Assembly (NCBI RefSeq): GCF_902809865.1
Contig: NZ_CADDWH010000001.1
Location: 3,596,001-3,660,000, forward strand
Direction of reading: 5' to 3'
Source of the DNA: Halobacillus sp. Marseille-Q1614
Lineage (GTDB): Bacteria; Bacillota; Bacilli; Bacillales; Halobacillaceae
DNA: 64,000 nucleotides
The notes beneath the pieces were generated by a model. The model was not told the origin of the DNA. It saw only the letters and a program-made list of their open reading frames with translations, and did no database searches. Of the stretch, positions 1-64,000 are shown in pieces (within the stretch, counting starts at the first letter, position 1; every line of letters starts with the position of its first letter). A program made the position numbers and the translations under genes.

Positions 1-449
1 TTAATTATGATAAGGAAATTGCTGTAATCAGTGAGCCTGATAAAGTGGAAGAAATCCAGCAGGCCTTGCAATCAATTGGTTTAGACAATCTTACAAGCTA
101 TACGGATGCTCAGGAGGTTGAACAGCTCGATAACCTGGAAACTTACCAGAGCATCTCACCAGAAGAATTTGATAGAGAATACAGAGGCAAAGACAATTAC
201 GTGATTGTTGACGTAAGAACCCAGGAAGAATGGGATGAAGAGCATATAGAAGAGGCTGTTCATGTGATGATCGGGACACTGCCTGACCGTTTGGATGAAA
301 TACCAGAAGGAAAAACTCCAATTGTACACTGCCAGTCCGGTGTGCGGTCTGCTATCGCTGCCAGTATTCTGCAGGCAAATGGATATAAGGGAGTATTAAA
401 CCTTAAGGGCGGATTCGGAGCATGGAAGAAATATAACGAAGCCTCATAG
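1..449 (+). CDS. C-terminal part of MBL-fold hydrolase/rhodanese protein (truncated by window edge)
   Basis: The reading frame is open from base 3 without a stop, so this is the 3' end of a longer gene, not a 134-residue protein starting at the GTG at 45. The last ~100 residues form a rhodanese domain with the active-site loop HCQSGVRS (catalytic Cys). The preceding stretch (DKEIAVISEPDKVEEI...) looks like the tail of a degenerate first rhodanese domain, as in Bacillales proteins that join a metallo-beta-lactamase persulfide dioxygenase-type domain to two rhodanese domains. Such proteins handle sulfane sulfur in the cytoplasm. The MBL domain itself lies outside the window and is inferred. A hairpin terminator follows directly. 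Confidence 0.75.
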   Translation, partial: NYDKEIAVISEPDKVEEIQQALQSIGLDNLTSYTDAQEVEQLDNLETYQSISPEEFDREYRGKDNYVIVDVRTQEEWDEEHIEEAVHVMIGTLPDRLDEIPEGKTPIVHCQSGVRSAIAASILQANGYKGVLNLKGGFGAWKKYNEAS

Positions 450-459
450 GAAGCGGGAG

Positions 460-489
460 GAGCTGCTCATACCGGGCAGCTCTTTTTTT
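460..489 (+). terminator. Rho-independent terminator of the rhodanese gene
   Basis: A GAGCTGC/GCAGCTC stem is followed by seven T residues, 10 bases after the stop codon of the rhodanese protein. Confidence 0.85.
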
Positions 490-552
490 GTTACAGGCTA
501 TGTGTGTTAAAAGAATTGTTCGCTGGGCCCCAACATTAAGGATTTATGAAAT

Positions 553-583
553 AAAAAAAGCCCCTGCTATAATCAGCGGGGGC
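553..583 (-). terminator. Terminator of the regulator-peptide unit
   Basis: The stem GCCCCTGCT/AGCGGGGGC has one G-T wobble and is flanked on the left by a run of A, which is a T-run on the minus strand. It lies ~60 bases beyond the stop of the small peptide gene. Confidence 0.75.
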
Positions 584-643
584 AAAAATTTATAGGTATA
601 GGATTAGGGGAGGTGTTATTCATTAACACACTAAATCAAAAAA

Positions 644-760
644 TTAAACCTGTACAATTAAGGGTCTTGGATGATTATCTTCCGCTGTATCATGAACAAT
701 AGGTGCGGCTGCAGAAGCCAGTAATGTAGCTAAAGCTAATACAGCTAACAGTTTTTTCAT
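644..760 (-). CDS. Small exported peptide, candidate signal-peptide precursor of the adjacent RRNPP regulator
   Basis: This is a 38-codon gene. Residues 1-19 form a short secretion signal: MKKLLAVLALATLLASAAA, with a KK start, a Leu/Ala core and an A-x-A site. A ~19-residue polar tail ending in PRPLIVQV follows. Its ATG overlaps the stop of the upstream regulator (ATGA), and a strong Shine-Dalgarno AGGAGGG lies 9 bases upstream inside the regulator's last codons. This is the arrangement of Phr, PapR and NprX pro-peptides, which are secreted, trimmed to a C-terminal 5-10-mer and re-imported by an oligopeptide permease to bind the cognate TPR receptor. The signal peptide and overlap are seen directly; the signalling role and mature form are inference. 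No other gene follows before the terminator. Confidence 0.75.
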   Translation of the reverse strand: MKKLLAVLALATLLASAAAPIVHDTAEDNHPRPLIVQV

Positions 761-2040
761 AGATATATCCCTCCTAGTTGAGAATGTTTATTTAACAATT
801 CAATTGCTAACCTAAGGTAAGATGAAGATTTCTTGTACATTCTTTGCTTTTCCAATAAATCTGCGAGAAAAACAGCATAGCGTATTATATAGTAATAATT
901 ATTCCTTTCTTGAAAAAAAGGAATAACTTCATCTTCTAAATAAATTGAAAGATTTGGCTTATTAGTTATTAACCTCTGGTAAAACTCAAAGTGGAGTTCA
1001 TGAGCTTTTGATGAGAAATCTTTGAGTTTACTTTTCCCTTCTTCAATCCAATGGGCGCAACCTTCATAATCACCAAGCTTATAGTACTCAATGATTAATC
1101 CATGAATAGTATTTAACAATTCATAAAGATTTTGTGGAGCTTCAGAATCAAACGCATATTCTAAGCTTTTTAAATAATTATCAATGGAAGCTTTATGGTT
1201 ATCGAACCTCGCTTCTAAAACACCTATATTATTATAAGCAAATTTTAGTTGTTCAAGGTCATTGGTTTGAAGGGCAATCTTCCTGGCTAAATGATAGTTT
1301 TCCAGAGACTTATTATAATTTCGAAGTCTGCTGTAATTTATCCCCAGAATTATATGACAATCTGCGCTTCTCGATAGATCATACTGGGATTGATACATAT
1401 CAAGAGCTTGTTCAGCATAAAAGACTGAAGCTGATCCTTGAAAGGCCTGGCTTGTACTTAAAGATAATAAATAGTAAAGATCACTAATTTCCCAGCGTTC
1501 TATATCCACTGAGGAGAAGGTTTCTTTTGCTGCTGTTAACTCATGTACTGAATCATCGAAATCGCCTTTATAGTATTTCACTAGCCCTGTGATCAAATGA
1601 TAATAAAACGCCATCTCTTCATCAAAAGTATCTTTATGCTGTTTGATATTTTTCCATGCTTCATAAGCCTCCTCAACATTACCTTCTAAAAGCAAGTATC
1701 GGATGCGGAAAAGTTCATAGAAAACATACAATTGATGGTTGTTAAGCATATTCTTTTGCTGAAGGAGTTCATCTTGCAGCCGCGTAGCATCTTCTGAGCG
1801 CTTTAATACGATCGCTTCATACCATTCCTTAAGCTTTTCTTTAGAAGGATGGTTGAGCGCAGACTCGTTAATATCGATACCGAGCCTTTCGTAAAGCAGT
1901 TCAAGCACCTCAATCGCAGGCACCGTCTGATCATTTTCAATTTTAGAAAGATAGGCAGACGAAATGATGCCATCAGCGAGCTGGTTTTGTGTCAAACCCT
2001 GTTTAACACGATGAAACCGAAGCGCTTTGCCATATTCCAT
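757..2040 (-). CDS. RRNPP-family (NprR/PlcR-like) HTH-TPR transcriptional regulator
   Basis: Residues ~5-60 are an XRE-type helix-turn-helix (LRFHRVKQGLTQNQLADG...AYLSKIEND). The remainder is all-helical with tetratricopeptide repeats; one clear unit is AYNNIGVLEARFDNHKASIDNYLKSL. The ~427-residue length and HTH-plus-TPR order match NprR-type receptors, which bind a re-imported peptide and switch between DNA-binding states. A GTG at 2052 is possible, but AGGTG sits 9 bases before the ATG at 2040, so I prefer that start. A 14-bp palindrome lies just upstream and may be an autoregulatory operator. The stop overlaps the start of a small secreted peptide gene, its likely ligand. The regulon is unknown. 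NprR versus PlcR versus Rap-like grouping rests on length and domain order only. Confidence 0.85.
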   Translation of the reverse strand: MEYGKALRFHRVKQGLTQNQLADGIISSAYLSKIENDQTVPAIEVLELLYERLGIDINESALNHPSKEKLKEWYEAIVLKRSEDATRLQDELLQQKNMLNNHQLYVFYELFRIRYLLLEGNVEEAYEAWKNIKQHKDTFDEEMAFYYHLITGLVKYYKGDFDDSVHELTAAKETFSSVDIERWEISDLYYLLSLSTSQAFQGSASVFYAEQALDMYQSQYDLSRSADCHIILGINYSRLRNYNKSLENYHLARKIALQTNDLEQLKFAYNNIGVLEARFDNHKASIDNYLKSLEYAFDSEAPQNLYELLNTIHGLIIEYYKLGDYEGCAHWIEEGKSKLKDFSSKAHELHFEFYQRLITNKPNLSIYLEDEVIPFFQERNNYYYIIRYAVFLADLLEKQRMYKKSSSYLRLAIELLNKHSQLGGIYL

Positions 2041-2053
2041 TTTCACACACACC

Positions 2054-2067
2054 TAGTTGATCAACTA
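2054..2067. promoter_or_regulatory. Perfect 14-bp palindrome TAGTTGATCAACTA, candidate operator
   Basis: A perfect palindrome lies 14 bases upstream of the preferred start of the RRNPP regulator, in its 5' leader. A partial copy (CAACTATA) occurs ~65 bases further upstream near 2131. The position suggests autoregulation, but I recognise no known operator. Confidence 0.4.
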
Positions 2068-2351
2068 TCGATTTGTTAGAATTTTCATCTTCAAATCTAT
2101 TTTCAGAATACACGTTCGATCATTATTTTTCAACTATATTAATAGGTTTCCCAAGTCATCCTTTTTTCTTAGCTTTAAGGAGGTGAAAAAGGACTAACTT
2201 TCACAGATTTTATGGAGGAAAAGGGGTTTTGTTTAAAAAATACAGTAAAAAAAGAACAGAACTTGGTAAAAAGGGTTCTTCTCTCATGAGTAAATATACC
2301 AAAATAAGGGTATAAATGGTATAGGGAAATAGAGAAGGAGGAGATAAGGAA

Positions 2352-4301
2352 ATGGGGTATAATGTAACACAGAAACTGATTAAAGGTCATTTAGTTAAAG
2401 GAGAAATGACTCCTGGTTCGGAAATCGGTTTAAAAATTGACCAGACATTAACCCAGGATGCTACAGGTACAATGGTCATGCTCGAATTGGAAGCAATGGG
2501 TATTGACCGTGCTAAAACAGAAGCCTCCGCTCAGTACGTAGACCATAACATGATACAGGAAGACAGTAAGAATCCTGATGATCACTTGTTTTTAGAAAGT
2601 GCAGCCAGAAAGTTCGGCCTTTACTTCAGCCGGCCGGGTAACGGCGTAAGCCACCCTGTCCATATGCAGCGGTTAGCTAAGCCTGGAGGAACGTTATTAG
2701 GGTCGGACAGTCACACATGTGCCAATGGCTGTATGGGAATGCTCGCAATGGGTGCCGGCGGAATTGATGTAGCCATGGCTATTGCCGGAGAACCTTTCTT
2801 CGTGAAAATGCCGAAGATCTGGGGAGTTTACGTTACTGGGGAATTCCCTGAATGGGTAAGTGCGAAGGATGCCATTCTTGAAATGCTTCGTCGTCATGGT
2901 GTAAAAGGCGGAGTTAACCACATATTTGAGTACTATGGCCCCGGTGTTAAAAACCTCTCAGCGATGGACCGCCACGTAATCGCCAATATGGGTGCGGAAC
3001 TAGGCGCGACCGCTACGGTATTTCCTTCGGATAAAGAAACGAAAAAATACATGAAGCTGCAGGAAAGAGAAGATGAATGGACAGAATTGAAAGCGGATAA
3101 AGATGCGACGTATGACCGGGAGGAAGAGCTGAATTTATCAGAGCTTCAACCAATGATTGCCAAGCCTTCCAGTCCAGGAAACGTTGTACCGGTAAGCGAA
3201 GTGGAAGGAGAGCCTATCTACCAGTCCTATATTGGTTCATCAGCAAACCCTGGGTATCGCGATTTTGCTGTGGGAGCCGAGATTGTAAAAGGGCGTAAAA
3301 TAGCGCATGGACTATCATTTGATATAAACCCTACGTCACGCCAAATACTAATCGACCTTTCAAAAAAAGGTCATATCGCCAGCTACCTTCAAGCGGGAGC
3401 CAGGCTTCACCAGGCAGGATGTAACGGCTGTATTGGAATGGGGCAGGCTCCTGCCTCTGGACGTAACAGCCTGCGGACAACTCCAAGGAACTTCCCCGGC
3501 CGTTCGGGTACTAAAGAGGACAGCGTATTTCTCTGCAGTCCGGAAACCGCTGCTGTGTCAGCTTTATATGGAAAAATAACTGATCCAAGAAAAGCTGGAT
3601 TTAAATATCCTAAAATTAAAGAGCTGGATGAGCCTACCGTAGATACCCAGCTGTTAGACAGTCCGATTCCTCCGGAGGAATCCGCTAAAGAAGAGCTTGT
3701 AAAAGGGCCTAATATCGCGTCGATTCCAAATATGGAACATATGCCAAACGAAATGGAACTGCCTATTTTGCTGAAGATGGGTGATGATATTTCTACCGAT
3801 GAAATCTTAGCCGGCGGTGCCCGTGTATTGCCTTATCGAAGCAATCTTCCCGAAATCAGCAAGTTTACTTTCGAAATAGTGGATGACACTTACTACGACC
3901 GGGCAATGAAAGAAAATACGAAGAGCGGCCATGCCATTGTTGGCGGTACCAACTATGGACAAGGCTCCAGCCGTGAACACGCAGCCTTAGCTCCTCGTTA
4001 TTTAGGCATGAAAGTTGCGATTGTGAAAGACTTTGCCCGTATCCATTGGCAAAACCTTGTGAACTTCGGAATTCTTCCGCTGACCTTTGTGAATGAGTCA
4101 GATTATGACAAGCTTGAACAAGGGGATGTCCTTGTCTTTAAGGATCTCCTTAAAGGGATTCAACAAAAACAAGGAATCGAAGTTGAAGTGAAAGGAAAAG
4201 GAATTAAAATACCATTAGAACATGCACTTTCCACTCGACAGTTGGAAATGATGGAAAAAGGCGGCCTGATTAACTGGTTAAAAGACCGCTTAAATGCATA
4301 A
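2352..4301 (+). CDS. Aconitate hydratase, short form (~650 aa)
   Basis: Aconitase isomerises citrate and isocitrate in the TCA cycle, using a [4Fe-4S] cluster in the cytosol. Cluster ligands are visible: one Cys in SDSHTCANG (~residue 121) and two in GCNGCIGMG (~residue 357). The C-terminal swivel domain carries DDISTDEI and NYGQGSSREHAAL (substrate-phosphate loop with SSRE). At 649 residues it is clearly shorter than the ~900-residue CitB/AcnA of Bacillus subtilis and resembles the shorter Aquifex-type aconitases. The start is supported by GGAGGAGATAAGGAA upstream. It is monocistronic, with a terminator directly after. A second, longer aconitase elsewhere in the genome cannot be excluded; homoaconitase is less likely given the organism. 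Confidence 0.9.
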   Translation: MGYNVTQKLIKGHLVKGEMTPGSEIGLKIDQTLTQDATGTMVMLELEAMGIDRAKTEASAQYVDHNMIQEDSKNPDDHLFLESAARKFGLYFSRPGNGVSHPVHMQRLAKPGGTLLGSDSHTCANGCMGMLAMGAGGIDVAMAIAGEPFFVKMPKIWGVYVTGEFPEWVSAKDAILEMLRRHGVKGGVNHIFEYYGPGVKNLSAMDRHVIANMGAELGATATVFPSDKETKKYMKLQEREDEWTELKADKDATYDREEELNLSELQPMIAKPSSPGNVVPVSEVEGEPIYQSYIGSSANPGYRDFAVGAEIVKGRKIAHGLSFDINPTSRQILIDLSKKGHIASYLQAGARLHQAGCNGCIGMGQAPASGRNSLRTTPRNFPGRSGTKEDSVFLCSPETAAVSALYGKITDPRKAGFKYPKIKELDEPTVDTQLLDSPIPPEESAKEELVKGPNIASIPNMEHMPNEMELPILLKMGDDISTDEILAGGARVLPYRSNLPEISKFTFEIVDDTYYDRAMKENTKSGHAIVGGTNYGQGSSREHAALAPRYLGMKVAIVKDFARIHWQNLVNFGILPLTFVNESDYDKLEQGDVLVFKDLLKGIQQKQGIEVEVKGKGIKIPLEHALSTRQLEMMEKGGLINWLKDRLNA

Positions 4302-4305
4302 AGGC

Positions 4306-4339
4306 AAAAACTGCTGATGGAACCCCATCAGCAGTTTTT
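4306..4339 (+). terminator. Bidirectional terminator between aconitase and MhqO-like gene
   Basis: A perfect 15-bp stem (AAAAACTGCTGATGG and complement) with a 4-base loop ends in T on one strand and starts with A on the other. It serves both convergent genes; the stop codon of the minus-strand gene touches its edge. Confidence 0.9.
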
Positions 4340-5298
4340 TAATTCTCGGATCTGCTTGTATTTATTGGACGAAGTTTTGCTTCAATTTGGTCTCTTTGGT
4401 CTTCTAAAAATGGAGGAAGAGCCAGGTTTTCTCCCAGCCGCTCAATGTCTTCGTCTGTGTCAAAGCCGGGGCCGTCTGTAGCTATTTCAAAAAGTATATG
4501 GTTCGGTTCTCTGAAGTATAAGGATTTAAAGTAGAAACGGTCTACAAGTCCGGAATTAGGGAAACCGGCCTTTTCAATAATTGTTTTCCATTTCGCTAAT
4601 TCCTGTTCATCCGCAGCACGGAAAGCGACATGGTGGACACTGCCTCGGCCGGGCTTCTCTCTTGGAAGGTCTGTCCGCTCTTCAATGTGGACTTCAGCAC
4701 CGCTTCCGCCTTCGCCTGTTTCCATTACGAGACGATTATTAATGGTGCCTGTTTCTCTAAAACCAAGGATTTCTTTTAACACTTTCTTTGTAGGACCGGC
4801 ATCTTTAACAGATAAATGAACAGGCCCGAGTCCTGTGATTCCATATTCTTTGGGAATGGGGGACTTTTCCCATGGTGTTCCGGCAGCGACACCAGAATTA
4901 TTCTCATCTGAGACAAGGGTTAAGCGCTGACCTTCATGATCGCGGAAGTTCATAGATTTTCTATTCATCACTTCTATGATGTCCCCGTGATCCACCTTAA
5001 GCTTCACAAAACGCTCTTTCCAATATATAAGGGCGTCATCATCTTTAACCCTCAAGGAAGTTGTAGAGATGCTGTGGGTCCCAGGGTAGGTATGGCCGGC
5101 TCTTGGTATTTCAAAAAATGTTAAATCAGTTCCCGGGTTTCCTTTTGTATCCGCATAGAATAAGTGATACATAGAGGTATCATCCTGGTTTACTGTTTTC
5201 TTAACTAATCTCATGCCTAGAATATTTGTATAAAAATCATAATTCTTCTGTGCATTTGCTGTAATAGCGGAGACGTGGTGAATCCCTTTAAGTTCCAT
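4339..5298 (-). CDS. Ring-cleaving dioxygenase, MhqA/MhqO-type (VOC superfamily)
   Basis: This extradiol-type dioxygenase has two vicinal-oxygen-chelate halves. The N-terminal half starts with ELKGIHHVSAITANAQKNYDFY and the C-terminal half has LGPVHLSVKD and SVHHVAFRA. His residues near the starts of the repeats (H8, the HH of SVHHV) and the late Glu (LFEIATDG) fit the metal site. The 319-residue length fits the Bacillus MhqA/MhqE/MhqO group, which detoxifies quinones and hydroquinones. A perfect palindrome matching the known MhqR operator pattern lies just upstream, supporting control by the MarR-type repressor MhqR, whose gene is not in the window. Start ATG has GGAGG 7 bases upstream. Which of the three B. 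subtilis paralogues it corresponds to cannot be decided here. Confidence 0.88.
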   Translation of the reverse strand: MELKGIHHVSAITANAQKNYDFYTNILGMRLVKKTVNQDDTSMYHLFYADTKGNPGTDLTFFEIPRAGHTYPGTHSISTTSLRVKDDDALIYWKERFVKLKVDHGDIIEVMNRKSMNFRDHEGQRLTLVSDENNSGVAAGTPWEKSPIPKEYGITGLGPVHLSVKDAGPTKKVLKEILGFRETGTINNRLVMETGEGGSGAEVHIEERTDLPREKPGRGSVHHVAFRAADEQELAKWKTIIEKAGFPNSGLVDRFYFKSLYFREPNHILFEIATDGPGFDTDEDIERLGENLALPPFLEDQRDQIEAKLRPINTSRSEN

Positions 5299-5326
5299 GG
5301 GGTAACCTCCTTAGAATAAAAACTTT

Positions 5327-5344
5327 TATCTTGAATTCAAGATA
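5327..5344 (-). promoter_or_regulatory. MhqR-like operator
   Basis: The perfect 18-bp palindrome TATCTTGAATTCAAGATA lies ~30 bases upstream of the MhqO-type gene. It matches the remembered MhqR operator pattern ATCTcgaatTcgAGAT at all key positions. Confidence 0.75.
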
Positions 5345-5392
5345 ATAATACAGGGAAAAAAGAGCGGAGTCAATTTTACGGCTCCAAAAGAA

Positions 5393-5420
5393 AAAAGCGA
5401 AATTCTAAGATTTCGCTTTT
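5393..5420 (-). terminator. Hairpin at the end of the Sda-like gene
   Basis: The stem AAAGCGAAATT...GATTTCGCTTT overlaps the last codons and stop of the small Sda-like gene. A-rich sequence beyond it gives T residues on the minus strand. Confidence 0.6.
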
Positions 5421-5563
5421 CGACAGCGCTCAAGCTTTTCTTCTTCTCTTTTTTTTACCTCCATATCTATCCATTCAATGAACTCATCGTCCAGTTCAAG
5501 CTCGACAGCTCTTTCATAAGTGATCCTAAGGATGCGAAGTGGTAAGTGATCCAATTTTAACAA
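5405..5563 (-). CDS. Sda-like small protein (sporulation histidine kinase inhibitor family)
   Basis: This 52-residue gene starts at TTG and has AGGGGG 7 bases upstream. The core LRITYERAVELELDDEFIEWIDMEVKKRE aligns in my reading with B. subtilis Sda ([30 protein letters not shown]): same helix-turn-helix-hairpin spacing, Tyr, the L-x-x-x-FIE motif, and a basic end. Sda binds the dimerisation domain of sporulation kinases and blocks phosphorelay flux. Here the gene lies 18 bases behind an XRE-PAS regulator on the same strand, so the two probably form an operon, unlike the DnaA-regulated sda of B. subtilis. The C-terminal Lys/Glu/Arg tail is longer than in classical Sda. Assignment is from motif similarity only. 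Confidence 0.7.
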   Translation of the reverse strand: MLKLDHLPLRILRITYERAVELELDDEFIEWIDMEVKKREEEKLERCRKAKS

Positions 5564-5581
5564 AGGCCCGCCCCCTGACAC

Positions 5582-6109
5582 TCAAGTTTGTAGTTCTGTA
5601 GATACTGTAGCCACCCCTATAATATCTTTATCCTGGTTATATATCGGCTGGCCGAAAACATCATAAACTTTATCTCCAGTCGTCATTGGAAAGGTAATTT
5701 GCCGGCGGATAAAATCACCCGACTCAATTACTTTTCGCTTTAAATCCATAAGCGCTGTAATAGCTTCATTACTGTTTATCTGATCATCCCTTTTTCCTAT
5801 AATAAGTTCTGCATTAAAGTCAGGGTGTGGATTAAAGATCCACGTATACCTTAAGCCCAGGTCACAATGAGCTACTACTACTGGGGAATTAGTTAATGCA
5901 ACTATAAAAGGTTCACTTAAATGCTCGGAGAAAAAAATAGAAGGATTAATATTAAGGAAATTAGCAATTTGTGATGCTACAGCCATACTAGGATTTCTAG
6001 TAGCACTCTCAATTTGAGCGTAATAGGCTCGGTCAATATGTGCTCCATCAGCTACTTGCTGCTGAGTATAATTTTTGCTTTTTCTTAGTTGAATGAGCCA
6101 GTCTCTCAT
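5582..6109 (-). CDS. XRE-family regulator with C-terminal PAS-like sensor domain
   Basis: Residues 1-58 are a helix-turn-helix of the XRE type (LIQLRKSKNYTQQQVADGAHIDRAYYAQIESATRNPS). Residues ~70-175 look like a PAS fold, with an aromatic FNPHPDF stretch, ELIIGKRDDQ, then VYDVFGQPIYNQDKDIIGVATVSTEL, the usual last PAS strands. It is a cytoplasmic DNA-binding protein with a likely small-molecule or redox input of unknown nature. The downstream Sda-like gene is 18 bases away on the same strand. The start ATG has only a weak SD (GGGTGTGAT). I know no named homologue. Confidence 0.75.
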   Translation of the reverse strand: MRDWLIQLRKSKNYTQQQVADGAHIDRAYYAQIESATRNPSMAVASQIANFLNINPSIFFSEHLSEPFIVALTNSPVVVAHCDLGLRYTWIFNPHPDFNAELIIGKRDDQINSNEAITALMDLKRKVIESGDFIRRQITFPMTTGDKVYDVFGQPIYNQDKDIIGVATVSTELQT

Positions 6110-6307
6110 CTGTTATCACACCCAATATGTCCATAGTCATAGTCCTTAGTAACTTATTCGTATAAAACACAGTTATTCCTTGTGGCAGATTGCAACAAAT
6201 TAGTCCGTCATTTTCTGAGCTTTATTTTAAACTTTTATAAACTTCTTTACAGCCTTTTATGTCAAGGGTTGTCGATATGTTGGACCGGCTTTTTGGCGGG
6301 CTTTCCA

Positions 6308-6337
6308 TTAACAGATGATGAAGCGATCTGCTATGAT
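6308..6337 (+). promoter_or_regulatory. Candidate sigma-A promoter for the TRIC-family gene
   Basis: TTAACA (6308-6313) and TATGAT (6332-6337) are separated by 18 bases and lie ~45 bases upstream of the start codon. Pattern reading only. Confidence 0.45.
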
Positions 6338-6380
6338 AGTTTGGGCCTTTGTTTTAAATATCTGATTGAGGAGAAGTCTG

Positions 6381-6992
6381 ATGACAAATGAATTTCTTAA
6401 TATTATTGCTGTGAGTGCATTTGCATTCAGCGGTGCCATTGTTGCACTAAGCGAGCGTTATGATATATTTGGAACTTTTATTTTAGGAATTGCTACTGCA
6501 TTTGCCGGTGGAATTATTAGAAATATTGCATTAGATGTACCCGTCGTTCATGTGTGGGAGCAGGGATACCTCATGTATGTCGCCCTAATAACGATTTCCA
6601 TAGTATACGTATTCCCTAAAAACTGGGTTTTATTTTGGAACAGGTGGAATATTTATTTAGATGCTGTCGGCCTGTCGGCATTTGCGATTCAAGGAGCTGC
6701 ATTCGCGGTAGCCCAAGGCTTTCCTTTAGGGGGAATTATCTTTGCATCTATATTGACTGGAGTAGGGGGAGGAGTGACAAGAGATGTACTTGCACAGCGG
6801 CACCCTATGGTTCTCCACCAGGAAATTTATGCGGTATGGGCATTGGCTGTAGGTTTAGCGGTCGGATGCGGTGTAGTGAATCTTAATAGTGTGATTGACA
6901 CTTATCTTCTATTTGTAGTAATTATCGGTTGCCGTGTCCTGTCTTATCACTTAGGATGGCATTTGCGTTTCAGGGACTTATATCGCTTATAA
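6381..6992 (+). CDS. Trimeric intracellular cation channel family (UPF0126) membrane protein
   Basis: This is an integral membrane protein of ~203 residues with six to seven hydrophobic segments. It has the internal duplication typical of this family: FAFSGAIVAL...GTFILGIATAFAGGIIRN in the first half and FAIQGAAFAV...GIIFASILTGVGGGVTRDVL in the second. The Gly-rich, Arg-ending GGGVTRD/GGIIRN motifs are characteristic. Bacterial members are related to TRIC potassium channels; a transport role in this organism is inference. I chose the ATG at 6381 because GAGGAG lies 8 bases upstream; a TTG at 6366 would overlap that SD. It is a single-gene unit closed by a terminator. Confidence 0.88.
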   Translation: MTNEFLNIIAVSAFAFSGAIVALSERYDIFGTFILGIATAFAGGIIRNIALDVPVVHVWEQGYLMYVALITISIVYVFPKNWVLFWNRWNIYLDAVGLSAFAIQGAAFAVAQGFPLGGIIFASILTGVGGGVTRDVLAQRHPMVLHQEIYAVWALAVGLAVGCGVVNLNSVIDTYLLFVVIIGCRVLSYHLGWHLRFRDLYRL

Positions 6993-6993
6993 A

Positions 6994-7024
6994 AAAACCG
7001 CGTTCTTTCACAGAACGCGGTTTT
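6994..7024 (+). terminator. Bidirectional terminator between the TRIC-family gene and cysK
   Basis: A perfect 13-bp stem (AAAACCGCGTTCT and complement) around a 5-base loop, between convergent genes. Confidence 0.9.
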
Positions 7025-7027
7025 GCT

Positions 7028-7957
7028 TTACTGGCGGAATAAATCGCCTGATAGATATCTTTCTCCTGTGTCAGGAGCAATGCAAATGATCACTTCACCT
7101 GGCTCCTTGCGCTTAGCCACCTCAATGGCTGCCCAGCAGGCGGCTCCTCCCGAAGTACCTATCAGCAAGCCTTCTTCGCGGGCTAAGCGGCGGGTAATAT
7201 CATACGCCTGCTCATCAGTTACCTGAAGAATTTCGTCATAAACTTCTTCATTTAAAATAGAAGGGATAAACCCGGGACTTGTGCCTACGAGCTTATGTTT
7301 GCCTGGCTTTCCGCCTGATAAGACAGGGGAACCGGCTGGTTCTGCCACATGGATGGATAAACCATTAAAGTGCTTTTTTAGTTCTTCTCCTGTACCGGTG
7401 ATTGTGCCGCCGGTTCCAGCTGTTGAAACAAATGCCGATAACGGCTTACCGAGCTCGTCCATAGCCTCAATAATTTCTGCAGCTGTCGTATGACGATGGG
7501 CGTCAGGGTTAGCGTAGTTTTCGAACTGCATCGGCATAAAAGCGTTCTCGGTCTTTTCCACTAATTCCTTCGCTTTCTCAATCGCACCAGGCATCTTTTC
7601 ATCACCTGGTGTCAGAACAATTTTAGCCCCAAAGGCTTTTAATAGGTTGATACGTTCCTGAGTCATCGTATCCGGCATTACTAAGATCGCTTTGTAGCCG
7701 CGGGCTGCGGCATTCATTGCAATACCAATCCCTGTGTTTCCGCTGGTTGGCTCAATAATTGTCGAACCTTCTTTTAAAAGTCCGTCTTTCTCAGCTTGTA
7801 CCATCATATTGTAAGCAGCGCGGTCCTTCACGCTGCCGCTGGGATTAAAACTTTCGAGTTTTAAATAGATATCAGCCCCGCCTTTTGGGGATACCCTGTT
7901 AAGTTTCACAAGAGGTGTATCGCCGATAAGGTCGGCTATATTGTTCACGACACGCAT
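7028..7957 (-). CDS. cysK: Cysteine synthase A (O-acetylserine sulfhydrylase)
   Basis: This PLP enzyme makes L-cysteine from O-acetylserine and sulfide in the cytoplasm. The PLP lysine is in NPSGSVKDRAAYNM, the substrate loop is TSGNTGIGIA, the phosphate-binding loop is TAGTGGTITGTGEE, and the C-terminal GTSGGAACWAA is conserved. The ~309-residue length is normal for CysK. I use the ATG at 7957 (MRVVNNIADLIGDTPLV) because AAGGAAGTGA lies 6 bases upstream; the ATG at 7978 adds seven unlikely residues. In B. subtilis this gene is repressed by CymR; I did not identify a convincing CymR box. CysM or cystathionine beta-synthase are less likely given the motif set. Confidence 0.95.
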   Translation of the reverse strand: MRVVNNIADLIGDTPLVKLNRVSPKGGADIYLKLESFNPSGSVKDRAAYNMMVQAEKDGLLKEGSTIIEPTSGNTGIGIAMNAAARGYKAILVMPDTMTQERINLLKAFGAKIVLTPGDEKMPGAIEKAKELVEKTENAFMPMQFENYANPDAHRHTTAAEIIEAMDELGKPLSAFVSTAGTGGTITGTGEELKKHFNGLSIHVAEPAGSPVLSGGKPGKHKLVGTSPGFIPSILNEEVYDEILQVTDEQAYDITRRLAREEGLLIGTSGGAACWAAIEVAKRKEPGEVIICIAPDTGERYLSGDLFRQ

Positions 7958-8042
7958 GATGTCACTTCCTTTTATCATTAATCTATAATCTATTTATAGT
8001 TTAACATACGCACTGTTCATACATGAAATAAGAGAAGCCTGC

Positions 8043-8075
8043 AAAAAACACAACCGGATTTAATCGGTTGTGTTT
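8043..8075 (-). terminator. Terminator of ypmR-ypmS
   Basis: An 11-bp stem (AAACACAACCG and complement) with six A to its left, giving a T-run on the minus strand. The ypmS stop codon lies in the loop. Confidence 0.85.
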
Positions 8076-8716
8076 GGAAACTGGAATTCTTCCTCCATTA
8101 ACGATTCAGCTATACTGAATGAACGATCCGGGAAGGATATTTTAAAAGCTAATTGGTCAGCGTTCAAATTGAATCTTTCTACTTCTACATTATAGCTGCT
8201 GCCTGTGTCCATTTGAGTGACAGCTACATAGATATTTTCATCACTTGGGTTAACTGTTACCCATTCTGGTAAATTATAGTTTTCCGCTACAAATTCCATG
8301 ACTTTCTTGTTAGGTAAGGGAAGCTGTCCTAATGAAATACCTTCCTGCTGCAGCACGAGGTCTCCGTTTTCCTGCACTTCCGGGTGCAGTTCCACTTTAA
8401 TCGGAATTGTCTGGTCAAAGGCACGAATATTACCTTTAAGCGTTACATTGCGGTCTAAGGATATAGAATAGTTAAAAACTGTATCATGAGACAGTTCGTT
8501 TAAATACTCGTTCGCTAAGTGCTCCATGTTTGCTTTTGTACTTACGACAGTAAATTCAGCTTCTGTATCTTCTTTCTCGCGGTCTACATTTACGAGCGTA
8601 TAAGAGCTAGGCAGGAATATAAGAGCAAGGACTCCAATAATGACTGCTATGTTTACGAAACCTAAAATAAAGAATGAAGTTTTCCATTTGTTGTGTAAAA
8701 ACAATCGCTTTAACAT
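8060..8716 (-). CDS. ypmS: YpmS-family (DUF2140) membrane-anchored protein
   Basis: One transmembrane segment near the N terminus (FFILGFVNIAVIIGVLALIFL) is followed by an extracytoplasmic domain of ~170 residues rich in beta strands. This matches the YpmS family in size and in conserved FDQTIPIKVELHPEV and GSSYNVE-type segments. Function is not known; in B. subtilis it sits beside ypmR as here. The start at 8716 (MLKRLFL) is chosen because AGGTGG lies 8 bases upstream. It follows ypmR by 17 bases, so the two are probably co-transcribed. Confidence 0.85.
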   Translation of the reverse strand: MLKRLFLHNKWKTSFFILGFVNIAVIIGVLALIFLPSSYTLVNVDREKEDTEAEFTVVSTKANMEHLANEYLNELSHDTVFNYSISLDRNVTLKGNIRAFDQTIPIKVELHPEVQENGDLVLQQEGISLGQLPLPNKKVMEFVAENYNLPEWVTVNPSDENIYVAVTQMDTGSSYNVEVERFNLNADQLAFKISFPDRSFSIAESLMEEEFQFPNTTD

Positions 8717-8733
8717 AGTGCATTCCACCTAAT

Positions 8734-9675
8734 TTATTCCTCTATTTCTTCAATATCATCCCTAATATATTCTAACACGCGTTTAGCCATTTGTTTATAA
8801 CCCTCTTCGTTGGGGTGGAAGTGATCGACTTCCCAAAGAAGCTCTTTTTCATTGCCTTCAAATATGTCTTTAATAGGAATGAATGTTACGTTTTCACGAT
8901 CATCGATTATACTTTCGCTTTCTCTGTTCCATTCATTCATAATTTGGGCAAGTGCTGGGATATGGTCAAAGTACTGGTTAAACGGATTATAGAGCCCTAC
9001 TAAATAGATCGAAGCGTTTGGATTCGCCTCCTCGATTGTGGAGAAAATTTCTTCAAGTTCTACGGCATAATTAGCACGAGCTGGAGGAAAGTCATCATAA
9101 CTTAAACTCGTAAAGTTGTGCTCTATAACCTGCATGACATTATTTGCACCTATGGTGATGAGAACGATATCAGCATCTTTTATGGAGGACGTCATATCCC
9201 TGGACTCCATCCGTTCAAGCAGCTGGTCTGTCCGGTCGCCTCGTCTTCCAAAATTATCGATTGTAAAGTTGGTAGTCTCATTGCTTTGATTAAAATTATC
9301 TTCTAAAATCCCTACATATCCGCCGTTTTCCGTGCGATCTCCCACACCTTGGGTAAGGGAATCGCCTATGGCGACGATTTTTAAATCGTCACGAAGGAAA
9401 AGGTTTCGTGCATTTTCAATAACGCTTGAGAAGGCTTCGCGAATTCCCTCTCCGACAGAGGCCTGTTCTTCCTCTTCAGTCGCGTCTTCCTCTTCGGAGG
9501 CTGCTTCATCCTCATCCGGTTCCTTCGCTTCTTCAGGTTCTGTTTCTTCCTGGTGAGAATCTTCAGGAAGGACCTGTGTCTCATTTTCAACCGGGTTATA
9601 TATAAGAGTGATCACGATAAGAGCTAAAAAACATAGAGAAAGTATCATCAATGTCAGCCATTTTAATTTTTTCAT
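8734..9675 (-). CDS. ypmR: YpmR-like SGNH/GDSL hydrolase, membrane-anchored
   Basis: This is an SGNH-family esterase or lipase. Block I is IGDSLTQGVGD (nucleophile Ser), block III is TIGANNVM, and block V is DHFHPNEEGY with the catalytic Asp and His. An N-terminal membrane segment (LTLMILSLCFLALIVITLIY) is followed by an unusually acidic low-complexity linker of ~60 residues (Glu/Asp/Ala/Ser), then the catalytic domain, so it acts outside the membrane. The substrate is unknown. The acidic linker fits a halophile's secreted proteins. It is first gene of a ypmR-ypmS pair. Confidence 0.88.
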   Translation of the reverse strand: MKKLKWLTLMILSLCFLALIVITLIYNPVENETQVLPEDSHQEETEPEEAKEPDEDEAASEEEDATEEEEQASVGEGIREAFSSVIENARNLFLRDDLKIVAIGDSLTQGVGDRTENGGYVGILEDNFNQSNETTNFTIDNFGRRGDRTDQLLERMESRDMTSSIKDADIVLITIGANNVMQVIEHNFTSLSYDDFPPARANYAVELEEIFSTIEEANPNASIYLVGLYNPFNQYFDHIPALAQIMNEWNRESESIIDDRENVTFIPIKDIFEGNEKELLWEVDHFHPNEEGYKQMAKRVLEYIRDDIEEIEE

Positions 9676-9859
9676 TTATGATCACACCTGTTGTTTTATA
9701 AATAAGATCGCTTATCATTATATTATGAAGAAATCCAAATTTAGGCACAAATACCTTTAACTTATATTATATCATTTCAAAGGATAAAATAGACATTCGA
9801 ACGCTAGATAGAATACGTGGCGGTTAATTGGAAAATTATGAAGAAAGGGGGCTTTACTG

Positions 9860-12133
9860 ATGGGGGAAGAAATAAAAATTTCTGTAAGAGAACTCATGGA
9901 ATATGTTTATAAAGGCGGAAGTATCGATAATCGGTTCAGGACAAGTACATCACTAACCGAAGGAACAGCTATTCATCAGGCCGTTCAGAAAGAATACCTC
10001 ACAGATGATAAAAAAGAAGTCCCTTTGCGTCTTGAATATGAGGCGGGCGAATTAAAAATCGTCGTTCACGGCCGTTGTGATGGTCTTTTGCAGACAGATG
10101 ACGGAGTCGTTATTGATGAAATTAAGTCGACATCAAGCCTGCTTGAGAACATATCAATTGAAGACTTTCCTGTCTACTGGGCACAGGCTAAAGGATATGC
10201 CTATATTTATGCAAAACAGGAAGGTTTAAAAGAAATAAGAGTTCAATTAACGTATGTGCAAAAAAAGTCCAAAGAAAAAAAGCGATTTCTTGAAGTCTTT
10301 TCCATGAACGACCTTGAAATCTTCTTTAATCATACGATTGACCAATATATGTCTTTTGCGAAGTTAATCGCTCAGTTACGTGAGAAAAAAGAACAGTCAA
10401 TCCCAAAGTTGAAGTTCCCTTTTCCTAAATACAGAGAGGGTCAGCGGCATTTAGCGGGGGCCGTTTACCGGACAATCCAGGAAAAAAGGAACTTATATGC
10501 ACAGGCACCCACCGGTATCGGTAAAACGATGTCCTCCTTGTTTCCAGCGATTAAGGCCCTTGAGAACAATGAGTACGAAAGGATTTTCTATTTAACAGCT
10601 AAAACGGTTACCCGCTTAACTGCAGAGGAATCGCTTCTGCTGCTTGAAAAGAATGGGGTTAATCTTCGTTCTGTGACGATTACGGCTAAAGATAAAATAT
10701 GTTTTAAGGACGAATCCATTTGTCAGCCTGAACACTGTGAATTCGCAGAAGGGTACTATGACCGTATTAATGGGGCGATGGTTGATGTTTTGAGGAATGA
10801 AACCCAGATCACCCGCGAGGTTGTAGAAAATTATGCAAGAAAACATAAGGTCTGTCCTTTTGAATTTTCGTTAGATCTTACCGACGTCGTGGATGTCATT
10901 ATTGGAGATTATAACTATATCTTTGATCCAAGAGTGTCTTTAAAAAGGCTGCTTCCAGAACGTAAAAAGAAAACAGCTCTCTTGATTGATGAAGCCCATA
11001 ATCTAGTAGAGAGGGCCAGAGAGATGTATTCAGCAGAAATTACGAAAAACGCTTTTTGGGATATCGAAGAAGAATGGAGCGCGGTCAATGAACCTCTAAC
11101 CAAAGCAGCCAAGGCAGTAACAAAAGATTTAGCGGCTCTCGGCCACACTGAAAAGGTCAAAACTGTGGACGAAATTTCCGGATCGCTGGAAGAGAATTTA
11201 GAGAGATTTACAGAGGCTGCCGAGTTAGAGCTTAAAGATGATCAGGAAAGCGAACAGGCCGAAGCTTTGTTAGAACGCTATTTTTCTGCCCAGAATTTTT
11301 TAAAAATCCTAATGCTGGTGGACGATCATTATAAGCAGATAGTTACTAATGAAAGGGACGACATTTCCCTTAAGTTATTTTGCCTTGATCCATCTGAAGT
11401 TTTAAAGCATGTGGTTAAGCCTTTTAGAGCGAGTGTGTTTTTCTCTGCTACATTATCACCTTTTGCGTACTATAAAGATATGCTTGGGGGAGAAAGAGAA
11501 GATTATATTTTGCGGCTTCCTTCACCCTATCACGCAGAGCAGATAGAAGCGGTGATTGCCCCAATCTCTACAAGGTACAAAAATCGAGAGCAAACCGCAG
11601 AGAAGATTGCTGAGCGCTTATACCACCAGGTGAAAAACTTAAACGGCAATCACTTATTCTTCTTTCCTTCCTATCAGTACATGCAGCTGATTTATGATGA
11701 ATTTCAGAAGTTTAAAGATATAAATACCGTTGAGCAGGAACAGGGGATGACGGAAGAACGAAGGGATGACTTCCTGGCCCAGTTTGTCGAAGGAGGGCAG
11801 CTTGTCGGCTTTGCTGTGCTGGGAGGCGTATTCTCTGAAGGTGTTGACCTAAGGGGGAACCGTTTAAATGGTGTAGCGGTCGTCGGTATCGGTCTTGCCC
11901 CGAGGAGCTTTGAAAAAGAGCTGATTAAAGACTATTTTATAGAAAAGGGCAAAAACGGCTATGACTATGCGTATGTATTTCCCGGAATGAATAAAGTCCT
12001 TCAGGCAGGTGGAAGGTTAATTCGTTCTGAAAATGATCATGGCATTATCCAGCTGATCGACGATCGTTTTCTTACTAGCAAATATATTCAGCTTCTGCCG
12101 GAAGAATGGAAAGATTTCCAGGTGGTGCGTTAA
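9860..12133 (+). CDS. XPD/DinG-type Fe-S DNA helicase fused to a RecB-like (PD-(D/E)xK) nuclease domain
   Basis: Residues ~1-170 form a nuclease domain with GTAIHQAVQKEY, HGRCDGLL, IDEIKST (the D...ExK catalytic triad) and the QAKGYAYIYA QxxxY motif of RecB/Cas4-type nucleases. Residues ~190-757 are a superfamily 2 Rad3/XPD helicase: Walker A APTGIGKT, DEAH box LLIDEAHN, and late motifs VFFSATLSP and QAGGRLIRS. Four Cys between motifs Ia and II (KICFKDE, SICQPEH, EHCEFAE, KVCPFEF) are the expected [4Fe-4S] ligands. It likely acts in DNA repair or replication-fork processing; the exact pathway is unknown. The SD AAAGGGGG is 9 bases upstream of the ATG. It is monocistronic with its own terminator. 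Confidence 0.9.
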   Translation: MGEEIKISVRELMEYVYKGGSIDNRFRTSTSLTEGTAIHQAVQKEYLTDDKKEVPLRLEYEAGELKIVVHGRCDGLLQTDDGVVIDEIKSTSSLLENISIEDFPVYWAQAKGYAYIYAKQEGLKEIRVQLTYVQKKSKEKKRFLEVFSMNDLEIFFNHTIDQYMSFAKLIAQLREKKEQSIPKLKFPFPKYREGQRHLAGAVYRTIQEKRNLYAQAPTGIGKTMSSLFPAIKALENNEYERIFYLTAKTVTRLTAEESLLLLEKNGVNLRSVTITAKDKICFKDESICQPEHCEFAEGYYDRINGAMVDVLRNETQITREVVENYARKHKVCPFEFSLDLTDVVDVIIGDYNYIFDPRVSLKRLLPERKKKTALLIDEAHNLVERAREMYSAEITKNAFWDIEEEWSAVNEPLTKAAKAVTKDLAALGHTEKVKTVDEISGSLEENLERFTEAAELELKDDQESEQAEALLERYFSAQNFLKILMLVDDHYKQIVTNERDDISLKLFCLDPSEVLKHVVKPFRASVFFSATLSPFAYYKDMLGGEREDYILRLPSPYHAEQIEAVIAPISTRYKNREQTAEKIAERLYHQVKNLNGNHLFFFPSYQYMQLIYDEFQKFKDINTVEQEQGMTEERRDDFLAQFVEGGQLVGFAVLGGVFSEGVDLRGNRLNGVAVVGIGLAPRSFEKELIKDYFIEKGKNGYDYAYVFPGMNKVLQAGGRLIRSENDHGIIQLIDDRFLTSKYIQLLPEEWKDFQVVR

Positions 12134-12180
12134 TCATTTCCTGGGAAATAAACAGGCTTATTGTCGAAAATAATTTAAAG

Positions 12181-12220
12181 TAAGAGCAGAATTCGTCATA
12201 TGAATCTGCTCTTATTTTTA
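12181..12220 (+). terminator. Terminator of the helicase-nuclease gene
   Basis: The stem TAAGAGCAGA...TCTGCTCTTA is followed by a T-rich run. Confidence 0.8.
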
Positions 12221-12299
12221 TTTTCTGAAGATTAAGAGTTTTGACCACCCTAATTTTGGTAATGGGATAAAAGCACTTAAAAAGACAGGAGGGAAAATT

Positions 12300-13556
12300 A
12301 TGTCATCGGAAAAAGTGAAAAATCGATGGTTAATCGCACTTGGTGCTGTAGGGATCCATATTTCCATTGGATCGGTTTACGCCTGGAGTAATTTCACTTC
12401 TCCTTTGGGCGAAGAGTTTGGCTGGAGTTCCCAGCAGGTTCAATTAACATTTAGCTTAGCTATATTATTCCTTGGTTTATCTGCGGCATTTTTAGGATGG
12501 TTTGTTGAAAAATACGGACCACGGGTTGCAGGGATAACGGCCGCTGTGTTTTTTGGGATCGGGGTGTTTGGTTCCGGGTTTGCCGTACAGTTAGGATCTT
12601 TATGGACACTTTATTTCTTTTATGGTGTTTTAGGCGGGATTGGTCTTGGAGTTGGTTATATTGCACCTGTATCCACGTTAGTCAAATGGTTTCCTGACAG
12701 GAGAGGCCTTGCTACTGGAATGGCAATCATGGGTTTTGGTTTTGCAGCCGCCATTGCCAGCCCTGTTATGGATTGGTTAATCGGATCTGTAGGAATTGCC
12801 ATGACTTTTTATATTTTAGGGGCCAGCTATTTTATTATCATGATTTTATCATCACTGTATTTATCACGGCCTCCAAAAGGGTGGACGCCAAAAGGGTATA
12901 ACCCTGATGAAAGTAAAGACATAAAGTCACAGGATTTAGCTAATTTAAGAGCGAAAGAGTCTTTAAAAACTCTCAGATTTTATTATTTATGGATCATGCT
13001 TTTTATTAATGTAACCTGCGGGATCGCCGTTATTTCTGCAGCCAAACCGCTGGCAGAAAATAGTGTTGGTATGAGTACAGCAGCCGCCGCGACACTCGTG
13101 GGTGTGATGGGGGTTTTCAATGGACTGGGACGTCTGGGGTGGGCGTCTGCGTCTGATTATATCGGGCGAGCCAATACTTATATTATTTTTTTTGTTTTGC
13201 AAATACCTCTCTTTATTCTTTTACCTCTCACTAGCTCTGCAACGCTATTTGTTATCTATTTTGGAATCATATACACCTGTTATGGTGGTGGTTTTGCGAC
13301 CATTCCTGCCTTTATCGGCGATTTGTTCGGTACAAAAGAGCTGGGAGCCATACATGGATATATCTTAACAGCCTGGGCAGCTGCAGGTTTAGCTGGTCCT
13401 CAGTTTGCGGCACTAATGAACGATGTGACAGGCAGTTATTCAAGCAGCATGATTTATTTTGCTGGATTGTTTGCTGTTGCACTCATCGTTTCCATATTGA
13501 CGAAAATTAATATTAGAAGGAAACAAAGACAAATGAAAGAAGCAAAGGCGAGTTAG
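12300..13556 (+). CDS. OFA-family MFS transporter (oxalate/formate antiporter-like)
   Basis: This is a major-facilitator protein of 418 residues with 12 predicted membrane segments. The N terminus WLIALGAVGIHISIGSVYAWSNF is the hallmark of the OFA (OxlT-like) family, and GPRVAG and FPDRRGLATGMAIMGFG correspond to the loop 2-3 and TM4-5 regions. The family imports small dicarboxylates or monocarboxylates; the substrate here cannot be read from sequence. ACAGGAGGGAAAATT gives a good ribosome-binding site. It stands alone between two terminator or promoter regions. Confidence 0.85.
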   Translation: MSSEKVKNRWLIALGAVGIHISIGSVYAWSNFTSPLGEEFGWSSQQVQLTFSLAILFLGLSAAFLGWFVEKYGPRVAGITAAVFFGIGVFGSGFAVQLGSLWTLYFFYGVLGGIGLGVGYIAPVSTLVKWFPDRRGLATGMAIMGFGFAAAIASPVMDWLIGSVGIAMTFYILGASYFIIMILSSLYLSRPPKGWTPKGYNPDESKDIKSQDLANLRAKESLKTLRFYYLWIMLFINVTCGIAVISAAKPLAENSVGMSTAAAATLVGVMGVFNGLGRLGWASASDYIGRANTYIIFFVLQIPLFILLPLTSSATLFVIYFGIIYTCYGGGFATIPAFIGDLFGTKELGAIHGYILTAWAAAGLAGPQFAALMNDVTGSYSSSMIYFAGLFAVALIVSILTKINIRRKQRQMKEAKAS

Positions 13557-13577
13557 GTAAACCTTATATAAAGAAGG

Positions 13578-13606
13578 TTGACATTAGGTTTTTTCCTCGC
13601 TATTCT
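13578..13606 (+). promoter_or_regulatory. Strong sigma-A promoter of bioY with overlapping inverted repeat
   Basis: TTGACA (13578-13583), 17 bases, then TATTCT (13601-13606). The inverted repeat CTATTCT-N6-AGAATAG (13600-13619) overlaps the -10 and start-site region and may be a repressor site. It does not resemble the BirA operator (TTGTTAAC-spacer-GTTAACAA). Confidence 0.6.
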
Positions 13607-13635
13607 TAAAGTAGAATAGTCGAGGAGGAACCCTT

Positions 13636-14226
13636 ATGAGTCAATCACGTACGTCTACATACGATATAACCATTGGTGCTTTATTTGTTGCTTTAATGGC
13701 TGTAGGAGCTAACATAACGTCCATTGCCCCGTTTTTATCGATTCTTAATGTACCGTTAACCTTGCAGACTTTTGTTGCAATTTTAGCTGGAATTATTCTC
13801 GGAAGCCGGATGGGCGGATTCTCAATGGTCGTTTATGCCGCATTAGGCTTAGTGGGAGCCCCTATATTCGCTGGTTTTACAGGCGGTGCAGCCACAATTG
13901 TCAAACCTACTTTCGGTTTTATTCTTTCTTTTATAGTCCTTGCGTATGTGGTAGGAAAGATAGTAGAAAAGGATCGGTCGTTTAATAAATATATTGCAGC
14001 TTCAATCGTAGGGATGGCCATTAATTATCTTATTGGTGTAAACGGTCTGTATTTAGCTTATAACTTTTGGATGGGAGAAGGGGCTGGTATGCCCTATGTG
14101 CTGGCTTGGACCAGTATGACTCCTTTTCTAATCAAAGATTTCGTGCTTTCTATCTTAGCTGGAGTTCTTGCCTATCGGCTGGAAAAAGGGATATTACATC
14201 GTACTCCTCTGCGGCAGGCTGTATAA
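13636..14226 (+). CDS. bioY: BioY, substrate-binding subunit of biotin transporter
   Basis: BioY is the membrane S-component that captures biotin, usually working with shared ECF ATPases (EcfA1/A2) and EcfT encoded elsewhere. The sequence shows six hydrophobic segments, the NVPLTLQTFVAILAGIILGSRMG signature between TM1 and TM2, and a Gly/Ala-rich TM3 (ALGLVGAPIFAGFTGGAATIVKPT). The length of 196 is normal. GAGGAGG lies upstream of the start. It is a single gene with its own promoter and terminator. The possible operator over the promoter is not of the BirA type. Confidence 0.92.
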   Translation: MSQSRTSTYDITIGALFVALMAVGANITSIAPFLSILNVPLTLQTFVAILAGIILGSRMGGFSMVVYAALGLVGAPIFAGFTGGAATIVKPTFGFILSFIVLAYVVGKIVEKDRSFNKYIAASIVGMAINYLIGVNGLYLAYNFWMGEGAGMPYVLAWTSMTPFLIKDFVLSILAGVLAYRLEKGILHRTPLRQAV

Positions 14227-14257
14227 AAAGCATGATGTTTCTCTCCAGCCTGAAATG

Positions 14258-14285
14258 AACTGCTCATCAAGAGCAGTTTATTTTT
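14258..14285 (+). terminator. Terminator of bioY
   Basis: The stem AACTGCTC/GAGCAGTT is followed by TATTTTTTT. Confidence 0.85.
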
Positions 14286-14303
14286 TTATCATTTTCCAAA
14301 TCC

Positions 14304-14312
14304 TGCTATAAT
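14304..14312 (+). promoter_or_regulatory. Extended -10 promoter of the sugar dehydrogenase gene
   Basis: TGCTATAAT, an extended -10 element, lies 24 bases before the start codon. No good -35 is visible. Confidence 0.5.
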
Positions 14313-14335
14313 CAGGGTGAAAGCAGGTGAGACGT

Positions 14336-15388
14336 ATGAAAAAGCTGCTGGGTGTATGGTGGGTGACAGCAGTTATAGCAGGCTGCCAATCTGACAAAGA
14401 ACTTGAGACAGCCCCAGAGGATCAGGAAAATAGAGAAGAATTTTCTGCTGTTGCTAAGAACCTCCAATCGCCTTGGGATATTGAGGCAGAAGGCGACCGT
14501 TTTTTTATTAGTGAACGCAACGGCACGATTGCTAAAGTAGAGGGTGACCAGGTAGTTAGAGAACCTGTTGCAACGGACAAACCGATTACTCAAATAGGAG
14601 AGGGCGGACTGCTTGGGCTGAAACTTCATCCGAAATTTCAGGAAAACCAGCTCGCTTTTGCTTATCATACTTATGAAAATGAAGATGATAAAATACAAAA
14701 CCGGCTGATTACTTTAGCTTACAACAATGGGGAATGGAAAGAACAATCGTCGCTGCTTGAGAAAATTCCAGGAAATAATTTTCATAATGGAGGAAGAATT
14801 GAAATTGGTCAAGATGGCTGTCTTTATGTAACAACTGGTGACGCTCAGGAGGAATCATTGGCTCAGGATAAAGATAGCTTAGCAGGGAAGATATTAAGAA
14901 TGACTTTGGACGGTGAGGTTCCTGGAGATAATCCAGAAGAAGGGTCATATGTTTACAGCTATGGGCACCGTAATCCACAAGGGTTAGGATGGAGTAAGAA
15001 AGGGGATCTTTATGCTTCAGAGCACGGTCCTAACAACCACGATGAAGTCAACAAAATAGAACCTGGAAAAAACTATGGCTGGCCGCTGATTGTCGGTGAT
15101 GAAACAGCATCAGGTGCAGAAACCCCCTTATTTGAAACCGGCAATGAAACATGGGCACCCTCAGGGACAGCTGTTCATGAGGAAACTATCTATATAGCTT
15201 CACTTAGAGGAAGTGCGCTTCGTTCGCTGAATCTCCAGGGAGAAAATGCCCAAGTGATTACCAGCGATTACGGACGCTTGAGAGATGTGGAAATTGTAGG
15301 GGATTCGATTTATTTTATAACGAATAACACAGATGGCCGGGGTAATGTGGATTCCGAAGATGATCTGCTCGTTCGTTATGACTTTTAA
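14336..15388 (+). CDS. PQQ-dependent sugar dehydrogenase-like lipoprotein (GSDH/YliI family)
   Basis: The N terminus MKKLLGVWWVTAVIAGC is a lipoprotein signal with Cys at ~17. It is followed by an Asp/Glu-rich linker and a six-bladed beta-propeller of the glucose/sorbosone dehydrogenase family: SPWDIEAEGDRFFISERNG, GEGGLLGLKLHPKF, NNFHNGGRIEIGQDGCLYVTTGD (catalytic His in HNGGR), YSYGHRNPQGL and YASEHGPNNHDEVN. Family members oxidise aldoses with pyrroloquinoline quinone outside the cell. Bacillaceae generally do not make PQQ, so the cofactor may be acquired, or the activity may differ. The start at 14336 follows AGGTGAG with 4-5 bases spacing. Confidence 0.88.
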   Translation: MKKLLGVWWVTAVIAGCQSDKELETAPEDQENREEFSAVAKNLQSPWDIEAEGDRFFISERNGTIAKVEGDQVVREPVATDKPITQIGEGGLLGLKLHPKFQENQLAFAYHTYENEDDKIQNRLITLAYNNGEWKEQSSLLEKIPGNNFHNGGRIEIGQDGCLYVTTGDAQEESLAQDKDSLAGKILRMTLDGEVPGDNPEEGSYVYSYGHRNPQGLGWSKKGDLYASEHGPNNHDEVNKIEPGKNYGWPLIVGDETASGAETPLFETGNETWAPSGTAVHEETIYIASLRGSALRSLNLQGENAQVITSDYGRLRDVEIVGDSIYFITNNTDGRGNVDSEDDLLVRYDF

Positions 15389-15716
15389 AACCCGGACCGT
15401 AAGTGAAGCTGTGGGGGAGTTTAACAATTTCTTTTTGAAAGTTAGACAGGGGGAGAAGGTTTCTTGTAAGGCGGAGAGACCTGAGACCACGAAGACTAAG
15501 CGGTAAAGCCCCCTCAACGAAATGAGGAGGCCTTACTAAACAGGAAGTTCGATTAAGTTCGGCACGTCGAATGAGCCATCGAACGATCCCAAGTCCTCCT
15601 GGGCCGCGGAACGCGAAGTGGCCTTAGCTCCCACAGTTAATCACAAGAGTTCACAAGAGTTCACAAGAGTGTGTAGAAGAGTACTTGGCGTCTCTCTGCT
15701 GCCATTGTGCTTTATT
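15389..15716. repeat. Structured intergenic element (copy A) without a gene
   Basis: No convincing coding frame is present. The region holds CTGTGGGGGAG (15409-15419) facing CTCCCACAG (15628-15636), which would close a ~230-base structure. It also has a strong hairpin at 15503-15536 (GTAAAGCCCCCTCA and near complement). A block at 15544-15620 has the same ordered motifs as the element at 17456-17560: GAAGTTnGATTAAnTTC, then CATCGAACGA, then GGGCCG 24 bases later. It ends in a three-fold 10-bp tandem repeat. It could be a structured RNA, a small non-autonomous mobile element, or a remnant of one. Confidence 0.55.
15641..15670. repeat. Tandem repeat, 3 x TCACAAGAGT
   Basis: Three exact, contiguous 10-base units lie at the right edge of the structured intergenic element. 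Confidence 0.95.
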
Positions 15717-16115
15717 TTACTCTTCTGTTATAAGCTTGCCAAACGTAAATGTCATAATTGCAAATGCGATAAACGCCAACATTAAAATAGTGCCGCCGAC
15801 AATAAAGAAAATCAGGCTGAAGACTTCGAGTCCGCTGATAGGCTGGGTATAATAAAGCCACATTCCTGCAGTCAGCCCGAAAACTCCGAAAAACGAACTC
15901 CACACATGAAACTTTGCCAGCTTGGAATCTTTAGGAATGCTGAACACTTTATAGAACATAGCGAATGCAAACAGGGACAGCCAGCCAACAACTAAAATGT
16001 GGGCATGAATGGCAGTTAACTGATAGCCTCCGCCTCCGGCCATATGAGAACCTATGAATGCTCCAATGAGAGCGTAAATGGCTGATGTTCGAACAAAAAA
16101 TCTCGTACGATCCAC
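15717..16115 (-). CDS. Small four-helix membrane protein resembling a heme-copper oxidase subunit fragment
   Basis: A 132-residue protein with four transmembrane helices. TM2 contains LTAIHAHILVVGWLSLF, an H-x-H-x(5)-W pattern similar to heme-copper/nitric-oxide reductase subunit I helices. Bacillaceae genomes often label such proteins cytochrome-c oxidase-like. It lacks the other His ligands and length of a real subunit I, so a catalytic role alone is unlikely; heme binding or an accessory role is inference. The start is GTG, with GGAGG 9 bases upstream. It is convergent with the preceding sugar dehydrogenase across the structured element. Confidence 0.65.
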   Translation of the reverse strand: MDRTRFFVRTSAIYALIGAFIGSHMAGGGGYQLTAIHAHILVVGWLSLFAFAMFYKVFSIPKDSKLAKFHVWSSFFGVFGLTAGMWLYYTQPISGLEVFSLIFFIVGGTILMLAFIAFAIMTFTFGKLITEE

Positions 16116-16281
16116 TTTTGAAAACCTCCATAACTTGCTTGTTCTCCCGCCATTATACTAAACCCCTTCAACAAAGGAAACGAGGATGGCTTAAAATTCG
16201 AAAAGCTTTCATAATTGTGTTGTTTGGCACATGCCCGCCAATAAGCTATCATTTGAATAACAAGCAAAAAGGGGAGTTATC

Positions 16282-17379
16282 ATGAAACAACGTATCGAAC
16301 AGGTAGTTACATATTTGAAAGAACAATCGATTGATGCTGCGTTTATCAATTCAGCAGAAAACTTCTTTTACTTAACTGGGTTTCATACCGAGCCACATGA
16401 GAGGTTATTAGGCCTGCTGGTTTTTCCGGAACGTGCTCCGATTGCTTTCATTCCAGGGATGGAAGCCGGCCAGTTAAAGGAAGCCGGATGGACAGGAGAA
16501 ATTATCGGATATGCAGACCATGAAGATCCATGGGAGCTTATGGGAGAAAAAATAGGCAATGAAAACACAAGCGTTAAGACGGTAGGATTTGAAAAACAAG
16601 TCCTTTCCTACGGACGCAGCGAATCATTTATGTCCTTATTCAACGAACCGGCAGTAACGGATATCGAAGGACATTTAAATGAAATGAGGGTAGTTAAGGA
16701 CGAAGGGGAGATTGCTGTTCTTAAAGAAGCGGCAGAGCTGGCGGATTTTGGAGTCCAGGCTGGTTTAGATGCACTGCAGGAAGGCATAATAGAGATGGAA
16801 GTCCTCGCTAAAATCGAGTATGAATTAAAGAAAAAAGGTGTTTCGGAAATGTCTTTCTCCACAATGGTTTTATTTGGAGAAAAGTCTGGCCAGCCTCACG
16901 GAAACCCGGGCGGCCGCCGGTTAAAGGATGGAGACTTCGTTCTTTTTGATCTGGGGGTGGTCTGGAAAGGCTATACTTCTGATATTACAAGGACATTCGC
17001 TTACCGTTCTGTAACTTCCGAGCAGAAAAAGATTTACCAGACGGTGCTTCAAGCACTGGAAGCCTCTCTGGCCTTATGCAGGGCGGGAACACGCATAGGA
17101 GACCTCGATCAAGCGGCAAGAAAAGTGATCACTGATGCGGGGTATGGAGAGTTATTTCCTCACCGGATCGGTCACGGCTTAGGGATAAATGTGCACGAAT
17201 TTCCTTCAATGAGCCATTTAAACGATGGTATTTTAAAAGAAGGAATGACGTTTACCATTGAGCCGGGCATATATGATCCAGCCATTGGCGGGGTCAGGCT
17301 GGAGGAAGACGTGCTTATCACTGATAAAGGGTATGAAACGTTAACGAAAATCCCGAGACATCTGCAAATTATTGAATAG
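16282..17379 (+). CDS. M24-family Xaa-Pro peptidase
   Basis: This is a cytosolic metallopeptidase of the creatinase/prolidase fold. The N-terminal domain spans residues ~1-125 and the pita-bread domain ~130-365. The metal ligands are visible: FDLGVVWKGYTSDITRTF (two Asp), GHGLGINVHE (His), FTIEPG (Glu) and VRLEEDV (Glu). Family members cleave Xaa-Pro bonds (aminopeptidase P or prolidase-like); 365 residues fits Bacillus YkvY/YqhT-type enzymes. The start has GGGGAG 7 bases upstream. It has its own terminator. The exact substrate class cannot be read from sequence. Confidence 0.9.
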   Translation: MKQRIEQVVTYLKEQSIDAAFINSAENFFYLTGFHTEPHERLLGLLVFPERAPIAFIPGMEAGQLKEAGWTGEIIGYADHEDPWELMGEKIGNENTSVKTVGFEKQVLSYGRSESFMSLFNEPAVTDIEGHLNEMRVVKDEGEIAVLKEAAELADFGVQAGLDALQEGIIEMEVLAKIEYELKKKGVSEMSFSTMVLFGEKSGQPHGNPGGRRLKDGDFVLFDLGVVWKGYTSDITRTFAYRSVTSEQKKIYQTVLQALEASLALCRAGTRIGDLDQAARKVITDAGYGELFPHRIGHGLGINVHEFPSMSHLNDGILKEGMTFTIEPGIYDPAIGGVRLEEDVLITDKGYETLTKIPRHLQIIE

Positions 17380-17386
17380 ACTTAAG

Positions 17387-17420
17387 AAGCCTGGATCTAA
17401 AGCAGATTCAGGCTTTTTTA
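17387..17420 (+). terminator. Terminator of the Xaa-Pro peptidase gene
   Basis: A 12-bp stem AAGCCTGGATCT/AGATTCAGGCTT with a single wobble is followed by T-rich sequence. Confidence 0.85.
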
Positions 17421-17455
17421 TTTGTGATTTATGCTAAAAAAACGGGCGGCCGAAA

Positions 17456-17600
17456 CCCCATGATCGAGGAGGCTCTAATATTAAGGAGGAAGTTAGATTA
17501 ACTTCGGCCTGTGCCCACATCGAACGACCTCACTTCATGGGGGGCCGAGGAAAGCGAGTGAATTCTCCGAAGAGACCATAATACGTTCCAAAATAAAATA
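17456..17600. repeat. Structured intergenic element (copy B), related to 15409-15636
   Basis: The element is closed by CCCCATGA (17456) and TCATGGGG (~17535). It contains the hairpin GAAGTTAGATTAACTTC (17489-17505), CATCGAACGA (17518) and GGGCCGAGGAAAGCGAGTG (17542). The last two are exactly 24 bases apart, as in copy A. No coding frame is present. The remaining bases up to 17700 hold the lia promoter region. Confidence 0.55.
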
Positions 17601-17700
17601 CGCCTCTGGTCTTAGTCTAAAATATATCTCTGGCTCATTATATGAAAGTTCATTAATCGATATCATGAAATTAAGAAAAGTTGAAGGAGGGACACAGGAC
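17601..17700 (+). promoter_or_regulatory. Promoter region of the lia operon
   Basis: An AT-rich leader precedes liaI. GGTCTTAGTC (17608-17617) followed ~25 bases on by ATTATATG could be a LiaR site and a -10, but I cannot match it securely to a known LiaR box. Confidence 0.3.
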
Positions 17701-18048
17701 ATGAAAAAGTTTTTGTTGTTTGTAGCCGGACTTATCGCACTAGCCGTTGCGCTGACACACTTAGGACCGATGATATTACTTGGAGTAAGTGTCTGGCTGC
17801 TGTTTATCGTTTATAAGAAATTCACGAAAAGCCAATCAACAGCTGGAAAAATCGGCTGGGTGGCTCTGGGACTGATTATTTTAAGTGTAGCGATGTCTAA
17901 CATTTATGCTGTTATCGGTCTAGCTGCTGTTTACTCGATTTATTGGATCATTAAGAATTGGACAAGCCAGGAGAAAGAAGCTTCCCCGTCTAAAACAGAC
18001 GACCCGTTTGTGAATTTTGAAAAACAGTGGGCCGAATTAAACAAATAA
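17701..18048 (+). CDS. liaI: LiaI-like small membrane protein
   Basis: A 115-residue protein with three to four hydrophobic helices and a short charged C-terminal tail ending DDPFVNFEKQWAELNK. It is first gene of a cluster with a PspA-family protein, LiaF, LiaS and LiaR. In B. subtilis LiaI is the membrane anchor for LiaH under envelope stress, and position, size and topology fit here. The ATG at 17701 is chosen because AAGGAGGG lies 8-10 bases upstream; the upstream ATG at 17665 would place that SD inside the gene. The liaH start is 15 bases downstream. Confidence 0.8.
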   Translation: MKKFLLFVAGLIALAVALTHLGPMILLGVSVWLLFIVYKKFTKSQSTAGKIGWVALGLIILSVAMSNIYAVIGLAAVYSIYWIIKNWTSQEKEASPSKTDDPFVNFEKQWAELNK

Positions 18049-18063
18049 AAAGGAGAGATTTAC

Positions 18064-18705
18064 ATGGCTAACTTATTTACACGTCTAAAAGATACGATTG
18101 CGGCAGATTTTCATGATGCTCTTGACCAAAAGGAACAAAAGAACCCAGTAGCGATGCTGAACCAGTATTTACGAGAAAGTGAAAAAGAGACAGAAAAAGT
18201 ACGGAAGCTGGTCGAACGCCAGTACCGCTTGAAAGATGAATTTTCAAGAGAACTGCAAAGGTCACAGGACATGGCGCAGAAGCGAAAACACCAGGCAGAA
18301 GTTTCACAAAAAGCAGGAGAAGAATCAATGTACGAATTTGCTTTAAAAGAGCAGCAGGAGTATGAAGCGAGAGCCGAGCGTCTTCAAGCTTCCCGTTTTG
18401 AAGCGGTGAAGCAGCTGGAAATACTGGAGCAGAAGTATGAAGAAATGAAGCATAAGCTTAAAGATATGCAACTAAAACGCATGGAACTGATGGGAAGGGA
18501 GAATATCGCCCGTGCTCATTACCGTATGAATCAAGTAATCGAAGACAGTGTGGACAAGCCATATTCTCGTTTTTCAGAGCTTGACCGATACATTGAAGAA
18601 CTCGAATATAAAGTGAATAGTTCTTTCTATCGCAATACATTCGATAGTAAAATGGCGCAGTTAGAGAAGAATATGAAAGAAGACAGCAGCGTTACTCACC
18701 AGTAA
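18064..18705 (+). CDS. liaH: LiaH, PspA/IM30-family membrane-stress protein
   Basis: PspA-family proteins are long coiled coils that assemble on the inner face of the membrane under envelope stress. This one starts MANLFTRLKDTIAADFHDALDQKEQKNPVAMLNQYLRESEKE, the typical amphipathic N-terminal helix followed by PspA_IM30 helices, and is charged coiled coil throughout. Length 213 is normal for LiaH. It follows liaI by 15 bases with AGGAGA upstream. A hairpin just downstream probably gives more liaIH than liaFSR mRNA, as in B. subtilis. Confidence 0.9.
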   Translation: MANLFTRLKDTIAADFHDALDQKEQKNPVAMLNQYLRESEKETEKVRKLVERQYRLKDEFSRELQRSQDMAQKRKHQAEVSQKAGEESMYEFALKEQQEYEARAERLQASRFEAVKQLEILEQKYEEMKHKLKDMQLKRMELMGRENIARAHYRMNQVIEDSVDKPYSRFSELDRYIEELEYKVNSSFYRNTFDSKMAQLEKNMKEDSSVTHQ

Positions 18706-18721
18706 TAATCATGGTATTATT

Positions 18722-18748
18722 AAAGACGCAGAATACTGCGTCTTTTTA
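18722..18748 (+). terminator. Intra-operon terminator after liaH
   Basis: A 10-bp stem AAAGACGCAG/CTGCGTCTTT with an AATA loop is followed by TT. It lies between liaH and liaF and probably attenuates read-through. Confidence 0.75.
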
Positions 18749-18781
18749 CATACCGGGCAAAGCAGAAAGGAGGAGGCTCTT

Positions 18782-19501
18782 ATGTTAAAACGACTGTCTA
18801 CCGATACTATAAATACTATTTTAATTATAGGAGCCATCCTTCTTGTGTTAGAAGTCGTCTTTTTTAATGGAGGGCTTATTTTTTCCGTTGTCTTTTCCGG
18901 CGTTTTTATGTACTTTGGCTGGAAAAACTATCGCAGCCTATGGGGAAAGGTTTTATTTTGGATCGGAGCTGTCAGCGTGTTTTTTACGATATTAAATATG
19001 ATGGCCGTCCGTTTTTTGATCATTGTTGGCTTAGCCATGCTTTTGATTAATTATTATCGTTCTAAAGACCGTCCGAAGAAAATAGAACCTGTCATTATCG
19101 AGGATATTTCATTGGAAACGGAGTCCTCTCCGATTATGGAACAGAAGCTGTTTGGGGACCAGGCCACTCCGGATCACTCTTATAGGTGGCATGATATCAA
19201 TATTCACGGCGGATTTGGAGATCGGATCATCGATTTAAGCCATACCGTATTACCTGAAGATGAAGCAGTGATTTCCATACGTCATTTCATTGGCAATATT
19301 CATATTTACATTCCCTACGAAGTGGAAGTCTCTATCCATCATAGTGCTCTTCTGGGGCGGGCGGCTATCTTCCAATACCGGAAATCAAAACTGTTGAATC
19401 AAACGGTCAGTTATCAGACCCCAGACTATAAAACGAATAAACCAAGAGTAAAAGTTGTCACTTCCGTTGTTTCTGGCGATATTGAGGTGAAGCGGGTATG
19501 A
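18782..19501 (+). CDS. liaF: LiaF, negative regulator of LiaRS
   Basis: LiaF keeps the LiaRS two-component system off without envelope stress. The N-terminal ~100 residues contain three to four membrane segments, and the C-terminal half is a cytoplasmic beta-rich domain with the family's DRIIDLSHTVLPEDEAVISIRHFIGNIHIYIP. Length 239 is typical. AAAGGAGGAGG gives a strong ribosome-binding site. The stop overlaps the liaS start by 4 bases (ATGA), indicating translational coupling. No liaG gene is present between liaH and liaF. Confidence 0.92.
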   Translation: MLKRLSTDTINTILIIGAILLVLEVVFFNGGLIFSVVFSGVFMYFGWKNYRSLWGKVLFWIGAVSVFFTILNMMAVRFLIIVGLAMLLINYYRSKDRPKKIEPVIIEDISLETESSPIMEQKLFGDQATPDHSYRWHDINIHGGFGDRIIDLSHTVLPEDEAVISIRHFIGNIHIYIPYEVEVSIHHSALLGRAAIFQYRKSKLLNQTVSYQTPDYKTNKPRVKVVTSVVSGDIEVKRV

Positions 19502-20544
19502 GTACTTGGCAAAAGCAGTTAGGTATGGGTATGCTCGTTACTCTTGTTTTCGCTGCTCTTCTGCTCGTTTGTACATTTGTCGCCTTTCCTTTAGAAAATT
19601 GGGCTGACCTATGGAATCTAGACATACTCGACATGCCGTATGTATTTCTTATTCTTGTTCTAACAGTGACTACAGGGCTGATTGCCGGCGGACTTCAGGC
19701 GTTTCTATCGCGAAAAAAGCTGCACTACGTAGAACACCAGCTGGACGAAATATATAAAGGAAATCCTGTCGTTTACGATGGAGAAGAGTATAGGGAGCTT
19801 CTCGCAATAGAAGAAAAAATGAAGCAGATTGAAGAGAGATTTAATCAGCAGGCTGAAACGGCCCAGCGGCTGGCAACTGAAAGGGCAAAAGAGCGAGAGG
19901 AAAGCCTCCAGGAAGTCGTCATTAAAGAAAGGAACCGTCTAGCAAGAGAACTGCATGATTCGGTCAGTCAGCAGCTGTTTGCCGCATCAATGCTGATGTC
20001 TGCTGTGAATGAAGACGAAGAAGCATTGAAAGACAGGGAACTAAAACAGCAGCTTTCTATGGTTGAGAATATGATTCATCAATCGCAGCTGGAAATGAGA
20101 GCTCTCCTCCTGCATTTACGGCCAGTGGCGTTAAAAGGGAAGTCGCTTTCCGAAGGTTCCAAAGAGCTGTTAGCTGAACTGACGCAAAAAGTACCAATGC
20201 AGGTCGACTGGACGCTTGAGCCGCTTTCTTTAGATAAAGGGATAGAAGATCAGCTGTTTAGAATTTTACAGGAAGCGATATCTAATACATTGCGGCATGC
20301 CAAAGCCGATAAGCTTGAAGTTATGCTCATACAGCGTGATGAGAACGTTATTTTACGAGTGGTGGATGATGGAGTGGGCTTTGAAGCAGAGGACTCAAAA
20401 GCAAGCTCCTATGGTCTGCAGAATATGAGAGAAAGAGCTGTTGAGGTGGGAGGCAGCTTGAAATTAGTAAGTCTTGAAGGAGAAGGGACCAGGCTGGAAG
20501 TAAAAGTGCCTGTCTTAACTAAAGGAGGCGAAATCAATGATTAG
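19498..20544 (+). CDS. liaS: LiaS, sensor histidine kinase
   Basis: This is an NarL-type (HisKA_3) kinase of 348 residues. Two N-terminal membrane segments with a very short extracytoplasmic loop mark it as an intramembrane-sensing kinase. A linker coiled coil is followed by the phosphoacceptor helix RNRLARELHDSVSQQLFA, then the ATPase domain with ISNTLRHAKAD (N box) and VVDDGVGFE and SYGLQNMRERA (G boxes). It phosphorylates LiaR and is inhibited by LiaF in the same operon. It overlaps both neighbours (4 bases with liaF, 8 with liaR). Confidence 0.93.
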   Translation: MSTWQKQLGMGMLVTLVFAALLLVCTFVAFPLENWADLWNLDILDMPYVFLILVLTVTTGLIAGGLQAFLSRKKLHYVEHQLDEIYKGNPVVYDGEEYRELLAIEEKMKQIEERFNQQAETAQRLATERAKEREESLQEVVIKERNRLARELHDSVSQQLFAASMLMSAVNEDEEALKDRELKQQLSMVENMIHQSQLEMRALLLHLRPVALKGKSLSEGSKELLAELTQKVPMQVDWTLEPLSLDKGIEDQLFRILQEAISNTLRHAKADKLEVMLIQRDENVILRVVDDGVGFEAEDSKASSYGLQNMRERAVEVGGSLKLVSLEGEGTRLEVKVPVLTKGGEIND

Positions 20545-21169
20545 AGTCCTCTTTGCTGATGACCACGAAATGGTCCGAATCGGTGTTTCAGCCTATTTAT
20601 CATCCCAGAAGGATATCGATGTGATTGCAGAAGCCAATGATGGAAAAGAAGCTGTAGATTTAGCGCTGAAAAACCGCCCCGACATCATTTTAATGGACTT
20701 AGTCATGAAGGAAATGGATGGAATTGAAGCCACGAGGCAGATTGTCCAACAATGGCCGGAAGCCAGAATCATAATCGTCACGAGCTTTTTGGATGACGAG
20801 AAGGTTTATCCTGCTTTGGAAGCGGGAGCTGTAAGCTATATGCTGAAGACTTCAAAAGCGGGCGAGATTGCCAATGCGATTCGAGCTACTTATGAAGGAC
20901 AATCGATCTTAGAACCTGAAGTAACCGGCAAGATTATGAACAAAATGCGCACACCGCAAAAAGCAAAACTTCATGAGGCTCTTACAGCCCGGGAAAAAGA
21001 AATTCTTCTGCTGATGACAGAAGGAAAGAACAACCAGGAAATCTCCGAAGAATTATTTATCGCGCTTAAGACGGTAAAGGTTCATGTCAGCAGCATTTTG
21101 GCCAAGTTAAATGTCCAGGATCGGACGCAGGCCGTCATTTACGCATTTAAACATAACCTGATCAAATAG
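20537..21169 (+). CDS. liaR: LiaR, NarL-family response regulator
   Basis: The receiver domain covers residues 1-120 (FADDHEMVRIG acidic pair; phospho-Asp in IILMDLVMKEMDG). A LuxR-type HTH occupies ~145-210 (LTAREKEILLLMTEGKNNQEISEELFIALKTVKVHVSSILAKL). Phosphorylated LiaR activates the operon promoter upstream of liaI. Length 210 is normal. It is last gene of the five-gene lia operon, closed by a hairpin without a good T-run. Confidence 0.94.
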   Translation: MIRVLFADDHEMVRIGVSAYLSSQKDIDVIAEANDGKEAVDLALKNRPDIILMDLVMKEMDGIEATRQIVQQWPEARIIIVTSFLDDEKVYPALEAGAVSYMLKTSKAGEIANAIRATYEGQSILEPEVTGKIMNKMRTPQKAKLHEALTAREKEILLLMTEGKNNQEISEELFIALKTVKVHVSSILAKLNVQDRTQAVIYAFKHNLIK

Positions 21170-21198
21170 CCCTCTCCTTACATAAAGGAAGGGCTATT
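21165..21198 (+). terminator. Hairpin at the end of the lia operon
   Basis: The stem AATAGCCCT/AGGGCTATT has an additional inner CCTT/AAGG stem. The following sequence (GGCTTATA) lacks a T-run, so termination may be inefficient. Confidence 0.55.
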
Positions 21199-21274
21199 GG
21201 CTTATATACACCCAAAATAACGCAGCCAGAAGAATGAGGTAAAAAATGATCAACTTTTTATAAGGCGGCAGCAC
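21194..21274 (-). CDS. Candidate 26-residue single-helix membrane peptide
   Basis: A short minus-strand frame starts at GTG with GAAGGTG 6 bases upstream. It encodes a basic N terminus and one hydrophobic helix (LIIFYLILLAALFWVYI). Its stop overlaps the hairpin after liaR. No promoter or relative is recognised. It could be chance or the tail of a decayed gene. Confidence 0.25.
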   Translation of the reverse strand: MLPPYKKLIIFYLILLAALFWVYISQ

Positions 21275-21520
21275 TTCAACACCTTCTTTACCTAAAGCTT
21301 TTTTATAGTCTATGTTCTATAAACTGGAACAATGAATCAGCGCTTTATTTCTTCTGATTAGGGAATAACAAGAGGGAGAAGAGATACCAGTGGATGAAGA
21401 AAAATAAGCATTCAGTGGAATTATCAACTTTCTGAGCCCATTTCTTCAATAATCATTGGTATGTTTTCATACTTTTTCTATAATAGAAATATATCCTTCC
21501 ATCACAAAGGGGAAATCATT

Positions 21521-23047
21521 ATGGGACTGCCAAGTACCTTGAAATATGAAGATGAACGTTACCCGTATATTGTTCTAACTCCAATCGGAAAAAAGAATAA
21601 GCATATTCGCTCCATTGGTCATAAATTTGAAAGAAGCATTTTATCACGCTTAAATGACGCTGTAGCTGAATATGTCAGTGAAAAGGAAATCGATGTAATT
21701 TCATTGCAAACCTTTCTAAATATACACGGGAAAGCCATCCTTCCTGTTTCATTTCTAAAAGATGATATGATATACCCTCACTTAATTAAACCTGAATTAT
21801 TCCTTTGGAGCAGCCTGCCCCAAGAGCATGGACTGCCAATGGATTCAAAATATGTATATGAAAAAGATATCACAAACCTTTCTGGTGACCAGCTGGCTCA
21901 TCATGTCAGAGAGGTCATCGACGATTATTTATTTTTAGCTGAAATCAGTAAATATGAGCGTAAGCTTTGGCTTCACCGGATAGTTTCTGCTTTTCATAAG
22001 CATCCGATCGTCCAGATCGCCAAAGAGCAGAAAGAAGTCGTTTCAGCTGTTGAGCGTATGAACCAGTCCGCGCTGATATCACTGCTTAAGTATCCGGAAG
22101 ATATTTCTTACTGGAGAAACCGGGCCGGCATTGTACAAAGGCCTTTTCGTTTCTTACCCCAGCATTGGCTCGACGAAGAGCATGGCACCTGCCGTCATCA
22201 AAAAACGTTAACTTTCTGTGCGAAAGAAAAAACGATCAAATATTCATGCGAACCCTGCAGTGTTCATTTATATTTTTCTGAGGAGACAAATGAAGTCCGT
22301 CTGGAAAAAGAGTTTGACGATGAACTTACTCTGCGCCGAGTGAACACGCTCCACCAGCAGTTCAATAATCTCGCAGACCAAAACGCTGATTTATTACAGC
22401 AGCTGAGACAGCTTTCCTTTCTGAAGGAAAGGCTTTCAATGGTCAGTAGTCAGCTCGCTGAAGCTTTGCACCTCGCCAAGCAGATTGAACGGCTGCAAAA
22501 GAATGAAAATGTGGTGTCTACTTATCCGCTTCTGGATATGTATGAAAAGCTGAATCACTCAAAACTGCCGGTTGAATCTTTTCCATCAAGCCTAATCTGG
22601 CTGTCACAAATTGAACTTGCTGACGTATCCATGGTGAAACAGGCAGAGACATGGCAGAAGAGGGTACCGGAAGAAATAGGACCAGCAGTCAGCCGCCTGC
22701 TGCAGGAGCTTCATGAGCGAATGAGTGAAGCCGCTTATCAGGATGACGATATTATTATATCGATCAAAGGCCTGCAATTGAGCTACGCTTCCGCTCAGCA
22801 GATGCTCGATTTAATTCATTATTATGGAACAGACTATCCGGCCCATACCCTTGTACAGGTGTTAGCCGGCAAATCGACGAATAAGCTGCGCCGTCTGCAT
22901 CTGCACGAAACACGTTGGTTCGGTCTGCTTTCTGACTGGCCTGAGAAACATATTCAGCGGCTGTTACGCCAATTAGAAAAGCAAGGATGGCTGATGAAAC
23001 AGCAAAAAGGCTACTCCATCAGTGAATTTGCTGAAGAGGTCATGTAA
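21521..23047 (+). CDS. DNA-binding protein with C-terminal RQC-like winged helix (function unknown)
   Basis: This 508-residue protein is unlike a known enzyme. The N-terminal ~260 residues are mixed and end in a Cys/His cluster (GTCRHQKTLTFCAKEK...YSCEPCS) that could bind zinc. Residues ~285-335 are coiled coil. The last ~65 residues (VQVLAGKSTNKLRRL...FGLLSDWPEKHIQRLLRQLEKQGWLMKQQKGYSISEFAEEVM) resemble the RQC winged helix of RecQ helicases, but no helicase domain is present. I recall Bacillales families named for a minor RQC domain, and this fits them. The ATG at 21521 is preferred (AAGGGG 8 bases upstream); the ORF extends further upstream without an SD. Confidence 0.6.
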   Translation: MGLPSTLKYEDERYPYIVLTPIGKKNKHIRSIGHKFERSILSRLNDAVAEYVSEKEIDVISLQTFLNIHGKAILPVSFLKDDMIYPHLIKPELFLWSSLPQEHGLPMDSKYVYEKDITNLSGDQLAHHVREVIDDYLFLAEISKYERKLWLHRIVSAFHKHPIVQIAKEQKEVVSAVERMNQSALISLLKYPEDISYWRNRAGIVQRPFRFLPQHWLDEEHGTCRHQKTLTFCAKEKTIKYSCEPCSVHLYFSEETNEVRLEKEFDDELTLRRVNTLHQQFNNLADQNADLLQQLRQLSFLKERLSMVSSQLAEALHLAKQIERLQKNENVVSTYPLLDMYEKLNHSKLPVESFPSSLIWLSQIELADVSMVKQAETWQKRVPEEIGPAVSRLLQELHERMSEAAYQDDDIIISIKGLQLSYASAQQMLDLIHYYGTDYPAHTLVQVLAGKSTNKLRRLHLHETRWFGLLSDWPEKHIQRLLRQLEKQGWLMKQQKGYSISEFAEEVM

Positions 23048-23102
23048 GGGCTATGTGACAGCCCTTACTTACATAAAGTAAATATACGAGGGGGAATTTG
23101 CT

Positions 23103-23747
23103 ATGAGATCAATTTTCCAAAAAGCGTTAGGTGAAAAGTTTGACCGTTTGCATCCAGAACTTCAAAAGAAATTTGGGGTAACTAGTGAACAAAACTTAAT
23201 GCTTTTAGGGCAGGGGAGAATGACAGAAATAAGGGGAACAGCCTGGATGCTTCGCCCTTTAATGAATATAGGAACTGGGGATAATTTAATATTTTCCGAG
23301 CGTGGAAGAGAAGTGCCTTTTACAATGGAAAATTATTTGTATAAAGATGAACGCGGAAATGAAACCATCAGCTATGTGAGGCGATTTTTCTTTCCGTATT
23401 CCATCCGCGGGTTTGATGCCGCTATGTATTACGATGAAAAAGAGGAGGCTATCGTAAACGAACTCGGAAAGTCGGGCCGGTTCCATACGAAGCTTGAAGT
23501 AGATGTATCGAAAGAAGGCGGGATTCTTATCAACTCCCAGGATATAAATCTATCTGATTCAATTAAACTCCAAAACTTCACCACTTCCTTATATGAGCAC
23601 TATAACGAAGATGAGCAGGCTCACCAGGTACATGTTCATGTGGAACATCCTTTTTTGGGGACGCTGCTCATGTATGAAGGATTGGTGTATACTGAATTCC
23701 TGCCGATTACGGCTACTCATATCCCACAGCGAGGGCTGTTATCGTAA
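23103..23747 (+). CDS. DUF4166-family protein
   Basis: A 214-residue soluble protein starting SIFQKALGEKFDRLHPELQKKFG, the usual opening of DUF4166 proteins, followed by repeated beta strands. Function is not known; in other genomes the domain occurs alone or beside sugar-nucleotide or saccharopine-dehydrogenase-like genes. Here it lies 16 bases upstream of tryptophan 2,3-dioxygenase, suggesting co-transcription but no obvious functional link. GAGGGGG precedes the ATG. Confidence 0.7.
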   Translation: MRSIFQKALGEKFDRLHPELQKKFGVTSEQNLMLLGQGRMTEIRGTAWMLRPLMNIGTGDNLIFSERGREVPFTMENYLYKDERGNETISYVRRFFFPYSIRGFDAAMYYDEKEEAIVNELGKSGRFHTKLEVDVSKEGGILINSQDINLSDSIKLQNFTTSLYEHYNEDEQAHQVHVHVEHPFLGTLLMYEGLVYTEFLPITATHIPQRGLLS

Positions 23748-23763
23748 GGAAGGAGAGAGTTAG

Positions 23764-24600
23764 ATGGCTAATAAGGATTCAAAAAGCAATGAGAATGTCC
23801 ATGTTGATTTCAAAGATCGAATGACATACGGAGAGTATTTGCAGCTGGATCAGCTGCTGTCGGCACAAAAGCGTCTTTCTGATCATCATGATGAAATGCT
23901 GTTTATAATTATTCACCAGGTAAGTGAGTTATGGATGAAACTGGTGCTTCACGAATTGTGGGCAGCGGTTGATTTAATCAGAGAAGGGGAGTTGCAGGAA
24001 GCATTTAAGATGCTCTCCCGGGTCTCTAAGATTCAAACCCAGATTATACACGCGTGGGATGTCCTTTCCACGCTTACTCCTGCTGAATATATTCAGTTCA
24101 GGGATAAGCTGGGACAAGCCTCGGGATTTCAATCCTATCAATACCGAATGGTTGAGTTTGCCTTAGGGTATAAAACCCCTCACGTATTGAAAATTTATGA
24201 GAAGGATCCAAAACTGCTGGGAGAATTAAAACAGGCGTATGAAGCTCCAAGTATTTATGATGCGGCAATAGAGAGGCTGGAGATTGCAGGATTTAATATT
24301 AATCCGGAATTGATTAACCGTGATTTTACAGAGATTTATGAAGCGGATGAGTCAGTAGAAGCAGCGTGGGCCGAGGTATATAAGAACACAGAGAAATACT
24401 GGGATTTGTATCAGCTGGCAGAAAAACTTGTAGATATTGAAGATTGGCTGCAGCAGTGGCGGTTCCGGCATATGAAGACAGTCGAGAGAATTATAGGCCA
24501 TAAAATGGGAACGGGCGGCTCTTCTGGAGTCGGATATCTCAAAAAAGTCCTGGACCACCGGTTTTTCCCAGAATTATGGGACGTTCGAACGAAAATTTAA
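23764..24600 (+). CDS. kynA: Tryptophan 2,3-dioxygenase
   Basis: This heme enzyme opens the indole ring of L-tryptophan to N-formylkynurenine, the first step of the kynurenine pathway, in the cytosol. Family motifs are clear: [16 protein letters not shown] near the N terminus, [18 protein letters not shown] (active-site region), [18 protein letters not shown], and the proximal region [27 protein letters not shown]. Length 278 matches bacterial TDO. GAAGGAGAGAG precedes the start. No kynureninase or formamidase gene is next to it in this window. Confidence 0.95.
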
Positions 24601-24696
24601 AGACTAGGCTATTTGTTTATAACAAAACCGTTAATTAATTATTACATTTATGTTACACTATTTGTTGATATAATAACAAATTAAAGAGGGACGTTT

Positions 24697-25443
24697 ATGA
24701 ATCCTATAAATATATATTTATCACTCCTTGGTGTAATATTGTTAGCGGCTTGTTCGATCTCAATGGCTGACACTAATAATGAATCCAAAGGGGCGGCTTC
24801 TGCTGGGGCTACCCCTTTTGAAGTAATAACCGAAAATGAACATGAAAAGCTCGAAGCTTACGAAATATCGATTCATTATCCGCAGACACCGAATGATCAA
24901 ATTGACCAGTCCGTAATCGATTACGTGAATCAGGTGAAGGATTATTTTAAAAAGAAAAGCTATGAAGCGGCTAAAGACGAAATGCATAGTCTGAAAGTGG
25001 ATTATGATGTTCTTCATGAAGATGAACGCTTATTTGTTGTGAAATTCACTGAAGTCATTGATGTAGGAACAAAACAGAAAGAAGAAACGATAGCTATTTT
25101 GAATTTTGACAAGAATAAAGGTAAACGTCTTGACCTAAACAATATTTTTTCTGTGGATCGAGCCATTTACACGAAAGAATTAATGCAGGTAATTTCGGAA
25201 GAAGCAGGACTTACTTTCCCTTCCACACTTGAAGGTGGGGGAAAAATGAATCCGGAAAAAGAATCGCCTCTCCTTGAAAACCTGGCACTCAAAGGGGACA
25301 AAGTAGAGATTCATTTTTCAAAAACACAGCAAAAGGAATACGCGTTAGATAAAGAAAGTGTAGAAATTGATAAGTCAGCCATCAAAGAAATGATGCATTC
25401 CAAATATGCAGAAAACAGGATTTCCTGGCTTGCAGACCAATAA
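24697..25443 (+). CDS. Lipoprotein with RsiV-like DUF3298 domain
   Basis: The N terminus ends in the lipobox LLAAC (Cys at residue 19), so it is a membrane-anchored extracytoplasmic lipoprotein. A Ser/Ala-rich linker and a ~200-residue domain follow, with EAYEISIHYPQTPNDQID...VVKFTEVIDVGTKQKEETIAILNFDKNKGKRLDLNNIFS. This pattern is seen in DUF3298/DUF4163 domains such as the lysozyme-binding part of RsiV. No sigma factor gene is nearby, so an anti-sigma role is unlikely. TTTGTT and AACAAA flank the -10-like ATATAAT upstream. Confidence 0.65.
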   Translation: MNPINIYLSLLGVILLAACSISMADTNNESKGAASAGATPFEVITENEHEKLEAYEISIHYPQTPNDQIDQSVIDYVNQVKDYFKKKSYEAAKDEMHSLKVDYDVLHEDERLFVVKFTEVIDVGTKQKEETIAILNFDKNKGKRLDLNNIFSVDRAIYTKELMQVISEEAGLTFPSTLEGGGKMNPEKESPLLENLALKGDKVEIHFSKTQQKEYALDKESVEIDKSAIKEMMHSKYAENRISWLADQ

Positions 25444-25554
25444 ACGGCCTTTGCAAGAGGAGATTTTGCGGGAGCGCTTAAAAGCGAGTGGTATGCTCCC
25501 ACGGTTTTTTCTATGAGCTGGAAGAGCTGTCCCGAAAACCTTTTATAACATAAG

Positions 25555-25592
25555 AAATCCCCCGGAGAAAATAAGTTCTCCGGGGGATTTTT
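25555..25592 (-). terminator. Strong bidirectional terminator
   Basis: A perfect 15-bp stem AAATCCCCCGGAGAA with a 6-base loop has T on the plus side. It lies between the lipoprotein gene and hom, 144 bases beyond the hom stop, and can serve both convergent units. Confidence 0.85.
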
Positions 25593-25654
25593 AGGTTTTT
25601 TGGTAGAAGGCAGTACTATTAGCCGCATTGTTGATCGTAAAATTGGCAGGGAAG

Positions 25655-25735
25655 AAGGCCTGCTGAGACCCTGCAGTGAGGCCGCGAAAGAGGAGGTGCT
25701 CACCTCTTAAACATTTAGAGGCCACCCTTTTTTCC
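25655..25735. repeat. Dispersed intergenic repeat, copy 1
   Basis: It contains TGAGACCCTGCAGTGAGGC and CGCGAAAGAGGAGG, shared with copies near 28.4, 30.4, 38.5, 57.5 and 61.2 kb. It ends at the hom stop codon. No coding sense is visible. Confidence 0.6.
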
Positions 25736-26716
25736 TTATTGGCTAAGTTGAGGCCTTCTGGCCGGATTGTTTTGAAGGATATGGACGGCATCTTCGATCA
25801 TGGCACTTGCCGTCGGTCGCTTCCCGGCTCCCGGACCGCGTAAAGTCACAGAGCCTGCTAGATCACTTGTTACTGTCACAGCATTGTCTACTCCTTCAAT
25901 TGAATAAAGGCAATGTGAGGAAGGAAGAGCCACAGGCTTAACGCTTGCTGTAAGGCTGCCATTATTAAATGAAAGTGCCGCCACGTGACGGATTTTTTCA
26001 CCATTCCTTTTTGCTTTCTCGATCTCCTTAGCAGTAAGGCTGGAAATCCCCTCGCATGGGACAGTCTCCCAGTCGGGCTGTCTGTTATAAAGAAGGTGGC
26101 TTAAGATCATTAGCTTATAGAAAGCGTCATCTCCTTCAATATCATTAGAAGGATCGGCTTCCGCATAGCCTCTTTCCTGGGCTTCCTGCAGGGCACGTGA
26201 AAAAGGCTTGCCTTCGGACTGCATAGCCGTCAGGATATAATTGCTCGTTCCGTTTAAAATTGCTTCTACTCCCGTAATTTGATTAACCTGCATTAATTTA
26301 GAAATGAGTCCAATGATCGGTGTGCCGGCAGCAGTGGTCGCTTCATAACCGATACCGACATGAGAATTGGCCTGTGCTAATAAAGAAGGGCCATAAGCCG
26401 CAAACATCACTTTATTAGCTGTTACGATATGAATTCCACGGGCAATTGCCTGGGACAGATAGGTGAAGCTCGGCTCCTCTCCGACCGTAGCTTCGAACAC
26501 AATGTCTGGCTTAAGAGACAGGATATCTTCAAAATGGTCCGTCACAAATAGATGTTCTTTAATCGGCCGCGGCTTTTCTAAATTTTGAACGAGTACGCCG
26601 CAAACCTCAATTTGATCCCCGGCTAATTTTGCTAACTCTTGCTGCTTCTCAAATAAAATATCATGAACTCCCTGGCCGACTGTACCGAAACCAAGGATCG
26701 CTGCTCTAATCGTCAT
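25736..26716 (-). CDS. hom: Homoserine dehydrogenase (short form, without ACT domain)
   Basis: It reduces aspartate semialdehyde to homoserine with NAD(P)H in the cytosol. Features are the Rossmann glycine motif ILGFGTVGQG, IVTANKVMFAAYG, the catalytic region GYEATTAAGTPIIG, LNGTSNYILT, and RGYAEADPSNDIEGDDAFYKL with the conserved Asp/Lys. At 326 residues it ends soon after the catalytic domain and lacks the C-terminal ACT regulatory domain of the ~430-residue enzyme, so feedback control by amino acids may be absent. It follows metX by 7 bases under one SAM riboswitch, which suggests it supplies homoserine for methionine synthesis; a second hom for threonine probably exists elsewhere. Confidence 0.92.
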   Translation of the reverse strand: MTIRAAILGFGTVGQGVHDILFEKQQELAKLAGDQIEVCGVLVQNLEKPRPIKEHLFVTDHFEDILSLKPDIVFEATVGEEPSFTYLSQAIARGIHIVTANKVMFAAYGPSLLAQANSHVGIGYEATTAAGTPIIGLISKLMQVNQITGVEAILNGTSNYILTAMQSEGKPFSRALQEAQERGYAEADPSNDIEGDDAFYKLMILSHLLYNRQPDWETVPCEGISSLTAKEIEKAKRNGEKIRHVAALSFNNGSLTASVKPVALPSSHCLYSIEGVDNAVTVTSDLAGSVTLRGPGAGKRPTASAMIEDAVHILQNNPARRPQLSQ

Positions 26717-26723
26717 CCTGCAT

Positions 26724-27779
26724 TCACTGCTCCTTGTTGATTTTTTCTTCGATCCATGAGCCCCATTCGTCGAATTCTACTAAGAATCCATCGTGGCCAT
26801 AGTCTGTTTTTACATGATGGTGTTCACTGTTGGGCACATAGCGGCTGAAGGTTTCGATAAGCTCCTTTGGATACAGAAGGTCGTGTTCAAAGCTTATCGT
26901 GTACAGCTTCGCTTTGTACTGCCGTGACACTTCCTCTAAACTTCCTCGTCCGCGGCTGATATCATGATGGTTCATCGCTTCAAGTAAATAAAGGTAACTG
27001 TTAGCATCAAACCGCTGTTTGATTTTTTCACCTTGATAGTCTAAGTATGATTGAATATTATAAAGTGATTCCGTCTGGCTTCTTGCAAATCGTTTTTGAA
27101 AAAGCGTGCCACTGCGGTAAGTAACCATTCCAGCCATCCGGGCGATTTCAAACCCGTTCAGTCTGTCCGTTTGTTCATAATGGCCATCATTAAAAGAAGG
27201 ATCGTCCTGAATGGCGCGTGCACCAATATGGTTAAAAGCAATGCCATAATCGCTTAAGTAAGGGGTTGCGGCCATACAGAAGAGCTGTTTCATAAAATCC
27301 GGGTACAACAGTCCCCATTCTAACGTCTGCATTCCGCCCAACGATCCGCCGATGACCGCATGAACATTGTTTATGCCAAGCTTTAACAAAGCAGCATGCT
27401 GGGCGTGGACGATATCTCTAATTGTAACGGGAGGGAACTTCTGCCGGTAATAGTCATTCGTTTGCGGGTCAATGCTTGCCGGGCCTGTAGATCCATGACA
27501 TCCTCCAAGCACATTAAAGGTGATGATTTGAAATTTGGATGTATCAATGGGGCATCCATTACCCACCAGGCCTTTCCACCAGCCCGGGCTCTCCTCTGTT
27601 CCGACGGCGTACTGGTTTCCGGTCAAAGCATGGCAAATGAGTATGACAGGGGCGTCACTTGGGCCCGATCGTTCATAAGCAAGTTCAACATTAGAAAAAG
27701 TGTGTCCTGATTCAAAAGTAAAGTTATGAAGAGTAACGGCGGTATTTGTTTTCTGGTTAGAGATATTTTTAATCGACAC
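26724..27779 (-). CDS. metX: Homoserine O-acetyltransferase family (MetX)
   Basis: This alpha/beta-hydrolase enzyme activates homoserine for methionine synthesis, normally with acetyl-CoA. The oxyanion-hole strand is VILICHALTGN, the nucleophile elbow is VIGGSLGGMQTLEW, and the Asp-His partners are in EHDLLYPKE and TDYGHDGFLVE. Length 351 is usual. Acetyl versus succinyl preference is not certain from sequence, although Bacillales normally use acetyl. The start GTG has GAGGAGGG ~9 bases upstream. It is the first gene behind a SAM-I riboswitch and is co-transcribed with hom. Confidence 0.92.
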   Translation of the reverse strand: MSIKNISNQKTNTAVTLHNFTFESGHTFSNVELAYERSGPSDAPVILICHALTGNQYAVGTEESPGWWKGLVGNGCPIDTSKFQIITFNVLGGCHGSTGPASIDPQTNDYYRQKFPPVTIRDIVHAQHAALLKLGINNVHAVIGGSLGGMQTLEWGLLYPDFMKQLFCMAATPYLSDYGIAFNHIGARAIQDDPSFNDGHYEQTDRLNGFEIARMAGMVTYRSGTLFQKRFARSQTESLYNIQSYLDYQGEKIKQRFDANSYLYLLEAMNHHDISRGRGSLEEVSRQYKAKLYTISFEHDLLYPKELIETFSRYVPNSEHHHVKTDYGHDGFLVEFDEWGSWIEEKINKEQ

Positions 27780-27816
27780 AGCAGGATTCCCTCCTCGTAT
27801 TGCTTTGACTGCATAT

Positions 27817-27980
27817 AAAAAACCCTCTTCTAAAAGAATAAGAAGAGGGTGATCGTTTAGGTTTCCTCCTCTTATCTTTCAGATCTGATTAGATCTGTAG
27901 GAATTAGCACCTTTTCAAGCCGTTGCTTGAAGGTTGCCGGGCGTCACAGGGCCTAGTCCCTCTGCCACTCTAGATAAGAG
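27817..27980 (-). ncRNA. SAM-I (S-box) riboswitch with terminator, upstream of metX-hom
   Basis: Read on the minus strand, it has CTTATC...GAGTGGCAGAGGGACTAGGCC, CTGTGACGCCCGGCAACC, AAGGTGCTAATTCC and a closing AGATAAGAG that pairs with the 5' CTCTTATCT. These are the canonical S-box blocks (P1, kink-turn, pseudoknot partner and SAM core). An intrinsic terminator follows: stem ACCCTCTTCT/AGAAGAGGGT and six T. SAM binding should favour the terminator and shut off metX-hom when methionine supply is sufficient. The aptamer spans about 27868-27980 and the terminator 27817-27850. Confidence 0.97.
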
Positions 27981-28137
27981 TTATTAAATTAGTCGTCCAT
28001 ATAAGGTATGTTACGAATTATAGAATGAGAATTATTTATTGTCAAACTATTTTTATGCTTTTTCGTACGTTTGAAGCAGAAGCTGCCTGGGAAGATACAA
28101 ATTAAGACGATAATTAGGATGAAGGAGAGATTAAAGA

Positions 28138-28335
28138 ATGAAAGAATACAGCGTATCACCTAATAAAGATGTAACAGGCTGGTTTGTCAAAATTGAAGAC
28201 GTAGCCCCAACGGACGAGTATGATGAGCGTGACACAGCGATTGCCAAAGCAAAGGAAATGGCAGAACACAACAAACCGAGCCGTGTATTAATTTTAGATA
28301 AGAACCATGAAGTAGAAGATGAAATTAAATATTAA
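28138..28335 (+). CDS. DUF2188-family small protein
   Basis: A 65-residue protein with the family pattern VSPNKDVTGWFVKIEDVAPTDEYDERDTAIAKAKEMAEHNKPSRVLILDKNHEVEDE: a beta hairpin with Trp, a helix rich in A/K/E, and a final strand. The fold resembles dsRNA-binding-like small domains, but no function is established. GAAGGAGAG precedes the ATG. It is a single-gene unit with its own terminator. Confidence 0.82.
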   Translation: MKEYSVSPNKDVTGWFVKIEDVAPTDEYDERDTAIAKAKEMAEHNKPSRVLILDKNHEVEDEIKY

Positions 28336-28342
28336 TCACCAC

Positions 28343-28368
28343 AAGCTCCCATGACCTGGGAGCTTTTT
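28343..28368 (+). terminator. Terminator of the DUF2188 gene
   Basis: The stem AAGCTCCCA/TGGGAGCTT is followed by TTT, 7 bases after the stop. Confidence 0.85.
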
Positions 28369-28434
28369 AATATGGATCAGCTTTTTTATACGAGATTTCT
28401 ATTGAAAGTAAAGGCAGTGTTAGATCAAAAAAGG

Positions 28435-28530
28435 AAATCTGAGAGACTCCTGCGGAATAACGATCGGGCAGGACAAGCGCAGAGGCTTGAGCTAAAAGGA
28501 ACGTGAGTATGCTGAAATTATGGATTTAAT
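28435..28530. repeat. Dispersed intergenic repeat, copy 2
   Basis: It contains GAGAGACTCCTGCGG, ACGATCGGGC and CGCAGAGGCTTGAGC, matching parts of the copies at 30.4, 38.5 and 61.2 kb. Otherwise 28370-28579 holds no gene. Confidence 0.6.
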
Positions 28531-28579
28531 GAGGGAAAAGCGTTAAGCTGATCGTATCAATAGTAAAGGTGTGCAAGCG

Positions 28580-29800
28580 ATGGAACAACAAGCAGATGTC
28601 ATAATTATAGGAGCCCGGGTCGCCGGGGCCAGCCTGGCTATTTTACTAGGTAAGATGGGGAAGAAAGTAACGCTGGTCGATAAAGCTCATTTTCCGAGTG
28701 ATACATTATCTACTCATCACCTTTCTCACTTAGAGTATTTAAAAAAGTTAGAAGTTCTCAAAGAAGTAGAAGCCACGGGCCTTCGTAAAATCACCAGAAT
28801 GCGTACATATATAAAGGACAGCTTTATTGAAGGACCTCGCTCTTCCTATACGCTTATACCAAAACGTGCTCATCTGGATCAAGTATTAATAAAAAAAGCA
28901 CTGTCTTTCCCTAGTGTGGAACTGTTAGAAGGAACGCAGGCAGTCCATTTACTTAAGTCAGATGGCCGGGTAAATGGAATCGTCATAGTGGACAGCCATG
29001 GGAATAAGCAGTACCTGAAGGCTCCCTTAGTTGTTGGAGCTGATGGGAAGAATTCAAAGATTGCCCACTTGGCAGGAGCAAAGAAGTATGGAGACCATTC
29101 TCCGATTCGGCCTGTTTTCTACGGGTATTATAAAAACATTACACCCTTATTAGAACCGACTACAGAAATATTTTTAAACGACGGGAGGATAGGATTTTTA
29201 TTCCCGATGGAACAAGGGAGGGACTGCTTAGGGCTTGAAGTCTGGCCGGAGGAGTTTCAACAGCTTGCCAAAAACCAGGGAAAATTCGAAGAAATCTATC
29301 GCACGTATTATGGGATGGAGAAACGGATGAAAGAAGCTTCTTTACAAGGAGAGATTATTGGGACACCAGGCGTTCCTAATTTCTTTCGCCAGGCGGCGGG
29401 GAAGGGCTGGGCTCTTATCGGAGATGCCGGGCATAGTAAAGATCCAAGCACAGGCCTGGGCATGAATGACGCTTTTATGCAGGCCTTCCTGCTGGCAGAA
29501 GCTATAAAATCTAATGATAATGGCTTACCGTGGGAAGATGCAGCGAAAATATTCCAAGAAAAACGGGACCAGGGATTAGCCCCAAGCTACCGATTGACGC
29601 TAGATTACATTCAGTCCCGCAGGTCATGGACGGCCAATGAAGAAGCACTATTTCAAGCAATGGCAGCCAATCCAACGGTGTGGAATAAAATTGTTCCTTC
29701 GCTGCCGGGCCTTTTGAAAGACCATTCCACCGATATTCCAGAGCTGTATGGCTCGGTAGAATACGAGGCGAAAAACTTTGAGCTTAAGGAGGAGAAATGA
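28580..29800 (+). CDS. FAD-dependent monooxygenase / geranylgeranyl-reductase-like flavoprotein
   Basis: A class A flavoprotein of 406 residues. The N-terminal Rossmann motif is VIIIGARVAGASLAILLGKMGKKVTLVDK, the internal motif is PLVVGADGKNS (DG motif), and the late FAD/ribityl motif is WALIGDAGHSKDPSTGLGMNDAF. This places it in the FAD_binding_3 group, which hydroxylates small aromatic compounds or reduces isoprenoid double bonds; the substrate cannot be read. The ATG at 28580 is chosen because AAAGGTG lies 8 bases upstream. Its stop overlaps the next gene's start (ATGATG), indicating coupling with an uncharacterised partner. Confidence 0.85.
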   Translation: MEQQADVIIIGARVAGASLAILLGKMGKKVTLVDKAHFPSDTLSTHHLSHLEYLKKLEVLKEVEATGLRKITRMRTYIKDSFIEGPRSSYTLIPKRAHLDQVLIKKALSFPSVELLEGTQAVHLLKSDGRVNGIVIVDSHGNKQYLKAPLVVGADGKNSKIAHLAGAKKYGDHSPIRPVFYGYYKNITPLLEPTTEIFLNDGRIGFLFPMEQGRDCLGLEVWPEEFQQLAKNQGKFEEIYRTYYGMEKRMKEASLQGEIIGTPGVPNFFRQAAGKGWALIGDAGHSKDPSTGLGMNDAFMQAFLLAEAIKSNDNGLPWEDAAKIFQEKRDQGLAPSYRLTLDYIQSRRSWTANEEALFQAMAANPTVWNKIVPSLPGLLKDHSTDIPELYGSVEYEAKNFELKEEK

Positions 29801-30249
29801 TGAGCTGGACTAAGGAAGCGGCTTTCTTAAAGCTGCAGGAGATTTATACGGATAAAGTGATGCAGGACGAAAAACGACGTATCTTTCAGCAGGTGTATCG
29901 CCATCTTTACGAGCATTTAGAAGATTTAGCCGTGAAATCCGGGTTGAAAGAAGAAACGAAAAAACAGCTTAAATTGTTTAAAGAGTACACATTCATGCCA
30001 GGGGATAACCTGTTTCAGTCAATGAGGTATGTGTTTTTAATAGCAAGAGGCGAGAAGGAAACCGATCCAGCCGTCACCCAGTCTCATCTCAAGCGGATTT
30101 ACCGGTCGCTCTTTCAGCCAGCTGGTTTAAAGAATCCGTATATTCCTGATTCGTTTTGGACTACCCCTTTAGGTGTCGCCTGCACAGTTGCCGAAAAAGG
30201 GGTAGAAGCGGTATATCCGATTCTTGATGAAATAGAATTAGATTTATAA
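29797..30249 (+). CDS. Uncharacterised 150-residue protein coupled to the flavoprotein
   Basis: I do not recognise this family. It is predicted soluble and mostly helical, with a charged N-terminal half (FLKLQEIYTDKVMQDEKRRIFQQVYRHLYEHLEDLAV) and a C-terminal part with PYIPDSFWTTPLGVACTVAEKGVEAVYPILDEIEL. No signal, membrane helix or metal cluster is seen. Its start overlaps the stop of the flavoprotein gene by 4 bases (ATGA; a second ATG follows directly), so the two are translationally coupled and may act on the same substrate or form a complex. It could also be a small helical regulator. Confidence 0.7.
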   Translation: MMSWTKEAAFLKLQEIYTDKVMQDEKRRIFQQVYRHLYEHLEDLAVKSGLKEETKKQLKLFKEYTFMPGDNLFQSMRYVFLIARGEKETDPAVTQSHLKRIYRSLFQPAGLKNPYIPDSFWTTPLGVACTVAEKGVEAVYPILDEIELDL

Positions 30250-30289
30250 TAATAAAAAAGATTTTATCTTCCCCCACGTCGCGGATACT

Positions 30290-30440
30290 AATCGCTTTTT
30301 CGTGGACGAACGCCTGAGCCTCTTTGTGAAACTCACACTGCGGGGTCTCGGATCGTCTGTTTTTCCGCAGGAATCTCGCAGTATTCGCTTCCTCGGTAAC
30401 GAAAAAGACTTTTCTTCATCCAGCTTTCCGGGCTTTATGG
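30290..30440. repeat. Dispersed intergenic repeat, copy 3 (reverse orientation)
   Basis: Read on the minus strand it gives GAGATTCCTGCGGAAAAAC and CGAGACCCCGCAGTGTGAG; the first block is nearly identical to the copy at 61.2 kb. The rest of 30250-30478 holds no gene that I can support. Confidence 0.65.
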
Positions 30441-30478
30441 AGCAAAGTCTTTTTCATATTTTCACAAGGTTCTCTTAT

Positions 30479-31324
30479 TTATATCTGAAAGAATGTACGA
30501 ATTTGACCGGCTATTTCTTTAAATCTTTTGTCATTTTCTAGATTAGACAGCATCCCTTTAATGACAGCAAGCCGGGGTTCCTTCTTCTTAATTTCTTCGA
30601 GCAGAACAGAAGCAGTAACTTCCACATCTCCTTCTGCTTCTTTTTCAATATTTTCTAATGTATAAATAATCGTTTCTAACTGGTTGTAGTAAAAATCGTC
30701 AGGGATAATCTGATTCATCAGTTTGTCAGTTATGACTGGTTGGTCACCCGTTTGTGTAAATCCGTGCACGAGGAAATCGACGCGTTTAACAATTGATGCA
30801 CACAATTCGTCAATATCAAATTCGATTCCTTCAATAATAATTAAATCGACATAGGCTTTAAATATCCCTTGCAGCAAAACGGAAACTTCCCAGATAATAT
30901 GGTCGATCTCTTTACCGTAGATGGCCAGCAGCCCTTTTTTATAAAAAAGGTATGTGTTGAATCTCATCTGCTGAATAAAAGATTCAATATCTTTGTTGAA
31001 GGGAATCGCCTGCTCTCGGATTTGCATAATGATAAAATCACGATGCTTTATAATCTCTTTAAAAGTGACGGACAGCTGTTGAATAAGCTTTGTTCTTGGA
31101 TCCAGGTTCATCGCTTGAATTTCTTCAGTTTTTATTTGAATTTCCTGAGAGTAATGATAGAAGATTTCAAGAAGCAAAGCGTCTTTTGATTTGAAGTAAA
31201 GGTAGAAGGCTCCTTTAGAGATGTTACACTCACTCGCTATTTCCTGAACGGAGGTAGCTGTGAATCCTTTGCTGGCAAAAAGCTTAATTGATGTCTCAAT
31301 GATAAGTACTTTCTTATCTTCCAT
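30479..31324 (-). CDS. TetR-family regulator (YerO-like)
   Basis: The N-terminal TetR helix-turn-helix is complete: KVLIIETSIKLFASKGFTATSVQEIASECNISKGAFYLYFKSKDALL. The long C-terminal helical ligand-binding part brings it to 281 residues, about the length of B. subtilis YerO, which represses the RND pump gene swrC next to it. Here the divergent neighbour is a degraded swrC-like fragment, so the regulator has probably lost its main local target. Two TGACTA-type palindromes lie between the two. The start has AAGGAG 8 bases upstream. It is intact, with no internal stop. Confidence 0.85.
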   Translation of the reverse strand: MEDKKVLIIETSIKLFASKGFTATSVQEIASECNISKGAFYLYFKSKDALLLEIFYHYSQEIQIKTEEIQAMNLDPRTKLIQQLSVTFKEIIKHRDFIIMQIREQAIPFNKDIESFIQQMRFNTYLFYKKGLLAIYGKEIDHIIWEVSVLLQGIFKAYVDLIIIEGIEFDIDELCASIVKRVDFLVHGFTQTGDQPVITDKLMNQIIPDDFYYNQLETIIYTLENIEKEAEGDVEVTASVLLEEIKKKEPRLAVIKGMLSNLENDKRFKEIAGQIRTFFQI

Positions 31325-31370
31325 AATTTGAACTCCTTATGATTACTAAAACTTCTTCTTGACTTTTGAC

Positions 31371-31412
31371 TGACTAGTCAATGAATTTTATATGTCACTG
31401 ACTAATTGGTCA
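31371..31412. promoter_or_regulatory. Twin palindromes, candidate TetR operator
   Basis: TGACTAGTCA (31371-31380, perfect) and TGACTAATTGGTCA (31399-31412, one mismatched pair) lie between the TetR gene and the RND-pump remnant. Similar half-sites (TGACTnnT) suggest one binding protein. Confidence 0.55.
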
Positions 31413-31427
31413 AATGCAGGAAGGTGG

Positions 31428-31727
31428 TTGAGAGGTATTATTAATTTTTCTATGTTTTCGGTATGGTTAATGACTATCATTATTACCATAGCAGGTTTAT
31501 ACGCAGGATAAAATATGAAACTAGAAACAATTCCAGATATAAATCCGCCGATTATTGCGGTGACGACTGCATATCCAGAGCAGCACCCAAAAGCGGGCGA
31601 GGAAGTATAGGAGCCGATCGAACAGCAGGTGAGCAGCTTAAGCGGGGTCAATATAGTCGATTCGAGCTCGTATCAAAATGCTTCATCTCATACAGCTTTG
31701 ACAAAGATCTCGATGAAGCTAAGCTCT
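31428..31727 (+). pseudogene. Remnant of an RND multidrug efflux pump (SwrC/AcrB family), N-terminal ~100 codons
   Basis: Starting at TTG 31428 (AGGAAGG upstream), the frame reads IINFSMFSVWLMTIIITIAGLYAG, stop (TAA 31509), NMKLETIPDINPPIIAVTTAYPEQ...EEV, stop, EPIEQQVSSLSGVNIVDSSSYQNASS. The following YSFDKDLDEAK appears only after a frameshift. This is the N terminus of SwrC-type RND transporters (first membrane helix, then the porter domain). Two in-frame stops, one frameshift and loss of the remaining ~900 codons show it is dead. The remnant ends where a palindromic intergenic element begins. It lies divergent from an intact YerO-like TetR gene. Confidence 0.88.
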
Positions 31728-31732
31728 AGCCG

Positions 31733-31860
31733 CCATTGGAGCTAGGCTGGCAAGACCCCGCAGGTCACTACGCCCGAGGAGGATTGCCGTCTTTCCCGCT
31801 AAAAAGCGAGGTGGTTCCCGCCCCATAACTCCCTTTTTATGGCCAATGGAATCCCGCCAA
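31733..31860. repeat. Intergenic element with closing inverted repeat, at the RND pseudogene breakpoint
   Basis: CCATTGG (~31735) faces CCAATGG (~31843). Between them are AAGACCCCGCAGGTCACTACG, similar to the dispersed repeats, and a GC-rich hairpin TTCCCGCTAAAAAGCGAGG. No coding frame is seen between 31733 and 31992. Confidence 0.5.
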
Positions 31861-31992
31861 CCACGATAGACTTAACAGGAAACTCTATGAGGAAAAAGCT
31901 GTTAAGACTTTCTCGGCAGCCTGAAGAACACCTGTAAAAAAGTGTTCTTCTTTCTCAATCAGGGAAAGATGAGTAGAAAAGGGGGAAGCGCT

Positions 31993-32946
31993 TTGGAAAA
32001 ATATGATGCTGCCATTATCGGAGCGGGAATGGCTGGCTTAACCGCTGCGAAGAAACTGCAATCTGCTGGAAAGAAAGTGGTCGTTCTTGAACAAAACGGC
32101 CGGATTGGCGGACGTCTAGCGACAAAGCAGGATGAGCATGGAAGGGCGGATTATGGCGCCCAGTTTTTTACCGTGAGGACAGAAGAATTCCAAAACAGTG
32201 TTGATCAGTGGCTTGAAAAAGGCTGGGTTAAGCGTTGGTTTGGAGACGACTATCCGCGCTACACAAGTGTAGACGGCATGCAGGGATTAGCCGATCATTT
32301 AGCTGAAGGACTCACGGCAGAACGCGGTGCTCAGATTACGAAGATTGTGAAAGAGAAGGAACACTTTTTGTTAAAAGCAGCTGATGGCCGCATGTGGTCA
32401 AGCCTCCGTGTCCTGCTTACAATGCCTGTGCCGCTAGCAGCTGAATTGCTGGAGGTTTCAGGTTTGGATGATGATCCTTTACAAGGCATCAGGTTCAAGC
32501 CTGCATATGTAGGAATTTTTCGCTTTAACTCGCCTGTAAACCTCCCAGAGTCAGGACATTTGGACAAAGAACTTCCTAATGGTGTCGAGAGGCTTGTCGA
32601 TCACCATAAAAAAGGAATATCCCGCGTCCACATGGCCAGTGTTTACATGACGGCCGATTGGTCGGAAACCCGTAATCAACGGAGCGGAGTTTTAAATGAA
32701 ATAAAAGATAGGATGAAGAACTATTTCCCGTTTGATTCCATCCATTCGGAGGAACTTGAATACTGGCCTTATGCTCAGGCAGTCCAAACCTATAAAGGTG
32801 CCTACATATGCTTAGATAAGGAGCATACGTTCTTTGCAGCAGGAGATGCTTTCCTTAGGCCGGATGACAAAGCAGGCCGTACACGTGTTGAAAGTGCATT
32901 TTTATCGGGTTATGATGTAGCCCATGTTATAATGGATGGCTCATGA
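31993..32946 (+). CDS. Renalase-like FAD-dependent amine oxidase family protein
   Basis: A 317-residue flavoprotein. The N terminus holds the Rossmann motif AAIIGAGMAGLTAAKKLQSAGKKVVVLEQNGRIGGRLAT, followed by DYGAQFFTVR, typical of the renalase/amine-oxidase-like NAD(P)/FAD oxidoreductase family. The C-terminal FAD-contact segment is FFAAGDAFLRPDDKAGRTRVESAFLSGYDVA. The substrate is unknown. I chose TTG 31993 as start because AAGGGGGAAGCG lies just upstream and the protein then begins two residues before the Rossmann strand; the frame upstream has no better start. A VOC-family gene follows after 27 bases and may be co-transcribed. Confidence 0.83.
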   Translation: MEKYDAAIIGAGMAGLTAAKKLQSAGKKVVVLEQNGRIGGRLATKQDEHGRADYGAQFFTVRTEEFQNSVDQWLEKGWVKRWFGDDYPRYTSVDGMQGLADHLAEGLTAERGAQITKIVKEKEHFLLKAADGRMWSSLRVLLTMPVPLAAELLEVSGLDDDPLQGIRFKPAYVGIFRFNSPVNLPESGHLDKELPNGVERLVDHHKKGISRVHMASVYMTADWSETRNQRSGVLNEIKDRMKNYFPFDSIHSEELEYWPYAQAVQTYKGAYICLDKEHTFFAAGDAFLRPDDKAGRTRVESAFLSGYDVAHVIMDGS

Positions 32947-32973
32947 AATGAAAAATGATAGGAGGAAATGAAG

Positions 32974-33471
32974 ATGGAACAAACATACCCTCGTTCTTTT
33001 TCCCATATTGGATTATCCGTCCCCGACCTTGATCAAGCGGTTCGCTTTTATAAAGAGGTGATGGGATGGTATGTCATCATGAAACCATCTAAGGTGGTAG
33101 AGGATGACAGCCCTATTGGGGTTATGTGTAAAGATGTATTTGGTACAGGATGGGGTGAATTCAGAATTGCCCACTTGTCGACATCTGATAAGGTTGGAAT
33201 CGAACTCTTTGAATTCCCTGAAAATGAATCGCCTGATAATAATTTTGAATATTGGAAGACGGGAATCTTTCACTACTGTGTGCAGGATCCCGATCTGGAA
33301 GATTTAGTAGAAAAAATTATAGCACACGGCGGGAAGCAAAGGATGCCGGTGCGTGAGTACTATCCAGGAGAGAAGCCCTACCGGATGGTGTACTGCGAGG
33401 ATCCTTTTGGAAATTTAGTCGAAATATACAGCCACAGCTACGAACTTACTTATTCAGACGGAGCTTACTAG
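32974..33471 (+). CDS. VOC-family (glyoxalase/dioxygenase fold) protein
   Basis: A single-gene VOC protein of 165 residues with two beta-alpha-beta modules: SFSHIGLSVPDLDQAVRFYKEVMGWYVI at the start and GIFHYCVQDPDLEDLVEKI...MVYCEDPFGNLVEIYSHSYE at the end. His (SHIG), His (FHYC) and Glu (VEIYSHSYE) are placed as metal ligands. It may be a lactoylglutathione-lyase-like or ring-cleaving enzyme; the substrate is unknown. The second ATG (32974) is preferred because AGGAGG is 8 bases upstream of it but only 2 bases from the first ATG. A strong terminator follows. Confidence 0.83.
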   Translation: MEQTYPRSFSHIGLSVPDLDQAVRFYKEVMGWYVIMKPSKVVEDDSPIGVMCKDVFGTGWGEFRIAHLSTSDKVGIELFEFPENESPDNNFEYWKTGIFHYCVQDPDLEDLVEKIIAHGGKQRMPVREYYPGEKPYRMVYCEDPFGNLVEIYSHSYELTYSDGAY

Positions 33472-33496
33472 GAAGAAGCAGGCGTTGTATAAAAAG

Positions 33497-33530
33497 AACC
33501 GTCCCATTTCCTGGAAAGTGGGACGGTTTT
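33497..33530 (+). terminator. Bidirectional terminator between the VOC gene and the PTS gene
   Basis: The stem AACCGTCCCA...TGGGACGGTT is flanked by A on one side and T on the other, between convergent genes. Confidence 0.88.
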
Positions 33531-33536
33531 CTTTAT

Positions 33537-35093
33537 CTATGACGCATTTGAATCATTAATCATTCGATTGATCTCATTCTTATAAAGGTCGGATCGGCCT
33601 CCAAAAATGGCTTGGATGTTGTGATCGACTTTTACTACACCTGCAGCTCCAAGAGCCTTTAGCTCATCTTCATTTATCTTACTCACTTCTTTTACTTCTA
33701 CTCTTAATCTGGTAAAGCAAGCATCGACATGTTTTAAATTTTCTTCGCCGCCTAATGCTGTTAAAATCAGTGAGGCTGTTTCACGAGTTTGTTCTGACTT
33801 TCCGCCTTTTTTCTTTTCATTAAAATCTTTACGAGTATAAAGCTTGTTTTCTTGTCCTCCGCGCCCTGGGGTAGCGAGATCCCACTTTTTAATAGCAAAG
33901 GAGAAAGAAATATAATAAATTACGAAGAAGGCAGCACCTACCACAATGTTTAACCACCAATTATTTGTTCCTGGGATTGCATTGACGAGGACGTAATCAA
34001 TGAGTCCTGAACCGCCTGCCCATCCAATATTGGCATCAAGCACGTACATAAGGGCAAAAGAGATGCCGGCAAGAATTGCATGAAAAACGAATAAAAGCGG
34101 TGCTACAAACAGGAAAGTAAACTCAATAGGTTCGGTGATTCCTGTTAAAAACGCTGTACCTGCAGCAGCAATAAGCATACCCTTTACAACTGGACGGTTC
34201 TTCTTATCAGCTTGACGGTACATAGCAAGAGCAGCCCCTAACAGGCCGAACATGATAATAGGGAATTTACCAGCCATGAAACGTCCTGCAGTTACTTCAA
34301 CGCCCTCTGCGATTTGCGCAAGGAAAATGTATTGATCACCTGAAACAGCGCTTCCGGCTACTTCAGCTGTACCTCCTAAAGAAGTCCACAAGAATGGAGC
34401 ATACCAAATATGGTGAAGTCCTGTTGGAATAAGAACTCTTTCGAGAAAACCATATAAGCCGATGTAGAGCGGGTTAGTAGCGCCATTGGCAATGACATTG
34501 GCTGCTGCATTAATACCCGTCTGAATCGGGGGCCATACTACCATCATCGCAAGAGCCAGGAAAATAGAGGAGAAGACCATCGCAATACCTACTGATCGGT
34601 CTCCGGCAAAAAATCCTAAAACTTCTGGCGGGTCAAATTCGTGAAACTTATTATAAATCCAAACAGCCAGTAAGCCGACAATAATTCCGCCAAGAACTCC
34701 GGTTTCTAGAGTAGGGACCCCGACAGCCATTCCATATTCTCCACTTTCGGAGACCATTTCTGGAGTGATTCCAAGAGCAAAGGAAATGGTTTTGTTCATA
34801 ATAACATACCCAAGTAAGGCAGCGAGCGCGGCAATTCCAGAACCGTTTGTAAGGCCGATTGCTACACCAATAGCAAAAATAACGGCTAAGTTATCGAATA
34901 TGCTTATTCCGATATCAGACATGCCTTTACCGATGAACTGAATCATATCATTTTGAAGAAACGTTAATGTATCGGCCAGCGGTCCTGTGAGCGCTGCACC
35001 AATCCCAAGCAAAATACCTGCAGCAGGAAGAAGGGCCACAGGAACCATCAGCGACTTTCCAAACTTCTGCAAACTTCCAAAATGCTTTTTCAA
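33537..35093 (-). CDS. malP: PTS maltose/alpha-glucoside-type permease, IICB
   Basis: This glucose-superfamily PTS permease has a IIC domain at residues ~1-420 (about ten membrane segments; conserved FLTGITEPIEFTFLFVAP). A linker and a C-terminal IIB domain follow, with the phosphocysteine in VDACFTRLRVEV. No IIA domain is attached, so phosphate must come from a separate IIA such as the crr-like gene at 43.5 kb. The gene lies 78 bases downstream of a 6-phospho-alpha-glucosidase, which points to maltose or another alpha-glucoside; specificity rests on that context. The start is TTG with AAAGGAGGA 7-8 bases upstream. A cre-like site and a hairpin lie in the leader. Confidence 0.9.
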   Translation of the reverse strand: MKKHFGSLQKFGKSLMVPVALLPAAGILLGIGAALTGPLADTLTFLQNDMIQFIGKGMSDIGISIFDNLAVIFAIGVAIGLTNGSGIAALAALLGYVIMNKTISFALGITPEMVSESGEYGMAVGVPTLETGVLGGIIVGLLAVWIYNKFHEFDPPEVLGFFAGDRSVGIAMVFSSIFLALAMMVVWPPIQTGINAAANVIANGATNPLYIGLYGFLERVLIPTGLHHIWYAPFLWTSLGGTAEVAGSAVSGDQYIFLAQIAEGVEVTAGRFMAGKFPIIMFGLLGAALAMYRQADKKNRPVVKGMLIAAAGTAFLTGITEPIEFTFLFVAPLLFVFHAILAGISFALMYVLDANIGWAGGSGLIDYVLVNAIPGTNNWWLNIVVGAAFFVIYYISFSFAIKKWDLATPGRGGQENKLYTRKDFNEKKKGGKSEQTRETASLILTALGGEENLKHVDACFTRLRVEVKEVSKINEDELKALGAAGVVKVDHNIQAIFGGRSDLYKNEINRMINDSNAS

Positions 35094-35112
35094 TTTACTT
35101 ATCCTCCTTTAA

Positions 35113-35126
35113 GGAAACGCTTTCCT
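35113..35126 (-). promoter_or_regulatory. cre-like site upstream of malP
   Basis: GGAAAGCGTTTCCT on the minus strand matches the CcpA cre pattern TGNAANCGNWNNCW with one mismatch. It lies in the malA-malP intergenic region, before the SD. Confidence 0.5.
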
Positions 35127-35138
35127 TTGATAGGTTAG

Positions 35139-35166
35139 AGAGGACCCAGATAGCTCCGGGTCCTCT
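35139..35166 (-). terminator. Hairpin between malA and malP
   Basis: The stem AGAGGACCC/GGGTCCTCT lies just after the malA stop. No T-run follows on the minus strand, so it may stabilise mRNA or partly attenuate rather than terminate. Confidence 0.45.
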
Positions 35167-35171
35167 GAAAA

Positions 35172-36521
35172 TTAAACAGTTAAAGCTTGTTTACTTGCAT
35201 GAAGATCTGGCCAGAAATCTTTATTAGCTTCAATCATGTCATCAAGAATTTTACGTGCTTTCGGTGCGTCAACCACTGTACGGTTTAACGTTAAGGCCTG
35301 TAATGCTTTTTCGTAGCTGTTTTCATAAAAAGCGTCGACGACGAGCTTTTCGTAAGCAAGCTGACCTTCAATTAACCCTTTATAAAAAGTGGAGATATGA
35401 CCGACGGAGAATGGTTTAGGTCCACGGTTTGTAATAACCGCAGGGACTTCGACCATGGCATCGTCAGGCAAGTTAGCGATGGTTCCATTATTCTCGACCA
35501 TGACGATAAAAATATCTCCATTGTTATAAGCCATGGACGCTGCTACACGAATCATATAACGTCCGTGAATATCTACTTCTAACTCCACATTTTGAGTAGA
35601 ATCGTCTTTGATAATCTGGTCGGCCAGAGTATGAACTCTCTTTTCGCGGCCATTAATAACTTGACGGGCACGAGTATTATCAGGCTGTTCTTTTTCTACC
35701 ATTTGAGAAGGATAGAGATAATACTGCAGATACGTATTTGGCAAGTACTCTGGGAAATCCGTCACCATTTGCTCTACTTGTTTAAAGGTTTTTATCCAGG
35801 ATGGATCGTTCGCAATTTCTGCATCTTCAGGAATAAAACCATCTTCTGTGATGGCACGTTTAATAGTATCCGTGTGATCATTTCCTTCTCTATCAAGAAT
35901 CTTTGTGAACCAGCCAAAATGGTTAAGACCGAAGTATTCGGGCACAAGATCAAAAACATCTTTTCCTAAGATGCCAGCGTAACTGACCATTATCGCTGCT
36001 GGCATATCACAAATGTTTAATAGTTTCTTGTCCTCAGGAAATTCGCGGCGAAGGGCTTCAGCGACTATCGCTGCTGGATTTGTGTAATTTAAGATCCAAG
36101 CGTCTGGGGAATAATGGCGGATATCATTAACGAGTTCAATCATATCGCCAATCGAGCGAAGTCCGTAAGCCATTCCCCCAGGCCCGCAAGTCTCTTGGCC
36201 GACAGCTCCGTAGCGAAGGGGGATTTGTTCATCTTGCTCACGCATGGCTAAACCACCTGTACGAATTTGAACGAAAACAAAATCTGCTCCTGTTAACGCT
36301 TCTTCTTTATCCGTGGTATAAGAGAAGCTTTCTAACTCGGGATATTTCTCACGTAAAATTATTTCAGACGCTTTTGCGATTTTTTCTTGACGTTCAGCAT
36401 TTGTATCGTAAAAGGTGATGGACTTTAATGGGAACTGGTCTTTTTCTGCAATTAAGCTCATGATCATACCAATCGTGTAGGTGCTGCCTCCGCCTACGAC
36501 GACTAAGTTTTGTTTTTTCAT
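35172..36521 (-). CDS. malA: 6-phospho-alpha-glucosidase (GH4, MalA/GlvA-like)
   Basis: This GH4 enzyme hydrolyses PTS-imported alpha-glucoside-6-phosphates (such as maltose-6-P) using NAD+ and a divalent metal. The Rossmann motif is NLVVVGGGSTYT; the catalytic region has QIRTGGLAMRE, GQETCGPGG, the diagnostic CDMP motif (NICDMPAAI, typical of phospho-alpha-glucosidases), and GLNHFGWF with the metal His. Length 449 is normal. The start at 36521 is preferred (GGAGGCGA 8 bases upstream of ATG). It is first gene of malA-malP. The promoter has a cre-like site over the -35 region and is divergent from a GntR regulator. Confidence 0.93.
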   Translation of the reverse strand: MKKQNLVVVGGGSTYTIGMIMSLIAEKDQFPLKSITFYDTNAERQEKIAKASEIILREKYPELESFSYTTDKEEALTGADFVFVQIRTGGLAMREQDEQIPLRYGAVGQETCGPGGMAYGLRSIGDMIELVNDIRHYSPDAWILNYTNPAAIVAEALRREFPEDKKLLNICDMPAAIMVSYAGILGKDVFDLVPEYFGLNHFGWFTKILDREGNDHTDTIKRAITEDGFIPEDAEIANDPSWIKTFKQVEQMVTDFPEYLPNTYLQYYLYPSQMVEKEQPDNTRARQVINGREKRVHTLADQIIKDDSTQNVELEVDIHGRYMIRVAASMAYNNGDIFIVMVENNGTIANLPDDAMVEVPAVITNRGPKPFSVGHISTFYKGLIEGQLAYEKLVVDAFYENSYEKALQALTLNRTVVDAPKARKILDDMIEANKDFWPDLHASKQALTV

Positions 36522-36575
36522 ACGATTCGCCTCCAAAAGGTACTATATTTGTATTAAAGTTAATTTAATATGAAT

Positions 36576-36603
36576 ATAATACATATTACTGAAAGCGTCA
36601 ACA
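36576..36603 (-). promoter_or_regulatory. Promoter of malA-malP with cre-like site
   Basis: On the minus strand TTGACG, 17 bases, TATATT form a promoter. TGAAAGCGTCAACA (plus strand 36590-36603) fits the cre consensus with one mismatch and overlaps the -35. Two ATTTGTAT copies (near 36547 and 36602) may be GntR half-sites. Confidence 0.6.
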
Positions 36604-36667
36604 TTTGTATCGAATTTTTTCTAATTATTCGCTATAATGGAAGTATTGAAGAACAGGAGGAATAGGG

Positions 36668-37378
36668 ATGGCAGCGCCTTTATACCGCAGAATTGCGCAA
36701 AAGATAAAAGAGGATATTACAAATGGTATTTGGAAGGAAGGGGAGGCAATCCCGACTGAACTCCACCTTGCTGAACAATATGAGGCTTCACGAGTTACCG
36801 TGAGACAAGCTATTAAATTGCTTGTAGAAGAAGGTTTGCTGGAAAAGGTTCAAGGAAGCGGAACATATGTAAAAGAACAGAAGATTGAACATAATATATT
36901 TGAATTAATCAGCTTCACAGAGGAAATGAGAAAGCTAAATAAAGAACCCGTCAATCGTGTGCTGGATTTTCAACTGATCGATCCTGACGATCATATAAGA
37001 AGAATGCTGCAGCTGTCAGAAGGGAAGAAAGTTTTCTATGTTCGCAGGCAGCGGCTTGTAGACGATATTCCTTACGTCGTGGAGGATACTTATCTTCCTG
37101 TCGATATGTTTCCGAACTTGTCCTATGGGATTATGACAGGTTCTAAATACGACTATATTGAGAAAGAAGTCGGTAAAAAAATAAAGGAAAGCTTCCAAGA
37201 AGTTATTCCTGTTCTGCCAAGTGCAGAGATTGCAGCAGCTTTAACTGTAGATGAATCGACTCCTATTTTAAAAATGCAGTCTTACAGCATCTTTGTAGAC
37301 GGAACCGTATTTGAATATAGTGAAAACCATTTTAAGAGTGATGAATACAAATTCACACTTCGAGCTGCACGTCCTTAA
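36668..37378 (+). CDS. GntR-family (UTRA) regulator of the mal locus
   Basis: The N-terminal winged helix is GntR type: PLYRRIAQKIKEDITNGIWKEGEAIPTELHLAEQYEASRVTVRQAIKLLVEEGLLEKVQGSGTYV. A UTRA effector domain covers ~85-236 (HNIFELISFTEEM...VEDTYLPVDMFP...FEYSENHFKSDEYKF). TreR-like members respond to sugar phosphates. It is divergent from malA, so local repression of malA-malP by a phosphorylated alpha-glucoside signal is likely. B. subtilis instead uses the RpiR-type activator MalR, so this is a different control scheme. ACAGGAGG precedes the ATG. Confidence 0.88.
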   Translation: MAAPLYRRIAQKIKEDITNGIWKEGEAIPTELHLAEQYEASRVTVRQAIKLLVEEGLLEKVQGSGTYVKEQKIEHNIFELISFTEEMRKLNKEPVNRVLDFQLIDPDDHIRRMLQLSEGKKVFYVRRQRLVDDIPYVVEDTYLPVDMFPNLSYGIMTGSKYDYIEKEVGKKIKESFQEVIPVLPSAEIAAALTVDESTPILKMQSYSIFVDGTVFEYSENHFKSDEYKFTLRAARP

Positions 37379-37413
37379 AAAATGTCCCACAACTTCTGTG
37401 TTGTGGGACATTT
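37379..37413 (+). terminator. Bidirectional terminator between gntR and rarD
   Basis: A perfect 15-bp stem AAAATGTCCCACAAC around a 5-base loop, with A and T flanks, lies between convergent genes. Confidence 0.92.
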
Positions 37414-38316
37414 TCAGCTGGCTTTTTTTTCATATTTACGCAGCCGTTTCATCCTGGAATACGTATAAACGGCAAGCCCTGACCAAATCAATGTAAACGA
37501 AACAGCGTGAACCTTTGTAAAAGGTTCGTTGTATAAAAACACGCCGAGCATCAGCATTATCGTTGGCGCGAAATACTGAAGAAAGCCCACCATTGATAAG
37601 GGAATCCGTTTCGCTCCTGCGGCGAACAAAAGCAGAGGAATTGCTGTGGCTGCGCCTGAGCCGATGACAAAAACCGTCGTCCACGAGTACCACTCCATGT
37701 TCTGCCATGTCCCTTCCACATTAAATAAATAGAGGAAGGCAATAGGTGAGACGATCAGTGTTTCAATCATCAGGCCGAACATCGCATTAAGGGGCACGAG
37801 TTTTTTCAAAAGCCCGTACAGGCCGAAGCTGAAAGCGAGCATTAAAGCAATCCACGGCACAGAGCCGAAGTGGATAGTCATATACAATACGCCGGTGCCG
37901 GCTAGGAAGAAGGCAATCCACTGGACTCTAGAAAAAGTTTCTTTTAACACAATCATTCCTAAAAGTATACTAATGAGTGGATTAATATAGTACCCTAAGC
38001 TCGCTTCGATCACATGGTTATTATTTACACCCCAAATATAGGTGAGCCAGTTCGTGCTGATCATGATTGAAGCAAGGGTAATGCCGATCAGGCTGCGTTT
38101 GTTTTTAAACAGCAGCTTCATTTCTGCACACAGCTGTTTTTGCTTTCTGACAAGCAGAATCACGGCAGCCATAAATACGGCCGACCAGACAATCCGATGA
38201 GCCAGGATTTCAAATGGAGGTATATGCTGAATGATCTTCCAGTAGATCGGCAGGAATCCCCATAGAATATAGGCTCCTGTTGTATAGAGGATGCCTAGTT
38301 TGTTGTCTTCAATCAT
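37414..38316 (-). CDS. rarD: RarD-type EamA-family transporter
   Basis: A ten-helix drug/metabolite-superfamily transporter. The RarD signature opening GILYTTGAYILWGFLPIYWKIIQHIPPFEILAHRIVWS is present. It has two EamA repeats, each of five helices, with LGYYINPLISILLGMIVLKE and LQYFAPTIMLMLGVFLYNEPFT closing the halves. Substrate is unproven for the family (named from chloramphenicol sensitivity). The start at 38316 (MIEDNKLGIL) is preferred; the upstream extension would add an atypical segment. It ends at a strong bidirectional terminator. Confidence 0.88.
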   Translation of the reverse strand: MIEDNKLGILYTTGAYILWGFLPIYWKIIQHIPPFEILAHRIVWSAVFMAAVILLVRKQKQLCAEMKLLFKNKRSLIGITLASIMISTNWLTYIWGVNNNHVIEASLGYYINPLISILLGMIVLKETFSRVQWIAFFLAGTGVLYMTIHFGSVPWIALMLAFSFGLYGLLKKLVPLNAMFGLMIETLIVSPIAFLYLFNVEGTWQNMEWYSWTTVFVIGSGAATAIPLLLFAAGAKRIPLSMVGFLQYFAPTIMLMLGVFLYNEPFTKVHAVSFTLIWSGLAVYTYSRMKRLRKYEKKAS

Positions 38317-38454
38317 AAGCCATAAATCCTTTCCAAATATCAATAAGGCTATTTTAGCCAACTAAAGAATATAAAGAAAGGAAATTGCTTACAAAAGGTT
38401 ATCGTTTTTAGTAGATGGAGAACGTGATACATTTCTGTCAAAACATGAAAAAGA

Positions 38455-38625
38455 TGGACCTCAAATTAGCCACGGGGGCAAAGGGAAGTCCATCTTTTTG
38501 TTCCCGGGAAAGAATACTGAGAGACAAAGCGACCCAAGACTCTGCAGTGCGGTTTTCGAGGAAGATCGGGCGTTCGTCCGCTGCAAAGGGAGTGGTATTT
38601 TCTCCCCGGGAAGTTAAACCTATAA
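38455..38625. repeat. Dispersed intergenic repeat, copy 4
   Basis: The 313-base gap between rarD and the Rieske gene contains AAGACTCTGCAGTGCGG, then GAAGATCGGGCGTTCGTCCGC and CTCCCCGGGAAG. The ATCGGGCGTTCGTC core also occurs at 61.27 kb. No gene is supported here. Confidence 0.65.
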
Positions 38626-38629
38626 TATT

Positions 38630-40222
38630 TTATGGCTGGTCGGTGGATTCCTGCTCGTTGTAATCTTCAGGTGGAAGGTGCCGCAGTTCATCTGTATCAC
38701 TGTAGGCAATCTTTTTCAAAGGCTGCTTAGCCGGACCTTCCATTACATGACCATCATAAGAGAAGCGCGAGCCGTGACATGGGCAGTCCCAGCTGTGTTC
38801 TGCACTGTTCCATTCCACTTCACAACCCATGTGCGTGCAAGTGGTATCTAACACATGAAGTTCTCCGTTTTGGTCTTTGTAGGCACCGGCACGTTCACCT
38901 TTCCACTGGACAATGGCTCCTTCTCCTTTAAGAAGTGCTTCAGGACGAGTTCCCACAAGCTCCAGTTTTCCTTCAACGAGGTGGGAGGCCACAGTGAAAT
39001 TGTTTTTCATAAATTCTTTCATGCTCGGATCGGCATTAAACCGCGACGGGGTAAAGAGTGAATGGTAAAGCGATTCTCGGCCCATAATGTAATCAGTGAT
39101 TAATTCACTGGCAACCCGGCTGTTGGTCATTCCCCATTTTCTATATCCGGTAGCTACATAAATACGCTTATTGCCTTTTTGAATAGGGCCGATATAAGGA
39201 ACCTTATCAAGAGTTGTCAGGTCCTGAGCCGACCATTTAAAGGGTTGGCTCTTAATGCCGAACATCCTTGAAGCGAAATCTTCAAGTGCTTCAAAGTGTG
39301 ATAAGTGTTCCCCGCCTTCACCGGTGCGGTGCTTTTCTCCGCCAATAATCAGCATCTGCTTTCCATTGTATTCCGTAGAACGGACAGATCGAGATGGGCC
39401 GTCGACCGCTAAATACATGCCGCCTTTCCATTCCGTCTCAGGCTCAACCGCAATTGCGTAGGAACGGTCGGCATACATACGGCTGAAATAAAAACCTCTT
39501 CCGTCATGGAATGGGAAATGAGAGCAGATCACTAGTGAATCACAGGTGAGCGTCGCATTTTGCCCGGTTTCAATTTCAACACGGTCTCTATCATGGACTT
39601 TTACAGCTTTCGTCTTTTCGTACACTGTGCCGCCAAGGTTCTGGAATTCCTCTAGAAGTGCCATTAAGTATTGCACTGGATGGAACTGTGCCTGATGTTT
39701 CATCGCCAGCACTGCGGTTGCTTTTTCTGGAAAAGGCAGTTTTTCCACCATGCCGCCTTTAATGCCTAAGCGCTCATAGGCTTTTCTTTCTTTTTCAAGC
39801 TTTCTCGCACCTTCTGCTGTGACTGCGTACAGATAAGCATCTTCACGTTTCCACTGGCATGAAATATCAAGCTCCTGAATCGTCTTTTCAATGGACGATA
39901 AGGCATCATCCTGCGCTTTATAATAAAGAGCGGCCTGTTCTTCGCCGAAATGCTGAATCAGTTCGTTGTAGATCATATCGTGCTGAGCTGTTACTTTTGC
40001 TGTTGTATGGCCGCTCGTTCCATTTATTACATGATCAGCCTCGATTAAAATTACTTTTTTCCCTTCTTTAGCAAGTAAGTATGCTGTTGAAATTCCGGTA
40101 ATCCCGCCGCCGACAACCACAACCTCTGTATCTTCAGCCTCTTGTAAAGGTTCAAAGGAAGGGATATTGGCATTCTTCCTCCATAACGGTTCAGGGTGGG
40201 TCCAGTCTAATTTTTCATCCAT
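38630..40222 (-). CDS. FAD-dependent oxidoreductase with C-terminal Rieske domain (YhfW-like)
   Basis: Residues ~30-400 are a DAO-type FAD oxidoreductase with VVVVGGGITGISTAYLLAKEGKKVILIEA. The last ~95 residues form a Rieske [2Fe-2S] domain with both ligand pairs: CTHMGC (~residue 471) and CPCHGS (~residue 489). This fusion is the YhfW family of Bacillales; the reaction is unknown but probably involves electron transfer from an amine or sugar-like substrate. Length 530 is slightly longer than YhfW owing to a polar C-terminal tail. The gene is divergent from a MarR regulator. AGGAGG precedes the start. Confidence 0.9.
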   Translation of the reverse strand: MDEKLDWTHPEPLWRKNANIPSFEPLQEAEDTEVVVVGGGITGISTAYLLAKEGKKVILIEADHVINGTSGHTTAKVTAQHDMIYNELIQHFGEEQAALYYKAQDDALSSIEKTIQELDISCQWKREDAYLYAVTAEGARKLEKERKAYERLGIKGGMVEKLPFPEKATAVLAMKHQAQFHPVQYLMALLEEFQNLGGTVYEKTKAVKVHDRDRVEIETGQNATLTCDSLVICSHFPFHDGRGFYFSRMYADRSYAIAVEPETEWKGGMYLAVDGPSRSVRSTEYNGKQMLIIGGEKHRTGEGGEHLSHFEALEDFASRMFGIKSQPFKWSAQDLTTLDKVPYIGPIQKGNKRIYVATGYRKWGMTNSRVASELITDYIMGRESLYHSLFTPSRFNADPSMKEFMKNNFTVASHLVEGKLELVGTRPEALLKGEGAIVQWKGERAGAYKDQNGELHVLDTTCTHMGCEVEWNSAEHSWDCPCHGSRFSYDGHVMEGPAKQPLKKIAYSDTDELRHLPPEDYNEQESTDQP

Positions 40223-40364
40223 TTAAAAATCCTCCTATTGCCACTTTTTTTCAGTTTGTCCTAATTGAAGGAAAACATGTAAAGGAATGAAGATAGACCA
40301 TTTGTCGATTTATTGGTATAATTAAAGAATTAGCCGAATAAAAACGGCTTGTTTTTTTGCTATA

Positions 40365-40384
40365 TTCGTTACCTAGGTAACGAA
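40365..40384. promoter_or_regulatory. Perfect 20-bp palindrome, candidate MarR operator
   Basis: TTCGTTACCTAGGTAACGAA lies 15 bases upstream of the MarR start codon. Size, symmetry and position fit an autoregulatory MarR-family operator. Confidence 0.75.
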
Positions 40385-40399
40385 ATGGGAGGTATTCGA

Positions 40400-40825
40400 A
40401 TGTCACTTGTTTTTCACCATCTTCAACAACTTGCAAGGTCCGTCAATCAATACTTAAATCAAGCTTTAAAAGATGAAGATATTTATATGTCACACTGGGC
40501 AGTAATTTTTCAGCTTCATCAATATGATCAGCTTACACAGAAAGAGCTGAAGGAAAAGCTGAATATTGAAGGACCTCCGCTATCAAGAACGATTAAGAGG
40601 CTGGAGGAGTTAGGATATGTGAGTAAAAAGAGTCATGAGGACAAGCGGACACATGCACTTATGCTCACAGAGAAAGGGAAATCCAGCTATTCGAGATGGG
40701 AAGCGGCTATACAAACTGCGGAAAACGAGCTTATCCAAAAATTTGGAGAAGAGAATAAGCAGGAGCTCGACTGCTATATAAGAAAGTTTTCTTCCGTCGT
40801 ATCAGGGAGGAAGACGGAATTATGA
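40400..40825 (+). CDS. MarR-family regulator
   Basis: A winged-helix MarR protein of 141 residues: dimerisation helix (FHHLQQLARSVNQYLNQALK), HTH (LTQKELKEKLNIEGPPLSRTIKRLEELGYVSKKS), and wing DKRTHALMLTEKGKSSY. The ATG at 40400 is chosen because GGGAGG lies 8 bases upstream. Its stop overlaps the start of the MFS gene by 4 bases (ATGA), so it is a regulator-transporter operon, typical of drug-inducible efflux. The perfect palindrome in the leader is the probable binding site. Confidence 0.9.
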   Translation: MSLVFHHLQQLARSVNQYLNQALKDEDIYMSHWAVIFQLHQYDQLTQKELKEKLNIEGPPLSRTIKRLEELGYVSKKSHEDKRTHALMLTEKGKSSYSRWEAAIQTAENELIQKFGEENKQELDCYIRKFSSVVSGRKTEL

Positions 40826-41814
40826 CAGAGCAAAAATTGTGGACGTGGAGTTTTATCAACGTCTGGATAAGCAACTTTTTTATTTTTCTCGTATTTTACC
40901 TTCTGTTTGTCACACTTCCTATTTATGTATTGAATGAGCTGGAAGCAGGGGAAGGGACAGCAGGCTTGATGATCACCATCTTTTTAATTGCTGCGGTATT
41001 AATTCGGCCTCTTACCGGGCACTGGGTGGAAACTCTTGGCCGGCTGCCGGTTTTGTACACAGCTTTAATCATCTTCTTTTTAAGCACATGCTTGTATTTG
41101 GTGACTGAATCACTGGCTGTACTGCTTTGTATTCGTTTTTTGCACGGGATCGGCTTCGGAATGGCATCAACAGTGCTGGGAGCTCTTGCTGCTGACGTTG
41201 TTCCTGATCGAAGGAAAGGAGAAGGGGTAGGATATTTTGCGATGTCGATGAACGTTGCAATGGTGGCTGGTCCATTTTTTGGGCTGACACTCATTCAGTC
41301 CTTCAGTTATCCTGTCATGTTTGTGAGCTGTCTTGCCGCTTCAGCTATTGCGCTTCTTACCGGAGGGCTCATACGTGTCCCGAAAACAAAAATACGTTTA
41401 GTACGTGCAAGCTTTGTGCCTAAACTAAATGGTCTATTTGAAAAGGAAGTTGTGCCACTAGCCATAACAGGAGCTATTGCTTCTCTTGCTTATGCCGCTG
41501 TTCTTTCTTTTGTCTCGGTTTATGCGGTTGAGCTTGGGCTTGGCCAGGCAGCGAGCTACTTTTTTATGGTCTATGCCATTGTTTTATTACTCTCCCGTCC
41601 TTTTACCGGCCGCTGGTTCGACCGATATGGCGAGAATGTTATTGTCATTCCTTCCATTATTGTTTTTGGAATCGGATTAATCGTATTAAGTATGGCTGAC
41701 TCTGCGTTTACGCTGCTGGCTGCCGGTGGGTTGATCGGCCTCGGCTGGGGTACGATGCTGCCGAGCATGCAGACGATCGCTTTAAAAAAGTTCCGGAGAG
41801 GGCCGGATCTGTGA
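40822..41814 (+). CDS. MFS drug-efflux-type transporter, main frame (interrupted at residue 330)
   Basis: About ten of twelve membrane segments of an MFS transporter are encoded here, with the motif A region RPLTGHWVETLGRLPVL and the second-half repeat SRPFTGRWFDRYGENVIVI. The frame runs into TGA at 41812 shortly after IALKK. The remaining two helices continue in the -1 frame (41811-42014). The shift point lies at A AAA AAG (41784-41790). Reading -1 from there gives KVPERAGSVTATFFTIFDTGIGIGSY, the expected continuation. Either one A was lost from an A7 run (mutation or assembly error), or the site frameshifts. The gene overlaps marR by 4 bases. Confidence 0.8.
   Translation: MTEQKLWTWSFINVWISNFFIFLVFYLLFVTLPIYVLNELEAGEGTAGLMITIFLIAAVLIRPLTGHWVETLGRLPVLYTALIIFFLSTCLYLVTESLAVLLCIRFLHGIGFGMASTVLGALAADVVPDRRKGEGVGYFAMSMNVAMVAGPFFGLTLIQSFSYPVMFVSCLAASAIALLTGGLIRVPKTKIRLVRASFVPKLNGLFEKEVVPLAITGAIASLAYAAVLSFVSVYAVELGLGQAASYFFMVYAIVLLLSRPFTGRWFDRYGENVIVIPSIIVFGIGLIVLSMADSAFTLLAAGGLIGLGWGTMLPSMQTIALKKFRRGPDL
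41784..41790 (+). other. Slippery heptamer A AAA AAG at the MFS frame break
   Basis: In the zero frame the codons are TTA AAA AAG, exactly the dnaX-type heptamer. A -1 slip restores the MFS frame. Only a weak downstream hairpin (CCGG-N6-CCGG) and no SD-like stimulator upstream are visible. Confidence 0.6.
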
Positions 41815-42014
41815 CCGCCACCTTTTTCACGATTTTTGACACCGGGATTGGGATCGGTTCTTATGTCGTAGGAATAGCAGCTGCCGGTTTAGGGTTCTCA
41901 TCCCTGTACTTTTACAGTTCATTTATTGTTTTTAGTGTAGTCATTCTGTATGTACTTCTTCATGGGCGGAGAGCTCACAAACAGCAGCAGGAGAAACTTA
42001 AATATTCTTCTTAA
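41811..42014 (+). pseudogene. C-terminal part of the frameshifted MFS transporter
   Basis: The frame is -1 relative to the main MFS frame and encodes the last two membrane helices (TATFFTIFDTGIGIGSYVVGIAAAGLGFSSLYFYSSFIVFSVVILYVLL) and a short basic tail. It has no ribosome-binding site of its own and is expected to be made only by frameshifting. Together with the upstream part it gives the normal MFS length of ~395 residues. Confidence 0.75.
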
Positions 42015-42097
42015 AAAAGGAATGCCGGCTTTAGAAATAGGCTAAATTAGGTCTTATTATTTATCTCTTTTGAATAAATGGAAATTTATCATTTAGA

Positions 42098-42185
42098 AAA
42101 AGAGGAAGTTAGGTTTATCTTTGAAGCCGGGCTCCTGATATTGCTGGCACGGCTCTAAAAGCTGACTTCTTTTAAAAAAGAAGAA
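42098..42185. repeat. Foldback intergenic element upstream of methionine gamma-lyase
   Basis: AAAAGAGGAAGTTAG (from ~42098) faces CTGACTTCTTTT (42161-42172), enclosing GAAGCCGGGCTCC...GGCACGGCTC. The GGAAGTTAG start resembles the elements at 15.5 and 17.5 kb. No T-box or SAM motif is seen. Confidence 0.4.
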
Positions 42186-42249
42186 TGTATAGCTCTTTTA
42201 CAAGTTATAGGGCTTGGCCGCATACGATGATAGGGAAGGAGGTATCCTA

Positions 42250-43434
42250 ATGAACTATCGATCTGACACGAAATATATTCACGGCGGCCAGCAGGACAGC
42301 TATCACGGAAGCCTGTCTGTGCCTATTTTTCAAACATCGACTTTTTCTTTCCCTTCTGGTGAAGAAGGAGAAAAAAGATTTGCCGGCGAAAAGGAAGGAT
42401 ACATTTATTCACGCTTAAGCAATCCTACTGTCCGCGTATTAGAAGAAAGAATTGCCGCAGCAGAAGCGGGGGAAAGAGGCCTGGCTTTTGCATCAGGAAT
42501 GGCAGCCATTTCGGCTGTCTTAATGCGTTTAACGAAAGCAGGCGACCATATCCTCTGCACGAATGGGGTTTACGGATGTACGTATGGCTTATTACAGCTG
42601 TTAGAAGAAAAGTATCAAATCACATCTTCCTTCTGCGAAATGAAAACAGAAGATCAGCTGCGGCAGATGATACAGCCGAATACTTCATGTCTATTTATAG
42701 AAACGCCTATAAACCCGACGATGACAGTTATTGACTTAAGAATGGCTGCAAAAGTGGCTCATGAGCAGAATATTCCTGTCGTTGTGGATAATACGTTCTC
42801 GTCTCCGTACTTACAGCAGCCGCTGGCGATTGGTTGTGATATTGTCGTTCACAGTGCTACCAAATATTTATGCGGACATGGAGATGTAGTCGGCGGACTT
42901 GTGGCTGGAAAAGAAGATTTCATGATTAACCTGGCTCTTACCGTGCAGAAGGATGTCGGCGGGATCATGGCTCCATTTGATGCCTGGCTATTGCTGCGGG
43001 GCATGAAAACACTGCCTGTTCGAATGGACAGACACAGCAAGAATGCACATAAGATTGTGGAGAAACTAAAGGTTCATCCGGCCGTAAAAGAAGTTTATTA
43101 TCCGGCTGATAAAGACCATCCAGAGCGGGCAATTGTAGAGAAGCAAATGAGTCAGGGAGGCGGAATCATTTCCTTTAAGATAGAAGGCGAAAAAACTGCT
43201 GTGATGCGCGTTATGAATCAGTTGAAATTGATTCAGATTGCTGTTAGTCTGGGAGACGCCGAATCATTAATTCAGCATCCGGCCACAATGACTCATTCTC
43301 TTATCCCGAAGGAAGAACGTGAGAAAATGGGAATTGATGATTCACTGCTAAGGCTTTCTGTAGGTTTAGAAGACTGGGAAGATATTTGGCAAGACTTGCA
43401 GCAGGCTCTCCAAATTTTGGATTCTAAGTCATAA
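42250..43434 (+). CDS. Methionine gamma-lyase / Cys-Met metabolism PLP enzyme
   Basis: A PLP enzyme of the cystathionine gamma-synthase family, 394 residues. The PLP lysine is in VHSATKYLCGHGDVVGG, the Tyr/Arg phosphate contacts in YIYSRLSNPT, and the cofactor Asp in VVVDNTFSSPYLQQP. The loop GVYGCTYGLL carries a Cys at the position where methionine gamma-lyases have their active-site Cys (in Pseudomonas MGL, LYGCT), while most other family members have Gly. This favours methionine gamma-lyase (methionine to methanethiol, ammonia and 2-oxobutyrate). Start ATG 42250 follows AAGGAGGTATCCTA, a near-perfect SD. Cystathionine gamma-lyase is the alternative. Confidence 0.85.
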   Translation: MNYRSDTKYIHGGQQDSYHGSLSVPIFQTSTFSFPSGEEGEKRFAGEKEGYIYSRLSNPTVRVLEERIAAAEAGERGLAFASGMAAISAVLMRLTKAGDHILCTNGVYGCTYGLLQLLEEKYQITSSFCEMKTEDQLRQMIQPNTSCLFIETPINPTMTVIDLRMAAKVAHEQNIPVVVDNTFSSPYLQQPLAIGCDIVVHSATKYLCGHGDVVGGLVAGKEDFMINLALTVQKDVGGIMAPFDAWLLLRGMKTLPVRMDRHSKNAHKIVEKLKVHPAVKEVYYPADKDHPERAIVEKQMSQGGGIISFKIEGEKTAVMRVMNQLKLIQIAVSLGDAESLIQHPATMTHSLIPKEEREKMGIDDSLLRLSVGLEDWEDIWQDLQQALQILDSKS

Positions 43435-43542
43435 ACCATTTGGCTGGATGTAACGTCCGGCCTTACATATAATGAGGTTTACAGGAATTATTTAAGGGAA
43501 AGTGAAAAATACCAACAGCTTGATAGAAAGGAAGATTCCTAT

Positions 43543-44040
43543 ATGTTTAAGAAACTATTTGGCGGTAATAAAAGCGTAGAAGAAAACCTGGTAGCTCCGT
43601 TAAGCGGTAAAGTCGTAGCTTTAGATGAGGTTCCGGATCCAGTATTCAGCCAGCGTATGATGGGAGACGGAGTGGCTATCGAACCAAACAACGGAAAAGT
43701 AGTCAGCCCGGTTGACGGTGAAATCGTTCAGCTGTTCCCGACGAATCACGCGATTGGAATTAAGACAAAATCCGGTGTTGAAGTACTCGTACACATCGGC
43801 TTAGAAACAGTATCAATGGAAGGCGAAGGCTTTGAAGGCCACGTCACAACTGGTGATAAAGTAAAAGCCGGAGACGCGCTTATTACTTTTGACACGGCGC
43901 TGGTTGAGCAAAAAGCGAAGAGCACGATCACTCCAATCGTCATCACAAACTATGACGATATCGTAGAGAACTTCGAGCCTGCTTACAACGATTCAGTACA
44001 GGCAGGAGAGACAAGCATCATTAAACTTCAAACTAAATAA
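43543..44040 (+). CDS. crr: Stand-alone PTS glucose-type IIA protein
   Basis: A 165-residue IIA-Glc domain: NLVAPLSGKVVALDEVPDPVFSQRMMGDGVAIEP at the start, GEIVQLFPTNHAIGIKT (first active-site His) and GVEVLVHIGLETVSMEGEGF (phosphorylated His). In the cytosol it accepts phosphate from HPr and passes it to a IIB domain. The IICB permease in the mal locus 8 kb away lacks a IIA and could use it. It lies 81 bases upstream of sucrose-6-phosphate hydrolase with a terminator between them. B. subtilis has the similar YpqE. Confidence 0.9.
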   Translation: MFKKLFGGNKSVEENLVAPLSGKVVALDEVPDPVFSQRMMGDGVAIEPNNGKVVSPVDGEIVQLFPTNHAIGIKTKSGVEVLVHIGLETVSMEGEGFEGHVTTGDKVKAGDALITFDTALVEQKAKSTITPIVITNYDDIVENFEPAYNDSVQAGETSIIKLQTK

Positions 44041-44061
44041 TTTTTAGCTCGAAAAGACTTT

Positions 44062-44098
44062 AAGAACCTGACGTCACTTGATACGTTAGGTTCTTTTA
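44062..44098 (+). terminator. Terminator of the IIA gene
   Basis: A 12-bp stem AAGAACCTGACG/CGTTAGGTTCTT with one wobble is followed by TT. Confidence 0.8.
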
Positions 44099-44121
44099 GC
44101 ATATGAGCGGGGAGGTTTTTT

Positions 44122-45603
44122 ATGACGAGTAAAGATGCGCAGTTACGGCAGCAGGTTAAAGAAGAAATTCTAAAACATGGGGAAAAAGTAAACAGCGATT
44201 CATATCGATTAGCCTTTCACCTTATGCCGCCTATTGGTTTGTTAAATGATCCAAACGGGCTTATTCACTGGAAGGGTGAATATCATATCTTTTATCAATG
44301 GATGCCTTTTAAAACAGACCATGGAACAAAATTCTGGGGGCATTACATAACGGATGACTTTGTGAATTATCGTCACGAGCGGATCGCGCTGACGCCTTCT
44401 GAATGGTTTGATAAGGACGGCTGTTATTCAGGCAGTGCAATCGTCCATGAGGATACCTTGTGTTTGTTCTATACAGGAAACGTCATTCTTGAAAATGGAC
44501 AGCAGGAAGAATACCAGTGCATGGCCACTTCCACAGATGGTCTTCATTTTAAAAAAGAAGGGCCTATTCTCTCCATTCCCGAAGGCTATCAAATCGCTGA
44601 TTTTCGTGACCCTAAAGTATGGAAAAAAGATGATGCCTGGTATATGGTCGTCGGCGCAAAAACAGATAAGGATGAAGGGAAAGTTCTCTTATTTAAATCA
44701 GGCAGCTTAACAGAATGGGAGTATCTCGGCCCTGTCGCCGGCTCAAAAGAAAATGGTCTGAAAGAATTCGGCTATATGTGGGAGTGTCCGGATCTGTTTC
44801 ATTTAGAAGGGGAGGATATTCTAATCGTTTCTCCTCAAGGATTAAAAGCAGAAGGCATGAACTATGCGAACACTTATCAGAGCGGTTACTTCACTGGAAA
44901 GCTGAAGGAACAGGAGGGCCGCTTTGATCACGGTTCCTTTAAAGAACTTGATCGAGGGTTCGAATTCTACGCTCCCCAAACATTTAAAGATGAAAACGGC
45001 CGCAGGATTTTATTTGGCTGGATGGGAGTACCCGAGCAGTTTGAGCAGTCTCACCCTACAATAGAAAACCGCTGGATTCACGGCCTGACGATTCCGAGAG
45101 AATTAAAGTGGAACGGCAGCCAGCTGATTCAGGAGCCTGTGCAAGAACTGGCGTTGATGAGGGAAGCTGTGCTCCTGCACTCGGAAATATCGATAGAAAA
45201 TGATCAAAAAGCCGTTCGCGGTATCAGCGGCCGCCCGGTGGAACTCCACCTTGAACTCGAGGAGCTGAACGACCAATTTGCGATTGAATTTTTCCATTAC
45301 GCTTCGTTAAGTTTTACCAAAAAAGACTCCATTCTCACCTTATCCCGTCCTCATTTAGAGGATAAATCTAAAACTGAGTTTCGCCGTGTTCGATTAAAAA
45401 ATGGACTGTGGAGTTTAAGGATTTTTATCGACACCTCATCTCTTGAAATCTTCGTAAATGACGGAGAAGAGGTATTTACATCAAGAATATATCCTGATTT
45501 GAATGATCCTGACATTCTGTTTACATCACTTGGCCAAACGGTGTTCTCCATTGAACAATGGAGGTTAAAAGGGTATCAAATTGAGTCAATAGGGGACGCC
45601 TAA
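44122..45603 (+). CDS. Sucrose-6-phosphate hydrolase (GH32)
   Basis: This GH32 beta-fructosidase has a five-bladed propeller and a C-terminal beta sandwich. Catalytic motifs are LNDPNGLIHWKGEYHIFYQW (nucleophile Asp), FRDPKVW (transition-state Asp) and WECPDLF (acid/base Glu). No signal peptide is present, so it is cytosolic and acts on sucrose-6-phosphate or short fructans taken up by a PTS. Length 493 fits SacA/ScrB. No sucrose-specific PTS gene is in the window. GGGGAGG precedes the ATG. Confidence 0.92.
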   Translation: MTSKDAQLRQQVKEEILKHGEKVNSDSYRLAFHLMPPIGLLNDPNGLIHWKGEYHIFYQWMPFKTDHGTKFWGHYITDDFVNYRHERIALTPSEWFDKDGCYSGSAIVHEDTLCLFYTGNVILENGQQEEYQCMATSTDGLHFKKEGPILSIPEGYQIADFRDPKVWKKDDAWYMVVGAKTDKDEGKVLLFKSGSLTEWEYLGPVAGSKENGLKEFGYMWECPDLFHLEGEDILIVSPQGLKAEGMNYANTYQSGYFTGKLKEQEGRFDHGSFKELDRGFEFYAPQTFKDENGRRILFGWMGVPEQFEQSHPTIENRWIHGLTIPRELKWNGSQLIQEPVQELALMREAVLLHSEISIENDQKAVRGISGRPVELHLELEELNDQFAIEFFHYASLSFTKKDSILTLSRPHLEDKSKTEFRRVRLKNGLWSLRIFIDTSSLEIFVNDGEEVFTSRIYPDLNDPDILFTSLGQTVFSIEQWRLKGYQIESIGDA

Positions 45604-45673
45604 ATTAGGCGTCTTATTTTAACTACTTATGTTAAAATAATGGAATCTGATATTTGCAAGAAGGAGTCGTTTT

Positions 45674-46210
45674 ATGCGGGATTTTAAGATGAAAGCCAGT
45701 CAAAGAAGAGAAGAGATTTTAAATATTTTAAAAGAAAGAACAGAACCTATTACAGGCAGTTCGCTTGCCGAACGGATGGACGTCACGAGACAAGTGATCG
45801 TAGGAGATGTTTCTCTTCTGAAAGCAAGCGGGGAACCCATTATAGCAACCAGCCAGGGTTACGTATATATGACAGAATCAAGAGAACAGCTCCCTTTTAA
45901 AAGAACCATTGTGGTTCAGCATACACCTGAACAGACAGAGGAGGAGCTTAATATTCTTGTAGACCACGGAGTTCATGTACTGGACGTTCTAATTGAACAT
46001 CCCGTATACGGGGATTTAAAGGCGAGACTTGAGATCGCCAGCCGCAGAGATGTCAGGAAGTTTCTCGAACGAATTGCTTCTGCCAATGCAGCTTATCTAT
46101 TAGAATTAACCGAAGGGATTCATTCGCATACAATAGCAGCAGCGAAGGAAGAACATTTAAATGAAGCTGTGAAAGATCTTAAGGAAAAAGGCATTTTGTT
46201 TGAATCATAA
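45674..46210 (+). CDS. niaR: NiaR-type nicotinate-responsive repressor
   Basis: An N-terminal winged helix (RREEILNILKERTEPITGSSLAERMDVTRQVIVGDVSLLKASG) is followed by the ~110-residue 3H domain with its conserved His (VVQHTPEQ, VDHGVHVLDVLIEHPVYGDL, GIHSHTIAA). NiaR (YrxA) represses NAD biosynthesis genes when nicotinic acid is present. Length 178 is normal. AAGGAG lies 8 bases before the ATG at 45674. No NAD pathway genes are nearby; the next gene is cardiolipin synthase. Confidence 0.9.
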   Translation: MRDFKMKASQRREEILNILKERTEPITGSSLAERMDVTRQVIVGDVSLLKASGEPIIATSQGYVYMTESREQLPFKRTIVVQHTPEQTEEELNILVDHGVHVLDVLIEHPVYGDLKARLEIASRRDVRKFLERIASANAAYLLELTEGIHSHTIAAAKEEHLNEAVKDLKEKGILFES

Positions 46211-46278
46211 TTTAAAGGGAAGCCTTTAAGAAATCCGCTATTAAAGAAAACCAGTTGTCAGAAAAGGATGTGACCGGG

Positions 46279-47739
46279 TTGGACATTATTCCATATATTA
46301 ACTTTATCCCCTACATTTTTAGTACCATTATCGTATTAAACGTTCTTCTCGCACTTGCCGTCATATTCCTTGAGCGAAGAGATGCCAGTTCTACATGGGC
46401 TTGGCTGATGGTTCTTCTGTTTCTTCCGGTCGCCGGATTTATCTTATATTTAATCTTTGGACGACGTCTAAGCCATAAAGAAATTTTTACATGGGATAAA
46501 AAAAGCCGCCTCGGACTGCTGACAGCTGTCCAGGATCAGCTGCGGGGAATTAAAGAGCATACGTTAAAAGTTGAAAACGAAGCAATCGTGCCTTATGAAG
46601 ACTTGATTTTCATGCATTTGAAAAACAACGATGCACTTCTAACCCAGGATAACGAAGTAGAAGTTTTCACCGATGGCCAGAAAAAATTCCACGCCTTGCT
46701 TGAAGATATTGAACAGGCCGAAGACCACGTTCATTTGCTGTATTACATTGTACGCGATGATCAGCTTGGCCAGCGGCTGGCTGATGTGCTGATTAAGAAG
46801 GCTAAACAGAACGTCGAAGTCAAGCTTTTATATGATGATATGGGCTCGCGAACACTCAGCCGGAGGTTCGTGAAAGAAATTGAAAAAGCCGGCGGGCAGG
46901 TAGAATCCTTTTTCCCGCCTCTGATTCCTAAGCTGAACATGAAAATTAATTATCGGAACCACCGCAAATTAGCGATTATTGATGGGAAAATCGGTTACAT
47001 CGGCGGCTTTAATATTGGAGATGAATATTTGGGCTTTAACAAACGTTTCGGCTACTGGCGGGATACTCACCTTCGGGTAAAAGGCGGAGCCGTGCACAAT
47101 ATGCAGACCCGTTTCATCCTTGACTGGAACCAGGCTTCGCGTGATGATATTCATTACCAGGACCGCTACTATCAGGCTGAAGCAAAGGGCGACGTAGCCA
47201 TGCAGATCGTTTCAAGCGGACCTGATTCCGAATGGGAACAAATAAAGCATGGGTACATAAAAATGATCCTTTCTGCGAAGGATTACGTTTATATTCAGAC
47301 CCCTTATTTTATACCGGATGACAGCCTCCTTGACGCGGTAAGAATTGCTGTTCTTTCTGGTGTGGACGTGCGAATTATGATTCCGAAAATGCCGGATCAC
47401 CCGTTTGTCTACTGGGCAACTTTCTCAAACGTCGGCGAACTCTTAAAAGCAGGTGCAACCGTCTATATTTATCAAAAAGGCTTCCTTCACGCGAAAACTA
47501 TCGTCGTCGATGGAAATATCGCTTCCGTTGGAACAGCCAATATCGACGTGCGAAGCTTTCGGCTGAATTTTGAAGTCAACGCCTTTCTTTACCATCCTGA
47601 TATTGCCCGCGAACTCGCGGATCGTTTTCAGGAAGACATTGTAGACTCTACGGAGTTAACTTACAAATTATATAAAAAACGGTCATTATGGATTCGCTTC
47701 AAAGAAGCAATTGCACGGCTGATTTCACCGATACTATAA
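46279..47739 (+). CDS. cls: Cardiolipin synthase
   Basis: This membrane phospholipase-D-family enzyme joins two phosphatidylglycerols to cardiolipin. Two N-terminal membrane helices (FSTIIVLNVLLALAVIFLERR and WAWLMVLLFLPVAGFILYLIFGRRL) are followed by two HKD motifs: NHRKLAIIDGKIGYIGGFNIGDEY and LHAKTIVVDGNIASVGTANIDVRSF. Length is ~486. The start is TTG 46279, with AAAGGATGTGA upstream; a TTG at 46255 is possible but lacks an SD. Cardiolipin is important in halophilic bacteria. It has its own terminator. Confidence 0.92.
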   Translation: MDIIPYINFIPYIFSTIIVLNVLLALAVIFLERRDASSTWAWLMVLLFLPVAGFILYLIFGRRLSHKEIFTWDKKSRLGLLTAVQDQLRGIKEHTLKVENEAIVPYEDLIFMHLKNNDALLTQDNEVEVFTDGQKKFHALLEDIEQAEDHVHLLYYIVRDDQLGQRLADVLIKKAKQNVEVKLLYDDMGSRTLSRRFVKEIEKAGGQVESFFPPLIPKLNMKINYRNHRKLAIIDGKIGYIGGFNIGDEYLGFNKRFGYWRDTHLRVKGGAVHNMQTRFILDWNQASRDDIHYQDRYYQAEAKGDVAMQIVSSGPDSEWEQIKHGYIKMILSAKDYVYIQTPYFIPDDSLLDAVRIAVLSGVDVRIMIPKMPDHPFVYWATFSNVGELLKAGATVYIYQKGFLHAKTIVVDGNIASVGTANIDVRSFRLNFEVNAFLYHPDIARELADRFQEDIVDSTELTYKLYKKRSLWIRFKEAIARLISPIL

Positions 47740-47771
47740 AAAACTGTCCCGTTTTACGGGCCAGTTTTTTT
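47739..47771 (+). terminator. Terminator of cls
   Basis: The imperfect stem AAACTG..CCGT/ACGG..CAGTTT is followed by a T-run. Confidence 0.75.
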
Positions 47772-47825
47772 GTTGTCTAGGAAATTATAAAATTCCAAAC
47801 CGTGGATATATATGTTTAAAAAAAG

Positions 47826-47945
47826 CGACATCCAGCTCCAGCGCCCAGACACTCGCGTCATAAGAAATCCGCCCTGCTAAAAGGGAAGGCCGCCTTCCTC
47901 CGGCCGTTTTGCTTATGCGTTTCGTGTCTACCAGGGCGCTTTAAG
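47826..47945. repeat. Long foldback repeat of the Bacillaceae AGCGCCC type
   Basis: Within the 373-base gap between cls and the htr gene, CCAGCTCCAGCGCCCAGACAC faces GTGTCTACCAGGGCGCT. Inner pairs are CATAAG/CTTATG and GGCCG/CGGCC. It resembles intergenic repeats I remember from many Bacillus and Geobacillus genomes (AGCTCCAGCGCCCAG...GGGCGCTT). The rest of the gap (47946-48060) shows nothing recognisable. Confidence 0.7.
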
Positions 47946-48060
47946 CCTTTGTTCTTATTTTACAGTGGCGGGGTGAGCGTCAAAAAAGTGGGGCGGACCG
48001 CTGAAAGAGAGGAGAACTGACAAAAGGAGTACCGCGACGTCAAAAGCCCTGATCCTAACA

Positions 48061-48090
48061 AAAAAAGAGCGCCCCATTTTAGGGCACTCA
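48061..48090 (-). terminator. Terminator of the htr protease gene
   Basis: The stem GAGTGCCC/GGGCGCTC on the minus strand is followed by seven T (A-run ending at 48066). Confidence 0.85.
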
Positions 48091-48112
48091 AGAAAGAGAG
48101 GTATATGTTAAA

Positions 48113-49261
48113 TTATTGGGAGGAAAGCTTGAGCGAAGCTTCCGTCGGCTCACCATTTCGATAAACCGTTAATGTTACTGTGTCGCCCGCTTCAACATCC
48201 TGATACAGATATTGGCGGAGACTCATGGACGATTCAATTTTCTCACCGTCAATTTTCGTAATGACATCGTATTTCTGCAATCCGGCATCAGCTGCTGGAG
48301 AGCCTTCTTCCACACTGCCTACAAGGATGCCTTGGGTTACATCTTGAGGCAAGTTCAATTCCCCTTCCAGAACTGAACTAGGAATCTGGCTGACGTCCTG
48401 TAACTGGATTCCCATATATGGGCGAGTTACTTCTCCATCTTTTTCTAAATGTTCAATGACTGGCTTTGCGGTTTCCATTGGGATAGAAAAGCCGATGCCT
48501 TCCACTTGGGCTTTGGCTATTTTCATAGAGTTAATCCCTATGACTTCGCCCTGTAAGTTGACCAGCGCACCACCGCTGTTTCCTGGGTTAATCGCGGCGT
48601 CAGTCTGAAGCACTTCGGTCTGCCAATCGGGTTTTTGGTCACCGTTAATATCTACGGGGATATTACGCTCCAGTCCGCTGACGATACCTTTGGTGGCTGA
48701 TCCAGCGAATTCCATGCCGAGCGGGTTACCGATAGCTATGGCTGTTTGACCGACCTGGACATCTCCAGGTGATCCTAGCTTCGCAACCTTATCGACATGC
48801 TTGCTATCTATTTGTAAAACGGCTAGATCTGTCAGGGGGTCGCTTCCTTTAAGCTTGGCCTTTGCTTTCGTACCGTCATGTAAAACGACTTCAAGGGAGG
48901 AGGCATTTTCAATAACATGATGGTTTGTTACCACAAAAGCTTTGCCGCCATCTTTCTTATAGATGACCCCAGATCCTGTACCGGCTTTTTGGCTACCTTG
49001 CATACCTTGCTGGCTGTTGATAATGCCAACAACGGCTTCAGAGGCTTCATTGATGGCCTGAGTCACTTCATCCTGGTCTTTTCCAAGATTCAGCTCATCA
49101 GCCTGGGCAGAGGGTTCGTTTGTGCTAATGGAAATATTGATTCCTCTCCATTGGAAAACAGCTGTAATCAAGAAAACCGCAATGATAGCTCCTAATACTG
49201 CATAAGCAAAACCGGACCGTTTACGACTTTTTTTGATAACTTGCTTCTCTTTGTTATCCAT
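48113..49261 (-). CDS. htrB: HtrA/HtrB-type membrane serine protease with PDZ domain
   Basis: A quality-control protease at the outer face of the membrane: a basic N terminus, one membrane helix (FAYAVLGAIIAVFLITAVF), a trypsin-like domain and a PDZ domain (~residues 280-375). The catalytic triad is visible: VVTNHHVIE (His), SDPLTDLAVLQ (Asp), INPGNSGGALV (Ser). Length 382 is shorter than B. subtilis HtrA because the cytoplasmic segment is short. The gene is divergent from a CssRS-like two-component system, the same arrangement as htrB-cssRS in B. subtilis, so secretion-stress induction through CssR is likely. The symbol relies on that context; HtrA and HtrB are hard to separate by sequence. 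Confidence 0.88.
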   Translation of the reverse strand: MDNKEKQVIKKSRKRSGFAYAVLGAIIAVFLITAVFQWRGINISISTNEPSAQADELNLGKDQDEVTQAINEASEAVVGIINSQQGMQGSQKAGTGSGVIYKKDGGKAFVVTNHHVIENASSLEVVLHDGTKAKAKLKGSDPLTDLAVLQIDSKHVDKVAKLGSPGDVQVGQTAIAIGNPLGMEFAGSATKGIVSGLERNIPVDINGDQKPDWQTEVLQTDAAINPGNSGGALVNLQGEVIGINSMKIAKAQVEGIGFSIPMETAKPVIEHLEKDGEVTRPYMGIQLQDVSQIPSSVLEGELNLPQDVTQGILVGSVEEGSPAADAGLQKYDVITKIDGEKIESSMSLRQYLYQDVEAGDTVTLTVYRNGEPTEASLKLSSQ

Positions 49262-49448
49262 ACAATCAATGACCCCTTTCCTTTTCTTGATTAAGTATTT
49301 TCCAACGATTTCCCTCTGTACACTTCATACTATAACCATCAGTTATGGCAGGCCTTTGGAGCAAATATGTAAAAAGTGTGTAATGCTCCATTCTTACATG
49401 AAAATATGCGAAAATGGGAAGAAGAACTTATATAGAGGAGGACGACCC

Positions 49449-50141
49449 ATGAAAAGGCGCATAGGAGTTGTAGAAGACGATCCCAATATTCGTGATATTG
49501 TTAAAGCTTACTTAGAAAAAGAAGGATATGAAGTAGTAACTTTAAATACGGCAGAAAAAGCTTGGGACTTTTTCCAGACCTCTCCTCCTGATTTGTGGGT
49601 GCTTGATATAATGCTTCCTGGTATGGATGGCTACGAATTCTGTAAAAGGATCCGGCAGACTTCCGAGGTGCCGATTATTATCATTTCCGCGAAGGACGAA
49701 GAGGTGGATAAGATCTTAGGCCTTGAACTGGGAGGCGATGATTACTTAACAAAACCTTTTAGTCCCCGGGAATTGGTCGCACGGGTGAAACGGCAGCTCA
49801 AGCGCTGGAGTGTCATGCAGACAGACAGCCAGGAGGAAATCGAGGAGATTACAGCCGGCGGACTAATTTTAAATGAAACCGAGCGAAGTGCTTATTTTCA
49901 GGGGAATGAAGTAGAGGTAACCACAAAGGAATATGAGCTGTTAAAAATTCTCGCCCAGCATGAGAACCGGGCATACAGCCGTGAGGAGCTGTTAGTAAAA
50001 GTGTGGGGTGAAGATTATTTCGGAAGTGACCGTGCCGTCGATGATCTCGTAAAGCGGCTGCGGAAAAAGATGAAGGAGCTTCCGCTTGAGACTGTTTGGG
50101 GCCATGGGTATCGCCTGCGTGGGAGACGCAGTTCCTCATGA
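49449..50141 (+). CDS. cssR: CssR-like response regulator (secretion stress)
   Basis: An OmpR-family regulator of 230 residues. The receiver has VEDDPNIRD and phospho-Asp in LWVLDIMLPGMDGY. The C-terminal winged helix ends with KVWGEDYFGSDRAVDDLVKRLRKKMKELPLETVWGHGYRL, very close to B. subtilis CssR in this region. The ATG at 49449 is chosen (GAGGAGG 7-9 bases upstream); the frame extends upstream without an SD. It overlaps cssS by 4 bases (ATGA) and is divergent from an Htr protease gene, its expected target. Confidence 0.88.
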   Translation: MKRRIGVVEDDPNIRDIVKAYLEKEGYEVVTLNTAEKAWDFFQTSPPDLWVLDIMLPGMDGYEFCKRIRQTSEVPIIIISAKDEEVDKILGLELGGDDYLTKPFSPRELVARVKRQLKRWSVMQTDSQEEIEEITAGGLILNETERSAYFQGNEVEVTTKEYELLKILAQHENRAYSREELLVKVWGEDYFGSDRAVDDLVKRLRKKMKELPLETVWGHGYRLRGRRSSS

Positions 50142-51490
50142 AGCTTCAATATCAATTAAATGCTGCTTTTGCTGCTCTGATCCTGATTGTTATGTCTATT
50201 ACAGCTTTTTATACCTACTCTCTGATAATGGATATGCTAATACAGGATGAAAGGGTCCAGCTCCAGGAACGCGCAGTTTTATTAAATCGAATCAGTCAGG
50301 AACAGGACGCATCCGTTAGGCTGTCTCAGCTGTCGGATCTTGTTCAGAACCAAAACTACCCGCTGCTGCTGTTTGATCTAAGCCAGGAAGAGGTTTTGTT
50401 CAGTTCATTACCAGCTGAAACAGCGGTAGACTGGATGAATCGGTTTGAAGATGAACTCGCCAGTGAGGAGGTTTGGGAGAGCAACGGGGAGAGCTATGTT
50501 GTGTACCCAATTTCATTTGCCCCGAACAGCTCACAGCGGATACTAGTGATGGCTACTCCTTTAGATGACCTCCAGATCGTCCAAAATGCGTTTGCCCAGC
50601 GAATGATACGGGTGATTGTGATTGGGCTTCTGCTGGCGCTGGCCGTCAGCTACTTTATGACGAACCGGCTGGTTACTCCGCTCAGCCGGCTGAAGCAGGA
50701 AGTGAAGAAGATTGAAAAAAGGAAGTTCAGTGAAGTCCAGCCTGTAAAATCAAGTGGAGAAATTAAGGATGTCGAGCAAAGTGTCCGCCATATGGCAGAA
50801 GAGCTGGAGCGGTATATAAATACACAGAAACAATTTTTCCAGAATGCTTCCCACGAATTAAAAACGCCGCTTATGTCTATTCAAGGGTATGCAGAAGGGA
50901 TAAGAGACGGGATTTTTGAAGGGAAAGATGCAGAGCGCGGCTTAAATGTCATGGTCAGTGAAGCGGAACGGCTGAAAAAAATCGTAAATGAAATGATCCT
51001 GCTTGCTAAACTGGACAGCAGTGAAGATGTGTATCAGCCCTCCGAGGTTAATCTTGCCGAACTGACGGATCAAGCCAAAGACCGTTTATACCCGCTGGCT
51101 AATGAAAAAGGAGTCGTGCTTCATTCTAGTTCATATCATAAGTTTACTAGCTATGTGGATCCAGAAAGGGTTCTGCAAGCTCTGATCAATATTATCGGGA
51201 ATGCTGTAAGACATGCAGAAACACGGGTGGACATAATTTCCAACATATCCAAAGATGTTCTATCCATAAAAGTCATCGATGATGGTTCAGGAATTCCGGA
51301 AGACCTGCTGCCACAGCTGTTTCAACGCTTCATCAAAGGGAAAGAAGGGGAAACGGGGCTCGGATTGGCTATTTCAAGAGCAATTATCGAACGAAGCGGG
51401 GGATCGATCCGTGCTTCTAACAATGAAGACGGCCCAGGGGCTGTGTTTGAAATAAGAATACCGAAACGACCGAACCCTGACCTGTCATGA
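50138..51490 (+). CDS. cssS: CssS-like sensor histidine kinase
   Basis: A membrane histidine kinase of 450 residues. TM1 is at ~8-30, a ~120-residue extracytoplasmic domain follows, TM2 is at ~160-180, then a HAMP region (TPLSRLKQEVKKIE). The phosphoacceptor helix is FFQNASHELKTPLMSIQGYAEG, the N box ALINIIGNAVRHA, and the G boxes VIDDGSGIPED and GLGLAISRAI. It is expected to sense misfolded secreted proteins and phosphorylate the coupled CssR. The sensor part is poorly conserved, so the name depends on partner and neighbourhood. Confidence 0.85.
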   Translation: MKLQYQLNAAFAALILIVMSITAFYTYSLIMDMLIQDERVQLQERAVLLNRISQEQDASVRLSQLSDLVQNQNYPLLLFDLSQEEVLFSSLPAETAVDWMNRFEDELASEEVWESNGESYVVYPISFAPNSSQRILVMATPLDDLQIVQNAFAQRMIRVIVIGLLLALAVSYFMTNRLVTPLSRLKQEVKKIEKRKFSEVQPVKSSGEIKDVEQSVRHMAEELERYINTQKQFFQNASHELKTPLMSIQGYAEGIRDGIFEGKDAERGLNVMVSEAERLKKIVNEMILLAKLDSSEDVYQPSEVNLAELTDQAKDRLYPLANEKGVVLHSSSYHKFTSYVDPERVLQALINIIGNAVRHAETRVDIISNISKDVLSIKVIDDGSGIPEDLLPQLFQRFIKGKEGETGLGLAISRAIIERSGGSIRASNNEDGPGAVFEIRIPKRPNPDLS

Positions 51491-51538
51491 TATAATTTTT
51501 GAAAGATTGAGCGATTCAAGAGAAAGAGAGGACGAGCA

Positions 51539-52054
51539 ATGGAAAAGAAACCATGTAAACATTCACTTACCGTAAAAAACTCGCACGTGCTTCCGCCTGA
51601 TACGAATAGTCACGGCACATTATTTGGAGGTAAGCTGATGGCTCATATTGACGATGTCGCGGCAATTGCCGCGGTTCGACACTGCAGGAAACCTGTCGTC
51701 ACAGCTTCTACAGATTCAGTCGACTTCCTTCAGCCTGTGTTTGAAGGTGATACGATTTGCCTTGAAGCCTTTGTCACGTGGACTCATAATACGTCGATGG
51801 AGGTCTTTATAAAAGCTATTACCGAGAACCTGCTGACAGGAGAACGAAAGGTATGTACGACGGCCTTTCTATCGATGGTAGCGGTTGATGAAAATAATCA
51901 GCCGACGCCGGTGCCTCCTGTTAAGCCGGAATCCGAAGAAGAGAAATGGCTTCATGAAGGTGCTCAGAAACGGCATGACCACCGTAAGGCAAGAAGAAAG
52001 GAATCCAAAGAGCTGGCTGAAATGTTCGGTACAGATCTTCCATGGAGCCAATAA
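51539..52054 (+). CDS. Hotdog-fold acyl-CoA thioesterase (YkhA-like)
   Basis: This cytosolic enzyme hydrolyses acyl-CoA. The hotdog domain covers residues ~8-125 with NSHGTLFGGKLMAHIDDVAAIAAVRHC (catalytic Asn/Asp helix region) and VVTASTDSVDFLQPVFEGDTI. A charged C-terminal tail (~40 residues, rich in E, K, R) follows, as in Bacillus YkhA. Length 171. Start ATG follows GAGAGAGGACGAGC. It is convergent with an ABC transporter operon across a strong terminator. Confidence 0.88.
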   Translation: MEKKPCKHSLTVKNSHVLPPDTNSHGTLFGGKLMAHIDDVAAIAAVRHCRKPVVTASTDSVDFLQPVFEGDTICLEAFVTWTHNTSMEVFIKAITENLLTGERKVCTTAFLSMVAVDENNQPTPVPPVKPESEEEKWLHEGAQKRHDHRKARRKESKELAEMFGTDLPWSQ

Positions 52055-52177
52055 AACAATCATAAACTAGACTTGCTGGGGCTAGGGAGGAAAGCAGATC
52101 GCTTTTTCATGCTTTTTGCAGGGTCAACAATTCTGATAACCACACCATCTGTTTTTCCGTTAAAGAACCCAAAAGGA

Positions 52178-52220
52178 AAAAACCCCTAGGAGAAAATAAA
52201 AATTCTCCTAGGGGTTTTTA
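52178..52220. terminator. Strong bidirectional terminator
   Basis: A 17-bp perfect stem AAAAACCCCTAGGAGAA and complement lies between the thioesterase gene and the convergent iron-transport operon. Confidence 0.92.
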
Positions 52221-52243
52221 CTTTATGAAGACAGCTTCTTGCA

Positions 52244-52963
<720 letters not shown>

Positions 52964-52964
52964 A

Positions 52965-54605
52965 TCATTTCGGCTCCTTTTCTAATACTTGGTGAAAGAA
53001 ATAAATGGCGACAGCACTAATGACAACTATGATGATAGAAGCCAGCGAAGCTTCATGAATTTGTTCATCACTGGCATAACGGTAAGCATTCGTCGAAAGT
53101 GTATCAAAGTTAAAGGGTCTTAAAATCAGCGTAAGTGGAAGCTCCTTTATGATTTCGATAAAAGACAGGATAAAGCCGCTTATGAGCGGGCCCCTGATCA
53201 TTTTTAAGTCGACTTTGAAAAAGGTCTTCGTAACATTCATTCCAAGCATTCGCGAAGCTTCCGTAAATTTATTGCCGACTTTGTCAAACCCGGCTTCTAA
53301 TGAATTAAAGGAAACCGCTAGAAAACGGATTACATAAGCTGATATTAACATAAACAGGCTTGTACTGATAAATAATGATGTTTCTATCCCCGCTAATTCA
53401 TAAAGTTCAAATAACAGATTGTCAATTTCGATAAATATGGTGCTGATTCCAACCGCTATGACAGCACCAGGAATGGAGTAGCCTAGAATGGTTACCCGGG
53501 CTGTCGATTTAGATATGAGGCTGTGGTGCATTCTTGAAAAGTTAGCGATGATCACGGCAAATACCGTAATCATGGCAGCACCTGCCAGGGAAACGAACAG
53601 CGAGTTTCGGATGAGCTCGAAAAAGGCGGTCGACATCATTTTTTCAAAGGTTAAGATCATCCACGACATCAGCTGGGCTGCGGGAATGACAAAACCTAAA
53701 GAGAAGATAAGAGCACTATAGCTGAAGGCCGTCCAGGCTCTGCCTCCTTTTAACTTAATGGGCTTCAAAGGGCGGACCTTCGTCGTCGTATAGCTGTATT
53801 TTTTACGTCCGCGGAGGATTTTTTCTAATACAAGAATCGCAAATACGATAAACATAAGAGTCGCCGAGAGCTTAATGGCTGCATTAAGATCACCCATCCC
53901 AAACCAGGTTTGGAAGATTGCTGTACTAAAAGTCGGCACGCCGAAATATTGGACGAGACCGTAATCGTTCAGCACTTCAAGTAACACAAGGCTTACTCCG
54001 CCTACGATGGCTCCTCTGGAAATCGGAAGAACGATTCGAAAGAATATTGAAAAAGGACCTCTGCCGAGCAGCCGGGCGTTCTCGATAAGAGAGGACGACT
54101 GGTTTTGCAGGAAAGCTCTTGTAATCATATAGACATATGGAAACAGGAACAATGTAAATATAAAAACAGTACCAGGCAGGTGAAGGATATTTACATAATC
54201 CTGGTTTACTTCGATCTTCCAGTTCTCTCTTAGATTTGTCTGAATTACGCCTGTATAGCTGAGCATGCCATTATAAGTGTAGCCGGCTATATAAGGTGGG
54301 ATAGCCAGCGGAAGAATCAATCCCCATTTGAAGAATTTTTTTAAGGGAAAGTCATAAGCTGAGACAAGCCATGCGAGACTTGTGCCAATCATGACGGATA
54401 GAAAACCTGTAAATATAATAAGCAGGCTTGTATTTTTAATAAGATTGGGAAGTATGAATTCCTGGATATGCGGCCAATTTTCGGCTTTTTCAGTGAAAAA
54501 GCTGACCAGTATAGTAACGTTCGGCAATAAAATGAGGACAACGATCATTAGAGTAAGTAATGTCCACATATTCACATATCCTGGAAGTTTTCGAAACAGC
54601 TTCAA
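52965..54605 (-). CDS. Iron(III) ABC transporter permease (fused two-domain, FbpB/FutB type)
   Basis: A ~546-residue permease with twelve membrane helices, made of two BPD_transp_1 halves. The EAA-loop motifs are in ENARLLGRGPFSIFFRIVLPISRGAIVGG and TEASRMLGMNVTKTFFKVDLKMIRGPLISG. This internal duplication is characteristic of ferric-iron importers of the Fbp/Fut/Sfu type. I favour TTG 54605 as start because AAAGGA is ~10 bases upstream; a GTG at 54614 would sit directly on that SD. It follows the binding-protein gene after ~130 bases with a hairpin between. Confidence 0.9.
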   Translation of the reverse strand: MKLFRKLPGYVNMWTLLTLMIVVLILLPNVTILVSFFTEKAENWPHIQEFILPNLIKNTSLLIIFTGFLSVMIGTSLAWLVSAYDFPLKKFFKWGLILPLAIPPYIAGYTYNGMLSYTGVIQTNLRENWKIEVNQDYVNILHLPGTVFIFTLFLFPYVYMITRAFLQNQSSSLIENARLLGRGPFSIFFRIVLPISRGAIVGGVSLVLLEVLNDYGLVQYFGVPTFSTAIFQTWFGMGDLNAAIKLSATLMFIVFAILVLEKILRGRKKYSYTTTKVRPLKPIKLKGGRAWTAFSYSALIFSLGFVIPAAQLMSWMILTFEKMMSTAFFELIRNSLFVSLAGAAMITVFAVIIANFSRMHHSLISKSTARVTILGYSIPGAVIAVGISTIFIEIDNLLFELYELAGIETSLFISTSLFMLISAYVIRFLAVSFNSLEAGFDKVGNKFTEASRMLGMNVTKTFFKVDLKMIRGPLISGFILSFIEIIKELPLTLILRPFNFDTLSTNAYRYASDEQIHEASLASIIIVVISAVAIYFFHQVLEKEPK

Positions 54606-54695
54606 AACGGACACGTCCTTTAAAGATTAAACCTGAATAAAAAGCGTACCGTTCTATCATACCAGGTCGATAGCTTTATTGTATATACATGAAAG

Positions 54696-54718
54696 GCCGC
54701 CCTTTACATAAGGGCGGC
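54696..54718 (-). terminator. Hairpin between the binding-protein and permease genes
   Basis: A 9-bp perfect stem GCCGCCCTT/AAGGGCGGC without a strong T-run probably limits read-through so that the binding protein is made in excess. Confidence 0.6.
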
Positions 54719-54733
54719 AGAGGGGAAGAGGGT

Positions 54734-55813
54734 TTATTTCCAGCCCACTTCATTCATGATTTTAATAGCTTCAGAGTTATTTTCACCTAACTCGCTTAAG
54801 TTTAAGTCTTGTTCTTTGAAGTCTCCCCACTCTTTAAGAGTATCAGCAGGTTCAACATTTTCATTTACTGGATACTCATAATTAGCTTCGGCAAACTTCG
54901 CTTGAGCTTCCTCTTTTGAGAGGAATTCCATAAACTTCTGAGCATCTTCGGTGTTCTTGCTGCTGGCAGCTAAGCCGATACCACTGATGTTTACGTGAGT
55001 TCCATTGCTGTCCTGATTCGGGAAGATAATGCCAAGCTGTTTAGCTACATCTACTTCAGCCTGGTCTTCAGAGTGAAGCATTTTTCCAAGATAGTAGGTA
55101 TTCATAACGGCAACGTCACCTTCACCAGCGGCGATACCTTTCGCCTGGTCGCGGTCTCCGCCTTGAGGATCGCGTGCCATATTGTCAACGACGCCTTGAG
55201 CCCATTCTTTAGCTGCTTCTTCACCTTCTAAAGCGATCATAGAAGCTACTAGAGATTGGTTGTAAATATTCTCAGAGCCTCGGATTAATACTTTATCCTG
55301 CCATTCATCTTTCGTCAGGTCAGAGTAAGTTTTAATATCATCAGGGTTTACTGTTTCTTTATTATAAACAATCACACGGGCACGTTTCGTTAGACCAAAC
55401 CACTGATTATCTTCATCACGAAGTTTTTCAGGGATATTTTCATTTAGAACTTCATTATCGACTTGCTGTAAAAGTTCGTCCGCTTTTGCACGGTGCAGAC
55501 GTCCGGCATCGGCTGTAATCAGCAGGTCAGCTTCAGAAGCTTTTCCTTCGCGCTTCATACGAGCGATAAGTTCATCATCTTTTCCTTCGATTACGTTAAC
55601 TTTAATTCCAGTTTCTTCAGTGAACTGATCATATAATTCTTGATCTGTATCATAATGACGACCTGTATAAAGGTTGATTTCTCCAGCTTTCTCGCTGTTC
55701 TGGGCTTCTTCATCTCCGCCTTCAGAAGAAGAGTCTTCTTCCTGGCTGCTGCCGCAAGCAGCTAACGCTATTGCCGAAAATAATAATAAGCTAAATAAAA
55801 ACCATTTCTTCAA
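54734..55813 (-). CDS. Iron(III)-binding lipoprotein of the ABC transporter (FutA/FbpA type)
   Basis: An extracellular solute-binding protein. The lipoprotein signal ends at IALAACGSS (Cys ~20), followed by an acidic Ser/Glu linker and then EINLYTGRHYDTDQELYDQFTEETGI, the typical start of FutA/FbpA proteins. Tyr residues in GRHYD and MNTYYLGKM are positioned as Fe3+ ligands. TTG 55813 is preferred as start because GAGGTGA lies 7 bases upstream and the signal peptide then begins MKKWFLF; GTG 55822 is the alternative. A perfect Fur box lies ~37 bases upstream. Confidence 0.92.
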   Translation of the reverse strand: MKKWFLFSLLLFSAIALAACGSSQEEDSSSEGGDEEAQNSEKAGEINLYTGRHYDTDQELYDQFTEETGIKVNVIEGKDDELIARMKREGKASEADLLITADAGRLHRAKADELLQQVDNEVLNENIPEKLRDEDNQWFGLTKRARVIVYNKETVNPDDIKTYSDLTKDEWQDKVLIRGSENIYNQSLVASMIALEGEEAAKEWAQGVVDNMARDPQGGDRDQAKGIAAGEGDVAVMNTYYLGKMLHSEDQAEVDVAKQLGIIFPNQDSNGTHVNISGIGLAASSKNTEDAQKFMEFLSKEEAQAKFAEANYEYPVNENVEPADTLKEWGDFKEQDLNLSELGENNSEAIKIMNEVGWK

Positions 55814-55849
55814 GTTCCTCACCTCATATGTAATTTTCTTTTGTGTAAA

Positions 55850-55864
55850 TGAAAATGATTTTCA
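55850..55864 (-). promoter_or_regulatory. Fur box of the iron transporter operon
   Basis: TGAAAATGATTTTCA is a perfect 7-1-7 inverted repeat matching the Bacillus Fur consensus TGAnAATnATTnTCA, in the promoter region of the iron(III) binding-protein gene. Confidence 0.88.
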
Positions 55865-56057
55865 ATGTCATTGACTATTTTACTTGATTTGGGGAAGATG
55901 TCAACCGAATATTAGGCAAATAGATGAAATTTCCAGATAATTATATTTAACTATGAAACAGTTATGGTAAAGTATCTTTTGCGGATGTTTATCTGAGCGT
56001 ATATAAGGGAAATATTTCTTCATTGTAAAATAATTACAGAAAGTGGAGGTGAGCGCT

Positions 56058-57479
56058 TTGGAGAGCGTCATTACATTCTTAAACACGATTATTTGGGAAT
56101 ACGTTATCATTATTGTTCTATTAGGACTTGGTCTGTTTTTTACGGTTCGTCTGAAGCTTGCCCAGTTTACTTATATCCCGGAAATGTTTAGGGTACTGTT
56201 TGATAAGCGGGCCATATCAGCGAAAGGGAAAAAAGGAACATCTCCCTTTCAGGCGTTTGCAATTAGTACAGCCTCCCGTGTCGGTACAGGGAACTTGGCA
56301 GGGGTAGCGGCAGCGATTACCATTGGAGGTCCGGGTGCGGTATTCTGGATGTGGCTTGTCGCAATTTTAGGGGGAGCTTCCAGCTTCATAGAAAGTACAC
56401 TTGCACAAATTTATAAGGTGCCGGATAAGGATCAATATCGGGGCGGTCCTGCGTACTATATGGAAAAAGGTTTAAAGAACCGTAAGCTTGGAATTATTTT
56501 TGCCATAACTATTACGTTTACGTACGGTCTGGTATTCAGTTCTGTTCAATCAAATACCATCCGCCTTGCCTTTGAAGAATCGTTCAATATGGGTAAATGG
56601 GTGATGGGGGCAATTTTAACAGTCATCGTAGCGCTGATTATTTTCGGCGGCTTAAGGAGAATTGCACAGGTAACTCAAATTGTTATTCCAGTCATGGCGA
56701 TTTTTTATTTAATATTAGCCGGGTACGTTGTTTTTGGTAATTTAGGGCAGATTCCAGAAATGTTCGCTTTAATCTTTCAGAGTGCTTTTGGCTTTGAGCA
56801 GTTTGCCGGAGGTACATTTGGCGGAATGATATTAATCGGTGTTCAGCGCGGGCTTTTCTCTAACGAAGCCGGTATGGGCAGTGCGCCAAATGCAGCGGCA
56901 ACATCGGAAGTTACTCACCCGGTTAAGCAGGGTCTTATTCAGACATTAGGGGTATTTATAGATACGCTCGTTATTTGTAGTGCTACTGCTGTTATTATTT
57001 TGGTTTCAGGAGAGTATATCAATACCGATTTAGATGGTATACAGGTCACCCAGCTTGCTTTTGAAACAGAGCTTGGTACTTGGGCTGCTGTCTTCGTGGC
57101 TGTGGCGATCTTCTTATTTGCCTTCAGTTCTATTATTGGTAACTATTATTATGGAGAAACAAATATCGAATTTATTAAAACAAGTTCAAGCACTATGCTG
57201 ATTTACCGCTTAGGTGTGCTAGCTATGGTGATGTTTGGGGCGGTTGCGGAATTCGGACTTGTCTGGTCGCTGGCCGATCTTACGATGGGGATTATGGCAC
57301 TGATCAACTTGTTCGCCATCCTGCTGCTGTCAAAAGTAGCCTATGCTGCTTTAAAAGACTATACGCGTCAGAGAAAGCAAGGAAAGGATCCTGTCTTTTA
57401 TCAGGACCACCTCCCTGGTGTTGAAGGTATGGAATACTGGAGAAGAGACCAGTCATCTGAAAAAGAATCTGTTAAATAA
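56058..57479 (+). CDS. AGCS-family sodium:alanine/glycine symporter
   Basis: A 473-residue transporter with about eleven membrane helices. Family motifs are FQAFAISTASRVGTGNLAGVAAAITIGGPGAVFWMW and GGMILIGVQRGLFSNEAGMGSAPNAAATSEVTHPVKQG. It imports alanine, glycine or glutamine with Na+, like AlsT/GlnT of Bacillus. TTG 56058 is preferred as start, 7 bases after GGAGGTGA; an in-frame GTG at 56043 would include the SD. It is a single-gene unit divergent from the iron transporter. Confidence 0.92.
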   Translation: MESVITFLNTIIWEYVIIIVLLGLGLFFTVRLKLAQFTYIPEMFRVLFDKRAISAKGKKGTSPFQAFAISTASRVGTGNLAGVAAAITIGGPGAVFWMWLVAILGGASSFIESTLAQIYKVPDKDQYRGGPAYYMEKGLKNRKLGIIFAITITFTYGLVFSSVQSNTIRLAFEESFNMGKWVMGAILTVIVALIIFGGLRRIAQVTQIVIPVMAIFYLILAGYVVFGNLGQIPEMFALIFQSAFGFEQFAGGTFGGMILIGVQRGLFSNEAGMGSAPNAAATSEVTHPVKQGLIQTLGVFIDTLVICSATAVIILVSGEYINTDLDGIQVTQLAFETELGTWAAVFVAVAIFLFAFSSIIGNYYYGETNIEFIKTSSSTMLIYRLGVLAMVMFGAVAEFGLVWSLADLTMGIMALINLFAILLLSKVAYAALKDYTRQRKQGKDPVFYQDHLPGVEGMEYWRRDQSSEKESVK

Positions 57480-57514
57480 AAGCGCCTTTAAACGGTCTTG
57501 TTGATTTTATACAG

Positions 57515-57595
57515 AAAAGTTCTGTGAGACTAAACGGGCTGTTTGTGACTCCTGCAGTGAGGCCGCGAACGAGCGGGTCCCATTTTCAAAAATCA
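57515..57595. repeat. Dispersed intergenic repeat, copy 5
   Basis: It contains GTGACTCCTGCAGTGAGGCC and GCGAACGAGCGGGTCCC, matching copy 1 at 25.66 kb over CTGCAGTGAGGCCGCGAA. Confidence 0.65.
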
Positions 57596-57621
57596 CATTC
57601 AAAATTAACATAGCCAATGAA

Positions 57622-57662
57622 AAAAGACTGCATGGAAGATCTGACTCCTTGCAGTCTTTTTA
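57622..57662 (+). terminator. Terminator of the AGCS symporter gene
   Basis: The stem AAAAGACTGCA/TGCAGTCTTTT, ~140 bases beyond the symporter stop. Confidence 0.75.
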
Positions 57663-57726
57663 AAATGGAAACAATAGGACCTTATGATAAAGTAGTAGTA
57701 GATTTGATTACTAAAGGGTGGGCAAG

Positions 57727-59625
57727 ATGAGCATTTTAACTGTCGAACAATTAAGTAAGAGTTACGGGGACAAAGACTTATTTAACGATTTATCATTCAC
57801 TATATCTCAAGGCCAGAGAATTGGTCTTATTGGAGTCAATGGAACTGGGAAATCTACGTTATTGAAAATTATTGCCGGCTTAGAGACAGGCGATACCGGC
57901 GATAAACAGCATGCGAAGGATTTTAATATCGAATATTTGCCCCAGGAACCGCAGCTTGATGTGAATTTAACTGTATTAGAGCAAATCTATTTTGGTGATT
58001 CTGATATCATGAGGGCAATTCGTGAGTACGAAGAAGTGCTTCAGCAGCTTATGAAAGACCCTGAAAACCCTGGGATTCAGGATAAAATGCTGAAAAAGCA
58101 GCAGAAGATGGATAACACCGGGGCCTGGGAAGCGAATACAGCAGCAAAAACGATTTTGACGAAGCTTGGAATTGAATCCTTTGATCAGAAGATCCGCAAT
58201 CTATCAGGCGGCCAGAAAAAGCGTGTAGCGATCGCCAAGGCACTTATCCAGCCTGCAGACCTGCTGCTTCTCGATGAGCCGACTAACCATCTCGACAATG
58301 AAACGATTGAATGGCTCGAAGAATATCTAGCCCAGTATAAAGGCGCGCTAATGGTAGTTACACACGACCGTTACTTCCTAAATAGAGTCAGCAATCTTAT
58401 CTATGAACTGGACAAAGGCCGTTTATATACGTATCAGGGAAACTATGAAACCTTTTTAGAAAAGAAAGCCGAGCGTGAGGAATGGGAAAGGCAGGCAGAG
58501 CAGAAGCACCAAAATACGCTAAGAAGAGAGCTCGCCTGGTTAAAACGAGGAGCCAAAGCCAGAACTACCAAGCAAAAGGCACGCAAGCAGAGAGTAGAAG
58601 CTATGCAGGAACAAAGCTTCGAGACAGAAAAACAAAATGTGGACATGGCAATTGGTTCGACCCGTTTAGGGAATCAGGTCATTGAGTTGAAAGATATTTC
58701 TCATTCATTCGGAAGCCAGCCTATCCTCGATGATTTTAATTACCTCGTCGTTCCACAGGAGCGTATCGGAATTATCGGTCCAAACGGTTCTGGGAAAACG
58801 ACACTGTTGAATATTTTGGCCGGCCGGATCACTCCTGATAGAGGGGAAGTAGCCGTCGGATCTACTGTGAAAATTGGCTATTACACGCAGGATCATGAAG
58901 ATATCGATGGTTCTCTTAAAGTCATTGAGTATATAAAAGAAGCAGCTGAAGTCATTACAACAGCGGATGGTGATGAAATAACAGCAGAGCAGATGCTGGA
59001 AAGATTTTTATTTCCAAGATCCCATCAGTGGACGTATATTCACCGATTATCAGGCGGAGAAAGACGTCGCTTGTATTTACTGCGGGTACTGATGACGGAG
59101 CCGAACGTATTGTTCTTGGATGAGCCAACCAACGACTTAGATACTGAAACGTTAAGTGTTCTGGAAGATTATTTAGAACATTTTCCGGGTGTCGTCATTA
59201 CTGTTTCCCACGACCGTTATTTCTTAGATCGCGTCGTTGATAAACTGCTTGCGTTTAAAGGCAGCGGATCCATTGACCGCTTCTACGGGAACTATTCGGA
59301 GTATTTAGAGCAGGTGAAAACGGATCTATCCGTAAGAGCTAAAGAAAAGCCGGTTTCATCCAATCAGGAAGTCACACGCCGCTCCAATCGAAAACGCAAG
59401 CTCTCATACCGCGAGAAACAGGAGTGGGAAACGATAGAAGACGAGATTGCTTCAATGGAGGAGCAGGTCGAAAAGCTGGATGAGCAAATGGCAGCTGCAG
59501 CTGCCGATTACAGCAAGGTCGAAGAATTATCGAAGGAAAAAGAACAGCTGGAGCAGCAGTTAGAGCAGAAAATGGAACGCTGGGAAGAGCTGTCCCTCAT
59601 AGTTGAAGAGGTTGAAGAATCCTAA
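57727..59625 (+). CDS. ABC-F family ATPase (YfmR/Uup-like)
   Basis: A soluble ABC-F protein of 632 residues that acts on ribosomes. There are two ATPase domains: first GVNGTGKST, LSGGQKKRVAIAKAL, LLLLDEPTNHLD; second GPNGSGKTT, LSGGERRRLYLLRVL, LFLDEPTNDLD. The P-site tRNA-interaction linker lies between them (residues ~240-310, rich in R/K), and a C-terminal coiled coil (~560-632) is typical of Uup/YfmR. YfmR in B. subtilis helps translation of difficult sequences; Vga-type resistance is less likely. The ATG at 57727 is chosen over GTG 57718 because AAAGGGTGG is just upstream. Confidence 0.9.
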   Translation: MSILTVEQLSKSYGDKDLFNDLSFTISQGQRIGLIGVNGTGKSTLLKIIAGLETGDTGDKQHAKDFNIEYLPQEPQLDVNLTVLEQIYFGDSDIMRAIREYEEVLQQLMKDPENPGIQDKMLKKQQKMDNTGAWEANTAAKTILTKLGIESFDQKIRNLSGGQKKRVAIAKALIQPADLLLLDEPTNHLDNETIEWLEEYLAQYKGALMVVTHDRYFLNRVSNLIYELDKGRLYTYQGNYETFLEKKAEREEWERQAEQKHQNTLRRELAWLKRGAKARTTKQKARKQRVEAMQEQSFETEKQNVDMAIGSTRLGNQVIELKDISHSFGSQPILDDFNYLVVPQERIGIIGPNGSGKTTLLNILAGRITPDRGEVAVGSTVKIGYYTQDHEDIDGSLKVIEYIKEAAEVITTADGDEITAEQMLERFLFPRSHQWTYIHRLSGGERRRLYLLRVLMTEPNVLFLDEPTNDLDTETLSVLEDYLEHFPGVVITVSHDRYFLDRVVDKLLAFKGSGSIDRFYGNYSEYLEQVKTDLSVRAKEKPVSSNQEVTRRSNRKRKLSYREKQEWETIEDEIASMEEQVEKLDEQMAAAAADYSKVEELSKEKEQLEQQLEQKMERWEELSLIVEEVEES

Positions 59626-59628
59626 TCA

Positions 59629-59655
59629 CCCAAGGGAAATCCCTTGTGTTTTTAT
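59629..59655 (+). terminator. Terminator of the ABC-F gene
   Basis: The stem CAAGGG/CCCTTG extended by flanking CAC/GTG is followed by TTTTT. The rest of the gap up to 59827 shows only an A/T-rich leader. Confidence 0.65.
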
Positions 59656-59827
59656 ATGACTTCGGAGGAGATCGAGAGTAAGGATGCTTGCCGGTTCGTC
59701 CGAAAAAAAAGCAAGCGAACCCCCTCCCTTTTTGAGTTGAATACACACACAAATTTTGTGAAAAAAATGAAATTATGGAATAATGAGAACGGATACATCC
59801 CCTATTAGATAAAGAGGAGAGACGAAA

Positions 59828-61072
59828 ATGATGAAGTTTCCAAGCCAGGAAAAACTGGAGAAATATGCAGAGCTTGCATTAAAAACAGGAGTTAACCTAC
59901 AGAACGATCAGCGATTAATGATCAACTCCACAGTAGAAGGGGCTCCGTTCACGCGCATAGTAGCGAAGAAAGCTTATGAAATGGGCGCCAAAGATGTCTA
60001 TGTCGTGTGGGCAGATGATGAATTAGCCCGTCTGCGCTATGAGCATGCAGATGTTGAAGTTTTAAAAGAAGTACCGGAGTGGCAGCGTAAGATGTTTGAC
60101 TATTTCGGTGAAGAAGGCGCAGCCGTATTATCTATCCGTTCCACTGACCCAGACCTTCTAAAAGGAATTGATGCAGGAAAGGTAGCTGCTGCCAACAAAG
60201 CGAGAGCAGAAGCAATGTCTAATTTCCGCAGTTATACGATGAATGACCGGATTCAGTGGAGTATCATAAGCATTCCGATTCCTGCCTGGGCTCAAAAGAT
60301 CTTTCCTAATGAGTCTGAAGAAGATTCGATTGATAAGCTGTGGGAGGAGATCTTCAGCATCGTACGCGTAGATCAGGACGATCCTGTAGCCGCATGGGAA
60401 GAGCATAATGCTACACTTGATATAGTTCGTAAATATTTAAATGACAAGCAGTATCAAAAGCTTGTATATAAAGCGCCTGGAACAGATCTTGAGGTAGAGC
60501 TTCCTAAAGGCCATATTTGGAAAGGCGGTTCTTCTCAGACAGAAAAGAAGGTCACTTTTAACCCTAACATGCCGACAGAAGAAGTATTTACGGCTCCACA
60601 TAAATATGGAGTAAACGGACATGTATCAAGCACGAAACCGCTCAACTACGGCGGAAATGTCATCGACAATTTCACCCTTACCTTTAAAGATGGAAAAGTC
60701 GTTGATTTTAAAGCAGAGCAGGGAGAAGAAACGTTGCAGCACCTGCTGGATACGGATGAAGGCTCTAAACATCTTGGGGAAATGGCGCTCGTGCCTCACG
60801 AATCGCCAATCTCCCAGTCTGGCCTGATTTTCTACAACACGCTATATGACGAAAATGCTTCCTGCCACCTTGCTTTAGGAAAAGCCTATCCGAACAACGT
60901 CGAGGGCGGATCACATATGAATGAAGAAGAATTAGACCAAAACGGCGTCAACGACAGCTTAAGCCACGTAGACTTTATGATGGGTTCCGGCGAGCTGGAT
61001 ATTGACGGCTATTTAGAAGATGGAACAAAAGAGCCTGTCATGAGAAACGGAAGCTGGGCTATCGATTTTTAA
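59828..61072 (+). CDS. M29-family aminopeptidase (AmpS-like)
   Basis: A two-domain metallo-aminopeptidase of 414 residues. The C-terminal catalytic half shows the M29 pattern: FNPNMPTEEVFTAPHK (Glu ligand), LGEMALVPHESP (Glu), YDENASCHLALGKAY (His) and SHVDFMMGSGELDIDG (His, Asp). It releases N-terminal residues from peptides in the cytosol with Co2+ or Zn2+. AGAGGAGAG precedes the start; ATG 59828 and ATG 59831 are equally possible. A terminator follows. Confidence 0.92.
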   Translation: MMKFPSQEKLEKYAELALKTGVNLQNDQRLMINSTVEGAPFTRIVAKKAYEMGAKDVYVVWADDELARLRYEHADVEVLKEVPEWQRKMFDYFGEEGAAVLSIRSTDPDLLKGIDAGKVAAANKARAEAMSNFRSYTMNDRIQWSIISIPIPAWAQKIFPNESEEDSIDKLWEEIFSIVRVDQDDPVAAWEEHNATLDIVRKYLNDKQYQKLVYKAPGTDLEVELPKGHIWKGGSSQTEKKVTFNPNMPTEEVFTAPHKYGVNGHVSSTKPLNYGGNVIDNFTLTFKDGKVVDFKAEQGEETLQHLLDTDEGSKHLGEMALVPHESPISQSGLIFYNTLYDENASCHLALGKAYPNNVEGGSHMNEEELDQNGVNDSLSHVDFMMGSGELDIDGYLEDGTKEPVMRNGSWAIDF

Positions 61073-61099
61073 ATAAAGAAAAAAGAACTTAGGCTGACA

Positions 61100-61136
61100 G
61101 GCTGTCGAGATACCTTCTCGGCAGCCATATTTTTTG
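61100..61136 (+). terminator. Terminator of the M29 aminopeptidase gene
   Basis: The stem GGCTGnCGAGA/TCTCGnCAGCC is followed by ATATTTTTT. Confidence 0.8.
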
Positions 61137-61204
61137 CTCATTTTCACTTTATTGATGAAAATGGTTAACCTTGATAAAATGCATAGCTTCATGAAGTTCA
61201 AAGC

Positions 61205-61320
61205 TTAGCGATTCAAGAGATTCCTGCGGAAAAACGAATGACAGAGACCACACAGCGCGGGTTTCGTGAGATCGGGCGTTCGTCAGCGTCCTGTAAGTAT
61301 TCTAAAGGCTGAGAGCATTG
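61205..61320. repeat. Dispersed intergenic repeat, copy 6
   Basis: It contains AGAGATTCCTGCGGAAAAAC, GACAGAGACC, CAGCGCGGGTTTCG and GAGATCGGGCGTTCGTC. These blocks recur at 28.4, 30.4 (inverted) and 38.5 kb. The 325-base gap holds no gene. Confidence 0.7.
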
Positions 61321-61397
61321 TATTTCAGTGCTTATTCTTATGGATAGAAGCCTGGAAATAAGGGAATAGTCCTTATACAGGAAATGAGGGGAATAAT

Positions 61398-62882
61398 ATG
61401 CAAGCATATGACGCAGCCATCGTAGGCGCAGGGTTTGGGGGCCTTGCTGCCGGCGCCGAATTAAGTAAAAAAGGATATAAAATTGCTGTTTTTGAAGCTT
61501 CCAATGAACTTGGAGGAAGTGCGGGTAAATTTGTGCGGGACGGTTACCGGTTCCAATCAGGGGCTACCGTTGGAATGGGATTTGAGCCGGGAGGAGTATT
61601 TGATCGCTTCTATGAATCACTTGAATTATCAAAGCCACCGATGACCCTTCTTGACCCGATTATGGATATCCACCTTCCTGATCAGACCATTCACTACTAT
61701 AAGGATTCTCACCGCTGGTATCAGGAAATTGATCTGCATTTCCCGGATGTCAAAGAGAATGTGAAAGCTTTTTATGATGAAGTATTCAAGGTCGGTGCCC
61801 TCGTTGACCGTTTAATAGAGAAGCGGCCGGTTTTTCCTCCTAAAACGATAAGTGACTTGATGATGATTCCTCCTCTACTGGACAAAGACTCCATAAAACT
61901 TCTGCCGTTTATGACCCAGACGGTCTATCATCGCCTTAGAAAATACGGTCTCGAAAAGCATAAGCTGTTTCTCACTTTTTTAAATGGAGAATTGATGGAC
62001 AGTGTTCAGACGAGTGTAGAATACTGCCCGGCATTTTTAGGGTATACGGCTCTGCAGACCTTTCATAAAGGAGCCTTTGCCGTGCACGGCGGTCTTGCGG
62101 TCATTGCAGAACAATGGGGTGAATTTATTAAGCAGCAGGGAAGTGATGTATTTAAAAGACACCCTGTATTTGAAGTATCAAAGGAAGGGGACACCTTCAA
62201 GCTGTCCACAAAAAGAAATCAGGCGTTCTATAGTAAACGGGTGATTTTAAATAATTCCGTTCATAACTTTCCTTCTGTCGTCAATGATGAATTGCTGAAG
62301 CGGGCGTATGTGAGAAAAAGCAAAGAGCAGGAGCGGAAAGCATGGGGAGCGTTTATCATTCATGGCGGTGTAAAAGAGAAAGTCTTTAAAAATACGGACA
62401 GCCTTTATCATCAATTTATTGACCCAGATAACTCTGAAGCATTACACGATGGAGGCCAATTCTTGCTGTCACTTTCAAGCAGGGGAGATACAACAATGGC
62501 ACCAGAAGGCATGCGTTCCTTTACGTTATCGACCCATACGGTTATTGAGAAGTGGTGGGAGAGACAGGAATATGACAACAATAAGCAAGCGATGACTGAT
62601 AATCTGCTTTCTACGGTTAATCATTATTTTGATGGATTTACTGACAGCTTGGATCTCGTCCTGCCAGGGACACCGGTTACTTTTCAGAAATGGTTAAGAC
62701 GGGATCAGGGAAAAGTCGGAGGGTATGCACCTGATGGCCGCTTCAGCTGGCTGCGCAGTTATTCCGCCCGTACTGGAATTCCTGACCTTTATCAATGTGG
62801 GGATACGGTTTTCCCGGGGGCCGGGACGCTTGGAGTTACTTTATCAGGACTCATAGCAGCGAGGTTAATTACAAAAGATTGA
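61398..62882 (+). CDS. CrtI-like NAD(P)/FAD-dependent oxidoreductase
   Basis: A 494-residue flavoprotein of the phytoene-desaturase/carotenoid-isomerase group. The N-terminal Rossmann motif is AAIVGAGFGGLAAGAELSKKGYKIAVFEASNELGGSAG with the RFQSGATVGMG segment. The C-terminal FAD motif is LYQCGDTVFPGAGTLGVTLSGLIAARLI, very typical of CrtI/CrtO/CrtISO. Pigmented halophilic bacilli make C30 carotenoids, but no other crt gene is adjacent, so the substrate is uncertain. GAGGGG lies 8 bases before the ATG. Confidence 0.85.
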   Translation: MQAYDAAIVGAGFGGLAAGAELSKKGYKIAVFEASNELGGSAGKFVRDGYRFQSGATVGMGFEPGGVFDRFYESLELSKPPMTLLDPIMDIHLPDQTIHYYKDSHRWYQEIDLHFPDVKENVKAFYDEVFKVGALVDRLIEKRPVFPPKTISDLMMIPPLLDKDSIKLLPFMTQTVYHRLRKYGLEKHKLFLTFLNGELMDSVQTSVEYCPAFLGYTALQTFHKGAFAVHGGLAVIAEQWGEFIKQQGSDVFKRHPVFEVSKEGDTFKLSTKRNQAFYSKRVILNNSVHNFPSVVNDELLKRAYVRKSKEQERKAWGAFIIHGGVKEKVFKNTDSLYHQFIDPDNSEALHDGGQFLLSLSSRGDTTMAPEGMRSFTLSTHTVIEKWWERQEYDNNKQAMTDNLLSTVNHYFDGFTDSLDLVLPGTPVTFQKWLRRDQGKVGGYAPDGRFSWLRSYSARTGIPDLYQCGDTVFPGAGTLGVTLSGLIAARLITKD

Positions 62883-62936
62883 GGAATGATAAAAAGGGTA
62901 TATAAGTGTTAACCAGATATTAAAGGAGGAGCGATC

Positions 62937-63113
62937 ATGACAGGTATTGAGGGTGAACTGCCGGGTTTTCAATCAAACCCTAATGATATAGGAAAATGCA
63001 GCAGCTGTGGAATCATCTTGAGATCACGTCATGAGAAGGAAGTTATGATGTGTAAGGATTGTCAGAATCGTCATAGAGACCGTGAAGATATTGTGGGTAA
63101 AGATAAGAAATAA
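62937..63113 (+). CDS. 58-residue zinc-ribbon protein
   Basis: A small gene with a strong SD (AAAGGAGGA, 7 bases upstream). The protein has KCSSCGIIL (residues 21-24 CxxC) and MCKDCQNRH (residues 39-42 CxxC), separated by 14 residues: a four-cysteine zinc knuckle, followed by a charged tail. It probably binds nucleic acid or protein; no specific function is recognised. It lies 54 bases downstream of the CrtI-like gene and has its own terminator. Confidence 0.8.
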   Translation: MTGIEGELPGFQSNPNDIGKCSSCGIILRSRHEKEVMMCKDCQNRHRDREDIVGKDKK

Positions 63114-63137
63114 AGAGATCAGTCAGGAAATATACGT

Positions 63138-63169
63138 AAAGGCCCCAGGGGCTAACCCAGGGCCTTTTT
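63138..63169 (+). terminator. Terminator after the zinc-ribbon gene
   Basis: The stem AAAGGCCC...GGGCCTTT is followed by TT. Confidence 0.8.
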
Positions 63170-63255
63170 GTATGGGGAAATATTGTTTCTTTACATAATA
63201 GGCAAAAGAATGATAGGGTAAGCAATTGTGTGAAAAAGAAAAAAAGGAGTGCCAT

Positions 63256-64000
63256 ATGAATAAAAATCAAAGCAGTCGAGTAGACTGGCCTGTCTTTATA
63301 ATTAGTGGAGGGGCTTTAATTCTGTTCGTTATTTTTGCTCTTATTAATATTACATGGATTGAAAATTTTGTTAATCAAACGTTCGCTTGGTCAGCTAAAT
63401 ACTTCGGAGGATTCTGGCAGCTGCTAATGCTTGCCACCTTCCTGGTAGGGATTTGGCTTGCTTTCTCCAAGTATGGAAAAATCAGAATGGGAAATTTGGA
63501 AAAACCGGAGCTCAGCCTGTATAAGTGGCTGTCTATTATTATGGCCACACTGCTGGCCGGCGGTGGTGTGTTCTGGGCTGCAGGAGAGCCAATGTACCAC
63601 TTCCTTACTGTTCCACCATACCTTTCTCACAGAGGAATCGAAGCAGGAACAGCAGCTGCTGTAAACCCTGCCTTAGCTCAAAGCTTTATGCACTGGGGAT
63701 TTTTAGCCTGGGCGATCCTCGGAACCATTAGTGCGGTAATTATGATGTATGGGCATTATCAAAAAGGAATGCCGTTAAAGCCACGTACACTTCTCTACCC
63801 GATTTTTGGTGAAAAGCTGCGTAACAGCTGGCTTGGTACATTGGTAGATGCTTTTTGTATAATTGCGGTTGCTGCAGGTACCATTGGGCCGATCGGTTTT
63901 CTTGGACTTCAGGCAAGTTACGGATTACAGGAGTTAATGGGGATTCCAGATACGTTCAGCACCCAGTTTTCCATCATTTTTGCTGTCGTCCTGATTTCTA
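63256..64000 (+). CDS. BCCT-family transporter, N-terminal part (cut by window edge)
   Basis: A betaine/choline/carnitine transporter: the first 248 codons are in the window with no stop. At least five membrane segments are visible, including WPVFIISGGALILFVIFALINI, WLSIIMATLLAGGGVFWAAGEPMYHF and SFMHWGFLAWAILGTISAVIMMY. BCCT proteins import osmoprotectants with Na+ or H+ and are expected in a moderate halophile. The ATG has AAAAAGGAG 7 bases upstream. The substrate-binding Trp-rich helix lies beyond the window, so betaine versus choline cannot be decided. Confidence 0.9.
   Translation, partial: MNKNQSSRVDWPVFIISGGALILFVIFALINITWIENFVNQTFAWSAKYFGGFWQLLMLATFLVGIWLAFSKYGKIRMGNLEKPELSLYKWLSIIMATLLAGGGVFWAAGEPMYHFLTVPPYLSHRGIEAGTAAAVNPALAQSFMHWGFLAWAILGTISAVIMMYGHYQKGMPLKPRTLLYPIFGEKLRNSWLGTLVDAFCIIAVAAGTIGPIGFLGLQASYGLQELMGIPDTFSTQFSIIFAVVLIS

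Follow-up and report, generated by a model that had tools for sequence, protein, structure and literature searches.

Among the described RRNPP quorum-sensing systems, NprR-NprX comes closest to the locus reported here. The NprR propeptide gene adjoins the receptor gene, repeated signal units have been reported for NprR propeptides, and receptors of this type are reported from 21 genera (PMC9765709). The NprX signal is given as SSKPDIVG, the NprR-NprX tetramer is thought to hold two DNA sites simultaneously, and control of Spo0F is described as requiring NprR residues D107, Y118, E188 and Y223 (PMC4970707). Rap receptors are described as lacking an HTH domain (PMC9765709), PlcR is placed in a five-TPR clan (PMC12700828), and the PapR7 signal is reported as ADLPFEF (PMC6568020). 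In the literature searched, no paper mentions Halobacillus together with RRNPP, and the name 'Halobacillus' is absent from the main text of a large RRNPP survey, where the receptor may sit in a cluster of the supplementary tables (PMC10075063).

The locus lies on the chromosome of a 3.98 Mb genome, within the 64,000-nucleotide stretch of DNA that was analysed (the window), and is flanked by a rhodanese-domain gene and the aconitase gene acnA, a setting that differs from NprR-NprX. Its coding part consists of two overlapping genes:

757..2040, minus strand: receptor gene, 427 amino acids and a stop codon, with the HTH at about residues 1-60 and a three-helix bundle and nine TPR pairs at about residues 63-420
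644..760, minus strand: propeptide gene, 38 amino acids, MKKLLAVLALATLLASAAAPIVHDTAEDNHPRPLIVQV, with a KK n-region, a hydrophobic core and the polar tail NHPRPLIVQV
757..760, minus strand: ATGA overlap of four common bases, comprising the peptide start codon and the receptor stop codon TGA
770..775, minus strand: AGGAGG ribosome-binding site of the peptide gene, within the last codons of the receptor gene and 9 bases 5' of the start codon

A preliminary description of this DNA had proposed a private quorum-sensing pair, and its coordinates, strand, gene lengths and ATGA overlap were all exact on recheck, while the strong ribosome-binding site it assigned to the peptide gene is the AGGAGG listed above, which is kept in 33 of 33 intact pairs. 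The upstream gene, which it took for an HTH-TPR regulator, indeed encodes a protein with the TPR superhelix of a cytoplasmic RRNPP receptor, as indicated by Pfam matches (HTH_3, RapH_N and TPR_12), by the sequence profile and by the predicted structure, in which nine helix pairs and one short extra helix lie C-terminal to the HTH. The adjoining short propeptide carries an export-type leader, in agreement with the secretion signal described earlier, and a C-terminal signal, both judged by sequence features; an ASA/AAP-like stretch, which we take from the signal-peptidase pattern to be a candidate cleavage region, is also present. Receptor class, layout, leader and conserved tail thus support the RRNPP reading, and we assign a probability of roughly 0.88 to the locus being a chromosomal, peptide-driven and self-activating quorum-sensing operon of NprR architecture, carried by every Halobacillus-clade genome examined.

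The receptor is nearest to NprR by sequence profile, and among the structure matches listed NprR and Rap are tied as nearest; because an HTH is present, we chose the NprR architecture over that of Rap. The likeness to NprR-NprX extends over the HTH, three-helix bundle and nine TPR of the receptor, the exported propeptide gene, and the repeated tail units found in propeptides of relatives, whereas the signals differ, the tail here being of the HPRPLIVQV type. PlcR-PapR likewise combines an HTH-TPR receptor with an exported peptide, but the nine helix pairs following the HTH set the present receptor apart from the five-TPR clan; PlcR is missing among the structure matches listed, an absence that is no evidence against kinship. 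Of the three layouts to which the pair had earlier been likened, NprR-NprX therefore holds for the domain architecture, whereas Rap-Phr, whose receptors act on response regulators, fails on the HTH and PlcR-PapR on the TPR number. AimR of the arbitrium system AimR-AimP shows much lower structural similarity to the receptor, and the pair here is chromosomal.

To describe the distribution of the pair we searched 44 genomes, 34 of which form the Halobacillus clade (genera g1, g4 and g5 with 11, 22 and 1 genomes). The receptor was present in all 34 (11, 22 and 1), intact in 33, and the peptide gene was intact in 34 of 34. Behind each of the 33 distinct intact receptors comes a peptide gene of 38-42 amino acids that begins inside the receptor stop codon, in the form ATGA in 30 pairs and GTGA in three. 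Since every one of these orthologues keeps the peptide gene, the overlap and the AGGAGG, the overlapping pair is not a chance arrangement, and the case named at the outset as one that would speak against it, an intact regulator beside a non-conserved or frameshifted peptide, occurred in 0 of 33. The median dN/dS of the peptide gene was 0.43 (152 of 528 pairs, with pS 0.05-0.6), indicating purifying selection; for the receptor, on the same 152 pairs, it was 0.077, a value near saturation. In genus g6 a relative of the receptor at 32-34% identity was found in three of four genomes, and at E 1e-40 there was no receptor in g2 (0/5) or g3 (0/1), only weaker relatives where examined. Carriage on mobile elements was rejected, the matches comprising 11 plasmid records (best at 31% identity), two phage records (Rap-like, 22% identity) and six viral contigs that matched the receptor via the HTH only. 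Halobacillus gains a core-genome candidate quorum-sensing system of the known RRNPP kind.

The tail of the peptide combines a constant motif with a variable end. The motif [HYWF]P[RQEK]P occurs in 32 of 33 propeptides and YPP in the remaining one, the variants being HPRP (10), YPRP (9), WPRP (3), YPQP (3), FPRP (2), WPEP (2), HPQP (2) and YPKP (1), and the sequence after it varies, so that the last 12 residues take 30 different forms among the 33. Neither the NprX-type signal SKPDIVG (0/33) nor a PapR-type LPFEF tail is found among them, which agrees with the earlier impression that the tail resembles neither. Counted by eye, 12 of 16 more distant receptor loci (L018-L033) have an export-type peptide just downstream and four have none such, with HPxP in seven of the peptides (L018-L023 and L025) and HPEY in three (L029-L031). 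At L021, in genome G027, the tail unit SHPDPQSV occurs four times exactly, together with two variant units, and L018 and L022 have two tail units each. Export-type peptides with repeated units also occur at other receptor loci, with DEESPPTNG twice at L134 (G051) and DDSDYPDNKIG three times at L138 (G025). From their sequences, these repeated-unit peptides are read as predicted multi-copy signals in related systems.

Divergence is distributed very unevenly along the operon. Across 30 species the HTH, the most conserved part of the receptor, showed a mean protein distance of 0.098; aconitase followed at 0.134, the TPR part at 0.375, the peptide tail at 0.49 and the leader at 0.58. Partial Mantel tests, with aconitase as the phylogeny control and restricted to the 30 of 33 species with an aconitase sequence, gave r = 0.36 for tail against TPR distance and r = 0.66 for leader against TPR distance (permutation p 0.0005 for both), while the corresponding values against the HTH were 0.00 and -0.07. 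A comparison of the receptor pocket with the peptide tail had been proposed as a check on the pairing, and the expected correlation is there; because the leader tracks the TPR part more strongly than the tail does, however, it is explained by linkage, and we rejected a specific co-variation of tail and pocket. The 33 natural receptor-signal pairs constitute a ready set for asking how signal specificity diverges under a fixed DNA reader.

Upstream of the receptor gene, the following elements were recognised:

2196..2206, minus strand: promoter box 1, CTGTGAAAGTT, a candidate for a second operator, from an alignment of 31
2146..2156, minus strand: promoter box 2, ACTTGGGAAAC, candidate operator for the receptor, invariant in 33 of 33 and separated by 12 bp from the -35 element downstream of it
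2105..2133, minus strand: predicted operon promoter TTGAAA-17-TATTCT, with 9 of 12 consensus positions
2070..2097, minus strand: hairpin GATTTG...CAAATC near the predicted mRNA 5' end, with compensatory changes
2055..2066, minus strand: 12-nt palindrome AGTTGATCAACT, directly before the weak ribosome site of the receptor, identical in 31 of 33 and one base off in two

The geometry of this region is rigid. From the start of [AG]AAAGT(C/T) in box 1 to the start of box 2 the distance measures 46 bp in 32 of 33 species and 45 bp in one, where a shorter pattern was matched, and the 12 bp from box 2 to the -35 element and the 17 bp spacer were each found by script in 32 of 33, the odd rows (L053 and L059) being mis-hits of the search patterns. 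Five of 13 predicted pairs in the 5' region show two-sided compensatory changes, all within the nine pairs of the hairpin, and the palindrome may serve as a DNA site or in the control of translation. Over the 33 species the promoter matches the HTH in rigidity. From the rigid two-box promoter and the frozen HTH we infer direct autoregulation of the operon, probably activation, by a constant DNA reader, and the divergence of the sensor and the peptide would fit a signal private to each species. Paired boxes would suit an NprR-type tetramer on two DNA sites. Genome-wide hand sums over 41 genomes gave 97 copies of the exact box ACTTGGGAAAC, of which 31 belong to the locus, and 112 copies of the reversed control; a regulon defined by the exact box was rejected, there being no excess over this control beyond the operon itself, so that any further targets would have to carry a looser site.

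By analogy with other RRNPP systems, the circuit would run as follows. A single promoter would drive both receptor and propeptide, the overlapping genes probably being translationally coupled; the propeptide would be exported by the Sec route and trimmed outside the cell to a short C-terminal peptide of approximately the form [HYWF]P[RQEK]PL(V/I)..., which would be re-imported via an oligopeptide permease and bind the TPR groove. The peptide-bound receptor would then use its HTH to bind both promoter boxes and activate its own operon in a positive feedback, and would probably activate other genes too.

A different function would follow if the receptor were a functional orthologue of NprR, whose peptide-free form dephosphorylates Spo0F and delays sporulation and whose peptide-bound form is a transcription factor. 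The shared architecture, with NprR nearest by profile and among the nearest by structure in the matches listed, speaks for this, as does the retention of the Spo0F contact Y223, present as Y220 in 31 of 31 alignment rows; a subtilase gene also adjoins the pair in the related genus g6. Of the other residues needed for Spo0F control, however, D107 is replaced by N in 30 of 31 rows (N101 here) and Y118 by R in 27 of 31 (R112 here), with the profile alignment giving the same register, and E188 falls at an alignment gap, so that we consider orthologous function unlikely. Residues that contact NprX have changed as well, R126 corresponding to G120 here (N in 27 of 31 rows), W167 to F or Y in 31 of 31 (F161 here, the aromatic side chain being kept) and H201 to Q in 31 of 31 (Q198 here), and since the residues holding NprX are replaced, the NprR binding mode cannot be carried across to this receptor. 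Given that no NprX sequence is found and that at least two of the four Spo0F contacts are missing, we expect the receptor to be a transcription-only switch. The small ORF could alternatively encode a coupled leader or membrane peptide that tunes the receptor mRNA by translation, a reading compatible with its shortness, its overlap with the receptor stop codon and the fact that secretion here is a prediction. The purifying selection on the peptide, the conserved prolines in a polar tail that follows the hydrophobic core and is itself followed by a species-variable end, and relatives with repeated tail units, which make most sense for a tail that is excised and put to use, render this very improbable, and a secreted signal remains the preferred reading.

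An invariant element, absent from the preliminary description, is attached to the 3' end of the operon at the RNA (or DNA) level:

613..629, minus strand: small stem-loop upstream of the 3'-UTR core, by fold prediction, absent in some of the species folded
596..610, minus strand: 3'-UTR core CCCCTAATCCTATAC, 15 nt, C-rich, between the peptide stop codon and the terminator, invariant in 33 of 33
553..583, minus strand: intrinsic terminator shortly 3' of the core, by fold prediction, missed by a simple terminator scan

The longest word common to all 33 species measures 15 in the 3' flank of the operon and 11 in the 5' flank of the receptor, compared with 4 (3') and 6 (5') in the acnA flanks used as a yardstick (30 species). 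Among 299 genomes drawn across the order, the exact core was found in ten, once in each, and these are exactly the ten Halobacillus-clade members (g1 and g4) sampled. The alignment covers 31 of 33 species, and the core is also found in G053 (locus L126), a two-contig assembly where the reading frame of the receptor has several breaks, perhaps through sequencing errors, and the peptide gene is intact. Six of the nine pairs of the terminator stem show compensatory changes across 33 species, and the core is predicted to be unpaired in this sequence and in four of six species folded, and partly paired in the other two, so that in the predicted folds a conserved, mostly single-stranded seed is followed by an intrinsic terminator, the arrangement of a 3'-UTR-derived small RNA. 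The core is sequence-specific and single-copy, falls within the predicted transcript and is for the most part single-stranded, which is most simply read as a putative RNA seed or RNA-protein site. Invariance of sequence and single-copy occurrence would suit a binding site in DNA, for a nucleoid or transcription factor, that is not part of any RNA, but the position just 5' of the terminator, hence within the predicted transcript, and the mostly unpaired predicted state argue against it, near-copies of the core are no commoner in the genome than those of the control (28 against 37), and a promoter for the next gene is improbable since that gene is convergent in some species and in others follows the terminator in the same orientation. 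We regard the DNA site as less likely than not. Rfam gave no match at the gathering threshold in the region; sub-threshold matches (E 0.04-1.7), several of them to sRNAs over the terminator, were taken as chance.

The search for a target of the core gave no clear partner. Searching for complements gave 28 near-matches in its own genome, one being the element, compared with 37 for the control. For GGATTAGGGG, hand sums over 11 genomes came to 65 copies, including 11 that are the element, compared with 43 for the control, and there was no clear excess. The start region of the divergent neighbour acnA was the best partner of the core, ranking first of 67 in the surrounding 84 kb with -20.0 kcal/mol, and took first place in 14 of the 23 loci compared, each of which offered 9-14 start regions except the window with 53; the mean z against shuffled cores was only -0.77 (23 loci). 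Considering 30 species, which are not independent, GGTATAGG upstream of acnA and CCTATACC in the 3'-UTR occur together in 14; in 13 just the 3'-UTR part is present, in three (L014, L017 and L049) just the acnA part, and no species lacks both. There is thus no sign of co-variation between the two parts, and we consider the aconitase mRNA a weak candidate target and lean against it. The stretch GGGTATAAATGGTATAGG upstream of acnA (window 2308-2325), with GGTATAGG kept in 17 of the 30 species, is complementary to part of the 3'-UTR and resembles a promoter or a site for a regulator. When the 3'-UTR was paired with the ribosome site of the peptide, the mean z was -0.53. The receptor's own ribosome site is the other candidate partner, the pairing of UAGGUGUG with CUAUACCUA being predicted in 30 of 33 species with a mean z of -1.31; as the cause of the core's conservation it was rejected, the pairing being lost in L014, L017 and L049, all of which keep the invariant core.

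It is conceivable, and we propose it only tentatively, that the operon has a third part besides receptor and signal peptide, a regulatory RNA from the 3'-UTR with a seed that, released or in place, would couple the quorum state to the translation of other mRNAs. If so, RRNPP quorum sensing would have an output channel not described in the literature searched, and a built-in RNA arm would parallel agr of Staphylococcus aureus, where the quorum-sensing effector RNAIII is reported to be a regulatory RNA (PMC2837412). The likeness concerns this idea only, agr being an unrelated family and the 3'-UTR RNA here putative. The comparison with NprR-NprX covers the receptors, the peptides and the gene setting.

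In the 20 kb before the window, the 10 proteins scanned, one of which is a paralogue of the receptor, belong by appearance to ordinary housekeeping or metabolic genes, and such surroundings do not point to any output in Halobacillus. In g6, the subtilase (Peptidase_S8 with a pro-domain) converges on the pair in three of three loci (L018:47-1240, L020:2974-4164 and L022:3040-4233) and could be either an output or a processing enzyme of the pair. The paralogue, a second HTH-TPR receptor with 30% identity (L135:5342-6607; G000:C1:3581395-3582600), lies about 14 kb from the pair and outside the window, and a simple filter applied to the 300 nt downstream of it in its own genome revealed no convincing gene for an exported peptide. 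It might be a conserved, possibly orphan receptor listening to the same signal; a counterpart lies 12-17 kb from the pair in 12 of 16 Halobacillus-clade genomes.
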